From contig NZ_CP159992.1 in NCBI RefSeq assembly GCF_040702995.1, forward strand, positions 3,621,501-3,685,500: a DNA stretch of 64,000 nucleotides. Direction: 5' to 3'. The notes under the pieces were generated by a model. It had not been told where the DNA came from. It was given only the letters and a program-made list of their open reading frames with translations, and made no database searches. This document shows, in pieces, positions 1 to 64,000 of this stretch. Each line of letters opens with the position of its first letter. Positions within the stretch are counted from its first letter, which is position 1. Source of the DNA: Paenibacillus sp. AN1007. GTDB lineage: Bacteria; Bacillota; Bacilli; Paenibacillales; Paenibacillaceae. Position numbers and translations under genes: made by a program.

Positions 1-1350
1 CTCAGGATATCCATACGTACCGTGTTCACTAAGGTCGAGACCCATCGTTTCTTCTTCTTCAGTAACTCGAATGCCCATGACAGCTTTCATGCCCCCGAGA
101 ATAATGAAGGACATCACAAGAACGAAAGCAAATGCACCTACAAGACCTAACAACTGCACGCCCAGTTGGTGGAACCCACCGCCATAGAACAGTCCCGCTT
201 GACCAACGCCTACTTTCTCGGCAAGTTCAGGTGTAGCGAACAAACCTGTGGAGATGGCCCCCCACATACCAGCGATACCGTGTACAGAGAACGCATAGAT
301 CGGATCATCAATGCCTTTACGATCAAAATATTGAGCCGTGAAGAATGTAATGATACCTGCAAGTGCACCGATAACCAGAGCTGCCCAAGGTTCTACAAAA
401 GCACATGCCCCAGTAATCGCTACGAGTGCCGCAAGCACCCCGTTCAGCATGCTCGGGATATCTGATTTTCCAAGAACTGCCCAGGAGATCAACAGAGCAG
501 CAACACCACCCGCCGCAGCAGCCACGTTGGTAGTCAGCGCCACATAACCGAAGAATCCTTCGCCCATGGCAGACAGCGTACTACCTGGATTGAAACCGAA
601 CCAGCCGATCCAGAGGATAATGACCCCGAGTACGGAATATACTTGGTTGTGACCTGGAATGATGTTAGGTTTACCGTCTTTGTTGTATTTGCCGATCCGA
701 GGTTTCAGCAGGATAGTAGCTACCAGCGCAGCCGTTGCACCTGTCAAGTGGACAACGGTAGAACCTGCGAAGTCCTGCATACCCAGTTCTGCAAGCCAGC
801 CGCCGCCCCATACCCAGTGAGCAACTACCGGATACATAATAATGGTGTACAGTGTACCAAACACAATATATACGCTCATCTTTGCACGTTCTGCCATACC
901 CCCGCAGGCAATAGCCAGGGAAACAGCCGCAAATGCAAGGTGGAATACAAATTTAATCGTTAGCGGAACATCGGAGAAAGCGAGTGATTCGAAGGAAGCT
1001 GCCATGTTGTCTCCACTCATGAAGAAACCGGTTGTTCCAAAGAATCCGTTCCCGTTACCGAAACCTAGGCCGAAACCAAGCGCCCAGAATGCAATGACTG
1101 AAATGCCCAATGTCAAAATCGTCTTACCCGCAATGTGACCTGCATTTTTCATTCGTGTTGAGCCCGCTTCAAGGAGTGCAAACCCACCCTGCATAAAGAA
1201 CACCAGCACTACAGCCAGGAACGTAAAAGCCGAGTTCAGGCCGCTTTGAAGTTCAATATTACTTGGACCCTCCGCAGCTGCGAATGCACTTACCGGAAAA
1301 GCTAATAAAGTAAGCATTGCTAACATTGAAACCAACCATTTCTTTCTCAT
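1..1350 (-). CDS. amt: Ammonium transporter, Amt/MEP/Rh family (3' end cut by the window edge)
   Basis: Polytopic membrane channel that takes up ammonium/ammonia. The reading frame starts at the ATG at 1350, preceded by GAGGGAG, and stays open through 450 codons to the window edge, so only the cytoplasmic C-terminus is missing. Residues 1-25 (MRKKWLVSMLAML... ending AFAA) look like a cleavable signal peptide. The two pore histidines of the family are present: His201 in VVHLTG and His357 in SVHGIAGMWG, together with the DDPIYAF motif just before the latter. No glnK-like PII gene lies upstream, though one could lie downstream outside the window. A GlnR/TnrA-type box sits between promoter and start codon. 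Family assignment is certain; substrate (ammonium) is inferred from the family. Confidence 0.95.
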   Translation of the reverse strand, partial: MRKKWLVSMLAMLTLLAFPVSAFAAAEGPSNIELQSGLNSAFTFLAVVLVFFMQGGFALLEAGSTRMKNAGHIAGKTILTLGISVIAFWALGFGLGFGNGNGFFGTTGFFMSGDNMAASFESLAFSDVPLTIKFVFHLAFAAVSLAIACGGMAERAKMSVYIVFGTLYTIIMYPVVAHWVWGGGWLAELGMQDFAGSTVVHLTGATAALVATILLKPRIGKYNKDGKPNIIPGHNQVYSVLGVIILWIGWFGFNPGSTLSAMGEGFFGYVALTTNVAAAAGGVAALLISWAVLGKSDIPSMLNGVLAALVAITGACAFVEPWAALVIGALAGIITFFTAQYFDRKGIDDPIYAFSVHGIAGMWGAISTGLFATPELAEKVGVGQAGLFYGGGFHQLGVQLLGLVGAFAFVLVMSFIILGGMKAVMGIRVTEEEETMGLDLSEHGTYGYPE

Positions 1351-1368
1351 GTACCCCACTCCCTCTTA

Positions 1369-1385
1369 TGTTATGTTTATTAACA
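1369..1385. promoter_or_regulatory. GlnR/TnrA-type nitrogen box upstream of amt
   Basis: The 17 bases read TGTTA-7-TAACA and match the Bacillus GlnR/TnrA consensus TGTNA-N7-TNACA at all fixed positions. The site lies downstream of the amt -10 element, between about +15 and +31 of the predicted transcript, which would suit repression or roadblock. That a GlnR or TnrA protein binds here is inferred. Confidence 0.7.
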
Positions 1386-1406
1386 TATCGTGAAACTCTT
1401 AATGTC

Positions 1407-1436
1407 ATTATAAGCAGAAGTGAGGAAAGTTGACAA
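1407..1436 (-). promoter_or_regulatory. Sigma-A-type promoter of amt
   Basis: On the minus strand TTGTCA (1431-1436) and TATAAT (1407-1412) are separated by 18 bases. The predicted start of transcription is near 1400, leaving a leader of about 50 bases that holds the nitrogen box. Confidence 0.7.
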
Positions 1437-1571
1437 GAGTATTTTCATCATTTTCCTAAATATTTTATGGGAATAAAGTCTTACGTCTTTTTCTTGCACT
1501 TAAGTACATAATCACATGCTTTGAGCACATAGATATAGAAAAGAAGCAAGCTGCCCATCAAAGCATAACGT

Positions 1572-1601
1572 TTGACTGTACGGTTCATGATCATGTATCA
1601 T
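1572..1601 (+). promoter_or_regulatory. Promoter with internal dyad for the MerR gene
   Basis: TTGACT (1572-1577) and TATCAT (1596-1601) are separated by 18 bases. The dyad ATGAT-CATGT-ATCAT (1587-1601) covers the spacer and the -10 element. Lengthened spacers with a dyad are the hallmark of MerR-controlled promoters, so autoregulation by the downstream gene is likely. The rest of 1437-1703 shows no gene. Confidence 0.55.
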
Positions 1602-1703
1602 ACTTATTAGTAAGAATAATTGAGCGCGTTCCGTGTGAAGCGCTTGAGGAAACCACATTTCCCTACATTTGAACTTGCAAGCGAGGTGAATATCATTGGG
1701 GAT

Positions 1704-2132
1704 ATGAAACTTTTTCGAATTGGCGAACTCGCCAAAACAGCTGGTGTAAGCGAACGGACCATTGACTACTACACAAAACTCGGGTTAATTGCTCCCGAAG
1801 AGCGCACACAGAAAAATTATCGCCTCTATAGTCATGAAACCTTAACCAGACTCGAACGTATTGTACAGATGAAACAAGAGAAGTATAGTCTCGAAGAGAT
1901 CAAACAATCTCTTGAAAAGTGGCGTCTGGTCAGCACAGAAGAACAAGTAGCAAGCAAACTGACATCACTTGAACTTCATGTGCAGCAGCTTGAGCGAGAA
2001 GTCAATGAACTGAAACCGCTGCTTGGAGAGATGAAACCTGTACAAGCACGCAAGATGATGGCAGGACTGCTCACCAAAAGCGCCGGTACGATGGAGGCAT
2101 TAAAAATCTTGCTTGAGAACACCATGATGTAG
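1704..2132 (+). CDS. MerR family transcriptional regulator
   Basis: DNA-binding regulator of 142 residues. The N-terminal winged HTH (KLFRIGELAKTAGVSERTIDYYTKLGLI) is canonical, followed by the second wing motif YRLYSHE and a long coiled coil (about residues 75-120) for dimerisation. No conserved cysteine pair is present, so this is not a metal-sensing MerR of the classical kind. The ATG at 1704 gives the family's usual N-terminus. GAGGTGA at 1683-1689 is rather far upstream, so a start a few codons earlier (GTG 1686) cannot be excluded. The gene is followed after 26 bases by a zinc metallopeptidase gene, and the two probably form an operon. The ligand is unknown. Confidence 0.88.
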   Translation: MKLFRIGELAKTAGVSERTIDYYTKLGLIAPEERTQKNYRLYSHETLTRLERIVQMKQEKYSLEEIKQSLEKWRLVSTEEQVASKLTSLELHVQQLEREVNELKPLLGEMKPVQARKMMAGLLTKSAGTMEALKILLENTMM

Positions 2133-2158
2133 CTTATTAAGAAAGCGGAGGAATGGAT

Positions 2159-2839
2159 ATGAGTTTTAATAACGGTATGTTCGTATTGATTATCATCGCC
2201 TTTTTGCTCTCTCTATGGGCGCAATTTCGCGTTAAAGGTACGTTTAGACGCTGGTCAGAAGTACCCAATCAGAATGGGATGACAGGTTACGATGCAGCCC
2301 GCCATATGCTTGATGCCAACGGCCTGCATGATGTGCCGATTGAACCCGTTCGCGGTTCCCTCTCCGACCATTACGATCCAATTAACCGGGTTGTACGTTT
2401 GTCAGAGCCTGTATATTACGAAAGGTCCATCTCAGCCCTATCCGTTGCCTGTCACGAAGTAGGCCATGCCATTCAACATAAGGAAAGTTACCCTATGCTG
2501 GCTTTGCGTCACCGGATTTTTCCCATCGTCAACTTCGCTTCCGGGCTCGCACCATTCTTGTTGATCGCAGGTTTTCTCTTTAACGCCATGAACCTGGTTG
2601 GAATCGGTATTATCTTCTTCTCGGTTACCGTTGCTTTCCAACTGATCACTCTGCCAGTCGAGTTCAACGCCAGCAATCGGGCAAGAGAGATTATGGTATC
2701 AGAAGGTTATATTCGTAATGATGAAGAAAAAGGGGTAGCCAAAGTATTGAACGCAGCAGCTTTGACTTATGTTGCCGCTGCATTGATCTCCCTTCTTGAA
2801 CTGATTCGTTACATCGGAATCTTTAACAGCCGCGATTAA
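2159..2839 (+). CDS. Zinc metallopeptidase, YugP family
   Basis: Membrane-embedded neutral zinc protease of the YugP type (226 residues). An N-terminal membrane anchor (about residues 4-22) is followed by the zinc-binding HEVGH motif (His99 to His103) and further hydrophobic segments around 118-165 and near the C-terminus. ATG 2159 is preferred over ATG 2153 because GGAGG then sits 6-7 bases away rather than touching the codon. It lies directly behind a MerR gene, so it may be that regulator's target. YugP proteins are widespread in Bacillales; the physiological substrate is not known. A strong hairpin terminator follows. Confidence 0.9.
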   Translation: MSFNNGMFVLIIIAFLLSLWAQFRVKGTFRRWSEVPNQNGMTGYDAARHMLDANGLHDVPIEPVRGSLSDHYDPINRVVRLSEPVYYERSISALSVACHEVGHAIQHKESYPMLALRHRIFPIVNFASGLAPFLLIAGFLFNAMNLVGIGIIFFSVTVAFQLITLPVEFNASNRAREIMVSEGYIRNDEEKGVAKVLNAAALTYVAAALISLLELIRYIGIFNSRD

Positions 2840-2878
2840 TCATCCCGACTTTTTGAATCACTGCATAAATAAAGAAAC

Positions 2879-2914
2879 AATACCCCCTCCATTATTTGGA
2901 GGGGGTATTGTTTT
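2879..2914. terminator. Bidirectional intrinsic terminator
   Basis: AATACCCCCTCC pairs perfectly with GGAGGGGGTATT around a 7-base loop, with a T-rich stretch on both sides. It serves the metallopeptidase gene on the plus strand and the LysR gene on the minus strand, whose stop codon lies inside the loop region. Confidence 0.9.
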
Positions 2915-3821
2915 GCTGTAAACCAAAGTAATGAAGCAAAAACGAGCGGAAGGACTGAGCAACGAGAGGAAGTTTATCATCAGCTCGATGGATCAGTCCA
3001 ATCGTTCTGGTTACTTTAGGATGCGAAATCGCCACATGAGCCGGTCGCAGCGGATTCGTCTGAAATAAGGCCATCTCCGGCAGCAGGCTGACCCCCATGC
3101 CCGCGGCAACCAAACCACGGATCGTGTCCGTCTCTTCGCCTTCAAACGCAATTTTCGGCGTAAATCCGGCCTCCAGACAGGCGTGCCATACAATCGGACG
3201 CAGCGAATAACCTTTGCTGAAGAGCACAAACTTATCATCCTTTAACTGCTCCAGCGCGATCTTTTCTTCTCCTGCTAGGGGATGATTCGGCGGTAAGATA
3301 GCATGCAGTTCCTCGGTAAGCACAACATCACCGGCTACCTGATCATGCTTTTCCGGAAAAGGGGAAATAAACGCTAAATCCACCTCAGCTGATAATACAT
3401 CTCTGATCAGTGTCGGATACATCCCCTGCTTGAATCTGAATTTCACATTGGGATACTTTTGACGAAAAGCAGCTACTACCGATGGAATCAGATGAATGCC
3501 CAGACTATGCGGAAAACCGATCCGAATTTCCCCATGTTCCGGGTCAAGAAACTCATGTACCTCACCAACGGCTTTATCGAGATCCTTCAGAATGCCTTCA
3601 ACCCGCTTGCAAAAGAGCTGCCCTACCGCAGTTAACTGCAGATTCCGTCCTTTTTGCATAAAAAGATCGACACCCAGTTCCTCTTCCAGCTGATGGATCT
3701 GCCTGCTGACCGCAGATTGTGCCACGTGCAGCTCTTCAGCCGCCTGTGTGACATGCTCCTTCTGGGCCACCTTAAGAAAATAATGCAACTGTCTTAATTC
3801 CACTTGCTCTGATCGCTCCAA
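2892..3821 (-). CDS. LysR family transcriptional regulator, GltC-like
   Basis: LysR-type regulator of about 309 residues: N-terminal winged HTH (LRQLHYFLKVAQKEHVTQAAEELHVAQSAVSRQIHQLE) and a periplasmic-binding-protein-like effector domain from about residue 95. The sequence resembles B. subtilis GltC, the activator of glutamate synthase genes, in both the HTH and the LDPEHGEIRIGFPHSLG hinge region and the VAAGMGVSLLPE motif. No gltA/gltB is adjacent. The coordinate uses the TTG at 3821 with AGGG 9 bases upstream; a GTG at 3803 would give the classic MELRQL start. The match to GltC is by recollection of the family; target genes are unknown. Confidence 0.85.
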   Translation of the reverse strand: MERSEQVELRQLHYFLKVAQKEHVTQAAEELHVAQSAVSRQIHQLEEELGVDLFMQKGRNLQLTAVGQLFCKRVEGILKDLDKAVGEVHEFLDPEHGEIRIGFPHSLGIHLIPSVVAAFRQKYPNVKFRFKQGMYPTLIRDVLSAEVDLAFISPFPEKHDQVAGDVVLTEELHAILPPNHPLAGEEKIALEQLKDDKFVLFSKGYSLRPIVWHACLEAGFTPKIAFEGEETDTIRGLVAAGMGVSLLPEMALFQTNPLRPAHVAISHPKVTRTIGLIHRADDKLPLVAQSFRSFLLHYFGLQQNNTPSK

Positions 3822-3874
3822 TCTGTTATACCCTACTATATCTTTGCCCGAACTCCATCTTGAGAACGCTCCAA

Positions 3875-4501
3875 CTATTTCTTAAGCATTCGGGGTTTCC
3901 ACAAGCGAATGATCAAACCATAAATAAAGAATCCCCCGATCAAACCGCCCAAATGGGCCATCCAGTTTACGTTTGACACTGCGAAGGAGAAAATAATCCC
4001 GAACAGCAGCAGTGTGTACAGCGTTTTGCGAGAGGTTTCATCCATAATCGTACGCTGGAACAAGGCTACGTAGAGAAATGCCCCATACACTGCATAGATT
4101 GCACCTGATGCTCCTACAGAAATCGTAATCTCGCCAGCCGAATTGTACCAAGCCACAGCAAGAAGGTTACCTACCACGCCTCCCCCGAGATAAAGAACAC
4201 CGTACCTCAACGATCCAAGAAGCCGCTCCATCGGCGGAGCAAATACAATAAGCGCAAAACTGTTAAACAGGAGATGGCCAAAGCCAGCATGCAGAAAGAT
4301 GGAAGTCACGTAACGCCACCAATCCTGAGCGAACAATTCATAGTTCGTCAGCGCGCCATACTTGAGCAGCACCAAACTGTTTGTCGAACCGCCATTGAAA
4401 GTTAACACGAAAAACATAACAACATTTGCAATCAAAAGAATCGACGTCAAAGGGAAGTACTTCAAATAACTTTTCCAATTTTCATAACGGATAAATATCA
4501 T
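3875..4501 (-). CDS. Rhomboid family intramembrane serine protease
   Basis: Intramembrane protease of 208 residues with six predicted membrane segments. The catalytic serine is Ser132 in GASGAIYAVYGA and the catalytic histidine is His183 in MAHLGGLIGG; the HAGFGHLLFNSFAL segment corresponds to the family's HxxxxHxxxN motif. The ATG at 4501 is chosen because the 39 codons upstream, although open, are unlike rhomboids and would run into the tpx promoter; GGAGTG lies about 14 bases before it, which is a long spacing. The gene is divergent from tpx. Substrate unknown. Confidence 0.9.
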   Translation of the reverse strand: MIFIRYENWKSYLKYFPLTSILLIANVVMFFVLTFNGGSTNSLVLLKYGALTNYELFAQDWWRYVTSIFLHAGFGHLLFNSFALIVFAPPMERLLGSLRYGVLYLGGGVVGNLLAVAWYNSAGEITISVGASGAIYAVYGAFLYVALFQRTIMDETSRKTLYTLLLFGIIFSFAVSNVNWMAHLGGLIGGFFIYGLIIRLWKPRMLKK

Positions 4502-4575
4502 AGACTTTTTGCTTTCACTCCACCCTGTTAAGATCAAACCTTCTTTTCGAAACCAAGGAATGGTACATGTCCAGA

Positions 4576-4606
4576 TTGGACAATGCCTTTCATAAAAGAT
4601 TATAAT
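4576..4606 (+). promoter_or_regulatory. Candidate promoter of tpx
   Basis: A perfect TATAAT (4601-4606) is preceded by TTGGAC (4576-4581) at 19 bases. The leader of about 40 bases ends in AAGGAGG before the tpx start. Confidence 0.5.
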
Positions 4607-4650
4607 GGATTTTGGCACGGATCACCAATTTATAAGGAGGAACATTATTT

Positions 4651-5169
4651 ATGGCACAAGAACGCAAAGGCGCAGCCACGTTTAAAGGCAACCCTATCAC
4701 ATTGATCGGACCCGAACTGAAAGCGGGCGATCAAGCACCTGACTTCACTGTGAGCAAAAACTTGATTGAAGATGCATCCTTGAAAGACTTCGCAGGCAAA
4801 ATCAAATTAATCAGCGTTGTTCCTTCTCTGGACACTGGCGTATGTGATGCACAGACTCGCCGCTTCAATGTTGAAGCTGCTGATCTCGGAGAGAACGTCG
4901 TTGTTCTGACCGTCAGCGTAGACCTTCCATTCGCACAAGAACGTTGGTGCGGTGCAGCAGGTGTCGACCGCGTGATCACGCTATCCGACTACAAAACACG
5001 CTCCTTTGGCGAGAACTATGGCGTTCTGATCAAAGAGTTCCAACTTGATATGCGTTCTATTTTTGTTTTGGATGCCGAAGACAAAATTACATATGTGGAG
5101 TATCTGCCTGAAATGACGGACTCCCCTAACTTCGAGCAGGCCATTGCTGCCGTAAAAGCTTTGCTCTAA
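4651..5169 (+). CDS. tpx: Thiol peroxidase (2-Cys peroxiredoxin, Tpx type)
   Basis: Cytosolic peroxidase of 172 residues that reduces hydrogen peroxide and organic hydroperoxides using thioredoxin. The peroxidatic cysteine is Cys65 in [14 protein letters not shown] and the resolving cysteine is Cys100 in RWCGAAG, at the spacing typical of atypical 2-Cys Tpx proteins. Length matches the family. A strong AAGGAGG precedes the ATG. It stands alone between a divergent rhomboid gene and an intrinsic terminator. Confidence 0.96.
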
Positions 5170-5192
5170 AACAAGTTTTATATGCGCAGAAT

Positions 5193-5227
5193 AAAAGCGA
5201 GGAAGGTCATCCTTCTCTCGCTTTTTT
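5193..5227 (+). terminator. Intrinsic terminator of tpx
   Basis: AAAAGCGAG pairs with CTCGCTTTT, with an inner AAGG/CCTT, followed by six T residues. Confidence 0.9.
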
Positions 5228-5242
5228 ATCCTATCCGTTATT

Positions 5243-5635
5243 TCACTCGTTCACCTTATACTTGCTCAGTTTCTTATCCAGTACGGAGAATAAGTTCATA
5301 ATTGTACGGTAGTTTGAACCAAGATCCCCCAGCGATCCGCGGGAAGCAGAATACATATCCACTGCGCTCCGCACAGGACTTACTGAAATGATAGAAACGG
5401 TGATATCCATTGTGCGTCCAAACGTTGTGCGTTTCTCCAGTATAATCTCACCCACCGAATGCACTTCGTGCAGCACTTTATAACCCGGAATTTTTTTTAG
5501 TGTTGAAGACACTTCTTCCCAGGCTTTATCTTTTGATAAATTGTAATACCGTGTTTTTAATTTGGGATCCTTGGCTCGATCGCTGGTTCCCTCCATACTT
5601 CGGATGATACCGACGAGCGTTCTCTTTAAGGTCAA
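5243..5635 (-). CDS. DUF1499-like small protein
   Basis: Protein of 130 residues. The C-terminal pattern VRSAVDMYSASRGSLGDLG, followed by SNYRTI, matches the signature of DUF1499 proteins (R-S-A-S-R-x-G-x-x-D-L-G-x-N-R), which otherwise have no assigned reaction. The start is taken as the TTG at 5635 because AAAGGAGG stands 7 bases upstream; 20 further open codons before it contain that ribosome site and are unlikely to be translated. No membrane segment is evident. The upstream 170 bases carry the terminator of a probable 6S RNA gene on the same strand, so read-through could contribute to its expression. Confidence 0.75.
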   Translation of the reverse strand: MTLKRTLVGIIRSMEGTSDRAKDPKLKTRYYNLSKDKAWEEVSSTLKKIPGYKVLHEVHSVGEIILEKRTTFGRTMDITVSIISVSPVRSAVDMYSASRGSLGDLGSNYRTIMNLFSVLDKKLSKYKVNE

Positions 5636-5802
5636 GACCCTTCCTCCTTTGAGTGTAACCGTTCCATTTATGTATTCTAGTGTAACATTGTTCAAGTAGT
5701 AACAAAAGGGTAAGCATCATATTTAACAAAAATACATCTGTTCAACTGAACGTCAACACTGCTGCTTCAACGCCCTTTCTCGGAACTGTCCATAAATCAA
5801 CA

Positions 5803-5848
5803 TAAAAACACCCTAACTTCCTTGGTAAGAAGGAAAAGTCAGGGTGCT
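5803..5848 (-). terminator. Intrinsic terminator of the 6S-like RNA
   Basis: On the minus strand CACCCTGACTTTTCCTT folds onto AAGGAAGTTAGGGTG, followed by five T residues. It begins two bases after the closing stem of the RNA. Confidence 0.85.
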
Positions 5849-6056
5849 GTACATCATAAAAATTTAGAAACCCGCCTATGCCGTCCGGCTACATTGTCTT
5901 ATGAACCTGCTTGGCAGGTGGGTGACTGCAAAAATGCGTTTGAAGTCCCCATGTCGTATAGACAGGGCTTTTCAGCAACACTTTGTGTTAATCTCCCGAA
6001 GACATCATCATTGGTTCAAAACAACGAATAACCGAAACGTACATCGCAGGATGTAC
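5849..6056 (-). ncRNA. ssrS: Probable 6S RNA
   Basis: A stretch of about 207 bases on the minus strand has its own promoter and terminator and no convincing gene. The predicted 5' end (GTACATC, 6056-6050) is perfectly complementary to the 3' end (GATGTAC, 5855-5849), closing the whole molecule, as in 6S RNA. Inside are several short hairpins: AACAC/GTGTT, TGTC/GACA flanked by CCC/GGGG, and ACCTGC/GCAGGT in the segment CACCCACCTGC...GCAGGTTCA, which recalls Firmicute 6S RNAs. Length fits 6S RNA, the RNA that sequesters sigma-70/sigma-A polymerase. The identity rests on architecture and remembered motifs, not on a covariance-model search; another structured RNA is possible. Confidence 0.62.
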
Positions 6057-6060
6057 AATT

Positions 6061-6089
6061 ATTATATCCCTAACTGTGTAAAAAGTAAA
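6061..6089 (-). promoter_or_regulatory. Promoter of the 6S-like RNA
   Basis: TTTACT (6084-6089) and a perfect TATAAT (6061-6066) are separated by 17 bases on the minus strand. This puts the transcription start at about 6054-6056, exactly where the closing stem begins. Confidence 0.75.
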
Positions 6090-6106
6090 TGCCATACAGC
6101 CATGTT

Positions 6107-6928
6107 TTATTTATGCTGTGTAAATTCTTTATTGCCAGCAGGTTCAGAAACTTTCGCCTCTTCCTCATCATCAGCTGATTTCTCAGCCTGCGCTGCCGCC
6201 TCTTCTTCTTCCTTCTGCAGCTGCATCTTTTGCATCTGCTCCTGCATCTTGTTGTAAGTTGCATAGAAGTTAAAGAACGCAAACCAGGCCACAATACTCA
6301 TAATGAAAAAGATGAACAATACCGGGTACCGCAATCCGAAATAGAACAGCAGCCCGCTGCCCAGCAGTGTGGAAAACACACGGAAAGGTCGAATCAGCGT
6401 CAGCAAAACTGCATTTTTGATAATGAGTCCGATCGACATGTGATAGTGCACGACCATCGAGAAGAAGTTAAACAAGGACACAAACAGCAGCAGGAGCAGC
6501 ACGAGCATAATAATTCCGACAAGCTGCATGTTGCGGAACTGCGTCATATATACCGTATAATCCAGATACATAATAGCGAACAGCAGTGTGTAAAAAATAC
6601 CCCCGATTAAACTTTGTTTGTAGTTTTCCTTGTAACCTGTGAAGAACGTACGGAAAATGGGTACATCTGTATCTCCCATATTCCATTTACGAACAACCGT
6701 GAACAAAGCTGACGTCGCCGGAAACAGTGTAAGCGGTGCCACAATGGCTATAGCCCAGTTCATTTGTAATGATTCGTTGGCGAGGTTCTGCTGCATCACG
6801 AGCAGTTTCATGATCATGAAAAACAAGAACGGCGACGAACAGATCGCCCACAAGAGATTGCTTGCGGCCAGTCTCGTAATCCATTCTGTCAGCCGGTAAA
6901 GCCCGCCCATAGCTCCTTTAAATTCCAA
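6107..6928 (-). CDS. YesL family membrane protein (DUF624)
   Basis: Integral membrane protein of 273 residues. The pattern of an N-terminal MGGLYRLTEWITRLAASNLLW, a central FRTFFTGYKENYKQSLIGG loop and five to six hydrophobic segments is that of DUF624/YesL proteins, which in Bacillus sit near carbohydrate-utilisation genes but have no proven function. The C-terminal 45 residues are a charged, Glu- and Ala-rich coiled coil, an extension beyond the usual domain. The start is TTG 6928 with GGAGGAG 6 bases upstream; an ATG four bases earlier in another frame encodes only four residues. No sugar-related gene is adjacent. Confidence 0.85.
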   Translation of the reverse strand: MEFKGAMGGLYRLTEWITRLAASNLLWAICSSPFLFFMIMKLLVMQQNLANESLQMNWAIAIVAPLTLFPATSALFTVVRKWNMGDTDVPIFRTFFTGYKENYKQSLIGGIFYTLLFAIMYLDYTVYMTQFRNMQLVGIIMLVLLLLLFVSLFNFFSMVVHYHMSIGLIIKNAVLLTLIRPFRVFSTLLGSGLLFYFGLRYPVLFIFFIMSIVAWFAFFNFYATYNKMQEQMQKMQLQKEEEEAAAQAEKSADDEEEAKVSEPAGNKEFTQHK

Positions 6929-7082
6929 ACATTTCTCCTCCTCCGTACCTTGCGTGTAACCTGAAGTCTAATATTAATATACCTTATTATATAGAGGAAA
7001 AGCCAGCACTTCCCGAAAGAAGATCACTCGAAACAACCCGGGTGAATCTAATAAATGGAAAGTCTATGAACATTTACAAAGT

Positions 7083-7112
7083 AAAAAAGATGGAGCAGCT
7101 TCCTGCCCCATC
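7083..7112 (-). terminator. Intrinsic terminator of the helicase gene
   Basis: GATGGGGCAG pairs with CTGCTCCATC (one mismatch) around a short loop and is followed by six T residues on the minus strand. Confidence 0.85.
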
Positions 7113-7129
7113 CTTATTACATGTTAGCC

Positions 7130-8707
7130 TTATTCGAAAGAGTTGTCTCTTGCCGGACGACGTCCTTCATTGCTGCTCGGACGCGGTTTGCGGTCACGAT
7201 TGTAGCCGCCTTCTCTGCTTCCGCTTCCGCCGCTGTTGCGGTCACGGTTATAACCGCCACGTCCGCCTCCGCCGCTGTTGCGATCACGGTTGTAACCACC
7301 TCCGCCTCCGCCACTGCGGTTGCCGCTGTAACCTGATGGTTTACGTCCGCCGGAGCGAACATCTGGTCTGCGGCGTTTAGCACGGATTGGATCTTCAGGA
7401 GTCAGATCAACCTGAGCGTCTTTTTTGTCGCCTGTCAGAAGTTTCAGAGCTGCGGACAGCAATTGTACGGAATCGTACTGCTCCAGCATCTGAATGGCAA
7501 TTCCTTTGTATTCATTGAGCTCACCGGATTGAACGATCTCGAGGAGACGTTCAGCTGTAACACGTTGTTTTCCTTCAACCGCTTCTGCCATTGTTGGCAG
7601 TGGTTTACGCGGAATACGGTGACGTGTTACACGCTCGATGAAGTGCAGGTGATCAATCTCACGCGGTGTTACGAAAGACCATGCAGCACCCTCTTTACCC
7701 GCACGACCTGTACGGCCAATACGGTGAACATAACTTTCAGGATCTTGCGGAAGGTCAAAGTTCACAACGTGGGTTACGCCGGATACGTCGAGACCACGAG
7801 CTGCTACGTCTGTTGCAACGAGTACATCAATGCTGCCGTCACGGAACTTACGCATTACCGTATCACGTTGATTTTGAGACAAGTCACCATGCAGACCGTC
7901 AGCTGAATATCCACGTTTTTGCAAAGCTTCAGCCAATTCATCAACACGACGCTTTGTACGTCCAAATACGATAGCCAGTTCTGGGGATTCCATATCCAGC
8001 AAACGGCTGAGAGCTTCGAATTTTTGACGCTCAGGAACTTCGATATAAGCCTGATCGATCAACGGAGCGCTGACTTGTTTAGGGATAACAGAAACGTGTT
8101 CTGGATTAGTCAAGAATTGTTGAGCCAATTTTTGAATGTTAGGAGGCATTGTTGCAGAGAACAGCATCGTTTGACGTTCGTCCGGAACTTGTTTCAGGAT
8201 GGATTGAATATCCTCCATGAATCCCATGTCGAGCATTTCATCTGCTTCGTCCAATACAACAGTTTGTACATCATCAAGTTTGATTGTTTTGCGGTTGATG
8301 TGGTCAAGGAGACGTCCTGGCGTACCGATGATAATCTGTGGTTTTCTTTTCAATGCACGAATCTGGCGTACGATATCTTGTCCGCCGTAGATTGGCAGGG
8401 AGCGCAGACCTTTGAAGCGAGTAAGTTTTTCGATCTCTTCAGCGACTTGGATCGCAAGTTCACGTGTAGGTGCCATAATGAGGGCGCGGATTTTATCATC
8501 CGTCTTGGAGATTTTGCTGATCAACGGAATACCGAATGCTGCTGTTTTACCTGTACCTGTCTGAGCTTGACCGATCAAATCTCTTCCTTCGAGTGCAAAA
8601 GGGATTGATTTGGATTGAATCGGTGTTGCTTCTTCAAACCCGAGCTCAGTGATGGCCTGCAGCACCAGTGGTTCAAGATTGAAATCTGAGAAATTTAAAT
8701 TTGTCAA
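7130..8707 (-). CDS. cshA: DEAD-box ATP-dependent RNA helicase, CshA-like
   Basis: RNA helicase of 525 residues that remodels RNA in ribosome assembly and mRNA decay. All motifs are present in order: Q motif (FEEATPIQ), motif I AQTGTGKT, Ia PTRELAIQ, motif II DEAD, motif III SAT, motif IV/V ([11 protein letters not shown]) and motif [12 protein letters not shown]. The last 80 residues are Gly-, Arg- and Asn-rich with repeated [11 protein letters not shown] units, an RNA-binding tail. The start is TTG 8707; AAAGGAG lies 11-12 bases upstream and an out-of-frame ATG sits between them. The symbol is by best resemblance to B. subtilis CshA; other DEAD-box paralogues cannot be ruled out. Confidence 0.93.
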
Positions 8708-9011
8708 AATTATTCATACTCCTTTTATATGGTGGACATGGTGGACAATCCACTTTGTTGTCTGTATTCTTAAGTAGCGTTAATATTTATAGGGTATCCC
8801 AATGGGACGAATTATTTTCACGAACGAACATAATTCCATGAATGGGTCCCCAACATAAGACTAAAACTACAATCATGCGTTTGAAACATTTCAAATTTTA
8901 GCTTTCGATTTGGGAAAAGTTTCCTACTCAAGAATATCCACAAATCATTATATCATAAAACTATTCTAGATTACCAGCAATCTGGTTTTAAATAAAAATG
9001 AGGTGATTAAA
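8708..9011. other. AT-rich intergenic region with short repeats
   Basis: No gene seen. Next to the helicase start there is a direct repeat of GGTGGACAT/GGTGGACAA (8731-8748) and a small hairpin GTGGA-CAA-TCCAC (8741-8753), which lie in the helicase leader. A further short hairpin ACCAG-CAAT-CTGGT is near 8972-8985, before the YitT gene. Confidence 0.45.
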
Positions 9012-9833
9012 TTGCCCAAAATAATTTGGCACTCTTTAGTGATCATTTTGGGTGCTGCAGCGATTGCCTGCGGCTTTAACTGGTTTTTGGTTCCCCATCA
9101 GCTTCTGAGCGGCGGAGTATCCGGAATTTCCATGCTATTAGGATACTTTACCAATCTGAATCTTAGTATAATGTATTTTGTTCTTAACATTCCTCTGCTC
9201 ATTGCAGGTTGGTTTATTCTTGGACGACGTTTCATTATATTGAGCATTGTATCGGTAGCAGCCACATCCTGGTTTATTGGCCTGCTGCCTGTTTCTGTTG
9301 TCGCAACCGACCCATTGTTAAGCTGTGTGTTCGGCGGTGTACTGGTCGGGATCGGTACAGGCGTGTCTTTCCGGGTTGGCGGCTCTACGGGAGGGTTGGA
9401 TATTGTCGGTTCTATATTCACAAGGAATCGTGACTTCCCGATCGGTACGGTTATGGCAGGGATGAATGGAGCCATCATCCTCCTTGCCGGTTATCTTAAT
9501 AATAACTGGAACATCGCGCTCGCTTCCATGGTTTCAATCTATGTCACAGGGAAAGTGCTGGATCTTATTCACATCAGTCACGTTAAGGTCACCTTGTACA
9601 TCATTACGAATGAGACTGAAGCGATGCTCAAAAAACTGCTCAGCCGCCCTCGCGGGGTTACTAAAATTAAAACCCAAGGGGCATACACCGACATAGAAAA
9701 GGATATGTTAATGACTGTGACAACACGTTATGAACTGGTTGAGATTAAACGAATCATCAAAGAAACCGATCCAAAGGCATTCGTTAACATTGTGGAAACC
9801 GTTGGAGTTATGGGCTCCTTCCGCCGCAGCTAG
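9012..9833 (+). CDS. YitT family membrane protein (DUF161/DUF2179)
   Basis: Membrane protein of about 273 residues with five or six N-terminal hydrophobic segments, including the family signature GGSTGGLDI. The soluble C-terminal DUF2179 domain spans about residues 195-265 (SRPRGVTKIKTQGAYTDIEKDML). TTG 9012 is preferred to GTG 9003 because GAGGTG then lies 6 bases upstream, whereas it overlaps the GTG. YitT proteins are common in Bacillales, often in several copies; their role is not established. Confidence 0.9.
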   Translation: MPKIIWHSLVIILGAAAIACGFNWFLVPHQLLSGGVSGISMLLGYFTNLNLSIMYFVLNIPLLIAGWFILGRRFIILSIVSVAATSWFIGLLPVSVVATDPLLSCVFGGVLVGIGTGVSFRVGGSTGGLDIVGSIFTRNRDFPIGTVMAGMNGAIILLAGYLNNNWNIALASMVSIYVTGKVLDLIHISHVKVTLYIITNETEAMLKKLLSRPRGVTKIKTQGAYTDIEKDMLMTVTTRYELVEIKRIIKETDPKAFVNIVETVGVMGSFRRS

Positions 9834-9844
9834 ACACATGCCCG

Positions 9845-9872
9845 TTAACAATTCACAAGTTTGTGGTATAAT
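9845..9872 (+). promoter_or_regulatory. Extended -10 promoter before a small gene
   Basis: TTAACA (9845-9850), a 16-base spacer and TATAAT (9867-9872) with TGG directly before it form an extended -10 promoter facing the small gene at 10002. Confidence 0.6.
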
Positions 9873-10001
9873 AATGGTGCACCGCTCTTAAATATGTTGT
9901 ATAGCAGGTTCATGACCTTTACTTTTCACAAGCCATATGCTTTCCCGATTCGCGCCGAATGACTTACCATTTTGGAATTCGAGTAGGAAAGGGTGATTAT
10001 T

Positions 10002-10196
10002 GTGGATATGGAAACGGTAAAACTGTTTGAAATTGTCAACAAATGGTGCCCGGAAATGCTCCCTTTCTTGAAACCGAATGAACTCGACTCGCTGATTGTG
10101 CTCCGGGATGGGCTGGGCATCCTGGAACAGGGAGATGCAATGGAAATCGTTCAGTACAGTATTTGCGAGCATCAGAATGATGTGTATATTCAATAA
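10002..10196 (+). CDS. Small hypothetical protein
   Basis: Acidic soluble protein of 64 residues (METVKLFEIVNKWCPEM... ending HQNDVYIQ) that I do not recognise. AAAGGG lies 8 bases before the GTG at 10002, an upstream extended -10 promoter faces it, and a good terminator follows, so it looks like an independent expressed unit. It has no membrane segment or signal peptide and a single cysteine. An alternative start is ATG 10008. Confidence 0.6.
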   Translation: MDMETVKLFEIVNKWCPEMLPFLKPNELDSLIVLRDGLGILEQGDAMEIVQYSICEHQNDVYIQ

Positions 10197-10214
10197 TTTT
10201 TTCAGATTGATCAC

Positions 10215-10262
10215 GCCGCTTCTAGACGAGGATTCCCTTCGTCGGGAAGCGGTTTTTTATTT
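10215..10262 (+). terminator. Intrinsic terminator
   Basis: CCGCTTC pairs with GAAGCGG, with an inner ACGA/TCGT, followed by TTTTTTATTTTTT. Confidence 0.9.
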
Positions 10263-10359
10263 TTTCCACATGTTTCATAAAAGGAGGATTATGGTTAAAA
10301 GCCCAGAGGCTTTGCTGTATAATTTTATCAAAGAATTCACATGAAGGAGTGGTAAATAT

Positions 10360-11544
10360 ATGAATATACTGTGGGCTCTATTCGCTTTTGCCTTTGGCAG
10401 CTTCGGTGCTCCATCTGCAGTACAGGATCAGGCCGGTCATCCCCCTCCGGGTTCGCTCAGCAGCAGTTTAAACACGGCTATCATTCAATCGCAGCAGGAT
10501 CAGGTCATCGTCGACGCTGACAACCCTCCCGCCAAAGTGGATCCCCAGCCCGATGCACCGGTTGTTAAAGGAATATACGTCACAGCGTACAGCGCGGGTG
10601 GCGCACGAATGAAGCAGCTCCTTGAGCTGACCGATCAGACTGAGCTGAATGCAATGGTCATTGATATCAAAGACGATCTTGGATACATAACCTACCCTTC
10701 TGAAAATAAAGCGCTGAACACAATGGGCGAAACCAAATCCTTCATCCGTGACATGGATGCTTTGATGAAAAGGCTGGAGAAACACGACGTTTATCCCATT
10801 GCACGCATCGTGGTGTTTAAAGATACGATTCTAGCCAAAAAGAATCCTGAGCTCTCCTTCCAAAACAAGGACGGCTCCGTTTGGGCCAACGGCAAAGGAG
10901 ACAGCTTCGTGAACCCATACAGCAAGGAAGTTTGGGATTATAACGTTGAAATCGCCAAGGAAGCTGCGAAGCTTGGTTTCAAAGAAATTCAGTTTGACTA
11001 CGTTCGATTTCCCGAGGGTTTCGAGACACGTGCGGACAAACTGAAATATACCCAGACCGACCAATCACGAGTGGACGTAGTCGCCGAATTTGTGCAGTAT
11101 GCACGTAAAGAACTTGCACCACTTGGCGTTCGCGTCTCGGTAGATATCTTTGGTTATGCAGCCTCCGTACCGGCAGCCGAAGGAATCGGGCAGGACTTTG
11201 TGAAAATTTCGGAGAACGTCGATGTCATCTCGCCTATGGTATATCCCAGTCATTATTCAACCGGCTGGTATGGCGTGAAGGACCCTGACAAAGATCCCTA
11301 CACTACCATTAAAGGTTCTATGAAGGACACTCATAAGAAACTGGACCCTACGAAAGAACTCAAACCGGTTATTCGCCCATGGATTCAAGACTTCACTGCA
11401 AGCTGGCTGGGCAGCGGACATTATATAAAATACGGCAAAAAGCAGATAGAGGAACAGATTCGAGCCATGAAAGAAATGGATGTGGACGAGTATCTGCTGT
11501 GGAATGCATCTAACCGTTACACGCCCGGAGTACAGTACAAATAA
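10360..11544 (+). CDS. Putative secreted glycosyl hydrolase (DUF4015)
   Basis: Exported protein of 394 residues. A signal peptide (residues 1 to about 25) and a low-complexity linker precede a TIM-barrel-like domain from about residue 65 (KGIYVTAYSAGG) to the end. Diagnostic pieces of the DUF4015 putative glycoside hydrolase family are VIDIKDDLGYITY, GFKEIQFDYVRFPEGF, SVDIFGYAAS and VISPMVYPSHY; the acidic residues in FDYVRFPE are candidate catalytic groups by analogy with other barrel hydrolases. AAGGAG precedes the ATG at good spacing. The natural substrate is not known. It is a single-gene unit closed by a terminator. Confidence 0.88.
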   Translation: MNILWALFAFAFGSFGAPSAVQDQAGHPPPGSLSSSLNTAIIQSQQDQVIVDADNPPAKVDPQPDAPVVKGIYVTAYSAGGARMKQLLELTDQTELNAMVIDIKDDLGYITYPSENKALNTMGETKSFIRDMDALMKRLEKHDVYPIARIVVFKDTILAKKNPELSFQNKDGSVWANGKGDSFVNPYSKEVWDYNVEIAKEAAKLGFKEIQFDYVRFPEGFETRADKLKYTQTDQSRVDVVAEFVQYARKELAPLGVRVSVDIFGYAASVPAAEGIGQDFVKISENVDVISPMVYPSHYSTGWYGVKDPDKDPYTTIKGSMKDTHKKLDPTKELKPVIRPWIQDFTASWLGSGHYIKYGKKQIEEQIRAMKEMDVDEYLLWNASNRYTPGVQYK

Positions 11545-11626
11545 TCGCACTTATAATTATGGTTACTATTATAGTAGAGTTCATTTCACTTCAAGCATCA
11601 AACCCAGGATAATATTACTGCTGCAG

Positions 11627-11660
11627 CCTCGTCCCGTTTGTAACGGAACGAGGTTTTTTA
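11627..11660 (+). terminator. Intrinsic terminator
   Basis: CCTCGT-C-CCGTT pairs with AACGG-A-ACGAGG over a TGT loop, followed by six T residues. Confidence 0.92.
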
Positions 11661-11800
11661 ACCGCTCGACATCCTTCCATCCCTTAGGTGGAACCCTCTC
11701 CTTCCAACTGGACTATTCAAAACCGTAAAAATCCTCTACAATTAATAGCTGTCTGATGTGACATCAGCATGATAACGATATAGATCGCGAGGCAGTTTCT

Positions 11801-13171
11801 GTGAATATGACCACAACGAGTTTTGCGCAAAAAATCAAACAGTTTTTGATTATATTTTTGCCTATCTTCACCACTCAGATTGCCCTTTCGGCCATGTCTT
11901 TTTTCGATACGAATATGTCCGGAAAGTTCTCCCCCGCTGACCTTGCAGGCGTGGCAATCGGAACAAGTCTGTGGATGCCTGTGCAAACCGGTCTAAGCGG
12001 AATTTTGATGGGGATCACACCTGTCGTCTCTCATCTGCTCGGCTCCCGTCGCCACGATCAGATTGGACACAGCGTGATTCAGGCTCTTTATCTTGGTTTT
12101 GCCGTCGGCTTGATCGTGCTTGGTGCTGGCGCGCTTCTCCTGGGCCCTATTTTAAAAGGAATGCCGCTGGAGCCGCATGTTGCAAATGTTGCTTTTTACT
12201 TTTTGTGCGCACTCGCTTTCGGCATTATGCCGCTGTTCGGCTACACGGTGCTGCGCAGCTTCATGGACTCGCTTGGCCAGACACGAACCACTATGCTGAT
12301 CACGCTGGTTTCCCTGCCCGTTAATATTTTACTGAATTATCTGCTGATCTTTGGACGCTGGGGCTTTCCTCAACTAGGAGGGGTTGGCGCAGGTGCAGCC
12401 ACAGCTTTTACATACTGGCTTATTTTTCTGATCAGCCTCTTTTTCGCCCATCGAATGGAGCCTTTTGCCCAGTACGGGATTTTCCGCCAATGGTCACGGA
12501 TCTCTTTTAGCAAATGGAAGGAACTGCTGGTCATCGGGGTTCCCATCGGGTTTGCAACCTTCTTTGAAACGTCCATCTTCGCCGCAGTTACTTTGCTGAT
12601 GAGCCGATTCGATACAGTTACAATTGCCGCACATCAGGCAGCACTGAACTTTGCCTCGACGCTCTATATGTTACCTGTGAGCATCTGCATGGCACTCACT
12701 ATTCTGGTCGGTTTTGAAAATGGGGCCGGACGACTCAAAGATGCCAAACAGTATAGTCTGATAGGCATCGGCGGCGCTGCCTTACTTTCTCTACTTACAG
12801 CCGTTGTCCTGCTCGTGTTCGGAGAACAGATTGCAGGTGTTTACTCTAATGAACAGGAAGTCATTACGCTGACGCAGCATTTCCTGATCTATGCGATTTT
12901 CTTCCAGATCTCAGATGCAATTGCTACTCCGACACAGGGAGCACTGCGCGGATATAAGGATGTGAATCCAGCGCTTCTGATTACTTTTATTGCGTACTGG
13001 ATTATTGGTCTTCCCGTTGGATACTTCACAGCAACCTACACGTCACTGGGGGCCTTTGGATACTGGGTTGGTCTTATTGCCGGACTTGCCGTTGGAGCCA
13101 CTGCGCTCCTGTGGAGGCTTTTCAGGGTACAGAAAAAGCTCGAGCTCATACGTAAGCTTTCTCTATCCTGA
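11801..13171 (+). CDS. MATE family multidrug/Na+ antiporter
   Basis: Inner-membrane exporter of 456 residues with twelve predicted helices arranged as two homologous halves, typical of DinF/NorM-type MATE proteins. MATE family motifs include the [13 protein letters not shown] stretch in helix 1 and [12 protein letters not shown] in helix 10. The GTG at 11801 has GAGG 8 bases upstream; ATG 11807 is an alternative two codons later. It is monocistronic, closed by a bidirectional terminator. The substrate is not predictable from sequence. Confidence 0.93.
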
Positions 13172-13214
13172 CTTCTCATTTTTGATTATGCTGGGAAGGT
13201 ACATCCTGTCAAAA

Positions 13215-13258
13215 CCAAAAAAGCACACCCCGTTTGATGCGGGGTTGTGCTTTTTTGG
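13215..13258. terminator. Bidirectional intrinsic terminator
   Basis: AAAAAAGCACA pairs with TGTGCTTTTTT, with inner CCCG/CGGG. It separates the convergent MATE and pfkA genes. Confidence 0.93.
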
Positions 13259-13267
13259 TTAGAAGAA

Positions 13268-14239
13268 TTATTGAGACAAGCGCTGCGCAAGCTCGTACGT
13301 TTCCATATCGAACACTTTTTTCGTATTTACGACTTTATCAATGTCCGTTAGAACGAGCTCGCCTTTAATGATGCCGCACCCTTTGTCCGTTTCGCCAGCA
13401 ATCAGGCTTCGAACAGCAAAGTCGCCCAAGCGGCTTGCCAGGTTGCGGTCAAACGGTGTTGGTGTACCCCCACGCTGAATGTGTCCAAGAACGGTAACAC
13501 GCGGTTCATACGTCGGGCAGCGTTCCATTAATTCTTTTGCTACATCTTCCCCTTTACCAACACCTTCAGCAACGATGATGATACTGTGACGCTTGCCATG
13601 TGCAAAGTTAGCTTTCATCCGCTCAGCTACCTCATCCATGTCAAATGGTACTTCCGGCACCAAAATCGTTTCCGCTCCCGAAGCAAGTCCGGCATGCAGC
13701 GCAATATCACCGCAGTGACGACCCATAACCTCGACGATGGAAGAACGTTCATGCGAAGACATCGTGTCACGCAGTTTGTTTACTGCATCAACCACGACGC
13801 TTACCGATGTATCAAAGCCGATGGTGTAATCAGTGAATGAGATGTCATTGTCAATCGTCCCTGGCAGACCCATGGTATTAATGCCAAGCTTGCTCAGTTT
13901 GTTCGCTCCGTGATAAGAACCGTCTCCTCCGATGACAATGAGACCATCAATACCGCGCGCCCGCAAAATATCTGCTCCTTTTTGCTGGCCTTCAGCGGTA
14001 TAAAACTCTTTACAACGTGCAGATTGCAGAACGGTTCCCCCGCGCTGGATAATATCCCCTACACTCCGCAAATCCATTGGGAAAATGTCATTGTTCAAAA
14101 GCCCTTGATATCCGCGCTGAATACCAAACACTTCTAATCCGTGAAATAGTCCGCTGCGAACAACCGCACGAACGGCTGCGTTCATCCCCTGGGAATCACC
14201 ACCGCTTGTTAAAACTGCGATTTTTTTTACTGCTGTCAT
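13268..14239 (-). CDS. pfkA: ATP-dependent 6-phosphofructokinase
   Basis: Glycolytic enzyme of 323 residues phosphorylating fructose 6-phosphate to fructose 1,6-bisphosphate in the cytosol. The ATP loop (TSGGDSQGMNAAVRA), GGDGSYHGA and substrate loop GTIDNDI are clear; Gly in GGDG and in PGTIDND are the residues of ATP- rather than pyrophosphate-dependent enzymes. The usual GGDAPGMNA or GGDSPGMNA motif carries Gln in place of the Pro. GAGGAGG precedes the ATG. It is not next to accA/accD or pyk, the usual Bacillales arrangement, and may be a second copy. It lies 53 bases behind the terpene synthase gene on the same strand. Confidence 0.95.
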   Translation of the reverse strand: MTAVKKIAVLTSGGDSQGMNAAVRAVVRSGLFHGLEVFGIQRGYQGLLNNDIFPMDLRSVGDIIQRGGTVLQSARCKEFYTAEGQQKGADILRARGIDGLIVIGGDGSYHGANKLSKLGINTMGLPGTIDNDISFTDYTIGFDTSVSVVVDAVNKLRDTMSSHERSSIVEVMGRHCGDIALHAGLASGAETILVPEVPFDMDEVAERMKANFAHGKRHSIIIVAEGVGKGEDVAKELMERCPTYEPRVTVLGHIQRGGTPTPFDRNLASRLGDFAVRSLIAGETDKGCGIIKGELVLTDIDKVVNTKKVFDMETYELAQRLSQ

Positions 14240-14292
14240 GATGTTTCTTCCTCCTCTAGTTTCACTTCAGGCACCGCAATTACACGCCTGAC

Positions 14293-15372
14293 TTACATAT
14301 GCTTTCGTATCCAGCGGCTGAAAATGAAGAAAAACACGCGTGTAACCGGACTGTTCTTCATCAGACGTTTGGACACAATGCGAACTTCCTGCTGTTCGCT
14401 GACTTTGGGATCAGACAGGTAAATGGCTATTAGTCCTTCAATGATCATCCGGTGAAACGCAGTTCCCGGAATCTTCTGCACATCACTGCGAGCCATTTCC
14501 ACAATAAAAGCAATTCGGTCCAGCATCATCTCTTCATTCTCGTAGTAATTGCAGAAATTGAGATCCCCTCCAACACGATCCTCATCCTGATCGATTAAAT
14601 AATCGAGCATGATATGTAATGCGCATACGTGCGGGAAATAGGCAGTGTGAATTGAAACCGCCTGCTCTTCGGTCAGCTGATCATCACTTGCAGCGAGGAA
14701 CAGCATAAATACACCCAGTGTAGAGCCAGTAGCAGCGGCAAATTCGTTCCAACGAAACTGAGGTGTGCGGTGACGATGCTCCGACCACCATTCGAGCAAG
14801 GCCGTTTCTCTCAGTTCCGGTTTGATGTGCTTATATACCTGCAGGTCCGTGTATAGGCCTGCCAGATCCTGTATTTGGGGCTTGGCTGACGCATATCCCG
14901 GCAGCTGACGGGTCAACTCCTGACATGTCGTCACCAGATTCCGCAGATATCCACCGTCATCCTGATCCTCACGGAGTTCATAGTAATTGACGGGCACAGC
15001 TTCGGGATCTACCGCATCAAGCATAGATTGATGAAGCAGACGAAAATCATCCGGGTCCATCGAAGTGCTGCGGTCACACAGATTGTCCAAATAATCACTT
15101 ATGGTTTGATATGAAACGATCAGCGGAATAAGAATGTGCCTGTTCGGCATATCTGCCAAAGCATAGACAGTTCCACCCTCACAGTGGAATTGTTTATCTC
15201 TTAGACTGGCAAGGGCTTGCGTACGCAATTCCTCATTGGGAATCGTCTCGGCCTGAGCACGCCACGCATCCAATGCCTTACGCGTTTCCGGAATGGTGTA
15301 TTTGTACACCCCTCTCATCAATGCCAGCGGTCCTCGCGGGTACTGATGACGTTTTCGATTTGATTGGCTCAA
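14293..15372 (-). CDS. ytpB: YtpB-type tetraprenyl-beta-curcumene synthase (DUF2600)
   Basis: Protein of 359 residues matching DUF2600, the class I terpene synthases that cyclise C35 heptaprenyl diphosphate into tetraprenyl-beta-curcumene, a sesquarterpene precursor. The first aspartate-rich motif is seen in ISDYLDNLCDR and a second acidic cluster in LDYLIDQDEDR; the HCEGGTVYA stretch near residue 63 is typical of the family. The start is a TTG with GGAGG about 11 bases upstream. The specific product is inferred from the B. subtilis relative. No squalene-hopene-type partner cyclase is adjacent. Confidence 0.88.
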   Translation of the reverse strand: MSQSNRKRHQYPRGPLALMRGVYKYTIPETRKALDAWRAQAETIPNEELRTQALASLRDKQFHCEGGTVYALADMPNRHILIPLIVSYQTISDYLDNLCDRSTSMDPDDFRLLHQSMLDAVDPEAVPVNYYELREDQDDGGYLRNLVTTCQELTRQLPGYASAKPQIQDLAGLYTDLQVYKHIKPELRETALLEWWSEHRHRTPQFRWNEFAAATGSTLGVFMLFLAASDDQLTEEQAVSIHTAYFPHVCALHIMLDYLIDQDEDRVGGDLNFCNYYENEEMMLDRIAFIVEMARSDVQKIPGTAFHRMIIEGLIAIYLSDPKVSEQQEVRIVSKRLMKNSPVTRVFFFIFSRWIRKHM

Positions 15373-15428
15373 AATAAATGTGCCTCCACTTTGGTTGAAT
15401 ACGTATTAGAGCGATTTTAACCATTCCT

Positions 15429-15457
15429 ATTATAATATGATCCCCTTAATTGTACAA
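15429..15457 (-). promoter_or_regulatory. Promoter of the ytpB-like gene
   Basis: TTGTAC (15452-15457) and TATAAT (15429-15434) with a 17-base spacer on the minus strand. Confidence 0.7.
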
Positions 15458-15509
15458 ATGATATGCCGCATAAACCGCGTAAAAAATCGCATCGCCACCT
15501 AAAGCTTTA

Positions 15510-15518
15510 TGTTATACT
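15510..15518 (+). promoter_or_regulatory. Extended -10 element before the MatE-like gene
   Basis: TGTTATACT is an extended -10 box about 35 bases before the start at 15553; no good -35 is visible. Confidence 0.4.
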
Positions 15519-15552
15519 ATGCATATTTCTATCCATCAAAGGAGTCGTTGAC

Positions 15553-16893
15553 ATGTCGTCAGGTGAACCACTTTCGTGGAGACGGTTATTTTCTTTTTTT
15601 GTGCCGCTTGGCATCTCCGCCTCTCTCGTAACAATATCGCACGTGATTATCAACAGCACCCTGGCACGTTCTGCCCATCCCGAGACTGTTATTGCAAGTT
15701 ATGCCATAGCCGGAAGTCTGCTGACCCTCACGGAGCGTCCCTCCACCCTGCTGCGCCAAACCTGTTCTGCGCTGGTTCGTGACCGCCTCTCTTTTCAGGC
15801 TTTGACATTTGTGACCAAAATATTTTTGGCCTGTGTGCTTCTGATCGGATTCCTTATTGTTTACTCTCCCGTTGGTACCGGGGTGTTTAAATATTTATTT
15901 GGCGTAAGCCCGGACCTGCTCGGTAAAGTCATCGACGTATATGAGATTCTGATGTATGTCAGTATTTTTTCAGTCATCCGTAATATCTATCAGGGCATTA
16001 TTATCACAAATAACCGAACCAAATGGCTCACCATCGGGATGATATTTCGCTTGGCAGGTATGTATGGTCTATCCCTGTATTTCATCTATACAGACAGCAT
16101 TAACAGCGGTCGTGTAGGCGCTATCATCTTTGCTGCAGGAATGATGATTGAAGCGCTTGTCAGCTATTTGGAGGGCAGCAGCATTATGCGCAAAATGCCA
16201 GCCAAACTCGAAGAACATCCTGTGGAGAACAAAAGCGATGTATACCGTTTTTATAAACCACTGCTGCTATCGAGCTTTGTAGCCCTTTTTATCGGACCTG
16301 TGATTAACATCGTGCTCGGCAAAACAACCGGGATTGCACTCGCAATCTCTTCCTTTGCTGTAGCCAGCAGTCTGATGCAGCTCATGCTGAGCTTTTTTAC
16401 CTATATTCATCAGATCGTGCTCAACTTCTATCTAATTGATGCCAAACTCGTTAAAAAGTTCGCGCTTGTTACAGGTTTTATTCCGTTCGCTATGACTGTA
16501 ACCATTGCGTACACGCCACTGGGGCCATGGGTATTCGAAAATATCATGAGCGTTCAAGGCCAGCTGCTGGAGCAAAGTCTCTGGACCCTCCGCGCGTTTG
16601 TGCTCTTCCCGCTGATCTCTCCTTTTCTGGATTTCAGTAATGGTCTAATTCTGCTCCGTGGTCAGACCAAGACGATGTTTCGTTCGCAAAGCGCGAATGC
16701 CATCTGCACCATTATTGTGCTGCTTATTCTGGTCAGCATTTTCCCGGCATGGAACGGCATAATCGGGGCAGCCGCCCAATCGCTGGGTCTGCTCGCAGAG
16801 CTGGTTATTGTATGGCTCGTGATCCGGCGCACGCAAAAAGAACCAACGATGTCTGTACCGCCTTCTCGCGGTTCTTCATCCCTGAAAGGCTAA
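15553..16893 (+). CDS. Multidrug/polysaccharide-type exporter, MATE-like (MOP superfamily)
   Basis: Membrane protein of 446 residues with about twelve hydrophobic helices, of the multi-antimicrobial-extrusion/MOP flippase superfamily, but clearly different from the MATE protein at 11.8 kb. Helix 1 reads FVPLGISASLVTISHVIINSTLA, and a charged loop (KLEEHPVENKSDVYRFYKP) divides the halves. ATG 15553 has AAAGGAG 9 bases upstream; thirty open codons before it contain the ribosome site and promoter. An MFS gene follows after about 47 bases, so the two are probably co-transcribed. Substrate unknown. Confidence 0.82.
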   Translation: MSSGEPLSWRRLFSFFVPLGISASLVTISHVIINSTLARSAHPETVIASYAIAGSLLTLTERPSTLLRQTCSALVRDRLSFQALTFVTKIFLACVLLIGFLIVYSPVGTGVFKYLFGVSPDLLGKVIDVYEILMYVSIFSVIRNIYQGIIITNNRTKWLTIGMIFRLAGMYGLSLYFIYTDSINSGRVGAIIFAAGMMIEALVSYLEGSSIMRKMPAKLEEHPVENKSDVYRFYKPLLLSSFVALFIGPVINIVLGKTTGIALAISSFAVASSLMQLMLSFFTYIHQIVLNFYLIDAKLVKKFALVTGFIPFAMTVTIAYTPLGPWVFENIMSVQGQLLEQSLWTLRAFVLFPLISPFLDFSNGLILLRGQTKTMFRSQSANAICTIIVLLILVSIFPAWNGIIGAAAQSLGLLAELVIVWLVIRRTQKEPTMSVPPSRGSSSLKG

Positions 16894-16940
16894 TCGTTCT
16901 CTGAATACCTGAATCGAATTCAAGATTGGAGTCTCTCATC

Positions 16941-18113
16941 ATGAAATCAAGTTATACCGCCCGGCCAGATCAGAACTGGCTTCGGGCACTGATGTTTACC
17001 ATCTTCGGCTCAACCGCATTGGTGGTATCCTACTTCCAGCTCTACTTCAGTCACCTTGGCTTTAGTGCCGCCGAGATTGGTTATCTGTACGGCATTGGTC
17101 CACTCATCTCCGTGTTCTCCAATATGTTCTGGAGTATGGCCAGCGACAAATACAAAACGGTACGAAAAGTAATGATCATACTGCTTGGCGGTCAATTCAT
17201 TACCGGTGTCCTGCTTGCCAATGCATCATCGTTTGGCGAAGTATTTGTTCTGGTGACCCTATTTTACTTTTTCTATTATCCAGTCTATCCGCTTTCCGAT
17301 ACGATGGCGATTACAACGGCAAACAAATACGGCCGCAACTTCACCTCTATTCGGGTGTTCGGTTCGATTGGGTACGCTTTTTTCGCACTCAGCATTGGTT
17401 ATGTTCTTGGCTCGTTTGGCTCCCAATGGACGATGTGGATCTGCATCAGTCTTGCCGCTGTAACTTTACTGATCAGCTTTCAATTGCGGGATCAGCCGTC
17501 GGGAGGCGGCAGCAGAATGGAATTATCGGGATTGTGGGCCATTCTGAAGCGAAGAGATGTTCTTACCTTCTTCGCCTGTGTGTTTCTGCTCGCCATGGGA
17601 CATCGAATGAACGAAGCATTTCTGACGATTACCCTGAAAGACTTGGGCGCCAGTGAAGGATTGATCGGCTGGTCCCTGCTCATCTCCTCTGTGAGTGAAA
17701 TCCCGATATTTTTGCTCCTTAGCAAGTATGGAAACAAGTATAAAGAGCTTCCGCTTCTGGCTTTTGCAGCCCTTATGTATACGATTCGTTTACTGTTTAT
17801 GTCCGTCTCGCATACCCCCACTGCGGTTGTTCTTATACAGACGATGCACAGCGTAACCTTCGGTATCTTCTACGTCACCGCAGTTCGTTATATCACCCGG
17901 CTGGTCCCGGACGATTACCGTGCAACAGGCATGGCTCTGTTCACCATTGTCTGGTCGAGCGCATCCGGACTTCTGAGCGGAACCTTGGGTGGATTACTGC
18001 TGGAGCATACTGGACGTCAGACGTTTTATCTTACAGCAATGGCTTTTGCCATGGCAGCCCTGATCGGGTTTGGTATCAAACTGCTGCGTACACTAACCCA
18101 TCGTTCGTCCTAG
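16941..18113 (+). CDS. MFS transporter (MFS_1-like, LacY/PPP-type)
   Basis: Twelve-helix transporter of 390 residues. The N-terminal half ends in the characteristic RVFGSIGYAFFALSIGY of the LacY-like phenyl-propionate-permease subgroup, which often handles sugars or nucleosides. The inter-domain loop is about residues 185-200. ATG 16941 is chosen because GGAG lies 9 bases upstream; the TTG at 16926 is too close to that site. It is the second gene behind the MatE-like gene and is followed by a terminator. Confidence 0.87.
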   Translation: MKSSYTARPDQNWLRALMFTIFGSTALVVSYFQLYFSHLGFSAAEIGYLYGIGPLISVFSNMFWSMASDKYKTVRKVMIILLGGQFITGVLLANASSFGEVFVLVTLFYFFYYPVYPLSDTMAITTANKYGRNFTSIRVFGSIGYAFFALSIGYVLGSFGSQWTMWICISLAAVTLLISFQLRDQPSGGGSRMELSGLWAILKRRDVLTFFACVFLLAMGHRMNEAFLTITLKDLGASEGLIGWSLLISSVSEIPIFLLLSKYGNKYKELPLLAFAALMYTIRLLFMSVSHTPTAVVLIQTMHSVTFGIFYVTAVRYITRLVPDDYRATGMALFTIVWSSASGLLSGTLGGLLLEHTGRQTFYLTAMAFAMAALIGFGIKLLRTLTHRSS

Positions 18114-18123
18114 GTTTGGAAAG

Positions 18124-18168
18124 CCAAAAAAAGCACAGTCTCCGTTATGGGGACTGTGCTTGTGTTTG
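18124..18168. terminator. Bidirectional intrinsic terminator
   Basis: AAGCACAGTC pairs with GACTGTGCTT. The T-run is strong on the minus strand (seven T), so it chiefly serves the cold-shock gene, and weaker on the plus strand for the MFS gene. Confidence 0.88.
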
Positions 18169-18223
18169 TTATATTCAGCTATAATCGATCATTTATAAGA
18201 AGTCCGTGCAAAACGGAAAAATC

Positions 18224-18421
18224 TTACAATTTAGTTACGTTAGCTGCTTGAGGACCACGGTTTCCATCAGTGATTTCGAATTCTACCGCTTGACCTTCTT
18301 CCAATGTTTTGAAGCCGTCGCCTTGGATTGCGGAGAAATGTACGAATACGTCCTCGCCGCCTTCAACTGAAATAAAGCCATAGCCTTTTTCTGCGTTAAA
18401 CCATTTAACTGTACCTTTCAA
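18224..18421 (-). CDS. Cold-shock protein, CspA/CspB family
   Basis: Single cold-shock (OB-fold) domain of 65 residues that binds single-stranded RNA and DNA as an RNA chaperone. Both nucleic-acid-binding motifs are intact: RNP1 KGYGFI and RNP2 VFVHF. AGGAGG precedes the ATG. Expression is from a consensus promoter with a short leader of about 40 bases holding a perfect hairpin just before the ribosome site. Bacillales carry several copies, so the exact paralogue is not named. Confidence 0.97.
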
Positions 18422-18443
18422 ATGAACAACCTCCTAAAAATAT

Positions 18444-18457
18444 CGCCATCTATGGCG
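18444..18457 (-). promoter_or_regulatory. Hairpin in the cold-shock gene leader
   Basis: CGCCAT and ATGGCG pair around a two-base loop, 8-9 bases before AGGAGG. Confidence 0.6.
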
Positions 18458-18466
18458 AATAACCTC

Positions 18467-18495
18467 ATTATACTGTATGGGCTTCCATTTTGCAA
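18467..18495 (-). promoter_or_regulatory. Promoter of the cold-shock gene
   Basis: TTGCAA (18490-18495) and TATAAT (18467-18472) with a 17-base spacer on the minus strand. Confidence 0.8.
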
Positions 18496-18584
18496 TTTAT
18501 CTTTTCCGTAAATGATGAAAAAATTTGCTTTGCATCACAGGGTACGGTATCATTTTACCAAAACCGTTAGTTTGGAGACTACCT

Positions 18585-18818
18585 ATGATAAAAAAACACG
18601 AAATATACAAAACAGACAAGTGGAATATGATGACTGTAGAAGTGCAAGGAAAGTATCTCGTTCTGCGGGAAATTTCCGAAGAATGGGGCGAAGAATGCCA
18701 CACCTTCCTCAGCCGCCCTGCGTTAATGCACTGGGCTGAGCGTCGCTTTCCAAAGGAGGATTTCGAGAATCGCGAAGAGGAATGGCGTGCGCTGATGGCA
18801 GCCTTCAAGGGAGTTTAA
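18585..18818 (+). CDS. Small hypothetical protein
   Basis: Soluble, charged protein of 77 residues (MIKKHEIYKTDKWNMM... ending RALMAAFKGV), not recognised. ATG 18585 has TTTGGAG 8 bases upstream; 20 open codons before it have no ribosome site. Tryptophan- and glutamate-rich in the middle (EEWGEECHTF). A small membrane-protein gene starts four bases after its stop, so the pair looks translationally coupled. Confidence 0.7.
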   Translation: MIKKHEIYKTDKWNMMTVEVQGKYLVLREISEEWGEECHTFLSRPALMHWAERRFPKEDFENREEEWRALMAAFKGV

Positions 18819-18821
18819 TCG

Positions 18822-19007
18822 ATGCAGCTTGATTCAGGCAATGTTGTTATCTTTATTATCCTTGCCTTCGCACTCGGTTTTTCGCTCATTCTGGGACGTA
18901 ATTCTGTCCCGGATCGTCTAAGAAGGGGAATGGCTCTGATCGCTACGCTGCTCGTCTGCTTCGCCTTTTTTCTAATCGTATATTACCTTTATAACATGGG
19001 AGCCTGA
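18822..19007 (+). CDS. Small membrane protein with two helices
   Basis: Protein of 61 residues with two hydrophobic segments (about residues 8-24 and 37-57) joined by a basic loop (NSVPDRLRRG). GGGAG inside the end of the preceding gene serves as ribosome site. The loop suggests an N-out, C-out hairpin. Function unknown; it may act with the 77-residue protein before it. Confidence 0.68.
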   Translation: MQLDSGNVVIFIILAFALGFSLILGRNSVPDRLRRGMALIATLLVCFAFFLIVYYLYNMGA

Positions 19008-19135
19008 TACAAACACTGGACGTGTCTGTAAGCAAATCAAGGCACTCAAATATTTCGGCTGTGCCCAGGTCATACTATACGAAGTTATTGGGAATGAATT
19101 GTTCTGAGTTACTCGTATGGTAAGGAGGAAGGCCG

Positions 19136-21055
19136 TTGAAATATGTGAAATCGTTGTCCGTTCTACTGGCTATTAGTCTGATCCCTTCGTCTCCTGCCGC
19201 ACAAGCACAGGAGACGAAGGCGGCTATGCCCATATTTTCTGCACATAATCAAAGGAGGATTCCCATGAGTAAACTATTAAAACGTTCCGAAGTGCCTGCC
19301 GAGCATACTTGGAAACTGGAAGATTTATTTGCCGATCAGAAGGCTTGGGATCAGGAATATGAAGAAGTATCTTCTATGACGAAAAAAGCCTCCGAGTTTC
19401 AAGGCAAACTTCATCAGCCCGAGGCCCTTAGAGCATGCTTTGAATACGAAGACGAGATCAGTCTGAAGCTTGAACGACTTTTTGTATATGCCCGTATGCA
19501 TCAAGATGAAGACACAGCTAACCCTACATATCAAAGCCTGTCCCAAAAAGCCCAGAAACTGGGTGTACGGGTAGGTGAAGCCCTTTCCTTTGTAACACCC
19601 GAGATTCTTTCTTTGCCAGATGCAGAACTTGACACACTTATCCAAAATGAAAAGCTCGCCGCTTATACCTTCACGCTGGAAGAGATGAAACGGGAAAAAG
19701 CCCATGTGTTAAGTCAGGCTGAAGAAGCCCTGCTTGCACAGGTCGGGAATCTGTCCCAAGCTCCTCAGACGATCTTCAGTATGCTGAACAATGCAGATCT
19801 CAAGTTTCCTCGTATCCAGGATGAACATGGTAATGAAGTCGAACTGACACACGGCAGCTACATTCAGTTTTTGGAAAATCCAAACCGCGAGGTTCGCGAA
19901 CGTGCGTTCAAAGCCGTATACGAAACCTACGCGAAGCAGAAAAACACCATTGCAGCAGCATTAAATGCCAATGTGACTAAAAACATGTTTTACGCTAACG
20001 TACGGAAATACCCTTCCGTGATGGAGATGTCCCTCTACGGTGACAATATCCCGACCGATGTATATACCAACTTGGTAGACACGATTCATGAGAGTCTCCC
20101 GCTTCTTCACCGTTATATGGATCTTCGCAAAAAGCTGCTCGGTGTAGATCAGCTGCATATGTATGATTTGTTCGCTCCACTTGTGGATGAATATAAAATG
20201 GACATCACATATGACGAGGCTAAAAAGACGGTGAAGGAAGGTTTGGCACCGCTCGGCAAAGATTACGCAGACGCACTTCAGTCCGGCTACGATAATCGCT
20301 GGATCGACGTGTACGAAAATGAAAATAAACGCTCCGGCGCATATGCCTGGGGTGCTTACGGCACTCACCCTTATGTGCTGCTTAACCATAAGGACAATCT
20401 GAACAGCATGTTTACCCTCGCACATGAGATGGGACACGCGCTCCATTCCTATTATTCAGATACAACACTTCCGTATCGGGATGCGCAGTACACCATTTTC
20501 CTGGCTGAAGTTGCTTCAACTACAAATGAGGCACTGCTTATGGATTACATGCTGAATAAGTCCACTGATCCGAAGGAAAAACTGTACCTGCTTACGTATT
20601 ACGCAGACCAGTTCCGGACTACGGTATTCCGTCAGACCATGTTTGCCGAGTTCGAGAAAATTATTCATGAGCGCGCAGAACAGGGCGAAGCCCTTACACC
20701 GCAGCTCCTGTCTGAAATTTACTATGATTTGAACGTGCAGTACCATGGCAAAAATATGGTCGTGGACAAAGATATCGAGATGGAATGGGCGCGTATTCCC
20801 CACTTCTACAACAGCTTCTATGTGTACAAATATGCTACAGGTTTCTCGGCAGCAACCAGCTTCTCCAAACAGATTCTAGAGGAGGGGCAGCCGGCGGTGG
20901 ATCGCTATCTCGGATTCCTGAAAAGCGGCGGCAGTGACTACTCCATCAACATTTTGAAAAAAGCAGGTGTGGATATGTCTACGCCGCAGCCTATTCGTGA
21001 AGCGATGAGTGTATTCAAGGAATTAATCGAGCAGATGGAACAGCTAACCAAATAG
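19136..21055 (+). CDS. pepF: Oligoendopeptidase F, M3B family, with two apparent starts
   Basis: Zinc metallopeptidase cleaving oligopeptides. The zinc site HEMGHALHSYYSD is at residues 387-391 of the short form, with the usual M3 fold around it. Two in-frame starts each have an excellent ribosome site: TTG 19136 behind AAGGAGG, and ATG 19265 behind AAAGGAGG, both at 6-7 bases. The short form (596 residues) is the normal family length. The long form adds 43 residues that form a signal peptide (KYVKSLSVLLAISLIPSS, then PAAQAQ), so one gene could make an exported and a cytosolic enzyme. Translation from both sites is inferred. Confidence 0.93.
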   Translation: MKYVKSLSVLLAISLIPSSPAAQAQETKAAMPIFSAHNQRRIPMSKLLKRSEVPAEHTWKLEDLFADQKAWDQEYEEVSSMTKKASEFQGKLHQPEALRACFEYEDEISLKLERLFVYARMHQDEDTANPTYQSLSQKAQKLGVRVGEALSFVTPEILSLPDAELDTLIQNEKLAAYTFTLEEMKREKAHVLSQAEEALLAQVGNLSQAPQTIFSMLNNADLKFPRIQDEHGNEVELTHGSYIQFLENPNREVRERAFKAVYETYAKQKNTIAAALNANVTKNMFYANVRKYPSVMEMSLYGDNIPTDVYTNLVDTIHESLPLLHRYMDLRKKLLGVDQLHMYDLFAPLVDEYKMDITYDEAKKTVKEGLAPLGKDYADALQSGYDNRWIDVYENENKRSGAYAWGAYGTHPYVLLNHKDNLNSMFTLAHEMGHALHSYYSDTTLPYRDAQYTIFLAEVASTTNEALLMDYMLNKSTDPKEKLYLLTYYADQFRTTVFRQTMFAEFEKIIHERAEQGEALTPQLLSEIYYDLNVQYHGKNMVVDKDIEMEWARIPHFYNSFYVYKYATGFSAATSFSKQILEEGQPAVDRYLGFLKSGGSDYSINILKKAGVDMSTPQPIREAMSVFKELIEQMEQLTK

Positions 21056-21078
21056 GGCTGTGATCTCCTGTAATTAAT

Positions 21079-21110
21079 ATCCCTTGCCCCGGGCGGGCAG
21101 GGGATTTTAT
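21079..21110 (+). terminator. Intrinsic terminator of pepF
   Basis: ATCCC-TTGCCC pairs with GGGCAG-GGGAT, followed by TTTTAT. Confidence 0.8.
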
Positions 21111-21189
21111 AATCAAGCAAGATGCAGTCTGCCTGAAAAAGGGTAATGCATCCTAGTTCGCAATTGTTCAACAACAAGGAGGCAGCATC

Positions 21190-21576
21190 ATGAAAATGCA
21201 ATGGGCGCTGATTGCAGGTCTTGTTTTTGCACTGCTCACAGGTATTTTCGCAGTCATTAATGTAGATTCTGTTCAGGTTAATCTGCTGTTTAATACCGTT
21301 CGGGTTCCCTTAATTTTACTCATTCTGGGCTGTACATTGATTGGTGGAATTATCGTAGGCTCATACGGAATTTTCCGTCAGTACCGACTGCAGCGTGAGA
21401 ATAAACGTCTGCATCTGCGTGTATCTGAACTTGAAGCTGCTGCAGCCAGCGCGGCCGCACCTGTTTCGTACACCGACATGGATGCTGTTGGTTCAAACGA
21501 ACCTGGACAAGACAACGAGCTGCACAATGACTCCATTCAGAGTCAACCCAAAGGAAACACTACAGGTACGTTGTAG
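21190..21576 (+). CDS. LapA-domain membrane protein (DUF1049)
   Basis: Protein of 128 residues with two hydrophobic helices (about 6-25 and 40-60), a short heptad coiled coil (QRENKRLHLRVSELEAAAA) and a disordered acidic tail. The layout, with FAVINVDSVQVNLLF between the helices, is that of LapA/YciS-type proteins, which in E. coli assist lipopolysaccharide assembly; in Gram-positives the role is unknown. AAGGAGG precedes the ATG. Confidence 0.85.
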   Translation: MKMQWALIAGLVFALLTGIFAVINVDSVQVNLLFNTVRVPLILLILGCTLIGGIIVGSYGIFRQYRLQRENKRLHLRVSELEAAAASAAAPVSYTDMDAVGSNEPGQDNELHNDSIQSQPKGNTTGTL

Positions 21577-21587
21577 AGAAATTGGAC

Positions 21588-21648
21588 ACAGCCTGCTGGC
21601 GGATCAGAATGGACATGCATTCTACCCCAGGCAGGCTGTATTCTTTTG
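21588..21648 (+). terminator. Two-tier hairpin between the LapA-like and M42 genes
   Basis: ACAGCCTGC pairs with GCAGGCTGT, enclosing a second stem AGAATG/CATTCT, followed by ATTCTTTT. It probably ends the LapA transcript or attenuates read-through into the M42 gene. Confidence 0.65.
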
Positions 21649-21685
21649 GAAAACGGCGCCTGCAGGACCAAGGAGGAATATAACG

Positions 21686-22726
21686 ATGAGTTTTACCATT
21701 AATGAATCTTACGTTCTATCATTTTTGAAAACACTACTTGATACACCAAGTCCCAGCGGGTACACGCACCACATCATTGAGATGATCCGCAAAGAAGCTG
21801 AAGCCCTGAACATCTCCTGTGAACTGAACAACAAAGGCGGAGCTGTACTCACCCTGCCCGGCGAAGACCCTTCCAAGACCATTGCACTAAGTGCGCATGT
21901 AGACACGCTCGGTGCCATGGTACGGTCCATTACCTCTTCCGGTACGTTAAAGCTGACCTCTGTCGGTGGTTTTACGATGCACAGCATCGAGAATGAATAC
22001 TGCTCCATTCACACGAGAGACGGCAAGGTGTACACGGGAACGATTCTTTCCCTGCATCCGTCCGTACACGTATATCCTGATGCTCGTACGTTTGAGCGCT
22101 CTGAAAATCACATGGAAGTTCGTATCGATGAAATGGTCGCTTCCAAAGAGGATGTGCTGAAGCTGGGCATCCGTGTCGGTGACTTTATCTCTTTTGATGC
22201 CCGGGCTGTCATTACACCAAGCGGGTATATCAAATCTCGCCATCTGGATGATAAAGCAAGCGTGGCTGCCCTGTTTGGTATTCTTGAATCCGCACATCGC
22301 GAAGGCTGGAAGCCTGTACATAACGTTTCACTGCTGATCTCAAACTATGAAGAAGTTGGACATGGGGCTGCCTATATTCCGGCAGAAATCAGTGAGATGA
22401 TCGCCGTGGACATGGGTGCTATGGGAGATGACCTCAGCTGTAAAGAAACCGATGTATCCATATGTGCCAAAGACTCTTCCGGTCCTTATGATTACGATAT
22501 GACCAGCCGACTTATTGAGCTGGCTGAGCAGGCTGGTATGGATTACGCTGTCGATATTTACCCTCAATATGGCTCAGACGGCAGTGCAGCTTTGCGTGGT
22601 GGTAACAACATTCGCGCGGCTTTGATTGGCCCTGGAGTCCATGCCTCCCATTCTATGGAGCGAACTCATCAAAATGCGGTCATGAATACAGCACGACTGC
22701 TTGCCGCATACATTACTACAAAGTAA
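21686..22726 (+). CDS. M42 family metallopeptidase (glutamyl aminopeptidase/endoglucanase-like)
   Basis: Cytosolic di-metal aminopeptidase of 346 residues. Metal ligands and catalytic residues are recognisable in ALSAHVDTLG, GYIKSRHLDDKASVAA and NYEEVGHGAA, with a late GVHASHSMERTH. A PDZ-like insertion typical of M42 is expected at about residues 85-180. ATG 21686 is preceded by AAGGAGG; upstream open codons overlap the LapA gene in another frame. Similar to YsdC/FrvX proteins; peptide specificity is not predictable. Confidence 0.92.
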   Translation: MSFTINESYVLSFLKTLLDTPSPSGYTHHIIEMIRKEAEALNISCELNNKGGAVLTLPGEDPSKTIALSAHVDTLGAMVRSITSSGTLKLTSVGGFTMHSIENEYCSIHTRDGKVYTGTILSLHPSVHVYPDARTFERSENHMEVRIDEMVASKEDVLKLGIRVGDFISFDARAVITPSGYIKSRHLDDKASVAALFGILESAHREGWKPVHNVSLLISNYEEVGHGAAYIPAEISEMIAVDMGAMGDDLSCKETDVSICAKDSSGPYDYDMTSRLIELAEQAGMDYAVDIYPQYGSDGSAALRGGNNIRAALIGPGVHASHSMERTHQNAVMNTARLLAAYITTK

Positions 22727-22745
22727 GGTACTCAATTCAAAGGAT

Positions 22746-22806
22746 AAAAGGACACATCTTCTTTGCACACGAACACCGTGTGTAAAAGGATGTGTCCTTT
22801 ATTGTT
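22746..22806 (+). terminator. Intrinsic terminator of the M42 gene
   Basis: AAAGGACACATC pairs with GATGTGTCCTTT, with inner CACAC/GTGTG, followed by ATTGTTG. Confidence 0.88.
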
Positions 22807-22835
22807 GAGCCAGGAACGAAGCGGATGATCATCCG

Positions 22836-23771
22836 TCAGGCATGCTCAACATACTCATGATATTGACGTTCCTGAATTTCAAGACGTTTTTCGTGATCTG
22901 AAATTTCACGTCGAAGTACGTGTATCGTTTGACGAACCATACTAAGTCCATGTTTCACCTGTTTTTCGGCACTGCGAATTTTGTCCTGAACCATCCAATC
23001 CACGAAAAAGTTATCGAAGAAATAGTCGGCAAACGACAATAAACCACCCAGATTCAAATCCGCGCTGACTGCCATCTCTACATCTTCCAGCTCCTTCTGA
23101 AAACGCCGCAAACGTTTGCCCGCATCCATAATCGCTGCTTGAGCATCATCCATACGACTGCGCTTGATATGCGTCGATATTGCTCCTCCGCCCATCATGT
23201 CATAAATGCCCCAATTGCCTGCCGATTCCAAAGCTTTCTCTGCACGTTCAAGTGCGTACAGCAGATACTCGCCTTCTCGGAGAGCTTCATGAAGCTCCTG
23301 CATCTCACTCGCCAGATGTTCACGTTCTTCGGCCAGATGCTGCAGTTCCAGATCCTGCTTAAGCAAGAGCTGCTCTTTCCTGCCCCATAATACCTTATAG
23401 TCACTCTCCCAGAACTGATAATTGCGCTGTCTCTGAAGTTCCATCTCCACTTGTACCCGCTGTTCCTGTACATCCTGCAGCATACGGTAAGCCGTATCAT
23501 ACGCCGCCTTGCTCTCCAGCAGTTCGAGCTCTTCTTTCTCCAGTCGTTCGCTCTTTCTTCCGATCAGATCATAGAAAAAGGAGGCAAGACTCATGCCGTT
23601 CAGCCGATCAACATCATTCTGTTCCTTTTGCAGGGCAGCCCTGCACTGCTCCACTTTCTCTTCCCACTGCTGATCCTCTTCTTGAAGCTTATGAAGACGC
23701 TTCTTCCACTTCTCATAAATTCTGCCTTTCTCTTTAAGGACAGCAAGCTGCTCATTCATTTCTTTATTCAT
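22836..23771 (-). CDS. Coiled-coil hypothetical protein
   Basis: Protein of about 311 residues, almost wholly helical, with long heptad stretches (about residues 1-60, 75-185 and 265-305) rich in Glu, Gln, Lys and Leu. The middle holds a distinct segment NWGIYDMMGGGAISTHIKRSRMDDA and a phenylalanine-rich FADYFFDNFFVDWMV, which may be a packed helical hairpin. I do not recognise a named family. The start is uncertain: ATG 23771 has GGGAG 15 bases upstream; ATG 23843, 24 codons earlier, has AGGG at 7 bases but adds a basic tail. It stands behind the ABC-F gene's terminator, so it needs its own promoter. Confidence 0.75.
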   Translation of the reverse strand: MNKEMNEQLAVLKEKGRIYEKWKKRLHKLQEEDQQWEEKVEQCRAALQKEQNDVDRLNGMSLASFFYDLIGRKSERLEKEELELLESKAAYDTAYRMLQDVQEQRVQVEMELQRQRNYQFWESDYKVLWGRKEQLLLKQDLELQHLAEEREHLASEMQELHEALREGEYLLYALERAEKALESAGNWGIYDMMGGGAISTHIKRSRMDDAQAAIMDAGKRLRRFQKELEDVEMAVSADLNLGGLLSFADYFFDNFFVDWMVQDKIRSAEKQVKHGLSMVRQTIHVLRREISDHEKRLEIQERQYHEYVEHA

Positions 23772-23885
23772 CAATACGGCGTTTCTCTCCCTTCGGTGGA
23801 ACCGTTTATTAATACAACGTATTGAGTTTTGATTACGTTTCATATTTATTCCCTAATCCAGATGGCTCTTCCATATCTGAAACCA

Positions 23886-23932
23886 AAACGCCCTCTCTTC
23901 AAAGCAGCAGGCTGCCGCTTTGAAGAGAGGGC
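23886..23932 (-). terminator. Intrinsic terminator of the ABC-F gene
   Basis: A perfect 15-bp stem (CCCTCTCTTCAAAGC with its complement) encloses an 11-base loop, followed on the minus strand by CGTTTTGGTTT. Confidence 0.92.
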
Positions 23933-23960
23933 GATGTTATGGATTTCGTCTATATTCGAG

Positions 23961-25892
23961 TCAGGATTTACTCTGCTCAATCTGTTCTGCTAGCTCATTC
24001 AGTATGGTCCAGCGCTCCATCAATTCATCCAGATGACGCTCAGCCTCAGCCTGCTCCGCCATTAATTCCTGCAGTCGTGCCGAATCACTGAAGGCTTCTT
24101 CCATCTCCTTGTTGATTCGGGACAGATTCGCTTCGGCCTTCTCGATGTTTTCATCGATCTGATCATATTCACGCTGCTCCTTGAAGCTGAACTTCAATTT
24201 GGGTTTTGCGGGAACTGCTGCGGGAGCTTCAGAACTTTTCACGATGGACGATTTCTTGACAGATCCAGCACTGCTTTCCTGATTTCCAGCGGCATTTTTC
24301 AGCATCCATTCTGCGTATTCGCTGTAATCTCCGACATGTACACGGATCGCACCGTTCCCCTCAAATGCCAATACTTTGTCTACTGTCCGGTCCAGGAAGT
24401 ACCGATCATGGGATACAACAAACACTACACCCGGAAAATCATCCAGATAGTCTTCAAGTACAGCAAGCGTCTGAATATCCAGATCATTCGTAGGCTCATC
24501 CAGCAGCAGCACATTCGGAGCCGCCATCAGAATTCGAAGCAGATACAGACGGCGTTTTTCTCCGCCAGACAGCCGGGCAATCGGCGTCCATTGTGCTGTC
24601 GGATTAAATAAAAAACGTTCAAGCATCTGCGATGCCGTAATGAGTGAACCATCTGCCGTTTTGACATTCTCAGCCACTTCCTTGATGTACTCGATTACAC
24701 GCATCGTCTCATCCATCTCCTGATGCTCTTGTGTGAAGTAACCGAGGTTTACCGTTGGCCCCAACACAACCTCACCAGCGTCGGGCTGCAATCGTCCCGA
24801 AATCATCTGCAGTAAGGTAGACTTACCGCTGCCATTCGGGCCCACGATGCCCACCCGGTCGCCAGGGACTGCAATATAGCTGAGATCGTCGATCAGCTTG
24901 CGACCCTCGATCGATTTGGAGAGATTTTCAATCTCCAATATCTTCTTACCTAAACGTGTGGAACCAACAGACACTTCCAGCGAGCCAGAACGCTGAACCC
25001 CCTGCTGATCTCTGAGTTGTTCAAAGCGATCGATTCTCGCTTTTTGTTTGGTTGTCCGCGCTTTGGCGCCCCGGCGAATCCACGCAAGTTCGGTCCGAAG
25101 CAGGTTTTGGCGCTTTTGTTCCGACGCCGACTCCCGTTCTTCACGTTCAGCCTTTAGTTCCAGGAAACGCGTATAATTCGCTTCATACCGGAACAATCGT
25201 CCGTGATCCAGTTCCAGCATGACATTGGCAACCCGATCCAGGAAGTACCGGTCATGCGTAATCATCAGCAGTGCACCGCGGCGCTTCTGCAGGTACTGCT
25301 CCAGCCAAACAACGGAATCATTATCGATATGGTTCGTCGGCTCATCCAGAATGAGCAGTTCACAAGGATGAATCAACGCCGAAGCAAGTGCAACCCTTTT
25401 TCGCTGTCCACCTGACAAAGTGCCCATAAGCGCATCGAATTGCTGTATGCCCAGCTTGGATAATATACTCTTCGCTTCACTTTCCATCTGCCAGAGCTGG
25501 AGATGCTCCATCTGTTGGTTCAGATGCATCAGGCGTTCATTCAGCGAGTTGTCCGAAGGGTGTAATTCCAGCAGCTCCATCGTTTCCGTGTATTCGCGTA
25601 CCGTTTTCATCTCGGCACTATCACCCTCAAACACCTGCTGCAGCACCGTATTGTTCGGATTGAATTCCGGATTCTGCGCCAAAAACTGCACTCGCACATC
25701 ATTACCAATCGAGATTTGTCCCTCATCTGCGGGCTCCAAACCTGCTATAACTCGCAAAAACGTGGATTTCCCGGTACCGTTCACACCCACTACGCCGATT
25801 TTATCCTGATCCGCCATACCAAAGGAAGCATCCTTAAACAGGATTTTCTCGCCATAACTTTTTGCAATCTGTTCTACCGTCATTATATTCAT
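23961..25892 (-). CDS. ABC-F family ATPase, YfmR/Uup-like
   Basis: Cytosolic ribosome-associated ATPase of 643 residues without membrane segments. Two ABC domains are complete: Walker A GVNGTGKST and GPNGSGKST, signatures LSGGQRKR and LSGGEKRR, Walker B LLILDEPTN and VLLLDEPTN. Between them lies the P-site tRNA-interaction linker rich in Arg and Lys (WIRRGAKARTTKQKARIDRF). A C-terminal coiled coil (about residues 570-640), after a Ser/Ala/Pro-rich linker, is the Uup/YfmR feature. Such proteins relieve stalled ribosomes, overlapping with EF-P. It starts with ATG at 25892; assignment within ABC-F is by architecture. Confidence 0.92.
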   Translation of the reverse strand: MNIMTVEQIAKSYGEKILFKDASFGMADQDKIGVVGVNGTGKSTFLRVIAGLEPADEGQISIGNDVRVQFLAQNPEFNPNNTVLQQVFEGDSAEMKTVREYTETMELLELHPSDNSLNERLMHLNQQMEHLQLWQMESEAKSILSKLGIQQFDALMGTLSGGQRKRVALASALIHPCELLILDEPTNHIDNDSVVWLEQYLQKRRGALLMITHDRYFLDRVANVMLELDHGRLFRYEANYTRFLELKAEREERESASEQKRQNLLRTELAWIRRGAKARTTKQKARIDRFEQLRDQQGVQRSGSLEVSVGSTRLGKKILEIENLSKSIEGRKLIDDLSYIAVPGDRVGIVGPNGSGKSTLLQMISGRLQPDAGEVVLGPTVNLGYFTQEHQEMDETMRVIEYIKEVAENVKTADGSLITASQMLERFLFNPTAQWTPIARLSGGEKRRLYLLRILMAAPNVLLLDEPTNDLDIQTLAVLEDYLDDFPGVVFVVSHDRYFLDRTVDKVLAFEGNGAIRVHVGDYSEYAEWMLKNAAGNQESSAGSVKKSSIVKSSEAPAAVPAKPKLKFSFKEQREYDQIDENIEKAEANLSRINKEMEEAFSDSARLQELMAEQAEAERHLDELMERWTILNELAEQIEQSKS

Positions 25893-25951
25893 TGCCCGTT
25901 ACCCACACTTCTCTATTATTTGAAATGCTCTGTCTCGCGTCTCCTAACTGC

Positions 25952-26530
25952 TTATACTCGCAGAAAGGAACGACATCCGTCTAAAAACAACGCCGCCGCA
26001 AAAGCGATTCGTTTGTTCAGATCCTGCTCATTAAAATCCGGATTCAGCATGATATCCATCTTCAGCCGATCCAGAATACCGATATACGCTTCTGCCAGCA
26101 GCACAGGCTCTGGGACGCCTGCACTTTCAAGAACCTTACATACCATGCTCATATAGTCGTTCATAAAAGCTTTCATAAACTTCATCAAATCCGGATCATT
26201 GTTGGGTGCCATAAAAAACAACTTGGTATGATTGCGGCGTTCATAATAATAAGTAAGATGTGTCTTTGCTATGGCGCCAAGTTTGTCGCCCGTATTCTCA
26301 TGTGATTGCAGCGCATAGTCCAGACGGCTGATAAAGCTGTTGCAGTCCCGTTTGGATACCGCGACAAACAATTGTTCCTTGCTTTTAAAATATAAATAAA
26401 TCGTGCCCTTTGCAATGCCAGCCTCATCCGCAATATCGGACATTTTGGTTTCGTAGAAACCCTTCGACCCGAAAATGCCATAAGCCGCATCCAAAATAGC
26501 CTCCGATTTGTCTCCCTGTACCATATTCAA
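25952..26530 (-). CDS. TetR/AcrR family transcriptional regulator
   Basis: Dimeric repressor of about 192 residues: the TetR HTH is SEAILDAAYGIFGSKGFYETKMSDIADEAGIAKGTIYLYF..., followed by a helical ligand domain with a TetR_C-like LMKFMKAFMNDYMS region. The TTG at 26530 is favoured by GGAGGG 8 bases upstream; ATG 26524 is two codons later. It starts 15 bases after the DUF92 gene on the same strand, so both form an operon. The ligand and targets are unknown. Confidence 0.9.
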   Translation of the reverse strand: MNMVQGDKSEAILDAAYGIFGSKGFYETKMSDIADEAGIAKGTIYLYFKSKEQLFVAVSKRDCNSFISRLDYALQSHENTGDKLGAIAKTHLTYYYERRNHTKLFFMAPNNDPDLMKFMKAFMNDYMSMVCKVLESAGVPEPVLLAEAYIGILDRLKMDIMLNPDFNEQDLNKRIAFAAALFLDGCRSFLRV

Positions 26531-26544
26531 CCTGTATTCCCTCC

Positions 26545-27354
26545 CTATAGCGCGAAAATGATGCCTAACCCTATGGCCGTACATCCGCCGATCACAGAAC
26601 TCAGTACGTTGACCAGATCATTACTCATCCAGGACCAGCCTCGAACCTGTTTTGTTGGCTCACCACAGTGTTCATGAACTTCGACCTCTCGTCCGCATAC
26701 GGTGCAGCGATACATCTTCTGCACGGATGCACCAAGATAGGAATCCGCGAAAGCACCTGCCAGCCCGCTGATCAACCCAACCAGAATCCAGCCGAACCAG
26801 CCTGATTGTTCTATTCCGCTAAACCATGTGAAGACAAACGCCCCCGTACCAATCACAGCACCACCCAAGGCCGCTGCGAAGCTCCCTAACAGTGAAACTC
26901 CACCCGAGGCTCCCGGAGTCAACACTTTCCATGTAAGTACAGAACGAGGCGGCTTGCGGCTGAGACTTCCAATCTCCGTTGCCCAGGTGTCTGAGGTGAC
27001 CGTTCCCATTACTCCGATAAAAGCATACAACCACGCCGGATGTGGAATAAACCAGTTAGCCAAACATAACAGCATCCCTATGCCGCCATTAGCCATAACT
27101 TGACCGGCATCCCGATTACCTGTCTTGGCATAAGACTTTTCCATCTCCTGCTTCCGATCTTTGCGAAACCGGGAAAGCAGCGTTGACGTGATGAAAAATA
27201 ACAAAAGCGTGCCAAACCAGAGCAGATTGCCTGCCCCGTAATATATCGTACCCATCAAGATGGCTGCGGCACATCCAGACAGGGTTAGCGATTTTTTTGC
27301 ATAAGCGGCCCCGGCCACCAGCGAAGCGCATACAGCGCCAATTATCCAATCCAT
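26545..27354 (-). CDS. DUF92 membrane protein
   Basis: Integral membrane protein of 269 residues with about seven hydrophobic segments. It matches DUF92 (TIGR00297), whose plant relatives include phytyl-phosphate kinase. Key pieces are the GTVTSDTWATEIGSLS motif and GASGGVS, plus AGAFADSYLGAS. Near the C-terminus a small cysteine/histidine motif (CTVCGREVEVHEHCG) could bind zinc. ATG 27354 has GGAGGAG 5 bases upstream. It is followed by the TetR gene. The bacterial reaction is unproven; a lipid-phosphate role is inferred from homologues. Confidence 0.85.
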   Translation of the reverse strand: MDWIIGAVCASLVAGAAYAKKSLTLSGCAAAILMGTIYYGAGNLLWFGTLLLFFITSTLLSRFRKDRKQEMEKSYAKTGNRDAGQVMANGGIGMLLCLANWFIPHPAWLYAFIGVMGTVTSDTWATEIGSLSRKPPRSVLTWKVLTPGASGGVSLLGSFAAALGGAVIGTGAFVFTWFSGIEQSGWFGWILVGLISGLAGAFADSYLGASVQKMYRCTVCGREVEVHEHCGEPTKQVRGWSWMSNDLVNVLSSVIGGCTAIGLGIIFAL

Positions 27355-27582
27355 AAACTCTCCTCCATGTGACACTCATACCGTGCACATGACGTTTTAT
27401 ATTTTTGAAAGTTAATTATACCACGGTTTGAGGCCAATGCCGAAACTGAACATGCAGCCAGGCCAAACCTTATATACTTTTAAGCTTCGCTTCAGGTTCA
27501 CGGGTTACAATAAAGTTAGCTCATACAACCAGAACAGCTGCGATTCAGTTCGTACACAACGATAGAAACGAGGAACATGACG

Positions 27583-27987
27583 ATGAATATGAAGAGAGTT
27601 TTTATACTGGGCACAATGATGATTACGATGTCTTTTGCCGGGTCTGCGTGGAGCAAAACAACCATCTCTCCCATTCCCGAGCCCAAATGGTCCATTGTTG
27701 ATCTGAATAACAGCAGAGAGAATGAGGGCGACGAACTGCTTGCTGCACTGAACCAAGCTTCAGAGGAGGAACTGAAGGAGAAACTGTATCAAGGACACTC
27801 ACTGCGAACGATTGCGGAGAGCAGCGGCGGGAATTACGCCAAAGCCATTGCCATTCAGATCAAACAGCTCCAGGCACAGCTGGATGAACGTCTTGCCAGC
27901 GGAAGCATCAGTTCCGAGCAGCACGCCCTTCAGTCCATGGAAATCGCAGGACTCATTACAGCCAGTGCAGATAAAGCCTATATCTAA
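27583..27987 (+). CDS. Small secreted hypothetical protein
   Basis: Protein of 134 residues with a signal peptide (MNMKRVFILGTMMITMSFAGSAWS) and a helical, charged mature part (EELKEKLYQGHSLRTIAESSGGN and AQLDERLASGSISSEQHA). Such short exported helical proteins are common in Paenibacillus; I cannot name a family with certainty. ATG 27583 is chosen among three close ATGs because GAGGA then lies 9 bases away. Confidence 0.72.
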   Translation: MNMKRVFILGTMMITMSFAGSAWSKTTISPIPEPKWSIVDLNNSRENEGDELLAALNQASEEELKEKLYQGHSLRTIAESSGGNYAKAIAIQIKQLQAQLDERLASGSISSEQHALQSMEIAGLITASADKAYI

Positions 27988-28135
27988 GCAAGCCTTGGCT
28001 GGAATTATTTTTGAAATTGAGATTTTTCAAGGCAGCGCAATGCAAAAAGGAGCGTATTCACGCCCCCTCCGCTCACGTTAATCGATCCTGATATGAGTTT
28101 TTGCTTAACCCCTTGCAGGCGCTCTCGTTAATGGG

Positions 28136-28768
28136 TTACTCCGCTGCCTTGATTGTACATGCCCCTATCGGTTCTGAGCCCCATGACAGTTCAAGCACAT
28201 CTCCAACCTGTGCGGCACCCACACCCTCGGGCGTACCCGTGAAAATAATATCTCCCGGCCCCAGGCCATAATGATGACCTACATAATCCACGATGTCCTG
28301 AAGGCTGAAAATCATATTAACTATATTGCCACGCTGAACCTGAACACCGTTCTTCGTCAGAGTAAAGTCCTTTTCGAGCAGCGCTGCTGCTCCGGGAAAT
28401 GTCTGAAAAGATGTGACGGGCGCAGCGTTTTTAAATCCTTTCGCAGCCGTCCACGGGTGCCCTTTTTTCTTAATCACCGTCTGTACATCTCGCAGCGTAA
28501 AATCAATACCGAACGCATACGCATCCACCAGCTCATCTACCTGCACTCCGGACTCATAGTCCCGACCAATACGAATCACCAATTCAGTCTCATAATGAAC
28601 CTCACCCTTGTCAGCTGGCAGTTCCAATGCTTCTCCGTTCAGAGGCACAACAGCATGAGAAGGTTTCATAAAAATCATCGGTTCTTCCGGTACTGCATTG
28701 CCAAGCTCCTCGGCATGAAGTTTATAATTGCGTCCTACACAATATACATTGCGAATATTAGTCAACAT
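28136..28768 (-). CDS. Fumarylacetoacetate hydrolase family protein
   Basis: Soluble metal-dependent enzyme of 210 residues in the FAH fold. The metal-binding pattern HYETELVIRIGRD and DFTLRDVQ with the lysine of AAKGFKNAAP are typical, as is LGPGDIIFTGTPEGVG near the C-terminus. Short members of this family act as acylpyruvate hydrolases, oxaloacetate decarboxylases or in aromatic-acid breakdown; the choice cannot be made from sequence. AAAGGTGG precedes the ATG. It is the last gene of a probable three-gene operon behind capA-like and GDPD genes (54 bases from the latter). Confidence 0.9.
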   Translation of the reverse strand: MLTNIRNVYCVGRNYKLHAEELGNAVPEEPMIFMKPSHAVVPLNGEALELPADKGEVHYETELVIRIGRDYESGVQVDELVDAYAFGIDFTLRDVQTVIKKKGHPWTAAKGFKNAAPVTSFQTFPGAAALLEKDFTLTKNGVQVQRGNIVNMIFSLQDIVDYVGHHYGLGPGDIIFTGTPEGVGAAQVGDVLELSWGSEPIGACTIKAAE

Positions 28769-28822
28769 AGATCTGCAACCACCTTTACTGGATTCAATGT
28801 TTCGTCTTGTGCTGCGCTTGGG

Positions 28823-29575
28823 TTAAGGTCTGAAAAAGCGGCTGCTCGTCTCCTGGAATGCCTCTTCCCAAACATCAGGCCGATTCGTACAAATCATTAC
28901 GTCTGGATCAATGGCAGCCAGCTTCTTCATAACTGCTTTGTCATCCACTGTCCAGGCCATCACTCGAATGCCTGCAGCATTCATTTCGCTCATGAGCGCT
29001 TTGTCCACATTGGTGTACCCGAGTGAGAGGAATGTGCAGTGCATTTGTTTCAGTGCTGCAAGCAGATCAGCAGGTTTAGCATCAATGATGAGGCCCGTTT
29101 GCAATTCCGGGGCAAGCTTCTTCACCTCAACCAGCGCTGCTGGTTCAAAGGAAGTAATAACGACATCATGCTGCATATGTCTTTTGCGGAGCTCATGAAT
29201 TACGGCTGCAGGCAGGCCTGGATACATGTCCCCTTGTGTTTTCAGTTCAATATTTAACCGAACTTTGCCGCATGTACGATCCAGAACTTCGCTGAGGGAA
29301 GGAATACGCTCACCTGTGTAGTTCTTGCCTTTCCATGATCCTGCATCCAGCAGTTTCAGCGCAGCCCAGTCCGTATCCTTCACTCGTCCCCTGCCATTCG
29401 TCGTACGTTCCAACGTGAAATCGTGGATGACTACAGGCACACCGTCTCGTGATAACTGCACATCCAGCTCCAGCCATTGAACTTCCGGTCTTTCCATCGC
29501 CATACTAAATGCTGCCATCGTGTTCTCCGGTGCAGTGGAAGAAAACCCACGATGGGCTACACACAGATTGTTCAT
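28823..29575 (-). CDS. Glycerophosphodiester phosphodiesterase
   Basis: Enzyme of 250 residues hydrolysing glycerophosphodiesters to glycerol 3-phosphate and alcohol. The GDPD signature is complete: AHRGFSSTAPENTMAAF at the N-terminus, LELDVQLSRDGVPVVIHD, and IELKTQ in the barrel. No signal peptide, so it acts in the cytosol. ATG 29575 has GAGGAG 8 bases upstream; an ATG two codons earlier is too close to that site. The gene lies 26 bases behind the CapA-like gene, within one operon; phospholipid or teichoic-acid turnover products are likely substrates. Confidence 0.93.
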   Translation of the reverse strand: MNNLCVAHRGFSSTAPENTMAAFSMAMERPEVQWLELDVQLSRDGVPVVIHDFTLERTTNGRGRVKDTDWAALKLLDAGSWKGKNYTGERIPSLSEVLDRTCGKVRLNIELKTQGDMYPGLPAAVIHELRKRHMQHDVVITSFEPAALVEVKKLAPELQTGLIIDAKPADLLAALKQMHCTFLSLGYTNVDKALMSEMNAAGIRVMAWTVDDKAVMKKLAAIDPDVMICTNRPDVWEEAFQETSSRFFRP

Positions 29576-29601
29576 GATCATCTCTCCTCAGCAGTGTTTT
29601 C

Positions 29602-31002
29602 TTAGTTAGGTACCGCAGTTCCATCCGCGTTAACCCGAACGCCTGGCGACAGCTTCGCCATCTGTTCCAGCAGAAGCCGGTTTGCATCATCAAGCATGGG
29701 CACAGCCTGCCCAAGTGCAGCCTCGTACGGAATTACTTTCATGCTGCATGCTGCATCCCGGCTGCAGCTCGCCTGAAATACAGCTGTTTTCCAGGTTTCT
29801 TCATTCGTTGATCTCGTGAAAATAAAATTCCCTGTACTATAGGCAATCCATTTTCCCTTGTAGTACTCAAGCCCTTGCAAAACATGAGGGTGACCGCCGA
29901 TGACCAGATCAGCACCGGCATCCACAAACGCATGGGCAAGCCGCGTTTGATCCGCATTCGGCGTACTTACACGTTCCACTCCCCAGTGGACAGCAACGAT
30001 GACCAGGTCAGCTTTCTTCTTTGCCTCCTGTATCGCTGCTGCTGCTCTCGTTGGATCATAAGCTTCCGCCACACCAGCCCGATTACCGTCTGCCTTCCAG
30101 CTCGCTACCGGAACAACCCGACTGAAACCAAGCAGCGCGATCTTCATGCCTTTACGTTCGAAATAAGCAGGCTCGTAGGCCTCTTCAGCATTCATTCCTG
30201 CACCGGTATGAGCAATCCCATAATCCTTGAGATAACTCAGGGTATCCACCAGACCCTCTACACCTTGGTCCAGAATGTGATTGTTAGCCAAGTTAACGGC
30301 ATCAAATCCTGCGGCCGCCATAGCTTGCAAAGCTTTGGGCGAGGATTTATAGACGTACGTTTTGTCCGCTGCGCTCGTACCGCCGTGGGTTACAGGGGTC
30401 TCCAGATTACCGATTGTCAGATCATCATCCTGAAACATGCTGCCCAGCTTGGCAAACGGATAGTTATAGCCGTTCTTCTCCAGCAGCTCTGCCACTTTAC
30501 CGGAAAATTGAATATCACCTACAAAATGAATCGTGACGTTCTTGGACGGATCCGATGTTGGAGTTGTTCCTTTGTGATCCGCCTTCCCCGAGTTCCCTTG
30601 TTCCGAGTTTGCAGGTTTGGTTCCCGCAGCGGGTTTTTCGGCGCCTGTCCCCGGTGTTTCTCCTGCACCTTCTTCAGTACGATCTCCGGTATTATTGTCC
30701 GATGCTGCATCCGTCTTCTCATCAGCCGGGACGGAATTCTCATCCGACTTGTCGGCCGGTTCATCCTCTGGCATGGTTAAAGCATCCCCGCCCTGATTAT
30801 CGATTTTCGATGGTGGCTCCTGCTGCACAACCTCTTGACTGGCAGGCTGTTCAGGCTGCTGGACACGTGTGTTTAGCATATAAAATACGCCGATAAGACC
30901 AATCGATGCAATCAATATGACATTGATGATTCTGATCTTTATATTACGGGTCCGCCTTACTTTTTTCTTCACTGAGCTTCGCTGTGATCTTGGGGGATAC
31001 AT
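29602..31002 (-). CDS. CapA family protein (capsule-synthesis-type metallophosphatase)
   Basis: Membrane-anchored extracytoplasmic protein of 466 residues. A basic N-terminus and one helix (about residues 27-46) precede a long Pro-, Glu-, Asp- and Gly-rich linker, then the PGA_cap calcineurin-like domain from about residue 155 (VTIHFVGDIQFSG). Metal-ligand motifs are GNLETP, LANNHILDQG, VHWGVE and IGGHPHVLQG. ATG 31002 has GAGGAG 6 bases upstream. CapA/PgsA proteins take part in poly-gamma-glutamate export or wall-linked hydrolysis, but capB and capC are absent here, so the role is uncertain. First gene of the operon with GDPD and FAH genes. Confidence 0.88.
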   Translation of the reverse strand: MYPPRSQRSSVKKKVRRTRNIKIRIINVILIASIGLIGVFYMLNTRVQQPEQPASQEVVQQEPPSKIDNQGGDALTMPEDEPADKSDENSVPADEKTDAASDNNTGDRTEEGAGETPGTGAEKPAAGTKPANSEQGNSGKADHKGTTPTSDPSKNVTIHFVGDIQFSGKVAELLEKNGYNYPFAKLGSMFQDDDLTIGNLETPVTHGGTSAADKTYVYKSSPKALQAMAAAGFDAVNLANNHILDQGVEGLVDTLSYLKDYGIAHTGAGMNAEEAYEPAYFERKGMKIALLGFSRVVPVASWKADGNRAGVAEAYDPTRAAAAIQEAKKKADLVIVAVHWGVERVSTPNADQTRLAHAFVDAGADLVIGGHPHVLQGLEYYKGKWIAYSTGNFIFTRSTNEETWKTAVFQASCSRDAACSMKVIPYEAALGQAVPMLDDANRLLLEQMAKLSPGVRVNADGTAVPN

Positions 31003-31125
31003 AAGCAACTCCTCTTCTGTACAAAAGTTCCATATGCATACCATTATATCAAGCATATTCTGGATGTACACTTTTCCTTTTAAACTGCTTATCAGGATAA
31101 AAAAACAGCCGCCGCATCATTCAAC

Positions 31126-31176
31126 ACAAAAAAAGAAGCCGTCTCTTCTGTACATCCTGCTACAGTGAAGACGGCG
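31126..31176 (-). terminator. Intrinsic terminator of the hem operon
   Basis: GCCGTCT and AGACGGC pair around a long loop, followed by CTTCTTTTTTT on the minus strand. Confidence 0.82.
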
Positions 31177-31195
31177 AATATATACGATCTATGAT

Positions 31196-32620
31196 TCACT
31201 TCGCGGTGAGCTGCGCAGCGGCCTGCACGGACATTTCTTTTGCTTGTCTGATACAATCCGGCAGCCCTACCCCTTCATATCCGGCTCCCGCGATGTAAAC
31301 ACCCGGAATTTTATCTCCAAGCTCTTGGCGAAGGTTGGCAAGCTGCTGCAGATGGCCGACAGGATACTGCGGCATTGATTTTCGCAATCTTGTAATCTCG
31401 GAGAAAATCGGTGCGGCTTGAATGCCCATCGTTTCTCTCAGATCTTTCATCACCAGCTCCGTAAGCGCCTCATCGGGAAGCTCCACATTCTGCTCATCCC
31501 CTGAACGGCCAACGTAACAGCGAAGCAGGACTTTGTCGTCCGGGCTGGTATGAAGCCATTTGGTCGATGTCCACGTGCAGGCCGTAATGTTGCGGCCTTC
31601 TTTTCGCGGCACCAGGAACCCTGAACCGTCGAAGACATGTTCCACTTCTTTTTTCTCAAAAGCCAGTACGACATTAGCAACAGATACATAATTGATTGCA
31701 TCCAGCGCTGATGTATCCACATGTGGTTTTAACAGCCCAGAAGCCACATAGGTCGGCACGGTGATTACAACGTCATCTGCCTCCAAAAGTTGTCCGTTAT
31801 CGAGTTCAACATGATATCTCGCATCCTGAGAGTTCAGACGCTGTAATGATACGGCTGCCGTATTCAGGCGCTGGTCCACATCATGCAGCTCGTGAACAAG
31901 TGCATGCACAAGACTCTGCAGCCCCTGGCGGAAGTTCAAAAACGCGCTGCGTTTGGTCCCCGTATGCGTTTCGGTTGGCTTGCGCCCAGTCATCATGCCC
32001 CGGATCAGACTGCCGTAATCCCGCTCTACCTCTCCAAACTGCGGAAAGGTCGCCTGCAGGCTAAGTCTCCGCATATCTCCTGCATAAATACCCGCAAGAA
32101 GCGGTTCGGTTAGATTCTCCAGCACTTCTGTGCCCAGCCTGCGCTCGATCATATAACCAAGAGATTCATCCTCGGTAGTACGCTTCGGCGGAATAACAAA
32201 ATCCATCAGCGCCCGCAGCTTGCCTGCCGGCGAGACAAGCCCGCTTTTCAGAAAAGGCTTCAGCTCTGTCGGAATACCAAGCACCAGACCAGCTGGCATT
32301 GGGTGAAGCTTGCCGCGCTGCATAATGTATGTTTTCTTGGACTCCGGGTTCTGGCTGACCAGTTCATGATCCATCTCCAGTTCCTTCGCCAGGTCAATCA
32401 TCGCCGTTTTGCGAGCAAGGAAGGAATCCGGTCCCTTCTCGATTACAAATCCGTCCCGGTGCAGCGTTTCAATCATACCGCCCATGGACGAGCTTTTCTC
32501 AAGCAGCGTGATTGCAGGTTCAACTCCAGCTTCCCTGTAATGTTTGCGAATATAAAATGCTGCGCTGAGGCCCGTCAGGCCCCCGCCAACAATAACAATA
32601 CGGCGTTTCTTGTCTTCCAT
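31196..32620 (-). CDS. hemY: Protoporphyrinogen/coproporphyrinogen III oxidase
   Basis: FAD enzyme of 474 residues in haem synthesis. The dinucleotide-binding motif GGGLTGLSAAFYIRK and the adjacent GGMIET stretch, plus the C-terminal GAGYEGVGLPDCIRQ, are family hallmarks. In Gram-positive bacteria such HemY (CgoX) proteins oxidise coproporphyrinogen III to coproporphyrin III. It is the last gene of hemE-hemH-hemY: its ATG shares one base with the hemH stop codon (TAATG), indicating translational coupling. Confidence 0.95.
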   Translation of the reverse strand: MEDKKRRIVIVGGGLTGLSAAFYIRKHYREAGVEPAITLLEKSSSMGGMIETLHRDGFVIEKGPDSFLARKTAMIDLAKELEMDHELVSQNPESKKTYIMQRGKLHPMPAGLVLGIPTELKPFLKSGLVSPAGKLRALMDFVIPPKRTTEDESLGYMIERRLGTEVLENLTEPLLAGIYAGDMRRLSLQATFPQFGEVERDYGSLIRGMMTGRKPTETHTGTKRSAFLNFRQGLQSLVHALVHELHDVDQRLNTAAVSLQRLNSQDARYHVELDNGQLLEADDVVITVPTYVASGLLKPHVDTSALDAINYVSVANVVLAFEKKEVEHVFDGSGFLVPRKEGRNITACTWTSTKWLHTSPDDKVLLRCYVGRSGDEQNVELPDEALTELVMKDLRETMGIQAAPIFSEITRLRKSMPQYPVGHLQQLANLRQELGDKIPGVYIAGAGYEGVGLPDCIRQAKEMSVQAAAQLTAK

Positions 32621-33570
32621 TAGTTATCAGACCCTTGCTGCCATTGGCTTATGATAGAGTCACTCAACGTCTCCATATACAAAGGATCACTATTAAGCGA
32701 GTCGATACGCATCAAACGCATATCCATTTCTTTCGCGATCGCTTTGGCTTCAATGTCGAGATCATACAGCACTTCCAGATGATCCGATACAAAGCCGATC
32801 GGTGCCACGAGTACATCCTCCACCTGTTCACGCGAAAGCTCCTGAAGTGTGTCCAGAATATCCGGGCCGAGCCACGGCTCAGCTGTTCGTCCCGCACTCT
32901 GCCAAGTAAACTGCCAGTTGGTAATCCCTACACGCGAAGCGATAGCTTCAGAAGTCTCCAGCAGTTGGTTCGGGTACGGGTCACCCATATCCACAATGCG
33001 TGCCGGCAGACTGTGAGCACTGAACAGCACCTTCACATCCCCGCGTTTCGCTCCCGCTTCCTCGAAAGCGTCCAGCTTCGCACTCACACGTGCAGAAAGA
33101 GCCTGAATCAGCTTCGGATGCAGATGATAGCTTTCGATAAAGGACATCTGAATGCCAAGTTCTTCGGCTTTCTCCCGTGCACGCTTGATGTAACTGCCCA
33201 CACTCATCGTTGAGAAATGGGGGGCAAGCACTATGCCAATGGCGGTCTGGATACCGTCCTTTGCCATCTGCTCCACGCCATCCTCAATAAAAGGATATGC
33301 ATGCTTCAATCCCTGGTAACAGCGGAACTCAGTGCCATTCCGGCGCTGATCCTGCTGCAGCGTCTCCTGAAGAGTTTTCACCTGGTTGTCCGTGTTTTCC
33401 CGCAGCGGGAAAACACCGCCAACAATCGCTTCGTACCGATCCGTCAGCTCTTTTAGCTGTTCAGGCTCCGGCGGACGGCCTCTACGGATATGTGTGTAAT
33501 ACGCTTCAACACTTTCCATATTCTCAGGTGTGCCATACGACATCACCAAAACACCTACAGTATTAGTCAT
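32620..33570 (-). CDS. hemH: Ferrochelatase (coproporphyrin ferrochelatase)
   Basis: Soluble enzyme of 316 residues inserting ferrous iron into the porphyrin, in Firmicutes coproporphyrin III. Recognisable parts are MSYGTPEN at the N-terminus, the active-site histidine in LFSAHSLP, and the late IGFVSDHLEVLYDLDIE with its metal-binding His and Glu. The start overlaps the end of hemE by eight bases, so the three genes are tightly coupled. Confidence 0.96.
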   Translation of the reverse strand: MTNTVGVLVMSYGTPENMESVEAYYTHIRRGRPPEPEQLKELTDRYEAIVGGVFPLRENTDNQVKTLQETLQQDQRRNGTEFRCYQGLKHAYPFIEDGVEQMAKDGIQTAIGIVLAPHFSTMSVGSYIKRAREKAEELGIQMSFIESYHLHPKLIQALSARVSAKLDAFEEAGAKRGDVKVLFSAHSLPARIVDMGDPYPNQLLETSEAIASRVGITNWQFTWQSAGRTAEPWLGPDILDTLQELSREQVEDVLVAPIGFVSDHLEVLYDLDIEAKAIAKEMDMRLMRIDSLNSDPLYMETLSDSIISQWQQGSDN

Positions 33571-34627
33571 TGCTTACCGTCACTCCCGTCTTCAAGGCTT
33601 CTGCTGAATACTCATGAATATAAGCGGTTAACTCTTTTAATTTATCAAGAGAAGCTTCGGGGAACAAGCCATGTCCCAGATTGAAAATATACCCCGGCTC
33701 CTTGATCCCATCATTAATAATCGCTTTTGCCTGTTCTTTGATTAAATCCATTGGCCCAGTCAGGATATACGGATCAAGGTTGCCCTGCACGGCGAATTTA
33801 CCGCCCAGACGTCTGCGTCCTTCTGAAATGGAAACTCTCCAATCCAGCCCAATGACATTCGCCTGCAGATCCTGCAGGGTTGGCAGCAGTTCACCTGAAG
33901 CCACGCCGGGGAAATATATTTTCGGTACATTCAAATCGGACAATTCGGTAAAGATACGAGTAATCGTTGGCAGCACATACGTTTTGAAGTCTTTGGGAGA
34001 GAGAGCACCCACCCAGCTGTCAAACAGTTGAAATGCCTTACCGCCATTTGCGATATGGGCACGGATATATGTAATGACCATATCACCAAGCTTCTGCATC
34101 AGTTTGTGCCATAATTCCGGCTCACTGTACATCATCGTTTTAGTCCGGATATACCCTTTTGAAGGCTGACCTTCAATGAGGTAGCTCGCAATCGTGAACG
34201 GAGCACCTGCAAATGTAATCAGAGGCACGTCAAGTTCTTTGTCCAGAATACGAATCGTTTCCAAAATATGCGAAAGGTCTCCCTCCACGTCAATGGGACG
34301 AAGACGTTCCACATCTGCTGCCGAACGTATCGGATTATCAATAACCGGACCTATATTTTTCACAATGTCAAAATCAATACCCAGCGAAGCAACCGGATTC
34401 ATAATATCGGAATACAAAATAGCCGCATCCACACCCAGTTTGCGCACAGGCATTAGTGTAACTTCAGCCGCCAGTTCAGGCTGCTGGCATATTTCAAGCA
34501 AGGAATACTTTTCTTTAATTTTGCGGTATTCGGGATCGTAACGTCCAGCCTGGCGCATATACCATACCGGCACACGGTCTACCTGCTGTTTAAAACTTGC
34601 CCGAATCAGACGATCGTTATAGCTCAT
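33563..34627 (-). CDS. hemE: Uroporphyrinogen decarboxylase
   Basis: Cytosolic enzyme of 354 residues converting uroporphyrinogen III to coproporphyrinogen III. The N-terminal signature PVWYMRQAGRYDPEYR and the second signature GAPFTIASYLIEG are present, as is the C-terminal NLGHGLFPE. ATG 34627 lies behind TTGGAGG; the coordinate omits five upstream codons that include that ribosome site. First gene of the haem operon, read from its own promoter at 34666-34694. Confidence 0.96.
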   Translation of the reverse strand: MSYNDRLIRASFKQQVDRVPVWYMRQAGRYDPEYRKIKEKYSLLEICQQPELAAEVTLMPVRKLGVDAAILYSDIMNPVASLGIDFDIVKNIGPVIDNPIRSAADVERLRPIDVEGDLSHILETIRILDKELDVPLITFAGAPFTIASYLIEGQPSKGYIRTKTMMYSEPELWHKLMQKLGDMVITYIRAHIANGGKAFQLFDSWVGALSPKDFKTYVLPTITRIFTELSDLNVPKIYFPGVASGELLPTLQDLQANVIGLDWRVSISEGRRRLGGKFAVQGNLDPYILTGPMDLIKEQAKAIINDGIKEPGYIFNLGHGLFPEASLDKLKELTAYIHEYSAEALKTGVTVSND

Positions 34628-34665
34628 GTAAGAAGCCTCCAATAGTTTTTGGACTCATAACTACC

Positions 34666-34694
34666 ATTATGCCCTTTTTAAACAGCCGTAACAA
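34666..34694 (-). promoter_or_regulatory. Promoter of the hem operon
   Basis: TTGTTA (34689-34694) and CATAAT (34666-34671) with a 17-base spacer on the minus strand. Confidence 0.65.
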
Positions 34695-34829
34695 CCTTAT
34701 GGAGATGTGTTCCAAGTGACAATACTATGACATTCGTTACACCCTCCGTCCATATGCCATTTGTGATATAATGAAAGAATCGACTTTTTTGAGAATTACA
34801 GAAAATCTTCGAAAGGAAGTGAAAGCACT

Positions 34830-36041
34830 TTGAAAACGTGGAAAGTCAACCTCATTGTGCTTTGGTTCGGACAGTTTCTGGTCAACGCGGGAATGACCAT
34901 GATTACCCCGTTTCTATCTCTATTTCTTGCCAGGGATCTGGGTGTTGTGGGAGAACATGAGATTGGCATTTGGGCCGGATTCATTTTTGCCGCCAATTTC
35001 CTTACCTCTTTTTTATTTCAGCCGCTCTGGGGCAAGCTGTCCGATAAATACGGACGAAAAATTATGCTGCTTCGCTCCGGGTTCGGGATGGCTGTTGTCA
35101 TTGCGCTGATGGGTCTTGCACAGAACCCTTGGCAGCTGCTGCTGCTGCGTCTGCTTAACGGGACCATCTCCGGTTTTAACCCGGCTGCCGTCGCCCTGAT
35201 CTCAGGCACAACACCGAAGGACCGTATGGGTTTTGCCATGGGAATCAGCCAGTCCGGTCAAGTGGCAGGCACCATTCTGGGGCCGCTCATTGGCGGACTG
35301 CTTGCGGATGCCGTAGGATTCCGTCCCATTTTCTATATCACAGGCGGACTCATCTTTGCAGCTTCCATGCTGGCGATGTTCTTGGTTCGAGAGCAGTTCG
35401 ACCGGCAAAAAGCCGCAAAACTTCCGGATCAATCGGTCTTGTCGGGGTTGAAGGAGCTCAGCAAATCACCTCAGCTTCCCGCACTCTTCGCTGTGACGTT
35501 CCTGCTGCAGTTTGCGATGATCAGCCCAATGTCTCTCCTGCCTCTCTATGTGCAGAAACTGCACGGGACGGCAGTAAATGTCGCTTTCTGGGCGGGGATG
35601 GTTGGCGCTGTCACAGGTTTATCCAATATGGCGATGTCGCCGGTGCTTGGAAAACTTAGCGATCGGATCGGCTCACACAGAGTGCTGACCTTTTCCCTGA
35701 TCGGAACCGGAATTATGCTTATACCGCAGGCTTTTGTTCAAACCGTATGGCAGCTCATTCTCGTCCGTTTTGTCATGGGAGTATTTATGGGCGGACTGCT
35801 CCCGAGTGTGAATGCTTTGATTCGCGGTTATACACCTGATAGCATGATCAGCCGGGCCTTCAGCTTTAACACAAGCACACTGGCGCTCGGCAACATGCTC
35901 GGCGCAGTCATCGGCGGCTTCATGGCCGGGTTCATCGGCATTGAGGGACTGTTTATCGTTTCGGGCGGATTACTGCTGCTGAATATGGTTTGGGTTCGAT
36001 TCAAGCTGTACAAAAAACCCGTTCGTGCAGGAGAACCATGA
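34830..36041 (+). CDS. MFS multidrug efflux transporter (DHA1-like)
   Basis: Twelve-helix drug:proton antiporter of 403 residues. The loop motif GKLSDKYGRK between helices 2 and 3 and its repeat GKLSDRIGSHR in the second half are typical, as is the antiporter motif C in helix 5 (SGQVAGTILGPLIGG). The TTG start at 34830 is preceded by AAAGGAAGTG at slightly long spacing. It is divergent from the hem operon and ends at a terminator. Substrate unknown; resembles tetracycline/multidrug exporters of Bacillales. Confidence 0.92.
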   Translation: MKTWKVNLIVLWFGQFLVNAGMTMITPFLSLFLARDLGVVGEHEIGIWAGFIFAANFLTSFLFQPLWGKLSDKYGRKIMLLRSGFGMAVVIALMGLAQNPWQLLLLRLLNGTISGFNPAAVALISGTTPKDRMGFAMGISQSGQVAGTILGPLIGGLLADAVGFRPIFYITGGLIFAASMLAMFLVREQFDRQKAAKLPDQSVLSGLKELSKSPQLPALFAVTFLLQFAMISPMSLLPLYVQKLHGTAVNVAFWAGMVGAVTGLSNMAMSPVLGKLSDRIGSHRVLTFSLIGTGIMLIPQAFVQTVWQLILVRFVMGVFMGGLLPSVNALIRGYTPDSMISRAFSFNTSTLALGNMLGAVIGGFMAGFIGIEGLFIVSGGLLLLNMVWVRFKLYKKPVRAGEP

Positions 36042-36122
36042 GGCTGACATTTGTCTGATCAAGAGACACTGCAGGAAAGTGTAAGGATTCAAATAAAGAT
36101 GCAATAAAGGCATGATACGCAG

Positions 36123-36166
36123 CAAAAGCCGCTCAGCCCCATCCGGGGTTGAAGCGGCTTTTCTTA
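36123..36166 (+). terminator. Intrinsic terminator of the MFS gene
   Basis: AAAAGCCGCT pairs with AGCGGCTTTT, with inner CCCC/GGGG, followed by CTTATA. Confidence 0.88.
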
Positions 36167-36234
36167 TACATAAGCTTCGATATTTATTTCATGAAACAAA
36201 ATACAGCATCGGGAAACGGGAAACGGAGCCGCCT

Positions 36235-37434
36235 CTAATGTCGTTCGCGAAACTGTATCGGGTATTCCTTCACTCCAAAAACAAAAGCGCTTTGAATCGG
36301 CTCCAAACCGGTTTCGGGAACCAGCTGTATATGTTCCATACGTTGAAGAAGCGTGTGCAGGGCAGCTCTTGCTTCCAGACGAGCCAATGGTGCACCGAGA
36401 CAGAAATGGATGCCAAACCCGAATCCCATATGTCGATTCGGTTTGCGTTCCGGCACAAACGTATCAGCCTGGTCAAACTGTGCAGGGTCACGATTCGCTG
36501 CCCCAACCCAGGATATAACCTGATCTCCCGCCTGAATCGTTTGTCCGTGCAGTTCCACCGTTTCCCGTGCCACACGCCCAATCGCTACAATTGGCGGATA
36601 ATACCTCAATGTTTCTTCTACGGCGCCAGCCACGCGATCCGGGTGCTCCCGCAGCTCCTTTTGCAATTCAGGTTGTTCAGAGAGGACACGCACTGCATTG
36701 GCGATCAGATTGGTTGTGGTTTCGTTTCCCGCAACCAGCAGGAGAATACAGAAATTAATTACTTCTTCTTCTGTTAACTTCTGCCCCTCGATCTCGGCTG
36801 CCAGCAGCAGGGAGATCAGATCATCCTGCGGCTCTACCCGGCGCTGTTCCATGATATCTGTAAAATAGGCATATAACTCCTGTATGTTCTGCTGCTTCTC
36901 TCTGGCCATCTCCTGAAAGGCCTCTTCGCTATCATCGCGTGCGCCTTTCACCAGTACATCAGACCAAAGCTTGAAATCTCGGCGGTCTGCAGCGGGAACC
37001 CCAATCAGTTCGGCAATAACAATGACAGGCAGCGGAGCTGCGAGGTCATCAATCAGATTCATCCTTGAACTTGATAGGTGATCAGCCAGCAGTTCATCGG
37101 TAATTTGCTGAATGCGCGGCGCCAAAGCTTCAATAGCTTTGGGAGTAAACGCCTGATTGACCAGATCGCGGAGCTGCTTGTGCTTTGGAGGATCTGTCGT
37201 TAGAATGCTGGTGTTCGCCCGGTTGCGCTCGGATGAGAACAGCTTGGGATTTTTCAACACATACTGCACATCTTCATACCGAAACACATCCCAGCATTCG
37301 CGGTGCTCGTCATATCGGACTGGAGTGTTCTCACGAAGTTCTGCATACACCTGGAAGGGAGATAATTGCCGCTCCTTGCTGTGCAGTTCCCGAATTGGAA
37401 TATAATTGGCGTACTTTCGGGGTGCTTGTTTCAT
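36235..37434 (-). CDS. Cytochrome P450
   Basis: Soluble bacterial P450 of 399 residues. The I-helix oxygen-activation motif is AGNETTTN, the K-helix ExxR is EETLRYYP, and the haem loop FGFGIHFCLGAPLAR carries the thiolate Cys345. Sequence style is that of the CYP107/CYP109 group of Bacillales, which oxidise fatty acids, terpenoids or macrolides. ATG 37434 has GGAGGA 6 bases upstream; 58 in-frame open codons before it overlap the promoter. No ferredoxin or reductase gene is adjacent, so electrons must come from elsewhere. Substrate unknown. Confidence 0.94.
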   Translation of the reverse strand: MKQAPRKYANYIPIRELHSKERQLSPFQVYAELRENTPVRYDEHRECWDVFRYEDVQYVLKNPKLFSSERNRANTSILTTDPPKHKQLRDLVNQAFTPKAIEALAPRIQQITDELLADHLSSSRMNLIDDLAAPLPVIVIAELIGVPAADRRDFKLWSDVLVKGARDDSEEAFQEMAREKQQNIQELYAYFTDIMEQRRVEPQDDLISLLLAAEIEGQKLTEEEVINFCILLLVAGNETTTNLIANAVRVLSEQPELQKELREHPDRVAGAVEETLRYYPPIVAIGRVARETVELHGQTIQAGDQVISWVGAANRDPAQFDQADTFVPERKPNRHMGFGFGIHFCLGAPLARLEARAALHTLLQRMEHIQLVPETGLEPIQSAFVFGVKEYPIQFRERH

Positions 37435-37486
37435 CGTGCTTCCTCCAATCAATAATATATATTTTTTTACATATAAGTTCTTCTTC

Positions 37487-37516
37487 ATTATATACACAAC
37501 TGGATTGTAATTCCAA
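37487..37516 (-). promoter_or_regulatory. Promoter of the P450 gene
   Basis: TTGGAA (37511-37516) and TATAAT (37487-37492) with an 18-base spacer on the minus strand. The partly symmetric TGGA-N7-TCCA covers the -35 side and might be an operator. The remainder of 37517-37766 is AT-rich with no gene seen. Confidence 0.55.
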
Positions 37517-37766
37517 TAAAAACAGCATAAATAAGTCCCATGGCCCAACCTCTGCTCCAAACTACCCTGAATTTGTCGAATAAACATAAATGTTATATTT
37601 AATGACACAAAAAATGATTTTAGAGTATTAAAACAATATTAACCTTTTGTATACCTCTCCAAAACAAACGGATTTTTCTAAAAAGATCTCTCAAATTTCT
37701 TATAAAACAGCGTTTTTTCTCTGTAAAACTTCGAATGTAACCGCTATTTCTATTAAAATTTAAATT

Positions 37767-37789
37767 TGTAAAGTTATCTAACATATAAT
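37767..37789 (+). promoter_or_regulatory. GlnR/TnrA-type box and -10 of the asparaginase gene
   Basis: TGTAA-7-TAACA (37767-37783) matches the consensus TGTNA-N7-TNACA in all fixed bases and abuts a perfect TATAAT (37784-37789). No good -35 is seen where one should be; the box occupies that region, so binding could repress the promoter or replace the -35 contact. Predicted from sequence only. Confidence 0.68.
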
Positions 37790-37861
37790 ACACTCATTTC
37801 AATCTACATACATAAAAAAGAGATTACCTCACACAAAACTCACTTGAAGGAGCGTGTCAGC

Positions 37862-39070
37862 ATGACAAAACTATCTAACCTTCGTCCTTGGGCCGTTTGG
37901 AGCACGGCAGCACTCGCACTCACACTCTCTCTCTCACCTATCGGAACCTATACCGCTCAAGCCGCAGCCGTAGAGGTGAAAGGCACTACAGGCGCTGTTC
38001 AGAACGCACCCACCACGCCTGCACGGAACACAGCGATCCCTCCCTTACCGGAAACTTCCAAACTTTCCTCCCTTCCTAATGTACTTGTCATTGGTACGGG
38101 CGGAACGATTGCCGGGCAATCCGAGGATGCTACCAGCTTCCAAAATTACAAGGCAGGCACGCTGCTCATTGCTGACATGGTTAAAGATTTACCGGACAAG
38201 CAAAAAATTGCAGATGTAAGCACACTGCAGTTCGGCAATTCCGGATCAGGCTCCTATACGATGGCCGACCTCTACGACCTATCTCGAACGGTAGATCAAG
38301 CGCTCGCCCAGTATGACAGTGTCGTGGTAACGACAGGTACTGACACGATGGAGGAGATTGCCTATTTCCTCGACTTGACGGTTCAAAGCGATAAACCTGT
38401 TGTCATCACAGGCTCAATGCGGCCATGGACGGTAATCGGTTCCGATGCTCAGGCCAATCTGTACAACGCCATCAAACTGGCAGGCAGCGGCCGGACTAAA
38501 TCATTCGGTACCGTATTGATGCTCAATGATACAATCCAGCTCGCTCGAGGTGTAACGAAAACGAATGATTACCGAACGGACACCTTTGAAACGCCTATGC
38601 TCGGTGCTGTCGGTTATATCGACGAAGAAAACATCCGGATCTACCGCGCCCCTGCACGCGCCATGAAACCCGGCGGTACAATGAAACCTGCATTCGATCT
38701 TGGCAAAATCTCCAAAACCGACTTGGCGAAAGTAGAGATTGTAATCTCCTACCAAGAAGCAGGTGGCGGAGCGATTGAAGGCTTTGTGAAAAACGGAGTG
38801 AAGGGGATCGTCACCTCCGGCACAGGCGCAGGCGGCATCTCCAGAGCGATGGGTCAAGCCCGTACTAAAGCGATTGAAGAAGGCGTTATTTTCGTAACGA
38901 CAACCCGGACAGGTTCTGGGAGTGTATATGGCGGGGGTAAGGGCATCATTGCCGGGGATAACCTCAGTCCGCAGCAAGCACGCATTCTATTAATGCTCGG
39001 ATTATCCTTCAGTAGTGATTTTAATACGATCAAACAATGGTTTGAGACCTATGGCACACCAGAGGTATAA
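37862..39070 (+). CDS. ansZ: Secreted L-asparaginase, type II
   Basis: Exported amidohydrolase of 402 residues converting asparagine to aspartate and ammonia. The signal peptide ends near AQAAA (about residue 35); a Thr/Pro-rich linker precedes the catalytic domain. Both threonine motifs are intact: VIGTGGTIAGQ and VVTTGTDTMEE, followed by KPVVITGSMRP. ATG 37862 has GAAGGAG 9 bases upstream. A GlnR/TnrA-type box in the promoter fits a role in nitrogen scavenging. The symbol follows the B. subtilis secreted enzyme. Confidence 0.94.
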   Translation: MTKLSNLRPWAVWSTAALALTLSLSPIGTYTAQAAAVEVKGTTGAVQNAPTTPARNTAIPPLPETSKLSSLPNVLVIGTGGTIAGQSEDATSFQNYKAGTLLIADMVKDLPDKQKIADVSTLQFGNSGSGSYTMADLYDLSRTVDQALAQYDSVVVTTGTDTMEEIAYFLDLTVQSDKPVVITGSMRPWTVIGSDAQANLYNAIKLAGSGRTKSFGTVLMLNDTIQLARGVTKTNDYRTDTFETPMLGAVGYIDEENIRIYRAPARAMKPGGTMKPAFDLGKISKTDLAKVEIVISYQEAGGGAIEGFVKNGVKGIVTSGTGAGGISRAMGQARTKAIEEGVIFVTTTRTGSGSVYGGGKGIIAGDNLSPQQARILLMLGLSFSSDFNTIKQWFETYGTPEV

Positions 39071-39102
39071 GCACTTATTTATTGTTAAATCCGCTTTATA
39101 AA

Positions 39103-39147
39103 CAAAGAGATGAACCTTTTCCACCAAGAAAGGGTTCATCTCTTTTT
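39103..39147. terminator. Terminator shared by convergent genes
   Basis: AAAGAGATGAACC pairs with GGTTCATCTCTTT, followed by TT on the plus strand. The stop codon of the small minus-strand gene at 39136 lies inside the right arm. Confidence 0.85.
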
Positions 39148-39315
39148 CAAATTCAATTTAAAATATTTAATCAATGAATAGACAATCAAACAAAACAGAA
39201 AGGTAACTAATACGATATACACCGGCATAATTAAAATCGGAGTGTAAACATTCAGAAAATGAAATGCAAAACCCAACATGAGCAGCAGAGAAACAAATAC
39301 AAAGAATGATCTCAA
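39136..39315 (-). CDS. Small membrane protein with two helices
   Basis: Protein of 59 residues beginning MRSFFVFVSLLLMLGF and ending in the basic LIKYFKLNLKKR, with two hydrophobic segments (about residues 3-20 and 27-49). TTG 39315 has GGAGG 7 bases upstream, a strong support for so short a gene. Its stop codon lies in the stem of the asparaginase terminator. Not recognised; function unknown. Confidence 0.65.
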   Translation of the reverse strand: MRSFFVFVSLLLMLGFAFHFLNVYTPILIMPVYIVLVTFLFCLIVYSLIKYFKLNLKKR

Positions 39316-39420
39316 AGCAGCACCTCCATATATTAAAATTATAAGTTATAAAACGTAATATTTCATGTATCACTCCCCGTTGTTTAAGAGGTCAAATTTT
39401 CAGGAAAATCAAGTCGATTA

Positions 39421-39490
39421 AAAAAACTTCGCTCAGCGTCTCATCGCCTTCCAAAAAAAGATCGGCAAATCAGACTCCTGCGAAGTTTTC
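39421..39490 (-). terminator. Terminator-like hairpin behind the O-methyltransferase gene
   Basis: AAAACTTCGC and GCGAAGTTTT pair around a 47-base loop, with a T-run on the minus strand. Confidence 0.6.
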
Positions 39491-39503
39491 ACATTCTTAT
39501 TAC

Positions 39504-40139
39504 TTATTTCACCCAAGCGAGTGCAAGTCCGTCATAGTCCGGCAGCATGGTCGTGATGAGACGCGGGTCACTCGCCATCTGTTCATTGAAACGACGAACA
39601 GCAAGCACGGCTGGACCCTGCTTGTCCGGGTTAAGCGTACGCCCTCGCAGAAAACAGTTGTCTCCTACAATGACTGCCCCTGGACGCGCAAGGCGAATTG
39701 CATAATCCAAATAGACTGGATAATTTTCTTTATCTGCGTCAATAAAGAAGAAATCGAAGGTCCGCCCTTCCTGCGCCAGCTGCTCAAGGCTGTCTGCTGC
39801 AGGTCCGATCCGGTACTGCACTTGGCTGCCAAAGCCACCTTCCTCCAGATGTCCGCGAGCCATTGCTGCGTACTCTTCTTTCAATTCAAGGGAAGTCAAC
39901 GTTCCCCCTTCGCTTAAACCACGGGCCAGGCAGATGCCGCTGTATCCGCCAAGCACACCGATTTCGAGCACCGCCTCAGCCTTCGAGGTTTTGGCGAGGA
40001 AGGTCAGCAGACGGCCGTATGCCGCCGCCACTGAAACCTCAGGCATTCCGTTCGCTCGAATGGCTTCTTTTACTTTTAACAAGAGCTCATCCTCTTGAAA
40101 CAATTGATTTACATATTCGTCAGGGGTGAGATTCACCAC
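39504..40139 (-). CDS. Class I SAM-dependent O-methyltransferase
   Basis: Cytosolic methyltransferase of 211 residues related to catechol/caffeoyl-CoA O-methyltransferases and B. subtilis YrrM. The SAM-binding motif I is VLEIGVLGGYSGI; FFIDADKENYPVYLD holds the metal-binding aspartate of the family, followed by VGDNCFLRG. The GTG at 40139 has AAGGAGG 6 bases upstream. In B. subtilis the relative acts in tRNA wobble-uridine modification (TrmR), but small-molecule substrates are equally possible. Stands alone. Confidence 0.9.
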   Translation of the reverse strand: MVNLTPDEYVNQLFQEDELLLKVKEAIRANGMPEVSVAAAYGRLLTFLAKTSKAEAVLEIGVLGGYSGICLARGLSEGGTLTSLELKEEYAAMARGHLEEGGFGSQVQYRIGPAADSLEQLAQEGRTFDFFFIDADKENYPVYLDYAIRLARPGAVIVGDNCFLRGRTLNPDKQGPAVLAVRRFNEQMASDPRLITTMLPDYDGLALAWVK

Positions 40140-40431
40140 GTAGTTCCTCCTTGCACACTTGGACTGCGTTCCATAGAAATGCTTTTAGACAGCTTTCCGC
40201 ATAAATGCTCCTGGATCGCTTTTCTTATGGATGCCAATGTTTTATAATGAATGTTTGTTATCCAACACAAAGCAGCAATGAATACTGTATTCCCTGCATT
40301 GAATTCTTTGCAGTATAGACCGCATTACTCATTGTAAGTTTTTTCACGGAATGCGGCAAGGCCGCACCGTTACAATATCGCTGTCAGAGGGAGATCCCGC
40401 TGCAGCCCGAAATGGAGTTGAATGTATTCAC

Positions 40432-41583
40432 ATGGCTCGATTGCAATTGATTGCAACCTCTGCGATGGGACTTGAGGCCGTTGTTGCCCGGGAACTGAAA
40501 CAGCTGGGGTATGACGACGTCAAGGTCGATAACGGCCGGGTATTTTTCACAGGAGATTATATTGACATTTGCCGCTGTAACCTGTGGCTGAGAAGTTCTG
40601 ACCGCGTGCTGGTTAATATGGGCGAGTTCCCTGCAACCACCTTTGATGAATTGTTTGAAGGCACCAAAGCACTGCCTTGGGAAGAGTGGATTCCTGCAGA
40701 CGGTGAATTTCCTGTAGAAGGCCGTTCCCAGAAGTCCCAGCTCAGCAGCGTGCCTGCATCTCAAGGGATCGTCAAAAAGGCGATTGTCGAAAAGCTGAAG
40801 CTGACACACCACACCGAATGGTTCCCCGAAAACGGTGCACGTTATGTCGTCGAAGTCATTCTTTTGAATGACCGCGCGCTCATTACACTCGATACGACAG
40901 GACCAGGGCTTCACAAACGCGGATACCGCAAACTCGTTACCGAGGCGCCGCTCAAAGAAACACTGGCAGCTGCCCTGATTCAGCTCAGCCGCTGGAATGT
41001 ATCCCGCCCGTTCTACGATCCCTGCTGCGGTTCAGGCACCATGCTGATTGAAGCAGCCATGATCGGCTGGAATATCGCGCCGGGGCTTCGCCGCACGTTT
41101 AACTCCGAGAATTGGGATGTGATCCCTACCGAGCTGTGGGAACAAGCGCGCGAGGAAGCATTCGATGCTGTACGTGACGATGTGCCGCTGCAGATTTCGG
41201 GCAGTGACATCGATCCCGAAGCGATTGAAGTTGCGCAGGCAGCAATCAAAAGTGCAGGCTTCGCCAAAGATATTGAAGTCAGCGTACTGCCAGCCCACCG
41301 GGCCAGACCCCAAGGGGAGTATGGCGTTATTATTACCAATCCGCCGTACGGCGAGCGCCTGAGTGAAGAAAAAGAAGTGCAGAAGCTGCTCCGTTCCCTC
41401 GGACGCTCTTATCTGGAAATGCCGACATGGTCGTTTTTTGCAATCACTTCTACCAAAGCATTTGAAGAGTATTTCGGGCATAAAGCGGACAAGCGCCGCA
41501 AGCTGTTCAACGGACGGATTGAAACTCAGTATTATCAATACTTAGGGCCGCTGCCTCCGCGCAGCAAAACACCGCAAGCTTAA
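40432..41583 (+). CDS. THUMP-domain 23S rRNA guanine-N2 methyltransferase (RlmL/YpsC-like)
   Basis: RNA methyltransferase of 383 residues. The N-terminal THUMP RNA-binding domain spans about residues 1-160; the Rossmann methyltransferase domain follows with FYDPCCGSGTMLIEAA (SAM site) and the catalytic TNPPYGER for guanine N2. ATG 40432 gives the usual start MARLQLIATSAMGLEAVVA; upstream in-frame codons are unlike the family. In B. subtilis ypsC lies beside rnpB, which is not seen here. The 290-base region before it holds a TATAAT near 40235 but no clear gene. Confidence 0.92.
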   Translation: MARLQLIATSAMGLEAVVARELKQLGYDDVKVDNGRVFFTGDYIDICRCNLWLRSSDRVLVNMGEFPATTFDELFEGTKALPWEEWIPADGEFPVEGRSQKSQLSSVPASQGIVKKAIVEKLKLTHHTEWFPENGARYVVEVILLNDRALITLDTTGPGLHKRGYRKLVTEAPLKETLAAALIQLSRWNVSRPFYDPCCGSGTMLIEAAMIGWNIAPGLRRTFNSENWDVIPTELWEQAREEAFDAVRDDVPLQISGSDIDPEAIEVAQAAIKSAGFAKDIEVSVLPAHRARPQGEYGVIITNPPYGERLSEEKEVQKLLRSLGRSYLEMPTWSFFAITSTKAFEEYFGHKADKRRKLFNGRIETQYYQYLGPLPPRSKTPQA

Positions 41584-41599
41584 TAGACTTATGGGAAAG

Positions 41600-41634
41600 A
41601 AACGCTCTGACCTTTATGGTGGAGCGTTTTTTGG
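41600..41634 (+). terminator. Intrinsic terminator
   Basis: AACGCTC pairs with GAGCGTT, followed by TTTTTGG. Confidence 0.85.
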
Positions 41635-41721
41635 TTTTATTTGAGATCGTCAATTTTTATGCAGCGCAGCTTATCTCTATGAACACAGATTTTAGTAGAC
41701 AGAATGACATGATGAGCATAG

Positions 41722-41749
41722 TTGAAATGCCAAGCGGTCACGCTATAAT
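41722..41749 (+). promoter_or_regulatory. Promoter of the LtaS-like gene
   Basis: TTGAAA (41722-41727) and TATAAT (41744-41749) with a 16-base spacer. Confidence 0.65.
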
Positions 41750-41832
41750 ATATGAAGCCCTGTTTTACATGCCGTTAACAAAACATTTTCAGTCGATTTT
41801 ATTATTACATTACGAAGTAAGGGGGAATCTCC

Positions 41833-43842
41833 ATGGTTGTTACTCAGCCTATGCGCAGCTCCAGAACACGCGGGCTTCTGCATCATCCACTGATGCTCTA
41901 TATCATTTTCACCATACTTATTCTGCTCAAACTAATGCTGCTGCATCATAATCTGCATGCGTACAACATTACAATGGGCCTACTCGACAAAGTCATTGCT
42001 GTGGGCTCACTGCTGCTCTTGTCCTTCTGGGTCTGGTGGCTGCCGCGCCGAGGTATGATTGCAGCACTTGCAATCCTTCACCTGTTCCTCACTGCACTCA
42101 TCTATTCAGATATGGTCTATTATCGTTACTTTCAAGATTTCCTTACGGTCCCGGTGCTGTTACAGGCAGGACAGGTAGACGCACTTGGTGACAGCATTGC
42201 CTCCTTGATCTATGCACGTGATTTTTGGTTTTTTGCCGATTTACTGATCGTAATTCCATTCGCAGCCATCATGCTGTTCAGCAGACGTTACCGTTCGGGT
42301 CAAACATCAGGCATGTACACAAGCACGTATAACGGAAGTTATGGAAGGTACAGCTCCGTTTCTTCCTCCAATCGTAAAAAACGCCTTCGCCGCCGCCTGC
42401 TCGCAGGCGTCACAGCCCTTGTTCTCGGACTGGGTATCGGTGCGGGCCCGATCTATTTTTACAGCAAAACCTGGGCCAAAGGTCTGTTTGATAACAACTG
42501 GTGGAATGTATCCATGTACAACGTAACCGGCCTGCTCGCTTTTCACGGCTATGATGTGTACTCTTATGTTAAAGACAATATCGGTTCTGGCCCCGTGGCC
42601 GATCCAGCCGATGTACAGCAGGTTAAAGCTTATTTTGAAGAGCGACAGCAGTCGAATGCAGCACAGCACGATCAAGCCTTATATGGGAAATACAAAGGCA
42701 GCAATGTCATTATCGTGCAGGGCGAAGCCTTTATGAATTTTATGATCGGACAGAGCATTGGTGGGCAGGATATTACACCGCATTTTAACGAATTGATGAA
42801 GGAAAGCCAGTATTACAGCCACTTCTATCACCAGACCGGGCAGGGCAGAACATCCGATGCGGATTTTGGCGCCAATATCTCGCTTCACCCTCTTTCTGCA
42901 GGATCGGCGTTTGTACGTTATGCGGACCATACATATGACTCACTGCCTTCCATTTTGAAGGATCAGGGTTACAGCACCAACGTATTTCACGCCTACGAGA
43001 GCGGCTTCTGGAACCGGTATACAATGTATCAGAATATGAAATATGACAAGTTCTACAGTAAAAACGATTTTGTAGAGGATGACCCGCTTGGTTGGTCTTT
43101 GTCTGATGCATCCTTTTTCCGGCAGTCCGTCGAGAAAATGAGCAGTGAGGCGAAGGAGCCTTTTTATTCATTCCTTATCACTCTCAGCAGCCATCACCCC
43201 TACTCTCTGCCTAAAGACAAGCAACAGCTGGATGTGGGTGAGTTTCAAGGTACGATGTTCGGAAACTACCTGCAGTCTGTTCATTATGTAGATGCCGCAC
43301 TGGGCGGTATGGTGGAGGATTTAAAAAATCGGGGATTATGGGAAAACACCATCTTTATGTTCTATGGGGACCATGACAGCTCCATTAAAGACCAACCCCT
43401 ATATGAAAAATTTCTCGGCCGTTCCCTGAACGATCTGGATATGGCACAAATCATGAATGAAGTCCCACTGCTGGTACATTTACCAGACGGAGCTGAAGCA
43501 GGCGTATTTGAAAAACCATCCGGGCAGCTGGATATTACACCGTCGGTGCTGCATTTGCTGGGGATATCGGATGACTCCTACTATCATATGGGAAACAACG
43601 TGTATGGTGGGTTGGAGCGCATGGTCGTGCTGCGTAACGGATCATTCACTGATGGAAGGATGTTCTATATTCCGTCGGATGATTACATTTACGCGAACGG
43701 AACTTGTTATGACCTGTCTGCTCACGAAAAGACGGAAATAAACGCCTGCAAAGCCGGTTACGAAACGGCCTCGAAGCGCCTGCATGTTTCCGATACGCTG
43801 ATTACCTATGATTTGATTCGTCAATTCCGGGAAGACAAATGA
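41833..43842 (+). CDS. Lipoteichoic acid synthase family sulfatase (LtaS-like)
   Basis: Membrane enzyme of 669 residues with five N-terminal helices (to about residue 215) and an extracellular sulfatase-fold domain. LtaS catalytic and metal residues are present: Glu298 in VQGEAFMNF, the nucleophile Thr340 in GQGRTSDADF, and Asp513-His514 in YGDHDSS. Such enzymes polymerise or prime glycerol-phosphate chains from phosphatidylglycerol. A Ser/Tyr/Gly-rich cytoplasmic loop precedes the last helix. The start ATG follows AAGGGGG. Which of the several Bacillales paralogues this is cannot be decided. Confidence 0.93.
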   Translation: MVVTQPMRSSRTRGLLHHPLMLYIIFTILILLKLMLLHHNLHAYNITMGLLDKVIAVGSLLLLSFWVWWLPRRGMIAALAILHLFLTALIYSDMVYYRYFQDFLTVPVLLQAGQVDALGDSIASLIYARDFWFFADLLIVIPFAAIMLFSRRYRSGQTSGMYTSTYNGSYGRYSSVSSSNRKKRLRRRLLAGVTALVLGLGIGAGPIYFYSKTWAKGLFDNNWWNVSMYNVTGLLAFHGYDVYSYVKDNIGSGPVADPADVQQVKAYFEERQQSNAAQHDQALYGKYKGSNVIIVQGEAFMNFMIGQSIGGQDITPHFNELMKESQYYSHFYHQTGQGRTSDADFGANISLHPLSAGSAFVRYADHTYDSLPSILKDQGYSTNVFHAYESGFWNRYTMYQNMKYDKFYSKNDFVEDDPLGWSLSDASFFRQSVEKMSSEAKEPFYSFLITLSSHHPYSLPKDKQQLDVGEFQGTMFGNYLQSVHYVDAALGGMVEDLKNRGLWENTIFMFYGDHDSSIKDQPLYEKFLGRSLNDLDMAQIMNEVPLLVHLPDGAEAGVFEKPSGQLDITPSVLHLLGISDDSYYHMGNNVYGGLERMVVLRNGSFTDGRMFYIPSDDYIYANGTCYDLSAHEKTEINACKAGYETASKRLHVSDTLITYDLIRQFREDK

Positions 43843-43898
43843 CGATTAACATAAGCCTCATCATACAAACCATTTATTAAAAAGGGGAAGATCTTAAC

Positions 43899-44330
43899 AT
43901 GTCATCCAGTATCCATTCACATGAAATAGAACAACAATTATTTGATGCTGCAGCCGCGTTCGTCAAACAGCGTTACCCTCAAGGATGGGGCGGGGCCGGT
44001 GCAGTCTACACGGATGCCGGTTCTCTGCTGATCAGTGTCGCTCCAGAGGTCATTAACGACGCCGTGCATCTATGTATGGAGACCGGGGCCTATCTGGAGG
44101 CGCATAAATTAAACGAGCGCGTAACCCACTCCCTCTGCATCGCACGTGATGATGAGAACTCCGCATTTAAAGTGCTCACGCCTTGCGGAATCTGTCAAGA
44201 GCGCCTCTTTTATTGGGGCGAGCAAGTTAAAGCGGCGGTATATGACCCGTCGGGACAGCTTATTTTCAAAACGTTGAATGAACTCCAGCCTGATCATTGG
44301 TCCAAAGCTTATCGAGATCAACAGGATTAA
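43899..44330 (+). CDS. Cytidine deaminase-like protein
   Basis: Protein of 143 residues with the zinc-deaminase fold. Zinc ligands are Cys59, with catalytic Glu61 in the C-M-E of HLCMETGAY, and Cys96 and Cys99 in TPCGICQERLF. The first motif is C-x-E as in tetrameric cytidine deaminases and blasticidin-S deaminase, but the following residues differ from the usual CAERTA, so substrate preference is uncertain. AAAGGGGAAG precedes the ATG. Two separate promoters flank it, and it is probably read from the LtaS-like gene 56 bases upstream. Confidence 0.85.
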   Translation: MSSSIHSHEIEQQLFDAAAAFVKQRYPQGWGGAGAVYTDAGSLLISVAPEVINDAVHLCMETGAYLEAHKLNERVTHSLCIARDDENSAFKVLTPCGICQERLFYWGEQVKAAVYDPSGQLIFKTLNELQPDHWSKAYRDQQD

Positions 44331-44331
44331 C

Positions 44332-44360
44332 TTGCGATTATTTGAAAGTGGCTTTATAAT
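44332..44360 (+). promoter_or_regulatory. Promoter of the DsbA/FrnE-like gene
   Basis: TTGCGA (44332-44337) and TATAAT (44355-44360) with a 17-base spacer. Confidence 0.6.
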
Positions 44361-44363
44361 TGT

Positions 44364-44376
44364 AACTAAAATAGTT
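44364..44376. promoter_or_regulatory. Small palindrome at the transcription start of the DsbA/FrnE-like gene
   Basis: AACTA-AAA-TAGTT lies just behind the -10 element, at the predicted +1, where a repressor such as a MarR/HxlR redox regulator could bind. No such regulator gene is adjacent. Confidence 0.35.
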
Positions 44377-44408
44377 TCAATTTAGAACTTATGGAGGTTT
44401 TATAACCA

Positions 44409-45143
44409 ATGAATATTGAAGTATGGTCAGACTACATGTGCCCCTTCTGTTATATTGGCAAACGCCGTCTGGAAAATGTATTGGAAAAATTCCCTCACCG
44501 GGACGAAGTGCAGCTGCAGTTCAAAAGCTTTGAGCTCGATCCCAATGCCGAAGTAAACAGCGGTAAGAGCAATACGGACTATCTTTCTTCCAAGTACAAC
44601 ATCAGCGAGGAACAGGCTCGGGGCATGAACGCACAGATGAATGCCAATGCTCGTACGGCAGGACTTGAATATAACATTGATGCGATGATTCCTACGAATT
44701 CCTTCGCCGCTCACCGTTTGACTCACTGGGCAGATACTCAGGGTAAAGCACTTGAACTCAGTGAACGTTTGTTCCAAGCCATTTTTATTGAGGGCAAGCA
44801 CGCAGGAGACCCTCAAGTACTTGCTGATCTTGCGCAGGAAGTTGGCCTGGATCGTGAAGCCGCGGCTGCCGTTCTGTCCAGTGACCAATTCACCGAGAAC
44901 GTACGTGCTGACCAGGCAGAAGGTGCACAGCTCGGAATCCGGGGCGTGCCATTCTTCGTACTGGATCGCAAATTCGCTGTTTCCGGCGCACAGCCTGACG
45001 ATGTGTTTCTGGACGCCCTGCAAAAAGCGTGGGATGATCGTTCTCCGTTTACCATCGTTGAATCCAGTGATACAGAAGCTGATGACAGTGGTATATGCAC
45101 AGACGAAGGCTGCGAGGTTCCGCAAAATAAACCAAAGCAATAA
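44409..45143 (+). CDS. DsbA family oxidoreductase, FrnE-like
   Basis: Cytosolic thioredoxin-fold protein of 244 residues. The redox motif is Cys11-Pro-Phe-Cys14 near the N-terminus, the cis-proline loop is GVPFFVLD, and the helical insertion lies between (about residues 60-150). This is the FrnE/2-hydroxychromene-2-carboxylate isomerase-like branch of DsbA, linked to disulfide stress in Deinococcus and others. The C-terminal tail adds a second cysteine pair, CTDEGC, absent from many relatives. TGGAGG precedes the ATG. Confidence 0.92.
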   Translation: MNIEVWSDYMCPFCYIGKRRLENVLEKFPHRDEVQLQFKSFELDPNAEVNSGKSNTDYLSSKYNISEEQARGMNAQMNANARTAGLEYNIDAMIPTNSFAAHRLTHWADTQGKALELSERLFQAIFIEGKHAGDPQVLADLAQEVGLDREAAAAVLSSDQFTENVRADQAEGAQLGIRGVPFFVLDRKFAVSGAQPDDVFLDALQKAWDDRSPFTIVESSDTEADDSGICTDEGCEVPQNKPKQ

Positions 45144-45152
45144 CAACAATTC

Positions 45153-45201
45153 CAAAAAAGCAGAGGATTATGGCGATGCCCATGACCCTCTGCTTTTTTC
45201 T
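45153..45201 (+). terminator. Intrinsic terminator of the FrnE-like gene
   Basis: AAAAAAGCAGAGG pairs with CCTCTGCTTTTTT around a longer loop; it would work in both directions. Confidence 0.85.
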
Positions 45202-45375
45202 TGTTTTCAATTATCATTTCAACTATCTCTTTGTTTTCCTTTAGCTGCTGCTTCCAATAACCTTTTAATTGCCTTCAGGTTACCCTTCATTCCGTTTGAC
45301 TTGTCTTCCAGATACCTTTTTTAATGACTTTTGCTTTATCGTGTCACATTCATCCGCAGAAGTTATCCTCACTTC

Positions 45376-45470
45376 GCACTTGGAAAATCACCAAATCAGA
45401 ACAAAACGGAGAAGCGAAGCCCTCCGTTTTGCTGCTGCCCCTCATCTTTCGAAGCTCTTTGTCCAAGTGC
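45376..45470. repeat. Nested inverted repeats, unit 1
   Basis: GCACTTGGA near 45376 is complementary to TCCAAGTGC near 45470; within that arch AAAACGGAG (45403-45411) pairs with CTCCGTTTT (45422-45430). Overlapping open frames on both strands in 45270-45680 have no ribosome sites and look non-coding. Confidence 0.6.
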
Positions 45471-45534
45471 CTCTCCGATAAAACGCTGCTGCGGAGGGGA
45501 CGAAATCGATTCTGCAGAAGCGGAGCGTTCGCCT

Positions 45535-45588
45535 TTGTCTTCGGATTTCAAACCTCTAAGAACTTCAATCGAGGAAATCCGAAGACAA
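45535..45588. repeat. Perfect 15-bp inverted repeat, unit 2
   Basis: TTGTCTTCGGATTTC (45535-45549) is perfectly complementary to 45574-45588 with a 24-base loop. There is no T-run, so this is not a simple terminator. Confidence 0.75.
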
Positions 45589-45601
45589 CAGCGATCGAAA
45601 G

Positions 45602-45673
45602 AACGATTCGTCACTGGAGCCTTCGCCAACGTCCCTACTTAAAAACGATTCGTCACCGGAGCCTTCGCTAACG
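45602..45673. repeat. Two direct repeats of 30 bases
   Basis: Copies at 45602-45631 and 45644-45673 begin AACGATTCGTCAC and contain GGAGCCTTCGC; they agree in 28 of 30 positions and are spaced by 42 bases start to start. Confidence 0.8.
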
Positions 45674-45716
45674 CTCAACGTCAATACTTATCGGATTCGG
45701 AAAATAGCTTCGCCTC

Positions 45717-46547
45717 TTAATCCCAAAATAACTGGTCCGGATGCGGCCCTGTCCGTTTGTCTGCATCGAGCGCGTCAATCTGTCTCAACTCGTCCGGGGT
45801 CAGCTCAAAATCAAAAATATCCGCATTTTCGCGAATTCGTTCAGGAGTTACCGATTTCGGAATCGTAACAATCTGATTCTGGATATCCCAGCGCAGAATG
45901 ACCTGTGCTGGCGTTTTGCCATACTTCTGGGCTAGACCCTTCAGGGTGGAATCCTGATTCAGCTTACCTTTCATAATCGGGCTCCATGCCTCCAGCTGAA
46001 TGCCCTGTGCACCGCAAAAATCCTGCAGCTCCTGTTGAATCAGACCTGGATGCAGCTCCACCTGATTCACCGCGGGCACGGTGCCGCCTTCATCTATAAT
46101 ATCGCGCAAATGGTGCACCTGAAAGTTACTCACACCGATCGCACGTACACTTCCCTCGCTATAAAGTCGTTCAAACGCTCTCCACGTCTCTTTGTATTGG
46201 TCACGGCCAGGCCAGTGAATCAAGTATAGATCGATAACATTCAAACCAAGTGCCTTCTGACTGGCTTCAAAAGCTCTAAGTGCTGCATCATAACCTTGAT
46301 CATCATTCCAGAGTTTCGTCGTTACAAACAATTCATTACGAGCTACACCACTGCTGGCAATCGCTTGTCCAACTTCCTCCTCATTTCCATAGATTGACGC
46401 AGTATCTATGCTTCGATAACCTACTTCCAAAGCAGTCTCTACCGCCTGCTGCACTTCTTTCCCCTTCGCTTTATAAGTCCCGAGTCCAAGCCATGGCATC
46501 GTCACTCCGTTGTTCAGAATTGTACAATCGGTAATATGTTTTGTCAT
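45717..46547 (-). CDS. Aldo/keto reductase
   Basis: NADPH-dependent oxidoreductase of 276 residues in a TIM barrel, close in style to B. subtilis YvgN (glyoxal reductase). The catalytic tetrad is seen: Asp and Tyr in YRSIDTASIYGNEEEVG, Lys in VTTKLWN, and His in DLYLIHWPG. The cofactor site IPKSVTPERIRENADIFDF is typical. Methylglyoxal or other small aldehydes are likely substrates. Its 3' end runs into the repeat region, and no ordinary terminator is seen behind it. Confidence 0.93.
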   Translation of the reverse strand: MTKHITDCTILNNGVTMPWLGLGTYKAKGKEVQQAVETALEVGYRSIDTASIYGNEEEVGQAIASSGVARNELFVTTKLWNDDQGYDAALRAFEASQKALGLNVIDLYLIHWPGRDQYKETWRAFERLYSEGSVRAIGVSNFQVHHLRDIIDEGGTVPAVNQVELHPGLIQQELQDFCGAQGIQLEAWSPIMKGKLNQDSTLKGLAQKYGKTPAQVILRWDIQNQIVTIPKSVTPERIRENADIFDFELTPDELRQIDALDADKRTGPHPDQLFWD

Positions 46548-46680
46548 CCTGTACCTCCCGTATTGATTTTTGCCTGCTCACTGGTCTATTAACCTTCTGA
46601 CAAATTTTAAAGCGTGATTCAAGTATAAATCTACCCATTCACTCCTATCGAACCGCATCAGACGCTTTGAAAACAAACCA

Positions 46681-46713
46681 AAAAACCTGCAGGCAATCAC
46701 TGCCTGCAGGTTC
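46681..46713 (-). terminator. Intrinsic terminator of the small coiled-coil gene
   Basis: AACCTGCAGGCA pairs perfectly with TGCCTGCAGGTT around a 5-base loop, followed by TTTT on the minus strand. Confidence 0.9.
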
Positions 46714-46731
46714 ATGTGTAACAGGAACGCT

Positions 46732-47013
46732 TTACCGCTTCCCCTGCCTGTGCTGATTCTGGACCGAACTCAATCTCTTCTTCTCCTCAATGAACATTTC
46801 CTGTGCCAGTTCAAAACCCTGGCCTCCCAAAGACAGCTCTGCCTGCTTCATAGCCTGCTCGGTATGTGCGAGCCGCTGTTCTGCCTGTACAATGGTCTGC
46901 AGATTCGGATGAGACATCGCCTGGGAAACAGCATAATGGAGCTTGTTCACCGCATTTTGCGCCTGAGATACAGTTGTACCTGCTTGCAAACTGGAATCAT
47001 AACGCTTTGGCAT
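46732..47013 (-). CDS. Small helical protein (DUF2564-like)
   Basis: Soluble protein of 93 residues, nearly all helix, with Ala-, Gln- and Glu-rich heptads (QAQNAVNKLHYAVSQAM and AEQRLAHTEQAMKQAE). Its size and composition resemble the DUF2564 proteins of Bacillales, but I cannot confirm the match. GAGGAGG precedes the ATG and a perfect terminator follows, so it is an independent gene. Function unknown. Confidence 0.72.
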   Translation of the reverse strand: MPKRYDSSLQAGTTVSQAQNAVNKLHYAVSQAMSHPNLQTIVQAEQRLAHTEQAMKQAELSLGGQGFELAQEMFIEEKKRLSSVQNQHRQGKR

Positions 47014-47165
47014 GAGTTATTCCTCCTCGGAATCATATTCCTGTTACCTTGTTAGCATGGGTTCTACAAGTCAGCCTTATTCTATTTTTGAAAATTTGTT
47101 CAAACTTTCTTCACTGCCAATACGTTAACAACAGTGATGGGTTTAATAAAAGGAGGAATGCCGCC

Positions 47166-47612
47166 ATGACCACAAAGGGAGTTCGTCTGAGCTTGATAAC
47201 CGTGTCAGTTCTGTTCATTGTACTGCTCTCATTTTTCATATTCTGGGCACTGCGCCCCTCAAACTCCACATACGCGATTACAGGGTATACCTCATCCGCT
47301 CTGTACCAAGATATTCCCGTCCCCGCCAACGCCGAACTCATTGAATCCAAAGCATACTCCGATCACCCCACACTCGCCTTTAGCGAAACCTATGAATTAA
47401 AACATATCGGTGGTGAACAGGGACTCTATCCGCCCGTTGATTATTTTCAAAAGCTGCATGACTCCGGTTGGGTAGAACAGAATGAAGAACGAATGGGCCA
47501 TGTGCATATGCTGAACAAAGGTGACGTCAAGATTGCCATCGAAATCCGAGAGAACACTTTCCAAATCTACTTGCTCCATTCGGATGAAGATATCAATCAA
47601 ATTAGAGGCTGA
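47166..47612 (+). CDS. Membrane-anchored hypothetical protein
   Basis: Protein of 148 residues with one N-terminal helix (about residues 9-29) and an extracytoplasmic domain of about 115 residues (from ALRPSNSTYAITG). The mature part contains PVPANAELIESKAYSDHP and a DYFQKLHDSGWVEQNEER segment that recalls small extracellular sensor or lipoprotein-like domains, without a clear family. ATG 47166 has AAAGGAGG 9 bases upstream; 39 upstream open codons lack support. Function unknown. Confidence 0.72.
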   Translation: MTTKGVRLSLITVSVLFIVLLSFFIFWALRPSNSTYAITGYTSSALYQDIPVPANAELIESKAYSDHPTLAFSETYELKHIGGEQGLYPPVDYFQKLHDSGWVEQNEERMGHVHMLNKGDVKIAIEIRENTFQIYLLHSDEDINQIRG

Positions 47613-47733
47613 AAAATAGAAGCACAACGCAAAAAGAGCGGCCTAAGCCCCTCCTTCGCCCGATAAGAACACTTCACCTACTGCTGTAGTTCCAGTAATT
47701 CCAGCAAATCCTGTTGATTTGTTTAATTGAAGT

Positions 47734-47955
47734 TTATTTGATAAACTTCGAAACCTTCGCCAGCACTTCTTCTTCCGAAGGTGCACTGATATAGCGGCCG
47801 TTAACGAAAACAAAAGCACGCTTTGCACAAGGGCCGCAGTAAGATTTACAACCGATCTTCACCTCTGTGCCTGGAGCCATCTTCTCAAGCTTAGGCACAA
47901 TCGACTTCAATCGGATATGATTACATTTTTCGCATACACGGATATCGTTAGCCAT
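47734..47955 (-). CDS. DUF1450 family protein, YuzB-like
   Basis: Protein of 73 residues with five cysteines in the pattern CEKC near the N-terminus and CKSYCGPC in the middle, typical of YuzB/DUF1450, which is thought to adopt a thioredoxin-like, ferredoxin-related fold. The spacing could hold an iron-sulfur cluster or zinc. It follows the HesB-like gene by 21 bases on the same strand, so the two form an operon. In B. subtilis yuzB also lies in a neighbourhood of iron-sulfur assembly genes. Confidence 0.88.
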   Translation of the reverse strand: MANDIRVCEKCNHIRLKSIVPKLEKMAPGTEVKIGCKSYCGPCAKRAFVFVNGRYISAPSEEEVLAKVSKFIK

Positions 47956-47976
47956 GATTTCCCCTTCTTCGCTCCC

Positions 47977-48279
47977 TTAGTGGTCGCCGTGGTTGCCTTT
48001 GGAGGGATTTGTAATGACAAATCCTTCTTGCGGCAAGTAGAGGTAATCAATTTTCACGCCATCCAGCATAGGCTGTCCGTTTTCCAAAATGACATCAATG
48101 TCTTTATCCGTAGAAACAACCGTGTCATTATCTCCAGGTGTATCCAGATCAAGTCCGTAGTGGGCATGATCTCCATGTGCATGGGTAATCACAACACGCA
48201 GTTTTTTGCCTTCGTTCTCCGGCTTGTCCAGTTCAAGCTTCAGCACTTTCGCTGCATTACGAGTAATTTTGCAGTTCAT
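47977..48279 (-). CDS. HesB/IscA-fold protein with histidines in place of cluster cysteines
   Basis: Protein of 100 residues following the A-type carrier pattern: N-terminal ITRNAAKVL, central LRVVITHAHGDHAHYGLDLD, VKIDYLYLPQEGFVITNP and a C-terminal tail. In A-type carriers the loop carries GGCSG and the tail CGCG; here these places read HAHGDHAH and GNHGDH, so the three cluster cysteines are gone and six or so histidines take their places. The only cysteine is near the N-terminus (MNC). ATG 48279 has GGAG 9 bases upstream. Binding of another metal is an inference. Confidence 0.8.
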   Translation of the reverse strand: MNCKITRNAAKVLKLELDKPENEGKKLRVVITHAHGDHAHYGLDLDTPGDNDTVVSTDKDIDVILENGQPMLDGVKIDYLYLPQEGFVITNPSKGNHGDH

Positions 48280-48422
48280 TCGATTCATCTCCTATATTGT
48301 CATTGCTGGTTCCAACAATTTCAGCATTCAATTAGACTTCAGCATCTATTGTAAAGAAAGTTGCAGCTAATCGCAATAACATTGATGCGAAAACGACATG
48401 AAGTCATATTTTCGACACGACC

Positions 48423-48680
48423 TCAGGATCCGGCCTTTTCCGTCAGCACTGGATATTTGCGTTCAGCTCGGCCGACAAACCAATTCATCAGAATCAGAGT
48501 GACCCCGATATCATCAACAGGCATAAATGGCATCGCATCAGGAAGCACCCAGTACAGCAGTGCCGGAATAATGAACAACAGTTTTTCTCCTATAGGAATC
48601 TGCGGGGCTTTAAGCAGACGTGGAAGTCTCTTGAACACGTGAGCCCACCGCTGAAACGACAACAGTTTTCTCCATTTCAT
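48423..48680 (-). CDS. YkvA-like DUF1232 membrane protein
   Basis: Protein of 85 residues with the DUF1232 core LLYWVLPDAMPFMPVDDIG followed by a hydrophobic helix. ATG 48680 has AAGGGGG 8 bases upstream; open codons before it are poor. The family is widespread but without known function. It lies 100 bases behind the M14 peptidase gene. Confidence 0.82.
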   Translation of the reverse strand: MKWRKLLSFQRWAHVFKRLPRLLKAPQIPIGEKLLFIIPALLYWVLPDAMPFMPVDDIGVTLILMNWFVGRAERKYPVLTEKAGS

Positions 48681-48780
48681 CACATGAACCCCCTTGAGAC
48701 TCAGCTTTGACCTAAAATGATACGAAACGAGCGCCGCTCCAGCGCCCGTTCCAGTTATACGTCCGAAATCCAGATTCGTT

Positions 48781-50019
48781 TCACGCCTGGCCCGAAACTC
48801 CACCTTCACGTTCCTTATGAGATAACAATGCTGCCAACAGCATGCCCACTTCTACGCAGATATCATTAAACTGCTCTACGGGCAGCGGATTTACTCCCAG
48901 ACCTACCTCGACGGTGAAACCCGGCCTGCCAAACGTTTCAATGAACCAATCTTTATACCCTGCATCACTGCCCCCAAGTTTCACTGCTTTATATCCCGAC
49001 GCTTTGGCCAATTTGCGCGACAACGGTGCACTCTCTCTCGGCTCCAGGTCCCGGTAGTTCCAATAGATTTCTTGACCTTGGCTGTGTAGGGATACAACCG
49101 CGGCGAAAGCATGCTCCTGCGTCCAACTCGCCAGCGCCTGCGCCTCCGGTTCCGTCAGCGGAGCCGTTCCGGCATAATCCCGCGGACCGGGTGACAGAAT
49201 TCCTCTGCGCGCTGCCTCTTCGTCCCAATGCGCGGGAAATTGATCGTTGAGGTCAACACCTCTGATATTCGCTTTCCAGTGTGTAAAGTGTGAACGACCG
49301 CCATTCCACTCCAGCAATTGAGAAGCATAGATGTGATGATTCACTACACCTTCTTGGACTAACTCTACACCGTCAGGATTCACCATAGGCACTGCCCACA
49401 AGGTCGTCTCCTCCATCCAGCGTTCCGGATCAAAATTGTGCCAAAGCGAATGCGAGTGATACGCTTCGGCGTATTCTTCAATAAATCTCATCAGAACAGG
49501 AGTGGTAAGCCATTCATTCGCGTGAACCGATGCATTAACGTGAATATGCCGTGCCCCCTGCCCAATCCGCACGTATGGCAGCGTTTTCCCCATCACACTC
49601 GTACCAATGGACCCCGACTCAACACAAGAATAACGCGTTTCTAATCGCTGTATATCCCTCAATAATTCACGGTATCCATATTCACCTTCGATGTTCACCA
49701 TCGATTTTACGTCAGCGTCAGGAATATCAATGCAGCAGCCGCCCCAGTCCGTCATCTTGGCGATTTCGGGATTTTTCTCGCGAAGCTGGTTTTCCGTTAA
49801 ACCGAAACGCTGCGCTGTTTCCCGCACCGTCTCTCCCGGCGGCACGGCATATCTTCGTCCTGTCCCCGGCATCACACGCAGCATCTGACCCTTGAGCAGA
49901 TATGGTTGTGCCGCGGCTTCCGGATTCAGTGCACAGAGAAGCTCTTTGGTCATCCGATATGCCGAAGCAATCCGCGGCAGCGTGTCTCCTGTTTTCACGA
50001 TAATCCACTGCAGTTCCAT
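48781..50019 (-). CDS. LysM-M14 peptidoglycan endopeptidase (gamma-D-glutamyl-diamino-acid type)
   Basis: Protein of 412 residues: two LysM wall-binding modules (about residues 4-50 and 55-100) and an M14 carboxypeptidase domain. Zinc ligands are in VHANEWL (His and Glu) and in a late His (VSLHSQGQEIYW); the RGVDLNDQFP motif and the catalytic Glu in FTVEVGLG are present. It closely follows the layout of endopeptidase I of Lysinibacillus sphaericus, which cuts gamma-D-Glu-mDAP bonds during sporulation. No signal peptide is seen, as in that enzyme. Confidence 0.92.
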   Translation of the reverse strand: MELQWIIVKTGDTLPRIASAYRMTKELLCALNPEAAAQPYLLKGQMLRVMPGTGRRYAVPPGETVRETAQRFGLTENQLREKNPEIAKMTDWGGCCIDIPDADVKSMVNIEGEYGYRELLRDIQRLETRYSCVESGSIGTSVMGKTLPYVRIGQGARHIHVNASVHANEWLTTPVLMRFIEEYAEAYHSHSLWHNFDPERWMEETTLWAVPMVNPDGVELVQEGVVNHHIYASQLLEWNGGRSHFTHWKANIRGVDLNDQFPAHWDEEAARRGILSPGPRDYAGTAPLTEPEAQALASWTQEHAFAAVVSLHSQGQEIYWNYRDLEPRESAPLSRKLAKASGYKAVKLGGSDAGYKDWFIETFGRPGFTVEVGLGVNPLPVEQFNDICVEVGMLLAALLSHKEREGGVSGQA

Positions 50020-50353
50020 GTTGTTCTCCCTTCCACAGAGCCTAATCTCCCCGCTCGGTTCTCATCTGATGATCGTGTCTGTAATATACGTATGCTGGCC
50101 CGGTTGTCCGTCATGTGACATGGTTCGCAGACTTCTTTATTTCGATGGTCTGATCGCCAAGACAGAACACAAACTGCACCGTCTATCGGGGAAATAAGAA
50201 AAACCCGGACCTGTACAGATCCGGGAAAACCAATGCGAATGGGAAAATAACATTCATATCACTTTAGCATAAGAATACCTACATCTTAGGAATTACTGCA
50301 TCATAACAGTCATTACTGTTATTAAGGGTGCAGCAAGCTGCCGTTATTTACGA
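50020..50353. other. Intergenic region with an inverted repeat
   Basis: No gene seen. ATAACAGT (50303-50310) pairs with ACTGTTAT (50315-50322) over a CATT loop, followed by a smaller CAGC/GCTG stem near 50331-50340. The murI terminator lies at 50198-50232. Confidence 0.5.
50198..50232 (-). terminator. Intrinsic terminator behind murI
   Basis: CCCGGAT and GTCCGGG pair on the minus strand, followed by TTTTTC. Confidence 0.8.
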
Positions 50354-51166
50354 TTATTCCGGTAACTGTGTAACCTGCCAGACGACAGGTGTTTTGGAGA
50401 TTTGTTCTCCCAACCACTGCTTCGTAATATTTTGAAACATACGCGGATCACCAGTACAGAAAAATTGATGTACAGGCGTTTCATCCCCACTTGCCAGCTT
50501 GCGTTTATCATATAATATGGTGCTGATTTCCCTCGCCGTTTCATCGGCTGAGCTGATAAGCTTCACGTCCTGCCCCATCACGTCCTGAATCGTCTCCATC
50601 AGAAACGGATAATGCGTGCATCCAAGAATCAGGCAGTCAATAGGCTGTCCTTTAATATCTCCCAGCGCCTGATCCACCGTATGTGTTGTATGTTCGGACC
50701 GAAATTCCCCCTGCTCCACCAGCGGTACAAGCGCAGGACATGCCTGACTGACCACATCCACATATGGAGACAGCTGCTTGAGCGCCGACGTATAAGCACC
50801 ACTCCCAATCGTGCCTACCGTGCCAATCACACCAATTCTGCCGGTGCGCGTCGCCATAATGGCTGCCCTTGCCCCCGGATGGATAACACCGATGACAGGG
50901 ACATTCACCTTGGCACGAATATATTCCAGCGCAGCGGCTGTCGCGGTATTGCAGGCAATCACGATCACTTTCGGATTGAACTGGATCAAAAAATCAACGA
51001 TTTGCTCCGTAAATTGTTTCACTTGTTCGGACGAACGGGGTCCGTACGGTGTCCGGGCAGTGTCCCCAAAATAAATGATCTTTTCCCGCGGGAGCTGACG
51101 CATCACTTCCTTCGCAACCGTCAATCCCCCTACACCGGAGTCTAATATAGCAATAGCTTGCTGCAC
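50354..51166 (-). CDS. murI: Glutamate racemase
   Basis: Cytosolic enzyme of 270 residues interconverting L- and D-glutamate for peptidoglycan and, where present, poly-gamma-glutamate. The two catalytic cysteines are Cys72 in ACNTATAAALE and Cys183 in LGCTHYPFL; the N-terminal ILDSGVGGLTV is diagnostic. GTG 51166 is chosen because AAGGA lies about 10 bases before it and the family begins there; a longer reading frame runs to 51217. No other wall gene is adjacent. Confidence 0.95.
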   Translation of the reverse strand: MQQAIAILDSGVGGLTVAKEVMRQLPREKIIYFGDTARTPYGPRSSEQVKQFTEQIVDFLIQFNPKVIVIACNTATAAALEYIRAKVNVPVIGVIHPGARAAIMATRTGRIGVIGTVGTIGSGAYTSALKQLSPYVDVVSQACPALVPLVEQGEFRSEHTTHTVDQALGDIKGQPIDCLILGCTHYPFLMETIQDVMGQDVKLISSADETAREISTILYDKRKLASGDETPVHQFFCTGDPRMFQNITKQWLGEQISKTPVVWQVTQLPE

Positions 51167-51344
51167 GAACACACCGCTTCCTTCTTCATTAAATTCATTC
51201 TGATGATCATATATCAAAAGAGCTTTCTACCTACCCTATGAAATTTCCGGCAAAAAGGTACCTACATCTTACCCGATTTCATCGCTGTGTTCAAATTTAA
51301 ATCCGCGAACCCACGCTGTCATGCAGGACATAGGCACACAACAA

Positions 51345-51378
51345 AGCAGGCTTTCCACCGCATAGGGGAAAGCCTGCT
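51345..51378 (-). terminator. Intrinsic terminator of the ytxH-like gene
   Basis: AGCAGGCTTTCC pairs perfectly with GGAAAGCCTGCT, followed by TTGTTGTG on the minus strand. Confidence 0.82.
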
Positions 51379-51393
51379 GATAAGCCTGGCTGC

Positions 51394-51825
51394 TTATTTA
51401 TCGTCTTTGGACTCATCCGCAGCAAGCTTTATAATGCTGCCAGGAGCCTGCCCTTCAGGCAGTGGAGCAGCAGCTTCATGCCGCACTTCATGCTGCACTT
51501 GATCCTGATTCAGCTCTTTTGCTTGATTTGTATCCGTAACAGCAGCGGAAATTCGAATCTCTTTGCCATCGGAGGAGCAGCGCCAGGACTGAATATCCTT
51601 AAAGACTACATCCGCGGTTTCCTTTACTTTGGATACGATCTGTGAGCTCTGCTCTCCTACTTTCAAGGCGAGTTCCTGCCCTTTGTCTGACACCTGACGA
51701 GCCCCTTCGGAAATATCCTGACGCAGTTCACGTCCTGATTTTGGCGCAAGCAGCAGTGCAGTGACCGAACCAACTACCGAGCCAATTAAAGCACCCCATA
51801 ACAAGCCTTTGTTCGAATCTTTCAT
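51394..51825 (-). CDS. YtxH domain protein
   Basis: Protein of 143 residues with an N-terminal glycine-zipper helix (LLWGALIGSVVGSVTALLLAP) followed by KSGRELRQDI and a helical stretch, the pattern of YtxH general-stress proteins. The C-terminal half is variable and acidic, ending ADESKDDK. Single membrane anchor, cytoplasmic tail. Function unknown; related Bacillus genes belong to the sigma-B stress regulon. Confidence 0.88.
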   Translation of the reverse strand: MKDSNKGLLWGALIGSVVGSVTALLLAPKSGRELRQDISEGARQVSDKGQELALKVGEQSSQIVSKVKETADVVFKDIQSWRCSSDGKEIRISAAVTDTNQAKELNQDQVQHEVRHEAAAPLPEGQAPGSIIKLAADESKDDK

Positions 51826-52009
51826 GATCCATCTCTCCCTTGAATTGAATTAGACATCGGTTTATGAATCAGTGGTATTGTCTGCTCATCTGGGCCAATG
51901 CCTACGCTGTTGATGCATTATAAGCATGATGGGCTTGACCTGACACACTTGATTGAAAAAAAACGGAACAAAGTTAGCGTTGTCTTAGGATGCCCACCAC
52001 AAGCCCGAT

Positions 52010-52918
52010 TCACCGAGTCGTCTGAGGTACAGGCACAGCATGTTCTTCCCCCGGATTCAGGTCTACAACATATCGCCCTGGTGCAATTAAAGCAGCCTGA
52101 TGCTCACAGCGCCAGCGCCGTCCGCCGGATGAGCCTAATGTCTGACCATCCTGCAGTATATCTCCCTGATCAAATATGTAATACGCGGCTCCCAGCAGCG
52201 TCTGAGCCACCGTATCGGGGTCAAGTCCGGTAAAGTGACACTGCACATCAGGCACGCCAAGCGCAGATAAACCTACCGTGTCCATGAGAAGTCCCCGCTG
52301 CTGCTCCGTACCGCCAGCTTGGTACATCCGCACATTCATCGCTGCGTACAGATGCTCCTCACGCTCTTGGGATTGGATATAAGCATCAGGTTCAACCAGC
52401 TTGTCACTGCCATACCAGTAAAGGGCGTCACATTGTACAGCGTCCAATACAGCGAGCACTGTTTTTTGGAACAAATCCAGACGCTGTTTACGCGGCATAG
52501 CGGCAGTAAACATATCATGAATACGAATGGAATAACGAGCTGAAGCGACAGCTTGTCCTGCCTCAGGCCAATGCCACGCCTGCTGCACAGCTCCTGCAAA
52601 ACGTGTACGCTCCTTCATTTCATGGACCGGAAGAAAACAAGTCTGGGCAGGAATGCTGCCTTCCTGAAAAGCAACCTTATGCTCCATATGGTAGAAAACA
52701 AACATATCCTGAGCTCCCTGCTCCTGCTCATCCTTCTTCACATCAAGCCGTCCCTGTCCCGTCCTTTTGACGAGAGCCTCCTGCAGCACATACTGATTCA
52801 CATCGGGCCGTTCGTTGAACAGAAACTCCACCATATACACCGGGTGGAAACCCGAAACAGCCTCACCACTTTCGTGATTTCCTTGATCTATTCCTTTTGA
52901 ATCTGATTCTTTTTCCAT
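52010..52918 (-). CDS. DUF4261-like hypothetical protein
   Basis: Soluble protein of 302 residues. The C-terminal third (LMDTVGLSALGVPDVQCHFTGLD, then YYIFDQGDILQDGQTLG) resembles DUF4261 proteins, some of which are linked to polymorphic-toxin immunity and suppressor-of-fused-like proteins. The N-terminal third is acidic and hydrophilic. It is followed by a HEPN-like gene (YutE), read in the same direction with 17 bases between. The DUF match is by memory and moderate; the function is unknown. Confidence 0.7.
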   Translation of the reverse strand: MEKESDSKGIDQGNHESGEAVSGFHPVYMVEFLFNERPDVNQYVLQEALVKRTGQGRLDVKKDEQEQGAQDMFVFYHMEHKVAFQEGSIPAQTCFLPVHEMKERTRFAGAVQQAWHWPEAGQAVASARYSIRIHDMFTAAMPRKQRLDLFQKTVLAVLDAVQCDALYWYGSDKLVEPDAYIQSQEREEHLYAAMNVRMYQAGGTEQQRGLLMDTVGLSALGVPDVQCHFTGLDPDTVAQTLLGAAYYIFDQGDILQDGQTLGSSGGRRWRCEHQAALIAPGRYVVDLNPGEEHAVPVPQTTR

Positions 52919-52935
52919 ACATCTTCCCTCATTCC

Positions 52936-53391
52936 TTACTCTGTCCCTTGGCCTTCATTTCCTTGAAAAGGACCAAGTTCTTGTTCCACATAAATGCTCA
53001 CTTGTCCAGCAAAATGCTCCAGTATATCCGGCAAAGTCTCGCTCAGTGGATGCAGTGCTGTCCGCTGCCAGCTGTAATAATCCTGGACAAGCGGTTTGCG
53101 CAAAGTGACAAGCTGACGCAATGTTTCATATGTGGAGTCATCAAACACTTTTTCTTCATAGTTAATTTGAATGATATCATCATAACTGCTTGCATCTCTC
53201 ATAATGAAACCGTCAATGAGATAACTCCCCACATCGGTTACAATTTCGATCGCAAGATGCAGGCAGCGCTCCTGTACCATCCCTAACACCAGACCGCCAT
53301 CCCAGTCCTGCACAGCCCGGCGAAGCCCTTCGGCCACCTCTGGTACGGCGTCAAGCCGGCGAGCGATCTGCTCCCTGTTCACGTAATACAT
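52936..53391 (-). CDS. YutE-like HEPN-fold protein (DUF86/HepT type)
   Basis: Protein of 151 residues similar to B. subtilis YutE and the HepT toxins. The conserved core HLAIEIVTDVGSYLIDGFIMRDASSYDDI is present. In active HepT RNases a motif R-x4-6-H (RNxxxHxY) carries the catalytic residues; here it reads RKPLVQDYY, with Gln at the histidine place, so RNase activity is doubtful. No MntA-type nucleotidyltransferase partner is next to it. It starts with ATG 53391, and a 36-residue membrane peptide gene precedes it. Confidence 0.85.
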   Translation of the reverse strand: MYYVNREQIARRLDAVPEVAEGLRRAVQDWDGGLVLGMVQERCLHLAIEIVTDVGSYLIDGFIMRDASSYDDIIQINYEEKVFDDSTYETLRQLVTLRKPLVQDYYSWQRTALHPLSETLPDILEHFAGQVSIYVEQELGPFQGNEGQGTE

Positions 53392-53414
53392 TGATTCACT
53401 TCCCGTTCAGTGAG

Positions 53415-53525
53415 TTATCGATTTCGTTTGCCTCTGCGCTTAAGCCAGAAGATCATGACAGGGCAGGCGATCAGAAACACGACAAAAATATATAAAAATT
53501 CCATAACGTCTCTTAAATCGCTCAT
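53415..53525 (-). CDS. Very small single-helix membrane protein
   Basis: Peptide of 36 residues, MSDLRDVMEFLYIFVVF followed by LIACPVMIFWLKRRGKRNR, with one hydrophobic helix and a strongly basic C-terminus. GAAGGGGAG precedes the ATG at 53525 by about 6 bases. It ends 23 bases before the YutE-like gene start and may be in one transcript with it. Function unknown; typical of small regulatory membrane proteins. Confidence 0.6.
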   Translation of the reverse strand: MSDLRDVMEFLYIFVVFLIACPVMIFWLKRRGKRNR

Positions 53526-53564
53526 GAAGACTCCCCTTCAATCTCTAATAAAATGTGTAACGGA

Positions 53565-53852
53565 TCAGATCACATAATCAACCGCAATGGATTGTTCTCT
53601 GACTTCATTCATATACTTGATGACATCCTGATGGAGCGGATGAACTTGATACGCCTGAAGATCCTCCAGTGAAGCAAACTCCGCCGTCAGTGAAATGTCG
53701 AAAGATCTGTCCGAACGCAGCACATCGATACCTACCTCAAGCGAAATCAGAACATCGATTTTGCCTTCCAGATTACGAAGAACCTGGGCAGCGGCCTCAA
53801 TGCTTTCTGCGGAACGATCTTTCATTTTGAACAGAACAATATGCTTAATCAT
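53565..53852 (-). CDS. Dabb (stress-responsive A/B barrel) family protein
   Basis: Protein of 95 residues with the dimeric alpha-beta barrel pattern: IKHIVLFKMKDRS at the N-terminus, a central VGIDVLRSDRSFDISLTAEFASLEDLQAYQVHPLHQ and a final EVREQSIAVDYVI. ATG 53852 has GAGGTG 9 bases upstream. Family members are stress-induced or act on small aromatic compounds; no particular reaction is assigned. Confidence 0.9.
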   Translation of the reverse strand: MIKHIVLFKMKDRSAESIEAAAQVLRNLEGKIDVLISLEVGIDVLRSDRSFDISLTAEFASLEDLQAYQVHPLHQDVIKYMNEVREQSIAVDYVI

Positions 53853-53992
53853 CTGGGCTAACACCTCGTTTAGATTAATAACTGCAGTCAATTACAATGT
53901 TTCGTGTATCCAAAATATATCATATCGCCGTCTATTACGAAAGGATGGTTGTATGCGTTTCCTGAACAGGAATAGATAAAGAAGGTATTCGG

Positions 53993-54538
53993 CTAATCTT
54001 TCTTTGTTTCAGGCAGCGGATCGGGCGTCTTTTTTTCCTTGGCCATGCTCTCCCCTTCATCCTGCCCCGTCTGCACATCTTCTGCCTGTGGAATCGTGCT
54101 GGCAGCTGTCTGCTGAGGCTTGGTCCATTCCCGGTCAGGCAGACTGCCCTGTTCCTCCTGTTTCTTAAGCACCGCTATTGCCTGTCTGAGTTTGTCGGGC
54201 AGCGGGAGCCCGATTTTGGCGTAATTCTCTGTGATGGAGATTAATTCATTCACCAGATAAAAGTAGATCGCCCCGCCTTTAATGATATCCGTTCCCATAA
54301 TCAGATCAATTCGGTGAGCAAGCAGCACCACGGTCAGCATCAGCCCTTTACGCGCAAGCCCCCAGAAACCGATATTGCTGTTCAATCCCGTTCCCGTTCT
54401 AACAGCCGCCGCCAAACCCGTAACATAATCAACAGCCATAGCGATAGCAAGCAGACTTAGCAGCTGATCCCATCCGCCAAAAGCAAACGTCACAACTGCT
54501 CCCGAAATGGCAGTAAATGAACTCACCGCTGGACTCAT
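53993..54538 (-). CDS. Orphan phage-type holin (holin family 4) with long tail
   Basis: Membrane protein of 181 residues. Residues 1 to about 120 match the toxin-secretion/phage-lysis holin family (DYVTGLAAAVRTGTGLNSNIGFWGLARKG and GGAIYFYLVNELISITENYAKIGLPLP) with three to four helices. The last 60 residues form an unusual, disordered, charged extension. ATG 54538 has GAGGTG 6 bases upstream. No endolysin or phage structural gene is adjacent, so this is a domesticated or stand-alone copy. Such genes are common in Paenibacillus and Clostridia. Confidence 0.86.
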   Translation of the reverse strand: MSPAVSSFTAISGAVVTFAFGGWDQLLSLLAIAMAVDYVTGLAAAVRTGTGLNSNIGFWGLARKGLMLTVVLLAHRIDLIMGTDIIKGGAIYFYLVNELISITENYAKIGLPLPDKLRQAIAVLKKQEEQGSLPDREWTKPQQTAASTIPQAEDVQTGQDEGESMAKEKKTPDPLPETKKD

Positions 54539-54995
54539 GCTTCTCACCTCTCCCATATTTTTTAAAATTTGAACACCCTACAATATATGTGAGAATGAGA
54601 GATTGTGACAGGCCACCTGCCTTGCTGAACCTGCGGATTTATCATTTCAGATTTGTGCACGTTTCAGAATAAAATCCAATGGGGAAATTCACCAAAATCG
54701 GCTGAATTTCTAGACAGAAACAGCATGATACCAGCAAAAATCACACAAAAGTTCTAAAGACCTATAATTGGGTAATTAGAACCAAATAAATTGTGATTCC
54801 GTACAAATCATTCCATCATTTTTAGTGAATCATTGTAATCTAGGAATATACTAGGATGCGAATAGCGCGAGGTCTAGTTCATAGTTCCCTCTTTGATGTA
54901 GAATGACGCACAACCGGTTTTCAAACCAGTCATTGCGGCACTTGAAAGTACCCCTTTATTTATTGTAGTATTTGGTTAAAAAAATCGGAGGAAAT
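54539..54995 (+). promoter_or_regulatory. Long leader region of the tandem-HTH gene with a hairpin
   Basis: No gene is seen in these 457 bases. AATGAC (54902-54907) and GTCATT (54929-54934) form an outer stem around GGTTT/AAACC, about 60 bases before the gene. TATAAT is present near 54763 without a good -35. The region upstream holds AT-rich DNA and CTAG repeats near 54841-54853. Confidence 0.4.
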
Positions 54996-55592
54996 ATGCC
55001 TAATCAACCAGAACAACATTCCATCCAGGCGTGGTCTCTGATCAACCGTAAATATTTGGGAAAAGGTGTCCGTGTTAAACGGTTCCGTAAACCGACACGC
55101 TGTCAAATCCGCAATCGTGTTCTTCTTGCCGTGCTGATGGCCAACGATATTAAATTGTCTCAGCTCGCCGAAGACCTCTCGATCTCCTCACGCAGCGTAA
55201 GCGCGTGGGTGTACGAAGGGCGAATACCCGGCAGTACCAATCTGGACAAGACCTGCCAGCTGCTTGGCTACCCGCGGCACATTCTTTTCAATGAAGAGGT
55301 CGTGCGCAGCAGTCCGGTGATCTGTCAACCCGAGCCTTCCCGCTTTATGAAGCGGACGGTAACCCGCTCACCCGTGAGTAACCGTATTCTAACCGGCTTG
55401 TGTATGGTCCATGATTTGTCGGTGACAGATGTCAGCCACTGGATCGGGGTTCATCCCGGCACTTTCCGCAAATGGCTGCATCAGGGAACGCTGCCTTCTG
55501 CCGCGTTTCAGGAACAAGCGGAGCAATTTTTCCGCATTCCGAAGACGATTCTGTTCGCAGATGTCATTCTTAAAGATCGTCGGAATCCCTAA
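54996..55592 (+). CDS. Protein with two tandem helix-turn-helix repeats
   Basis: Basic protein of 198 residues that I do not recognise as a named family. It consists of two homologous halves, about residues 46-112 and 130-196. Each carries an N-R-x-L start, a Met-x-x-Asp, a helix-turn-helix ending in a Trp-x-x-x-Gly-x-x-Pro turn (AWVYEGRIP and KWLHQGTLP) and an ILF motif (PRHILF and PKTILF). Tandem XRE-like DNA binding is likely. GGAGG precedes the ATG by 4-5 bases. The N-terminal 45 residues are basic. A terminator follows. Confidence 0.78.
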   Translation: MPNQPEQHSIQAWSLINRKYLGKGVRVKRFRKPTRCQIRNRVLLAVLMANDIKLSQLAEDLSISSRSVSAWVYEGRIPGSTNLDKTCQLLGYPRHILFNEEVVRSSPVICQPEPSRFMKRTVTRSPVSNRILTGLCMVHDLSVTDVSHWIGVHPGTFRKWLHQGTLPSAAFQEQAEQFFRIPKTILFADVILKDRRNP

Positions 55593-55609
55593 CAAAGCGA
55601 ACAGTCAAA

Positions 55610-55652
55610 AGGCTCTGCGCTCCTTAATCGGAGGCAGAGCCTATTTTAGTTT
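55610..55652 (+). terminator. Intrinsic terminator of the tandem-HTH gene
   Basis: AGGCTCTGC pairs with GCAGAGCCT, with inner CTCC/GGAG, followed by ATTTTAGTTTT. Confidence 0.85.
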
Positions 55653-55793
55653 TAATGCTTTTTTATGAATAATTCACCTGCATTCTCGGCAAAATGAAAG
55701 AACAAAACGAGCGGAAGCTGACGTGTAACAATACCCACAGATGAAAAACCACTTAACCGCTCCATACCCTACTTTATAAGTGCAGGTGAAAAG

Positions 55794-55991
55794 ATGAAAT
55801 CCTCTACCCAATTGGGAGCTGCCCTCGGCTTTCTCGCGGGAACAACCTTCGGCAGCGGCATTGCTTTTTTACTTCGTTTCGAGCCGGTACCGTTAATGCT
55901 CTGCGTTACATTATGCGGTCTGACCGGCATGCTGACGGGTCTGCTGACCGTCACTGTACGGAATAGGCGCAGCCGCCTCCAAGAGCGCTAG
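55794..55991 (+). CDS. Small membrane protein with two helices
   Basis: Protein of 65 residues with two hydrophobic segments (about residues 5-27 and 31-54, with the small-residue run GAALGFLAGTTFGSG) and a basic tail VRNRRSRLQER. AGGTG lies 5 bases before the ATG. Not recognised. Function unknown. Confidence 0.65.
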   Translation: MKSSTQLGAALGFLAGTTFGSGIAFLLRFEPVPLMLCVTLCGLTGMLTGLLTVTVRNRRSRLQER

Positions 55992-56066
55992 GCACTGCTG
56001 TATGAGCTGGGAATCAGCTGCATGGGAAGTCCTCTTGTTCTGCTTGCATCCGTTGTTATGTTGAGA

Positions 56067-56120
56067 AAAGAAAAAGGTTTGTACGCCGTCTATTGGACGG
56101 TGTACAAACCTTTTTCTTTA
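56067..56120. terminator. Strong bidirectional terminator
   Basis: A long near-perfect stem from AAGAAAAAGGTTTGTAC with GCCGTC/GACGGT inside pairs around TATT, and has T-rich flanks on both sides. It ends the tRNA transcript on the minus strand. Confidence 0.92.
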
Positions 56121-56122
56121 GA

Positions 56123-56207
<85 letters not shown>

Positions 56208-56279
56208 GTATTATGTATCTTCTCATCCTGGATGAAAAGCACCTACGGTGAATCAATTCCTTGTTTTACCGTAATTCAG

Positions 56280-56308
56280 AGTATACATGTTTCTAATATA
56301 TTATGCAA
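56280..56308 (-). promoter_or_regulatory. Promoter of the tRNA-Leu gene
   Basis: TTGCAT (56303-56308) and TATACT (56280-56285) with a 17-base spacer on the minus strand, giving a 5' leader of about 65 bases to the mature tRNA. Confidence 0.65.
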
Positions 56309-56418
56309 CAGCTTTTTTCTGATGTTAACAGATACGTTATGTAAACCGATGCCGCTCTCGTTCAATTCAAACAGACAGAAGCAGACCCTTCTGTCCCTTG
56401 GGTCTGCCTCTGCGCTTT

Positions 56419-58035
56419 CTATTTTTCCACTGTCTGTATGACAACCGTTCGGTTACGGCCCTCTTCCTTGGCCAGATAAAGCGCATTATCCGCCAAATGA
56501 AACAACTCGGCTTCAGATCGGGCATGCATTGGAAACTCTGCAATACCTGCCGATAGGGTAACTGAACGCTCAACAGCAAGCACACTTTCCTCGACGGAAA
56601 TCCGGATTCGCTCTGCCGCCTCATATGCCATCTTTGAATCGTAATCTCGAAGCAGCACGACAAACTCTTCCCCGCCAAAGCGGAAAGAGACATCTTCAGG
56701 CCGGACGGATATCTGGATCAGCTTGGCGATCTGTTTCAGGACCTCATCCCCCGTAGAATGACCATATGTATCATTAATTAACTTAAAGCGGTCAATATCG
56801 AGAACAACAATGGAAAAAGGAGTCTCATCCTGAATCCATTCCTGTATAACAGTCTCAAATGTTCTGCGGTTATTCAAGCCGGTTAACACGTCTGTTCTTG
56901 CATCATATACTAATTGATCTGTCTTGTTCCTGAAACTTGCCATTGCCCCGATCATTGTCCGTGTAAGCAGATCAGCTTCCCTGTTCCAGTGCGGTTTCAC
57001 AATCGGCAGCTCTACTCTTCCTTTATCCACCTGCTGCACGAGATCAGCCAGAAACACAAAAGGCTGCACAAGCTTGCGGGCCACCCGCAGTACAATCAGG
57101 GTTAACAGGATGAACGGTACGGCAATGTACAGCAGAAGCAGACCAATCTGACGGTTCAACTGATCATACACCATTTGTGTCGGTGATACGACGACAACTC
57201 CCCAATCGGTTGCCGGAACCTTGTAATATCCTGCAAGCGTGCTTGTCCCTTCCAGATTGGTATACTTCTCTTGTCCTGTCTGGTTATTCATCAATTTCTG
57301 GACCACTATGTTTTTACTAATATTCTCGCCGATCCGGCTGACATTGGGGTGAAACAGCAGTGCTCCCTTATGGTCAACGATAAAAAAGTACGATCCATTA
57401 CTGGTCTTCAGTTGACTTCCAAAGGACAAATCCAGTATATTATTCTCCTGCAAATAGATACTTCCGCTTATTAGACCTTTGTAGTCTCCCTTGTTATCAA
57501 CAATCGGTTCACTCAGAAAAACGATTCTGCGATTCGTTCGCGGAGTCAGGTACGCATCCGATAAGTATGTAGATTTTGCTTTGATCGCCGCTTTGGCTGC
57601 TTCAGAGCTGACATGTTTACCGACGCTCACCTGGGAATACGGTGACCTCGATAGGACAAGCCCTGTCTTATCAGCCAGAACTACAGCATTGAAATAATCA
57701 CTGCTGTTGTGGATCAAATCCAGTGTGGTATTCAGTTTGTCTTTGTCATTGTAATCGACATCTTTAAAATACGCAGCCCCGTACCTCAAGCTCCTCTGCA
57801 TCGATTCAAAAAGGGAGTCCAGCGTTTGGCTCATCTGTACCGCATTTGCATAATTAAGCTTGAGCGAGTTGTTAATAAGAGCCTGTTTCTGGGTAGTATA
57901 TGAGGTAATCACCATAATGGTCAGTGTCATCAGGACCGAAATCGTGACTAACCCTCCAAGTAATGCGGTAAGGCTAATTTTTTTAAATGTTCTGACTTTT
58001 CTGCGTAATCTGGATAACTTTTTATTTGCGATCAT
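56419..58035 (-). CDS. Diguanylate cyclase with extracellular dCache-type sensor
   Basis: Signalling enzyme of 538 residues making cyclic di-GMP. Two membrane helices (about residues 20-45 and 298-320) flank a periplasm-facing Cache domain of about 250 residues (ADKTGLVLSRSPYSQVSVGKH). A HAMP-like linker (QPFVFLADLVQQVDKGRVELP) is followed by the GGDEF domain. The active site is intact as GGEEF (residues 454-458), and the product-inhibition site RxxD is present as RPED (445-448). No EAL domain. It starts with ATG 58035 and stands alone downstream of the tRNA. Confidence 0.95.
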   Translation of the reverse strand: MIANKKLSRLRRKVRTFKKISLTALLGGLVTISVLMTLTIMVITSYTTQKQALINNSLKLNYANAVQMSQTLDSLFESMQRSLRYGAAYFKDVDYNDKDKLNTTLDLIHNSSDYFNAVVLADKTGLVLSRSPYSQVSVGKHVSSEAAKAAIKAKSTYLSDAYLTPRTNRRIVFLSEPIVDNKGDYKGLISGSIYLQENNILDLSFGSQLKTSNGSYFFIVDHKGALLFHPNVSRIGENISKNIVVQKLMNNQTGQEKYTNLEGTSTLAGYYKVPATDWGVVVVSPTQMVYDQLNRQIGLLLLYIAVPFILLTLIVLRVARKLVQPFVFLADLVQQVDKGRVELPIVKPHWNREADLLTRTMIGAMASFRNKTDQLVYDARTDVLTGLNNRRTFETVIQEWIQDETPFSIVVLDIDRFKLINDTYGHSTGDEVLKQIAKLIQISVRPEDVSFRFGGEEFVVLLRDYDSKMAYEAAERIRISVEESVLAVERSVTLSAGIAEFPMHARSEAELFHLADNALYLAKEEGRNRTVVIQTVEK

Positions 58036-58204
58036 TTTGCTTCCCCCGGATTTTCATAAAAAGGCATATCCATATCATCATATATTAAAGTTGTTAAGAA
58101 ACAATGAAGAGAACAAGATATCTTAACAATAATTTATAGGATTGACGAAATCATGACAAAATATCGTCTATGGAAATGCCTTGTTTATTTATCCCCCTCC
58201 CCAC

Positions 58205-58939
58205 TCATCCTTCAATGATATAACCTTCCTCCAGAATCTGCTCTACAAAACCTGCCATATACCTCAGCTGAACATCAATGGGGCGCTGACTGCCCATCAA
58301 AATCCGGTTCTGGACTTCATTGGCCTCGGCTGGAAGCGCAAAAGCGCGTGTATTGGGAAATTCCCTGGCAAGGGTTGTATAGATAGCATTCACCAATGTA
58401 TCCTTCCCTGAACGTCCAAACACATTAAGCAGCACCGCACCGCCTGCACGCAGTTTGTCTTTTACCATACGGAAGAAGGAAGCATTCGTAAACTGCTCCG
58501 GCGTTCCGGCTGCTGTGAATGCATCAATAATGATATAATCGTATACCCCCGCCTGCTCCCGTTCCAACAGTTCCCGACCATCACCAACCAGCACCGGTGA
58601 GCCCTGATATCCAAAGAAGTGCTGGCTGATATCCACAACCTCCGCATCCAGTTCCGCCACCTTGACTTGTCGATCTGACAGGTAAGAAGAAATCGTACCA
58701 ATGCCCTGTCCCACCACAAATACTCGATTAAAATGCGGATCATTTCGTTCCATTAGATGCAGCATAGCTCGCGGATACTCCAGTACAATTCTGGAAGGCT
58801 GCTCCAGATCGATCGCCCCCTGAACCGCATCATCCGAGAACTGCAGCACACGGAAGTGTCCGATTTCCCCATAAAGTCTTTTGGTTTCGTAAACGGTCAA
58901 CTCATGCTGTTCACTTTTATTCCGGTATAATACTTTCAA
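58205..58939 (-). CDS. Spermidine synthase-like methyltransferase-fold protein
   Basis: Protein of 244 residues with the spermidine synthase fold. FVVGQGIGTISSYL is the nucleotide-binding glycine loop, AELDAEVVDISQHFFG holds the acidic residue after beta-2, and IIDAFTAAGTPEQF corresponds to the aminopropyltransferase active-site strand. The N-terminal part is short, and the classical substrate motif is only partly kept, so polyamine synthesis is unproven. TTG 58939 has AAAGGAG 7 bases upstream; the longer reading frame overlaps the LysR gene. It follows the LysR gene with 38 bases between and may be its operon partner. Confidence 0.82.
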   Translation of the reverse strand: MKVLYRNKSEQHELTVYETKRLYGEIGHFRVLQFSDDAVQGAIDLEQPSRIVLEYPRAMLHLMERNDPHFNRVFVVGQGIGTISSYLSDRQVKVAELDAEVVDISQHFFGYQGSPVLVGDGRELLEREQAGVYDYIIIDAFTAAGTPEQFTNASFFRMVKDKLRAGGAVLLNVFGRSGKDTLVNAIYTTLAREFPNTRAFALPAEANEVQNRILMGSQRPIDVQLRYMAGFVEQILEEGYIIEG

Positions 58940-58977
58940 TTTCCTGCTCCTTTCGGGTAAATCATCAGAACTGCGAA

Positions 58978-59886
58978 TCAATGCTGCAGGCCAATAGCCT
59001 CGTGTAATGCCTGGACATAAGCAACGCCGAGATTCGACAGGGACGTGCTCTTATGACAGATCCATCCTACATTTATCGATTCTTCACATTCGAGCGGAAC
59101 CGGAATAATCTCGTTGCCGTTCAGATCGGCGCTGAGTACACCTGTAGATATGGTATACCCGTTTAGACCAATCAGCAGATTAAACAGCGTTGCCCTGTCA
59201 TTCACCTGAATGCTTTTCGGATGTGATAACGTACTCAGAATCTCTTCCGAAAAATGAAAGGAATTATACTCCCCCTGGTCAAAGGACAGATAAGGGTAAT
59301 CTTGGAGCTGTTCGATAGCTACAGATTCCTGTTTGGCGAGCGGATTATTCACACTGATGAAGATATGTGGTTTGGCAGTAAACAAACTTGTAAATACAAG
59401 TCCAGCATCTTTCAACAGCTTGTTGATGACCTTGGCGTTGAACTCGTTCAAATAGAGAATGCCGATCTCACTGCGAAGGCTTTTCACATCTTGAATAATC
59501 TCATACGTTTTGGTTTCCCGAAGTGCAAGTTCATATTCATCATGGCCATACTGCTGAACAAGCCGCACAAAAGCATTCACTGCAAAAGCATAGTGCTGGG
59601 TTGATACCGAGAAATGCTGCGGAGACGGCTTTGCATTCAGATACCGATTTTCCAGTAATTCGGCCTGCTCTACGACCTGACGTGCATAGCTCAGAAACTC
59701 CACACCTTCCTTGGAGAGCGTGATGCCTTTGTTGGTACGTTCAAAAATGGTAATGCGCAGCTCCTGCTCCAAATCGCGGATTGCGTTGGACAAGCTCGGT
59801 TGGGAGATAAAAAGCCGTTTGGCTGCTTCATTCATCGATCCGTGTGTGGCAACCTCGATTACATATTTAAGCTGTTGTAATGTCAT
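58978..59886 (-). CDS. LysR family transcriptional regulator
   Basis: Regulator of 302 residues: N-terminal HTH MTLQQLKYVIEVATHGSMNEAAKRLFISQPSLSNAIRDLE and an effector-binding domain from about residue 90. The C-terminal part keeps the typical GLNGYTISTGVLSADLNGNEIIPVPL strand. ATG 59886 has AAGGGG 9 bases upstream; the longer open frame overlaps the MerR gene region. Ligand unknown; related Bacillales proteins include YusT and cysteine-responsive regulators. Confidence 0.92.
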   Translation of the reverse strand: MTLQQLKYVIEVATHGSMNEAAKRLFISQPSLSNAIRDLEQELRITIFERTNKGITLSKEGVEFLSYARQVVEQAELLENRYLNAKPSPQHFSVSTQHYAFAVNAFVRLVQQYGHDEYELALRETKTYEIIQDVKSLRSEIGILYLNEFNAKVINKLLKDAGLVFTSLFTAKPHIFISVNNPLAKQESVAIEQLQDYPYLSFDQGEYNSFHFSEEILSTLSHPKSIQVNDRATLFNLLIGLNGYTISTGVLSADLNGNEIIPVPLECEESINVGWICHKSTSLSNLGVAYVQALHEAIGLQH

Positions 59887-59936
59887 AACTCTGTCCCCTT
59901 TTTCCTCATCCATTGTACTTGAGACATCTCTTCCTT

Positions 59937-60374
59937 TTATCCAGAAAATGTGTTTTGTTTCTCTAATCCTGTCAGCTTGTTCTGTCCCGATAACTGACAT
60001 CTTTCCGGAAACATACTGCGCTGCGCAAGTTTATCCTCAATAAAATCAACAACCTGCTGCAGCGAACGGATCTGCACCTGTACCTTTTTCTGATAATTGA
60101 TCAGCATCTCCCGCTCTTCCGGGTAATCATTCAAATCCGACTCCAAAGACATCTGCAGAAATGGCTTCATCTCCTCCAGCGACATGCCCGTTTTCTTCAG
60201 GCAGGTGATCAGAAGCATCGTCTGGATATCCTGCTCGGAATAGATCCGGTGCTGGCTGGCTTTGCGCTCCGCCCGAGGCAGCAGTCCTATTTTCTCATAA
60301 TAACGAATCGTATCTTTGGATAGTCCCGACCGTTCAGATGTTTCATGAATGGAGAACATGGTTTGTCCGCTCAT
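59937..60374 (-). CDS. MerR family transcriptional regulator
   Basis: Regulator of 145 residues. The N-terminal winged HTH is FSIHETSERSGLSKDTIRYYEKIGLLPRAERKASQHRIYSEQD; the coiled-coil dimer helix spans about residues 75-120. Only a few cysteines are present (TCLKK and a C-terminal RCQLS), so aldehyde- or thiol-sensing as in AdhR cannot be excluded. GGAGG precedes the ATG at 60374. Its own promoter and that of the divergent SDR gene each carry the same dyad inside a 19-base spacer, strong evidence for direct control of both. Confidence 0.92.
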   Translation of the reverse strand: MSGQTMFSIHETSERSGLSKDTIRYYEKIGLLPRAERKASQHRIYSEQDIQTMLLITCLKKTGMSLEEMKPFLQMSLESDLNDYPEEREMLINYQKKVQVQIRSLQQVVDFIEDKLAQRSMFPERCQLSGQNKLTGLEKQNTFSG

Positions 60375-60404
60375 CATTACGCCTCCCGATACATACTTCT
60401 CATT

Positions 60405-60435
60405 ATCATACAACTTGGAGCTGGCTCCAAGTCAA
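60405..60435 (-). promoter_or_regulatory. MerR-type promoter of the merR gene
   Basis: TTGACT (60430-60435) and TATGAT (60405-60410) are separated by 19 bases. The dyad CTTGGAGC-TG-GCTCCAAG fills the spacer and overlaps the -35. Confidence 0.85.
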
Positions 60436-60451
60436 GCCAAAAATCCAACCC

Positions 60452-60482
60452 TTGACTTGGAGTCGACTCCAAATTGTAGAAT
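60452..60482 (+). promoter_or_regulatory. MerR-type promoter of the SDR gene
   Basis: TTGACT (60452-60457) and TAGAAT (60477-60482) are separated by 19 bases, filled by the dyad TTGGAGTC-GACTCCAA. It is the mirror arrangement of the merR promoter. Confidence 0.88.
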
Positions 60483-60578
60483 GGCCTCTCCTGCAGATCG
60501 ATCGGCAATAACGATATGTTCTACTCATGCATAACCGATCGATTTTGACATGCATGAATATATTAGGAGGTCATGATG

Positions 60579-61439
60579 ATGAACCATGTTAACCCGCTTC
60601 GTACTGCCGTAATTACAGGCTCCACTTCAGGAATCGGCCTGGAGCTTACAAGAAAGCTTCTAACAGACCAATGGCGGATTATCGGTCTTAATCGCTCGCC
60701 CTTTCCTGCAGATGATCCCGAAATCCAGACCGCATTAAACTCGGGGCAGCTAATATCCGTTCAGGCCCGTCTGACGAATTATGCCAGCCTCCGCACTGCA
60801 CTTGAACAGATTCGAGCCCAGACAGATACCATTGATATTCTCTTCAACAATGCGGGAGGCAGCACACCCACTCTTCAATATTCGGATCAGGGACTGGAGC
60901 TGCACTTCGAGCTTCAAACCGTGGTGCCTTATATTATTTACCGGGAGCTTTACGATCTGCTCCGCCATGGGGGGATGAAAACCGTAGTAAACACCTCGAC
61001 AACCTCTTTTCGTATGATGAGGGCGTTTGACCTTGGCATCTTGGAGCGGCCTGTCTCATTTAGAAAGCTATTTGGTCCATACGCAGCATCCAAGCTCGCC
61101 CTCTCATTATGGACTCGCGAGGCTGCTTCCACTACTGCGGCAGATGGGATTCGGCTTCTTAGTGCAGATCCGGGTGGAAACAATACGCTAAAAAGCAGCA
61201 AGGCTTCTGGTCTGCCCTTCTATATCAGACCTGTGATGAAATTATTCTTTGCTCATCCAAGTCGCGGCGCATCACTGCTCCATGACGCAGCACTTGGGAC
61301 AGTAAGGCATGAATCTGGTGTATTTCTTGTTAAAAACAAGGAAGCTTCTCTTCCATTCATGGAACAGGGTGCTTCTGTGCTTCAACGGGTGCATGAAATC
61401 TATGAGCAGAAGTATTTAGGTACTCAAGATGATCTATAA
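60579..61439 (+). CDS. SDR family oxidoreductase
   Basis: NAD(P)-dependent dehydrogenase of 286 residues. The Rossmann motif is TGSTSGIG (residues 12-19), NNAGGS follows, the catalytic Ser is in VNTSTTSF, and Tyr168-x3-Lys172 is in YAASKLAL. Three ATGs lie in a row at 60573, 60576 and 60579; AGGAGG (60565-60570) favours the last. The C-terminal half differs from classical SDRs of 250 residues, with an extra helical tail. Under control of the divergent MerR gene; substrate unknown. Confidence 0.9.
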   Translation: MNHVNPLRTAVITGSTSGIGLELTRKLLTDQWRIIGLNRSPFPADDPEIQTALNSGQLISVQARLTNYASLRTALEQIRAQTDTIDILFNNAGGSTPTLQYSDQGLELHFELQTVVPYIIYRELYDLLRHGGMKTVVNTSTTSFRMMRAFDLGILERPVSFRKLFGPYAASKLALSLWTREAASTTAADGIRLLSADPGGNNTLKSSKASGLPFYIRPVMKLFFAHPSRGASLLHDAALGTVRHESGVFLVKNKEASLPFMEQGASVLQRVHEIYEQKYLGTQDDL

Positions 61440-61616
61440 AAAGGCTGTAAATCCCGATCATTAGAATCGTAATTCCGGTTCCAGACTTGACCCTAATCGG
61501 TCAGGTCTGTTGGTCTTTGTCCTTCATATTTTCCAAGCCTGCGCTCATAGGAGTTAAACATAAGAAAAAAGCCGTGTCACATGGACGCAGCGAAAATCGG
61601 AAGGAGACATAACAGG

Positions 61617-62780
61617 ATGAGTAAACCAAAACAACCCAGTGGTCAGCCATTCATTATACCACAGCCTATTCGCAGTGACGGCGCAGGCGGTCCGGATTAC
61701 GGACCAAGAGATGTAATGAGAGACAAGCAAAATCCCGACATGCTTGTACCGCCCAAGACAGATAACGGACTGCTGCCCAACCTGAGAATGTCTTTCTCGG
61801 ATACACATATGCAGCTCAATCATGGCGGCTGGTCACGTGAGATTACGGTGCGTGATCTGCCCATCGCCACTACGCTTGCAGGAGTCAACATGAGTCTTAC
61901 TCCGGGCGGTGTCCGTGAACTGCACTGGCATCAGCAATCCGAATGGGCCTATATGATCTGGGGAACGGCCAGAATCACTGCAGTAGATCAGAATGGGAGA
62001 AATTTCATCGCCGATGTTGGCCCGGGCGATCTCTGGTTTTTCCCCAAAGGTCTGCCTCATTCGATCCAAGGTTTGGAGAACGGGTGTGAATTTTTGTTGG
62101 TATTTGATGACGGCAGCTTCTCGGATCTGAACACCCTATCGATCTCTGATTGGTTTGCTCACACACCGCCTGAAGTATTATCCATGAATTTCGGTGTGCC
62201 AGAATCAGCCTTTCAGTCCATGCCGAAGGAACAGGTATATATTTTTCAAGATAACGTACCTGGTTCACTTGAGAGTCAGGAGATTCAATCTCCCTACGGA
62301 ACGGTTCCACTTCCTTTTTCCTATCGTTTATTAGCACAGGAGCCCTTAATTACACCTGGGGGGAGTGTGCGCATCGTAGATTCCACCAACTTTCCCATCT
62401 CCACAACTGTCGCAGCAGCCCTCGTCGAGATCAAACCCGGAGCAATGCGTGAACTTCACTGGCATCCGAATGCCGATGAATGGCAGTACTATTTGACAGG
62501 GGAAGGCAGAATGACCGTCTTTGGTGGCAATGGCAGCGCACGTACCTTCGATTATCGGGCTGGAGATGTCGGGTATGTTCCTATAGCCATGGGGCACTAT
62601 ATACAAAATACCGGTGAGAACACGTTATGGTTTTTGGAAATCTTCCGAAGTGATCGTTTTGAGGACGTCTCACTCAATCAGTGGATGGCTTTAACGCCCC
62701 GTGACCTCGTGCGAGACAATCTGAATGCACCACCGGAACTGCTGGATGCACTGCGTAAAGTGAAATGGCCTGTCGTATAA
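61617..62780 (+). CDS. oxdC: Oxalate decarboxylase-like bicupin with altered lid
   Basis: Manganese bicupin of 387 residues, very close to B. subtilis OxdC over its whole length. Both metal sites are intact: [13 protein letters not shown] (His103, His105, Glu109) and [14 protein letters not shown] (His281, His283, Glu288). In OxdC the lid over the catalytic site reads Ser-Glu-Asn-Ser, with the Glu as proton donor; here the same place reads Ser169-Asp-Leu-Asn172. No signal peptide. AAGGAG precedes ATG 61617. The symbol marks similarity; decarboxylase activity should not be taken for granted. Confidence 0.88.
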
Positions 62781-62859
62781 AATAGTATAAACCTATATCA
62801 TCCACTCCGAATTGGGGTAAAGGTGAGAGAACCCACAATAACGAAGGAGGAATATGAAG

Positions 62860-63999
62860 ATGAAAGCCGTAACGTTCCAGGGCATCAAGGATATTCAAGT
62901 GAAACAGGTCGAGGATCCGGCACTGCAGCAGAAGGATGATATTATCGTTCGTATTACTTCAACCGCAATCTGTGGATCGGATTTGCATATTTATCAGGGA
63001 GCGCTGCCTGCCGCCAAAGACTATGTCATCGGTCATGAACCGATGGGCATTGTGGAAGAGGTTGGACCTGAGGTTACACGGGTGAAAAAAGGAGACCGGG
63101 TCGTACTGCCTTTTAATATTGCCTGCGGGCAGTGCTTCTATTGTAATCATGATATGGAGAGCCAGTGTGACCATTCCAATAGAAATCCTGATATTCACAC
63201 TGGAGGCTATTTTGGTTTCACCGAGCGATACGGTGGCCACCCCGGCGGACAGGCCGAACTGCTGCGTGTGCCTTACGGCAACTTCACCCCCTTTGTCATT
63301 CCGGAGTCCTGCGAGCTGCAGGATGAGGCACTGCTGTTTCTATCCGACGTACTGCCAACGGCATACTGGAGCGTCGAAAATGCTGGCGTGAAGCCAGGAG
63401 ATACGGTCACTGTGCTTGGGAGCGGCCCGATTGGGCTGATGACGCAGAAGTTCGCCTGGATGAAGGGTGCCAAACGGGTGATCGCCGTTGATCGTCTGCC
63501 CTATCGACTGGAGAAGGCCAAGCGAATGAATGATGCAGAGGTCTTTAACTTTGAAGAGTACGACGATATGGGCGAGCACATCCGCGAGATGACCCAGGGT
63601 GGAACAGATATTGTCATTGACTGTGTAGGCATGGATGGCAAAAAAACGATGCTGGAAGAGATCGGCCAGAAGCTGAAACTACATGGCGGGGCGCTGAGTG
63701 CCATCGAAATCGGCATGAAAGCAGTACGCAAGTTTGGAACGATCCAGCTTACAGGGGTGTACGGCTCTTCCTACAATATGTTCCCTCTGGGAAATCTGTT
63801 TGAACGCAATATCAACATCAAAATGGGACAAGCTCCTGTTATTCATTACATGCCTGAACTGTTCCGCAAAATTACAGCAGGAGAATTTGACCCAACCGAA
63901 ATTATTTCACACCGCTTATCCCTGGATAACGCAAGCGAAGCTTACCGAATCTTTAACGATCACGAAGATGAATGCACCAAGGTAATTTTAAAACCTTGA
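62860..63999 (+). CDS. Zinc-dependent alcohol/formaldehyde dehydrogenase-like protein
   Basis: Medium-chain dehydrogenase of 379 residues. Catalytic zinc ligands are Cys38 in CGSDLH and the GHE motif; the structural zinc site is CGQCFYC...C. The cofactor loop is VLGSGPIGL. The family resembles glutathione-independent formaldehyde dehydrogenases and threonine-dehydrogenase-like enzymes of Bacillales. ATG 62860 has AAGGAGG 9 bases upstream; ATG 62854 is too close. It follows the bicupin gene by 79 bases, with TGA ending at the window edge. The substrate is not determined by sequence. Confidence 0.93.
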   Translation: MKAVTFQGIKDIQVKQVEDPALQQKDDIIVRITSTAICGSDLHIYQGALPAAKDYVIGHEPMGIVEEVGPEVTRVKKGDRVVLPFNIACGQCFYCNHDMESQCDHSNRNPDIHTGGYFGFTERYGGHPGGQAELLRVPYGNFTPFVIPESCELQDEALLFLSDVLPTAYWSVENAGVKPGDTVTVLGSGPIGLMTQKFAWMKGAKRVIAVDRLPYRLEKAKRMNDAEVFNFEEYDDMGEHIREMTQGGTDIVIDCVGMDGKKTMLEEIGQKLKLHGGALSAIEIGMKAVRKFGTIQLTGVYGSSYNMFPLGNLFERNINIKMGQAPVIHYMPELFRKITAGEFDPTEIISHRLSLDNASEAYRIFNDHEDECTKVILKP

Positions 64000-64000
64000 T

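Follow-up and report, generated by a model that had tools for sequence, protein, structure and literature searches.

The window, a stretch of 64,000 nucleotides from the 6.64 Mb genome of Paenibacillus sp. AN1007, carries two adjacent genes on the minus strand. The first encodes a small histidine-rich protein, related to the A-type carriers, while the second, located 21 nt downstream, encodes a DUF1450 (YuzB-type) protein. Both open reading frames were found where the original prediction had placed them, on the same strand. The 100 residues of the histidine protein read MNCKITRNAAKV...VITHAHGDHAHYGLDLD...LDGVKIDYLYLPQEGFVITNPSKGNHGDH. The features of the locus are collected in Table 1.

Table 1. 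Features of the histidine-type locus, with positions given in window coordinates.
Feature	Position	Strand	Basis and remarks
His-type A-type-carrier-like gene	47977..48279	-	ORF, 100 aa plus stop
Loop H33-A-H35-G-D-H38-A-H40-Y41, in place of the GGCSGxxY cluster loop	48157..48183	-	Alignment with cysteine-type carriers, 58 representatives
D52, invariant acidic residue	48124..48126	-	Alignment, 58 representatives
Tail H97-G-D-H100, in place of C-G-C-G	47980..47991	-	His-rich, spacing variable among relatives
DUF1450 (YuzB-type) gene	47734..47955	-	ORF, 73 aa plus stop; PF07293 match
Shine-Dalgarno AGGAG	48289..48293	-	Read from the sequence; kept in relatives
Sigma-A-like promoter TTGCGA-17-TACAAT, upstream of both genes	48348..48376	-	Sequence and alignment

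The position of the Shine-Dalgarno sequence (AGGAG, 48289-48293) suits the second ATG of the histidine frame, at 48279. In the promoter, TTGCG and TACAATA are kept in most of the aligned Paenibacillus upstream regions; around the locus, 4 promoter-like sites are found, against 2.2 expected. No Fur/Zur/PerR-type palindrome is obvious by eye in the 5' region, which features a plain conserved promoter, and no metal transporter gene is found at the window's locus. Within Paenibacillus, dN/dS ranges from 0.01 to 0.09 (eight comparisons with finite dS), indicating that the histidine gene is real and under strong purifying selection; an artefact, or a non-coding ORF, is ruled out by these values, together with the conservation of the protein.

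Database names for this protein are inconsistent, ranging from 'heme biosynthesis protein HemY' to 'iron-sulfur cluster assembly accessory protein'. The window protein matches TIGR00049 at E 2.1e-8, with 34.3 bits, under the NCBIfam cut-off of 58.8, and gives no match to PF01521. When the aligned relatives are analyzed, TIGR00049 matches 44 out of 44 at E <=0.01, and PF01521 matches 37 out of 44 with E values no higher than 1, the best being 4.6e-6; profile comparison reaches IscA at E 8e-7 and HI1723 at E 1.4e-8. An AlphaFold2 model, built from the alignment, scores pLDDT 93.8 and pTM 0.84. Its VIA-align neighbours are IscA structures (1s98, Z 12.2; 1r94, 12.1; 1x0g, 11.8), followed by DsrR (2k4z, 11.7), SufA (2d2a, 10.7) and YneR/PdhI (9a4q, 8.1); the first unrelated row has a Z of 2.2. 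Since Z ranges from 10.7 to 12.2 for IscA/SufA-type structures, and unrelated rows start from 2.2, an IscA/SufA fold is well supported for this protein, by prediction. The HesB-like framework, proposed from the letters alone, is therefore retained in the model, where the fold found is that of IscA and not an unrelated one.

The predicted likeness to A-type carriers (IscA, SufA, ErpA; TIGR00049, PF01521) extends over almost the full length, with the loop, the tyrosine, the aspartate and the C-terminal NP motif in the same register. The ligands, in contrast, are different: A-type carriers have three cysteines, while the histidine protein has none of them, and features three invariant histidines in the loop instead. 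As it lacks the Cys-Xn-Cys-X-Cys ligand motif which defines the family, it is described here as a relative of A-type carriers with a putative new metal site, rather than as an A-type carrier.

The original prediction had the GGCSG loop replaced by HAHGDHAH and the CGCG tail by GNHGDH. The alignment bears this out: THAHGDHAHYG aligns, gap-free, to the GGCSGxxYG of cysteine-type carriers, and GNHGDH occupies the position of their CGCG tail. The histidines are also conserved in homologues, HxxHxH[YF] being kept in all 132 distinct relatives, whose loops contain histidine and glycine and no cluster cysteine. Five residues (H35, H38, H40, Y41 and D52) show no variation among 58 representatives, less than 85% identical and taken from many families of the class; position 36 is glycine in 58 out of 58, but aspartate in two other sequences (L073 and L109). 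Four residues are frequent, yet not invariant: H33 (88%), D37 (90%), H97 (90%) and H100 (86%). The core is thus reduced to H35-x-x-H38-x-H40-Y41. No cysteine is invariant in the clade, and none is present in the tails of the representatives; at least one histidine is found within the last nine residues in 57 of the 58. A histidine-rich tail, kept despite its drifting spacing, fits a role as metal ligand. In cysteine-type carriers the tyrosine is kept, with glycine, cysteine or serine in the loop, and aspartate is frequent at the position of D52: as both residues are usual there too, the change specific to the clade is the three-histidine loop. Second histidine-type copies occur at three loci of the window's family (L078, L079, L107), where HGDHGHYD is kept and the tail histidines are lost (GFLEK).

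The THxHxDHxH pattern of the loop may also be read as a metallo-beta-lactamase-like zinc or iron site, making the protein a small hydrolase, and Pfam Lactamase_B_2 does touch the loop, at E 0.041. The match, however, covers about 38 residues, and its 13.9 bits fall short of the cut-off (27 bits). Structure prediction gives the IscA fold, and the first histidine and the aspartate of HxHxDH, corresponding to H33 and D37, are variable. By family score, predicted fold and residue variability a metallo-beta-lactamase identity was rejected, and a hydrolase appears extremely improbable.

In a maximum-likelihood tree, built on few columns and arbitrarily rooted, the 58 histidine-type sequences are split from 21 Cys- or Sec-type ones with a support of 100/100; the stem of the histidine clade measures 0.99 changes per column. 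On these sequences, the clade is monophyletic. Among 59 near relatives, 49 have the histidine type, which also turns up across many families in the Bacilli sample. In the phylum sample, all high-scoring matches belong to the class, and of those outside it the ten examined are Cys- or Sec-type; as the contig search returned the best 80 of 260 relatives, absence outside Bacilli holds among the matches listed. A scan of viral contigs revealed no relative of the histidine protein. A degenerate HGxxHxHY DNA pattern, run on 398 genomes, proved too loose and was discarded, as it matched many genomes in which the gene is absent. HesB relatives from other families of the phylum (L207, L209, L213) feature an in-frame TGA at a cluster cysteine, probably encoding selenocysteine.

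Two cysteine-type carriers, with a GGCTG or GGCSG loop and a CGCG tail, are also encoded in the window's genome; a further two PF01521 members are more divergent. The retention of the two cysteine-type carriers indicates that the histidine protein is an extra paralogue, the Fe-S job being already covered. This bears on the possibility that an Fe-S cluster is still carried, in a labile or high-potential variant, ligated by histidine (and tyrosine or aspartate). Such a cluster would be in keeping with the unchanged fold, with the location of the replaced ligands at cluster positions and with the ferredoxin-like character of the neighbouring DUF1450 protein. The coexistence of cysteine-type carriers, and the absence of any invariant cysteine in the clade, nevertheless make it very doubtful; to our knowledge, a cluster site made up of histidines alone has not been reported for any A-type carrier. 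Two phylogenomic studies of A-type carriers (PMC2682760, PMC7144353), neither of which contains the word 'histidine' in its main text, do not describe the clade, nor does a study of Paenibacillus polymyxa Fe-S genes (PMC8038749): as far as open-access papers show, it is apparently undescribed.

Two of the structural neighbours stand apart from the cluster carriers. DsrR, from Allochromatium vinosum (2k4z), shares the IscA-like fold (Z 11.7), but its profile match is just 24.7 bits and its context is sulfur oxidation; it is likewise without the cluster cysteines, and we know of no comparable histidine loop in it. PdhI/YneR, from Bacillus subtilis (9a4q), is likewise a small Bacilli protein with an IscA-like fold and a non-Fe-S role (PMC10090944), but is structurally more distant (Z 8.1; 21% identical over the aligned part). 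PdhI binds and inhibits pyruvate dehydrogenase E1, and its Y31 is predicted to reach into the entrance of the active site (PMC10090944). By analogy, the histidine protein could be a regulator which uses the A-type carrier scaffold without any cofactor, the loop being a protein-binding surface and its histidines contacts rather than ligands. This is the main rival explanation: both DsrR and PdhI are found among the neighbours, and an invariant loop could well serve as an interface. Three invariant histidines, accompanied by a drifting histidine tail, nevertheless resemble metal ligands more than a fixed interface, and a PdhI-like function is considered unlikely.

The downstream neighbour matches Pfam PF07293 at E 2.7e-12, with 46.8 bits, over the gathering cut-off of 30.1. 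The five cysteines originally attributed to it are all present (C8, C11, C36, C40 and C43); in the DUF1450 alignment C8, C36, C40 and C43 are invariant, C11 and H13 nearly so. The protein is a true member of the YuzB/DUF1450 family, but a paralogue with an extra cysteine, C11. Its model, of modest quality (pLDDT 78.6), finds its best structural neighbours among thioredoxin-like [2Fe-2S] ferredoxin domains (NuoE, FDH gamma; PF01257), with a VIA Z of 6.8 for a formate dehydrogenase domain and of 5-6.7 for others, values which, being below 8, may reflect no more than a common arrangement. The C..C..CxxxC pattern (C8, C11, C36xxxC40) may be comparable to that of these ferredoxins, but the cysteine spacing differs, and the best E of PF01257 is only 0.066. 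In other parts of the class, four-cysteine DUF1450 relatives have C8, C11, C36 and C40 but no C43, which fits a ferredoxin-like set. On the whole, the resemblance to a thioredoxin-like [2Fe-2S] ferredoxin is suggestive only. In one family (f37; L242, L243) a four-cysteine DUF1450 gene lies beside histidine-ammonia-lyase-like and amidohydrolase-like genes.

The canonical YuzB of the window's genome is located away from the histidine locus (L198 4332-8150; C1:462331-466149). It adjoins an Nfu-like gene, and nearby lie a cysteine-type carrier, a radical-SAM gene (MqnE-like) and a YutJ-like (NADH-dehydrogenase-like) oxidoreductase; apart from YuzB and the carrier, these genes were named by reading their sequences. 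By hand count, YuzB is within 10 kb of a cysteine-type carrier in 26 of the 28 sampled genomes listing both. This Fe-S gene neighbourhood may point to the role of YuzB. A thioredoxin fold is predicted for this protein, and a yuzB transposon mutant of Bacillus anthracis shows impaired entry into sporulation (PMC12700454).

The original prediction also proposed that the histidine and YuzB-type proteins act together. Their adjacency is real: in the window's order, a DUF1450 gene lies next door, on the same strand, at 45 of the 48 histidine loci examined, and three genomes have the histidine gene without a five-cysteine DUF1450 gene. In other families of the class, however, none of 35 loci features a DUF1450 gene near the histidine one (1.5-3 kb read). 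Co-occurrence tells a similar story, the two being neighbours in one order only: nine of the ten sampled genomes of the order lacking the histidine gene still match the five-cysteine DUF1450 profile, at 112-140 bits. Each of the five matches examined has five cysteines, and in several of these genomes the gene lies beside an M14 peptidase or an aldo-keto reductase. The functional side of the proposed pairing is thus weak, as each gene occurs alone: the two are long-standing neighbours and form no obligate unit, and joint function explains their being adjacent no better than shared ancestry of the neighbourhood. An obligate two-component system, for a metal or for an unusual cluster, would agree with the conserved arrangement within the order, and with the location of canonical YuzB close to cysteine-type carriers and, in the window's genome, to Nfu. 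It is improbable, given that DUF1450 is kept where the histidine gene is missing, is missing from three genomes with the histidine gene and lies near none of the 35 histidine loci read outside the order; an obligate pair was accordingly set aside.

Outside the window's order, the neighbours of the histidine gene are widely varied. In one distant family (f23), a CbiX-type chelatase gene (PF01903, E 1e-21) is located upstream of it, on the same strand (L088 3821-4192, L089 3366-3731), at 14 bp from the histidine ORF as called in L089, and CodY is found downstream at both loci. The chelatase may be seen as a mild hint of metal delivery. Copies of the histidine gene, annotated with one or the other of the two database names above, are also carried by Peribacillus frigoritolerans plasmids (L224, L225): an ArsR-type regulator gene and LLM-class flavin oxidoreductase genes lie upstream, glutamine-amidotransferase-like and SDR genes downstream, and a quinol monooxygenase is included in the cluster. 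On a chromosomal contig (L080 868-2982), two LLM (Bac_luciferase) genes directly precede the histidine gene.

The loop is most naturally read as holding some metal, and not a classical Fe-S cluster. A metal-ion site is suggested because the cluster ligands are lost, three histidines are fixed in their place, a histidine tail persists and ordinary carriers coexist. There is about an even chance that the protein is an A-type carrier scaffold turned into a histidine-ligated metal-ion protein, most plausibly for Fe(II), working as a carrier, a buffer or a sensor. The Bacilli clade would descend from the A-type carrier family through the loss of the Fe-S ligands; a three-histidine site would have been gained at the same place, complemented by the tyrosine and the aspartate and by a flexible histidine tail. 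The protein would then bind one divalent metal ion and act beside the ordinary carriers. Fe(II) is the first guess, since purified E. coli IscA contains mononuclear iron (PMC12683245), and the alternatives are Zn, Ni, Co and Cu. In the window's order, the DUF1450 protein might serve as a thioredoxin-like redox partner, a weaker part of the proposal. Site, metal and role are all putative, and the fold which hosts them is a predicted one. Against a metal-binding function stand the plain promoter, the lack of a metal transporter gene at the locus, the varied neighbours and the loss of the tail histidines in L078, L079 and L107.

A more specific version, unlikely in its entirety, is that the scaffold was converted once into a dedicated three-histidine metallochaperone or metal sensor, which would pass one metal ion, such as Fe(II) or a metal destined for a CbiX-type chelatase, on to its clients, with the DUF1450 protein as a thioredoxin-like ferredoxin partner in the window's order.

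It has long been debated whether A-type carriers hand over clusters or iron. A clade in which the fold is kept, the cluster cysteines are gone and three histidines are fixed would provide a direct test of a cluster-free scaffold. Judged from its sequence, the histidine type represents a variant within the family of A-type carriers, and a candidate new metal-handling protein of common soil bacteria.
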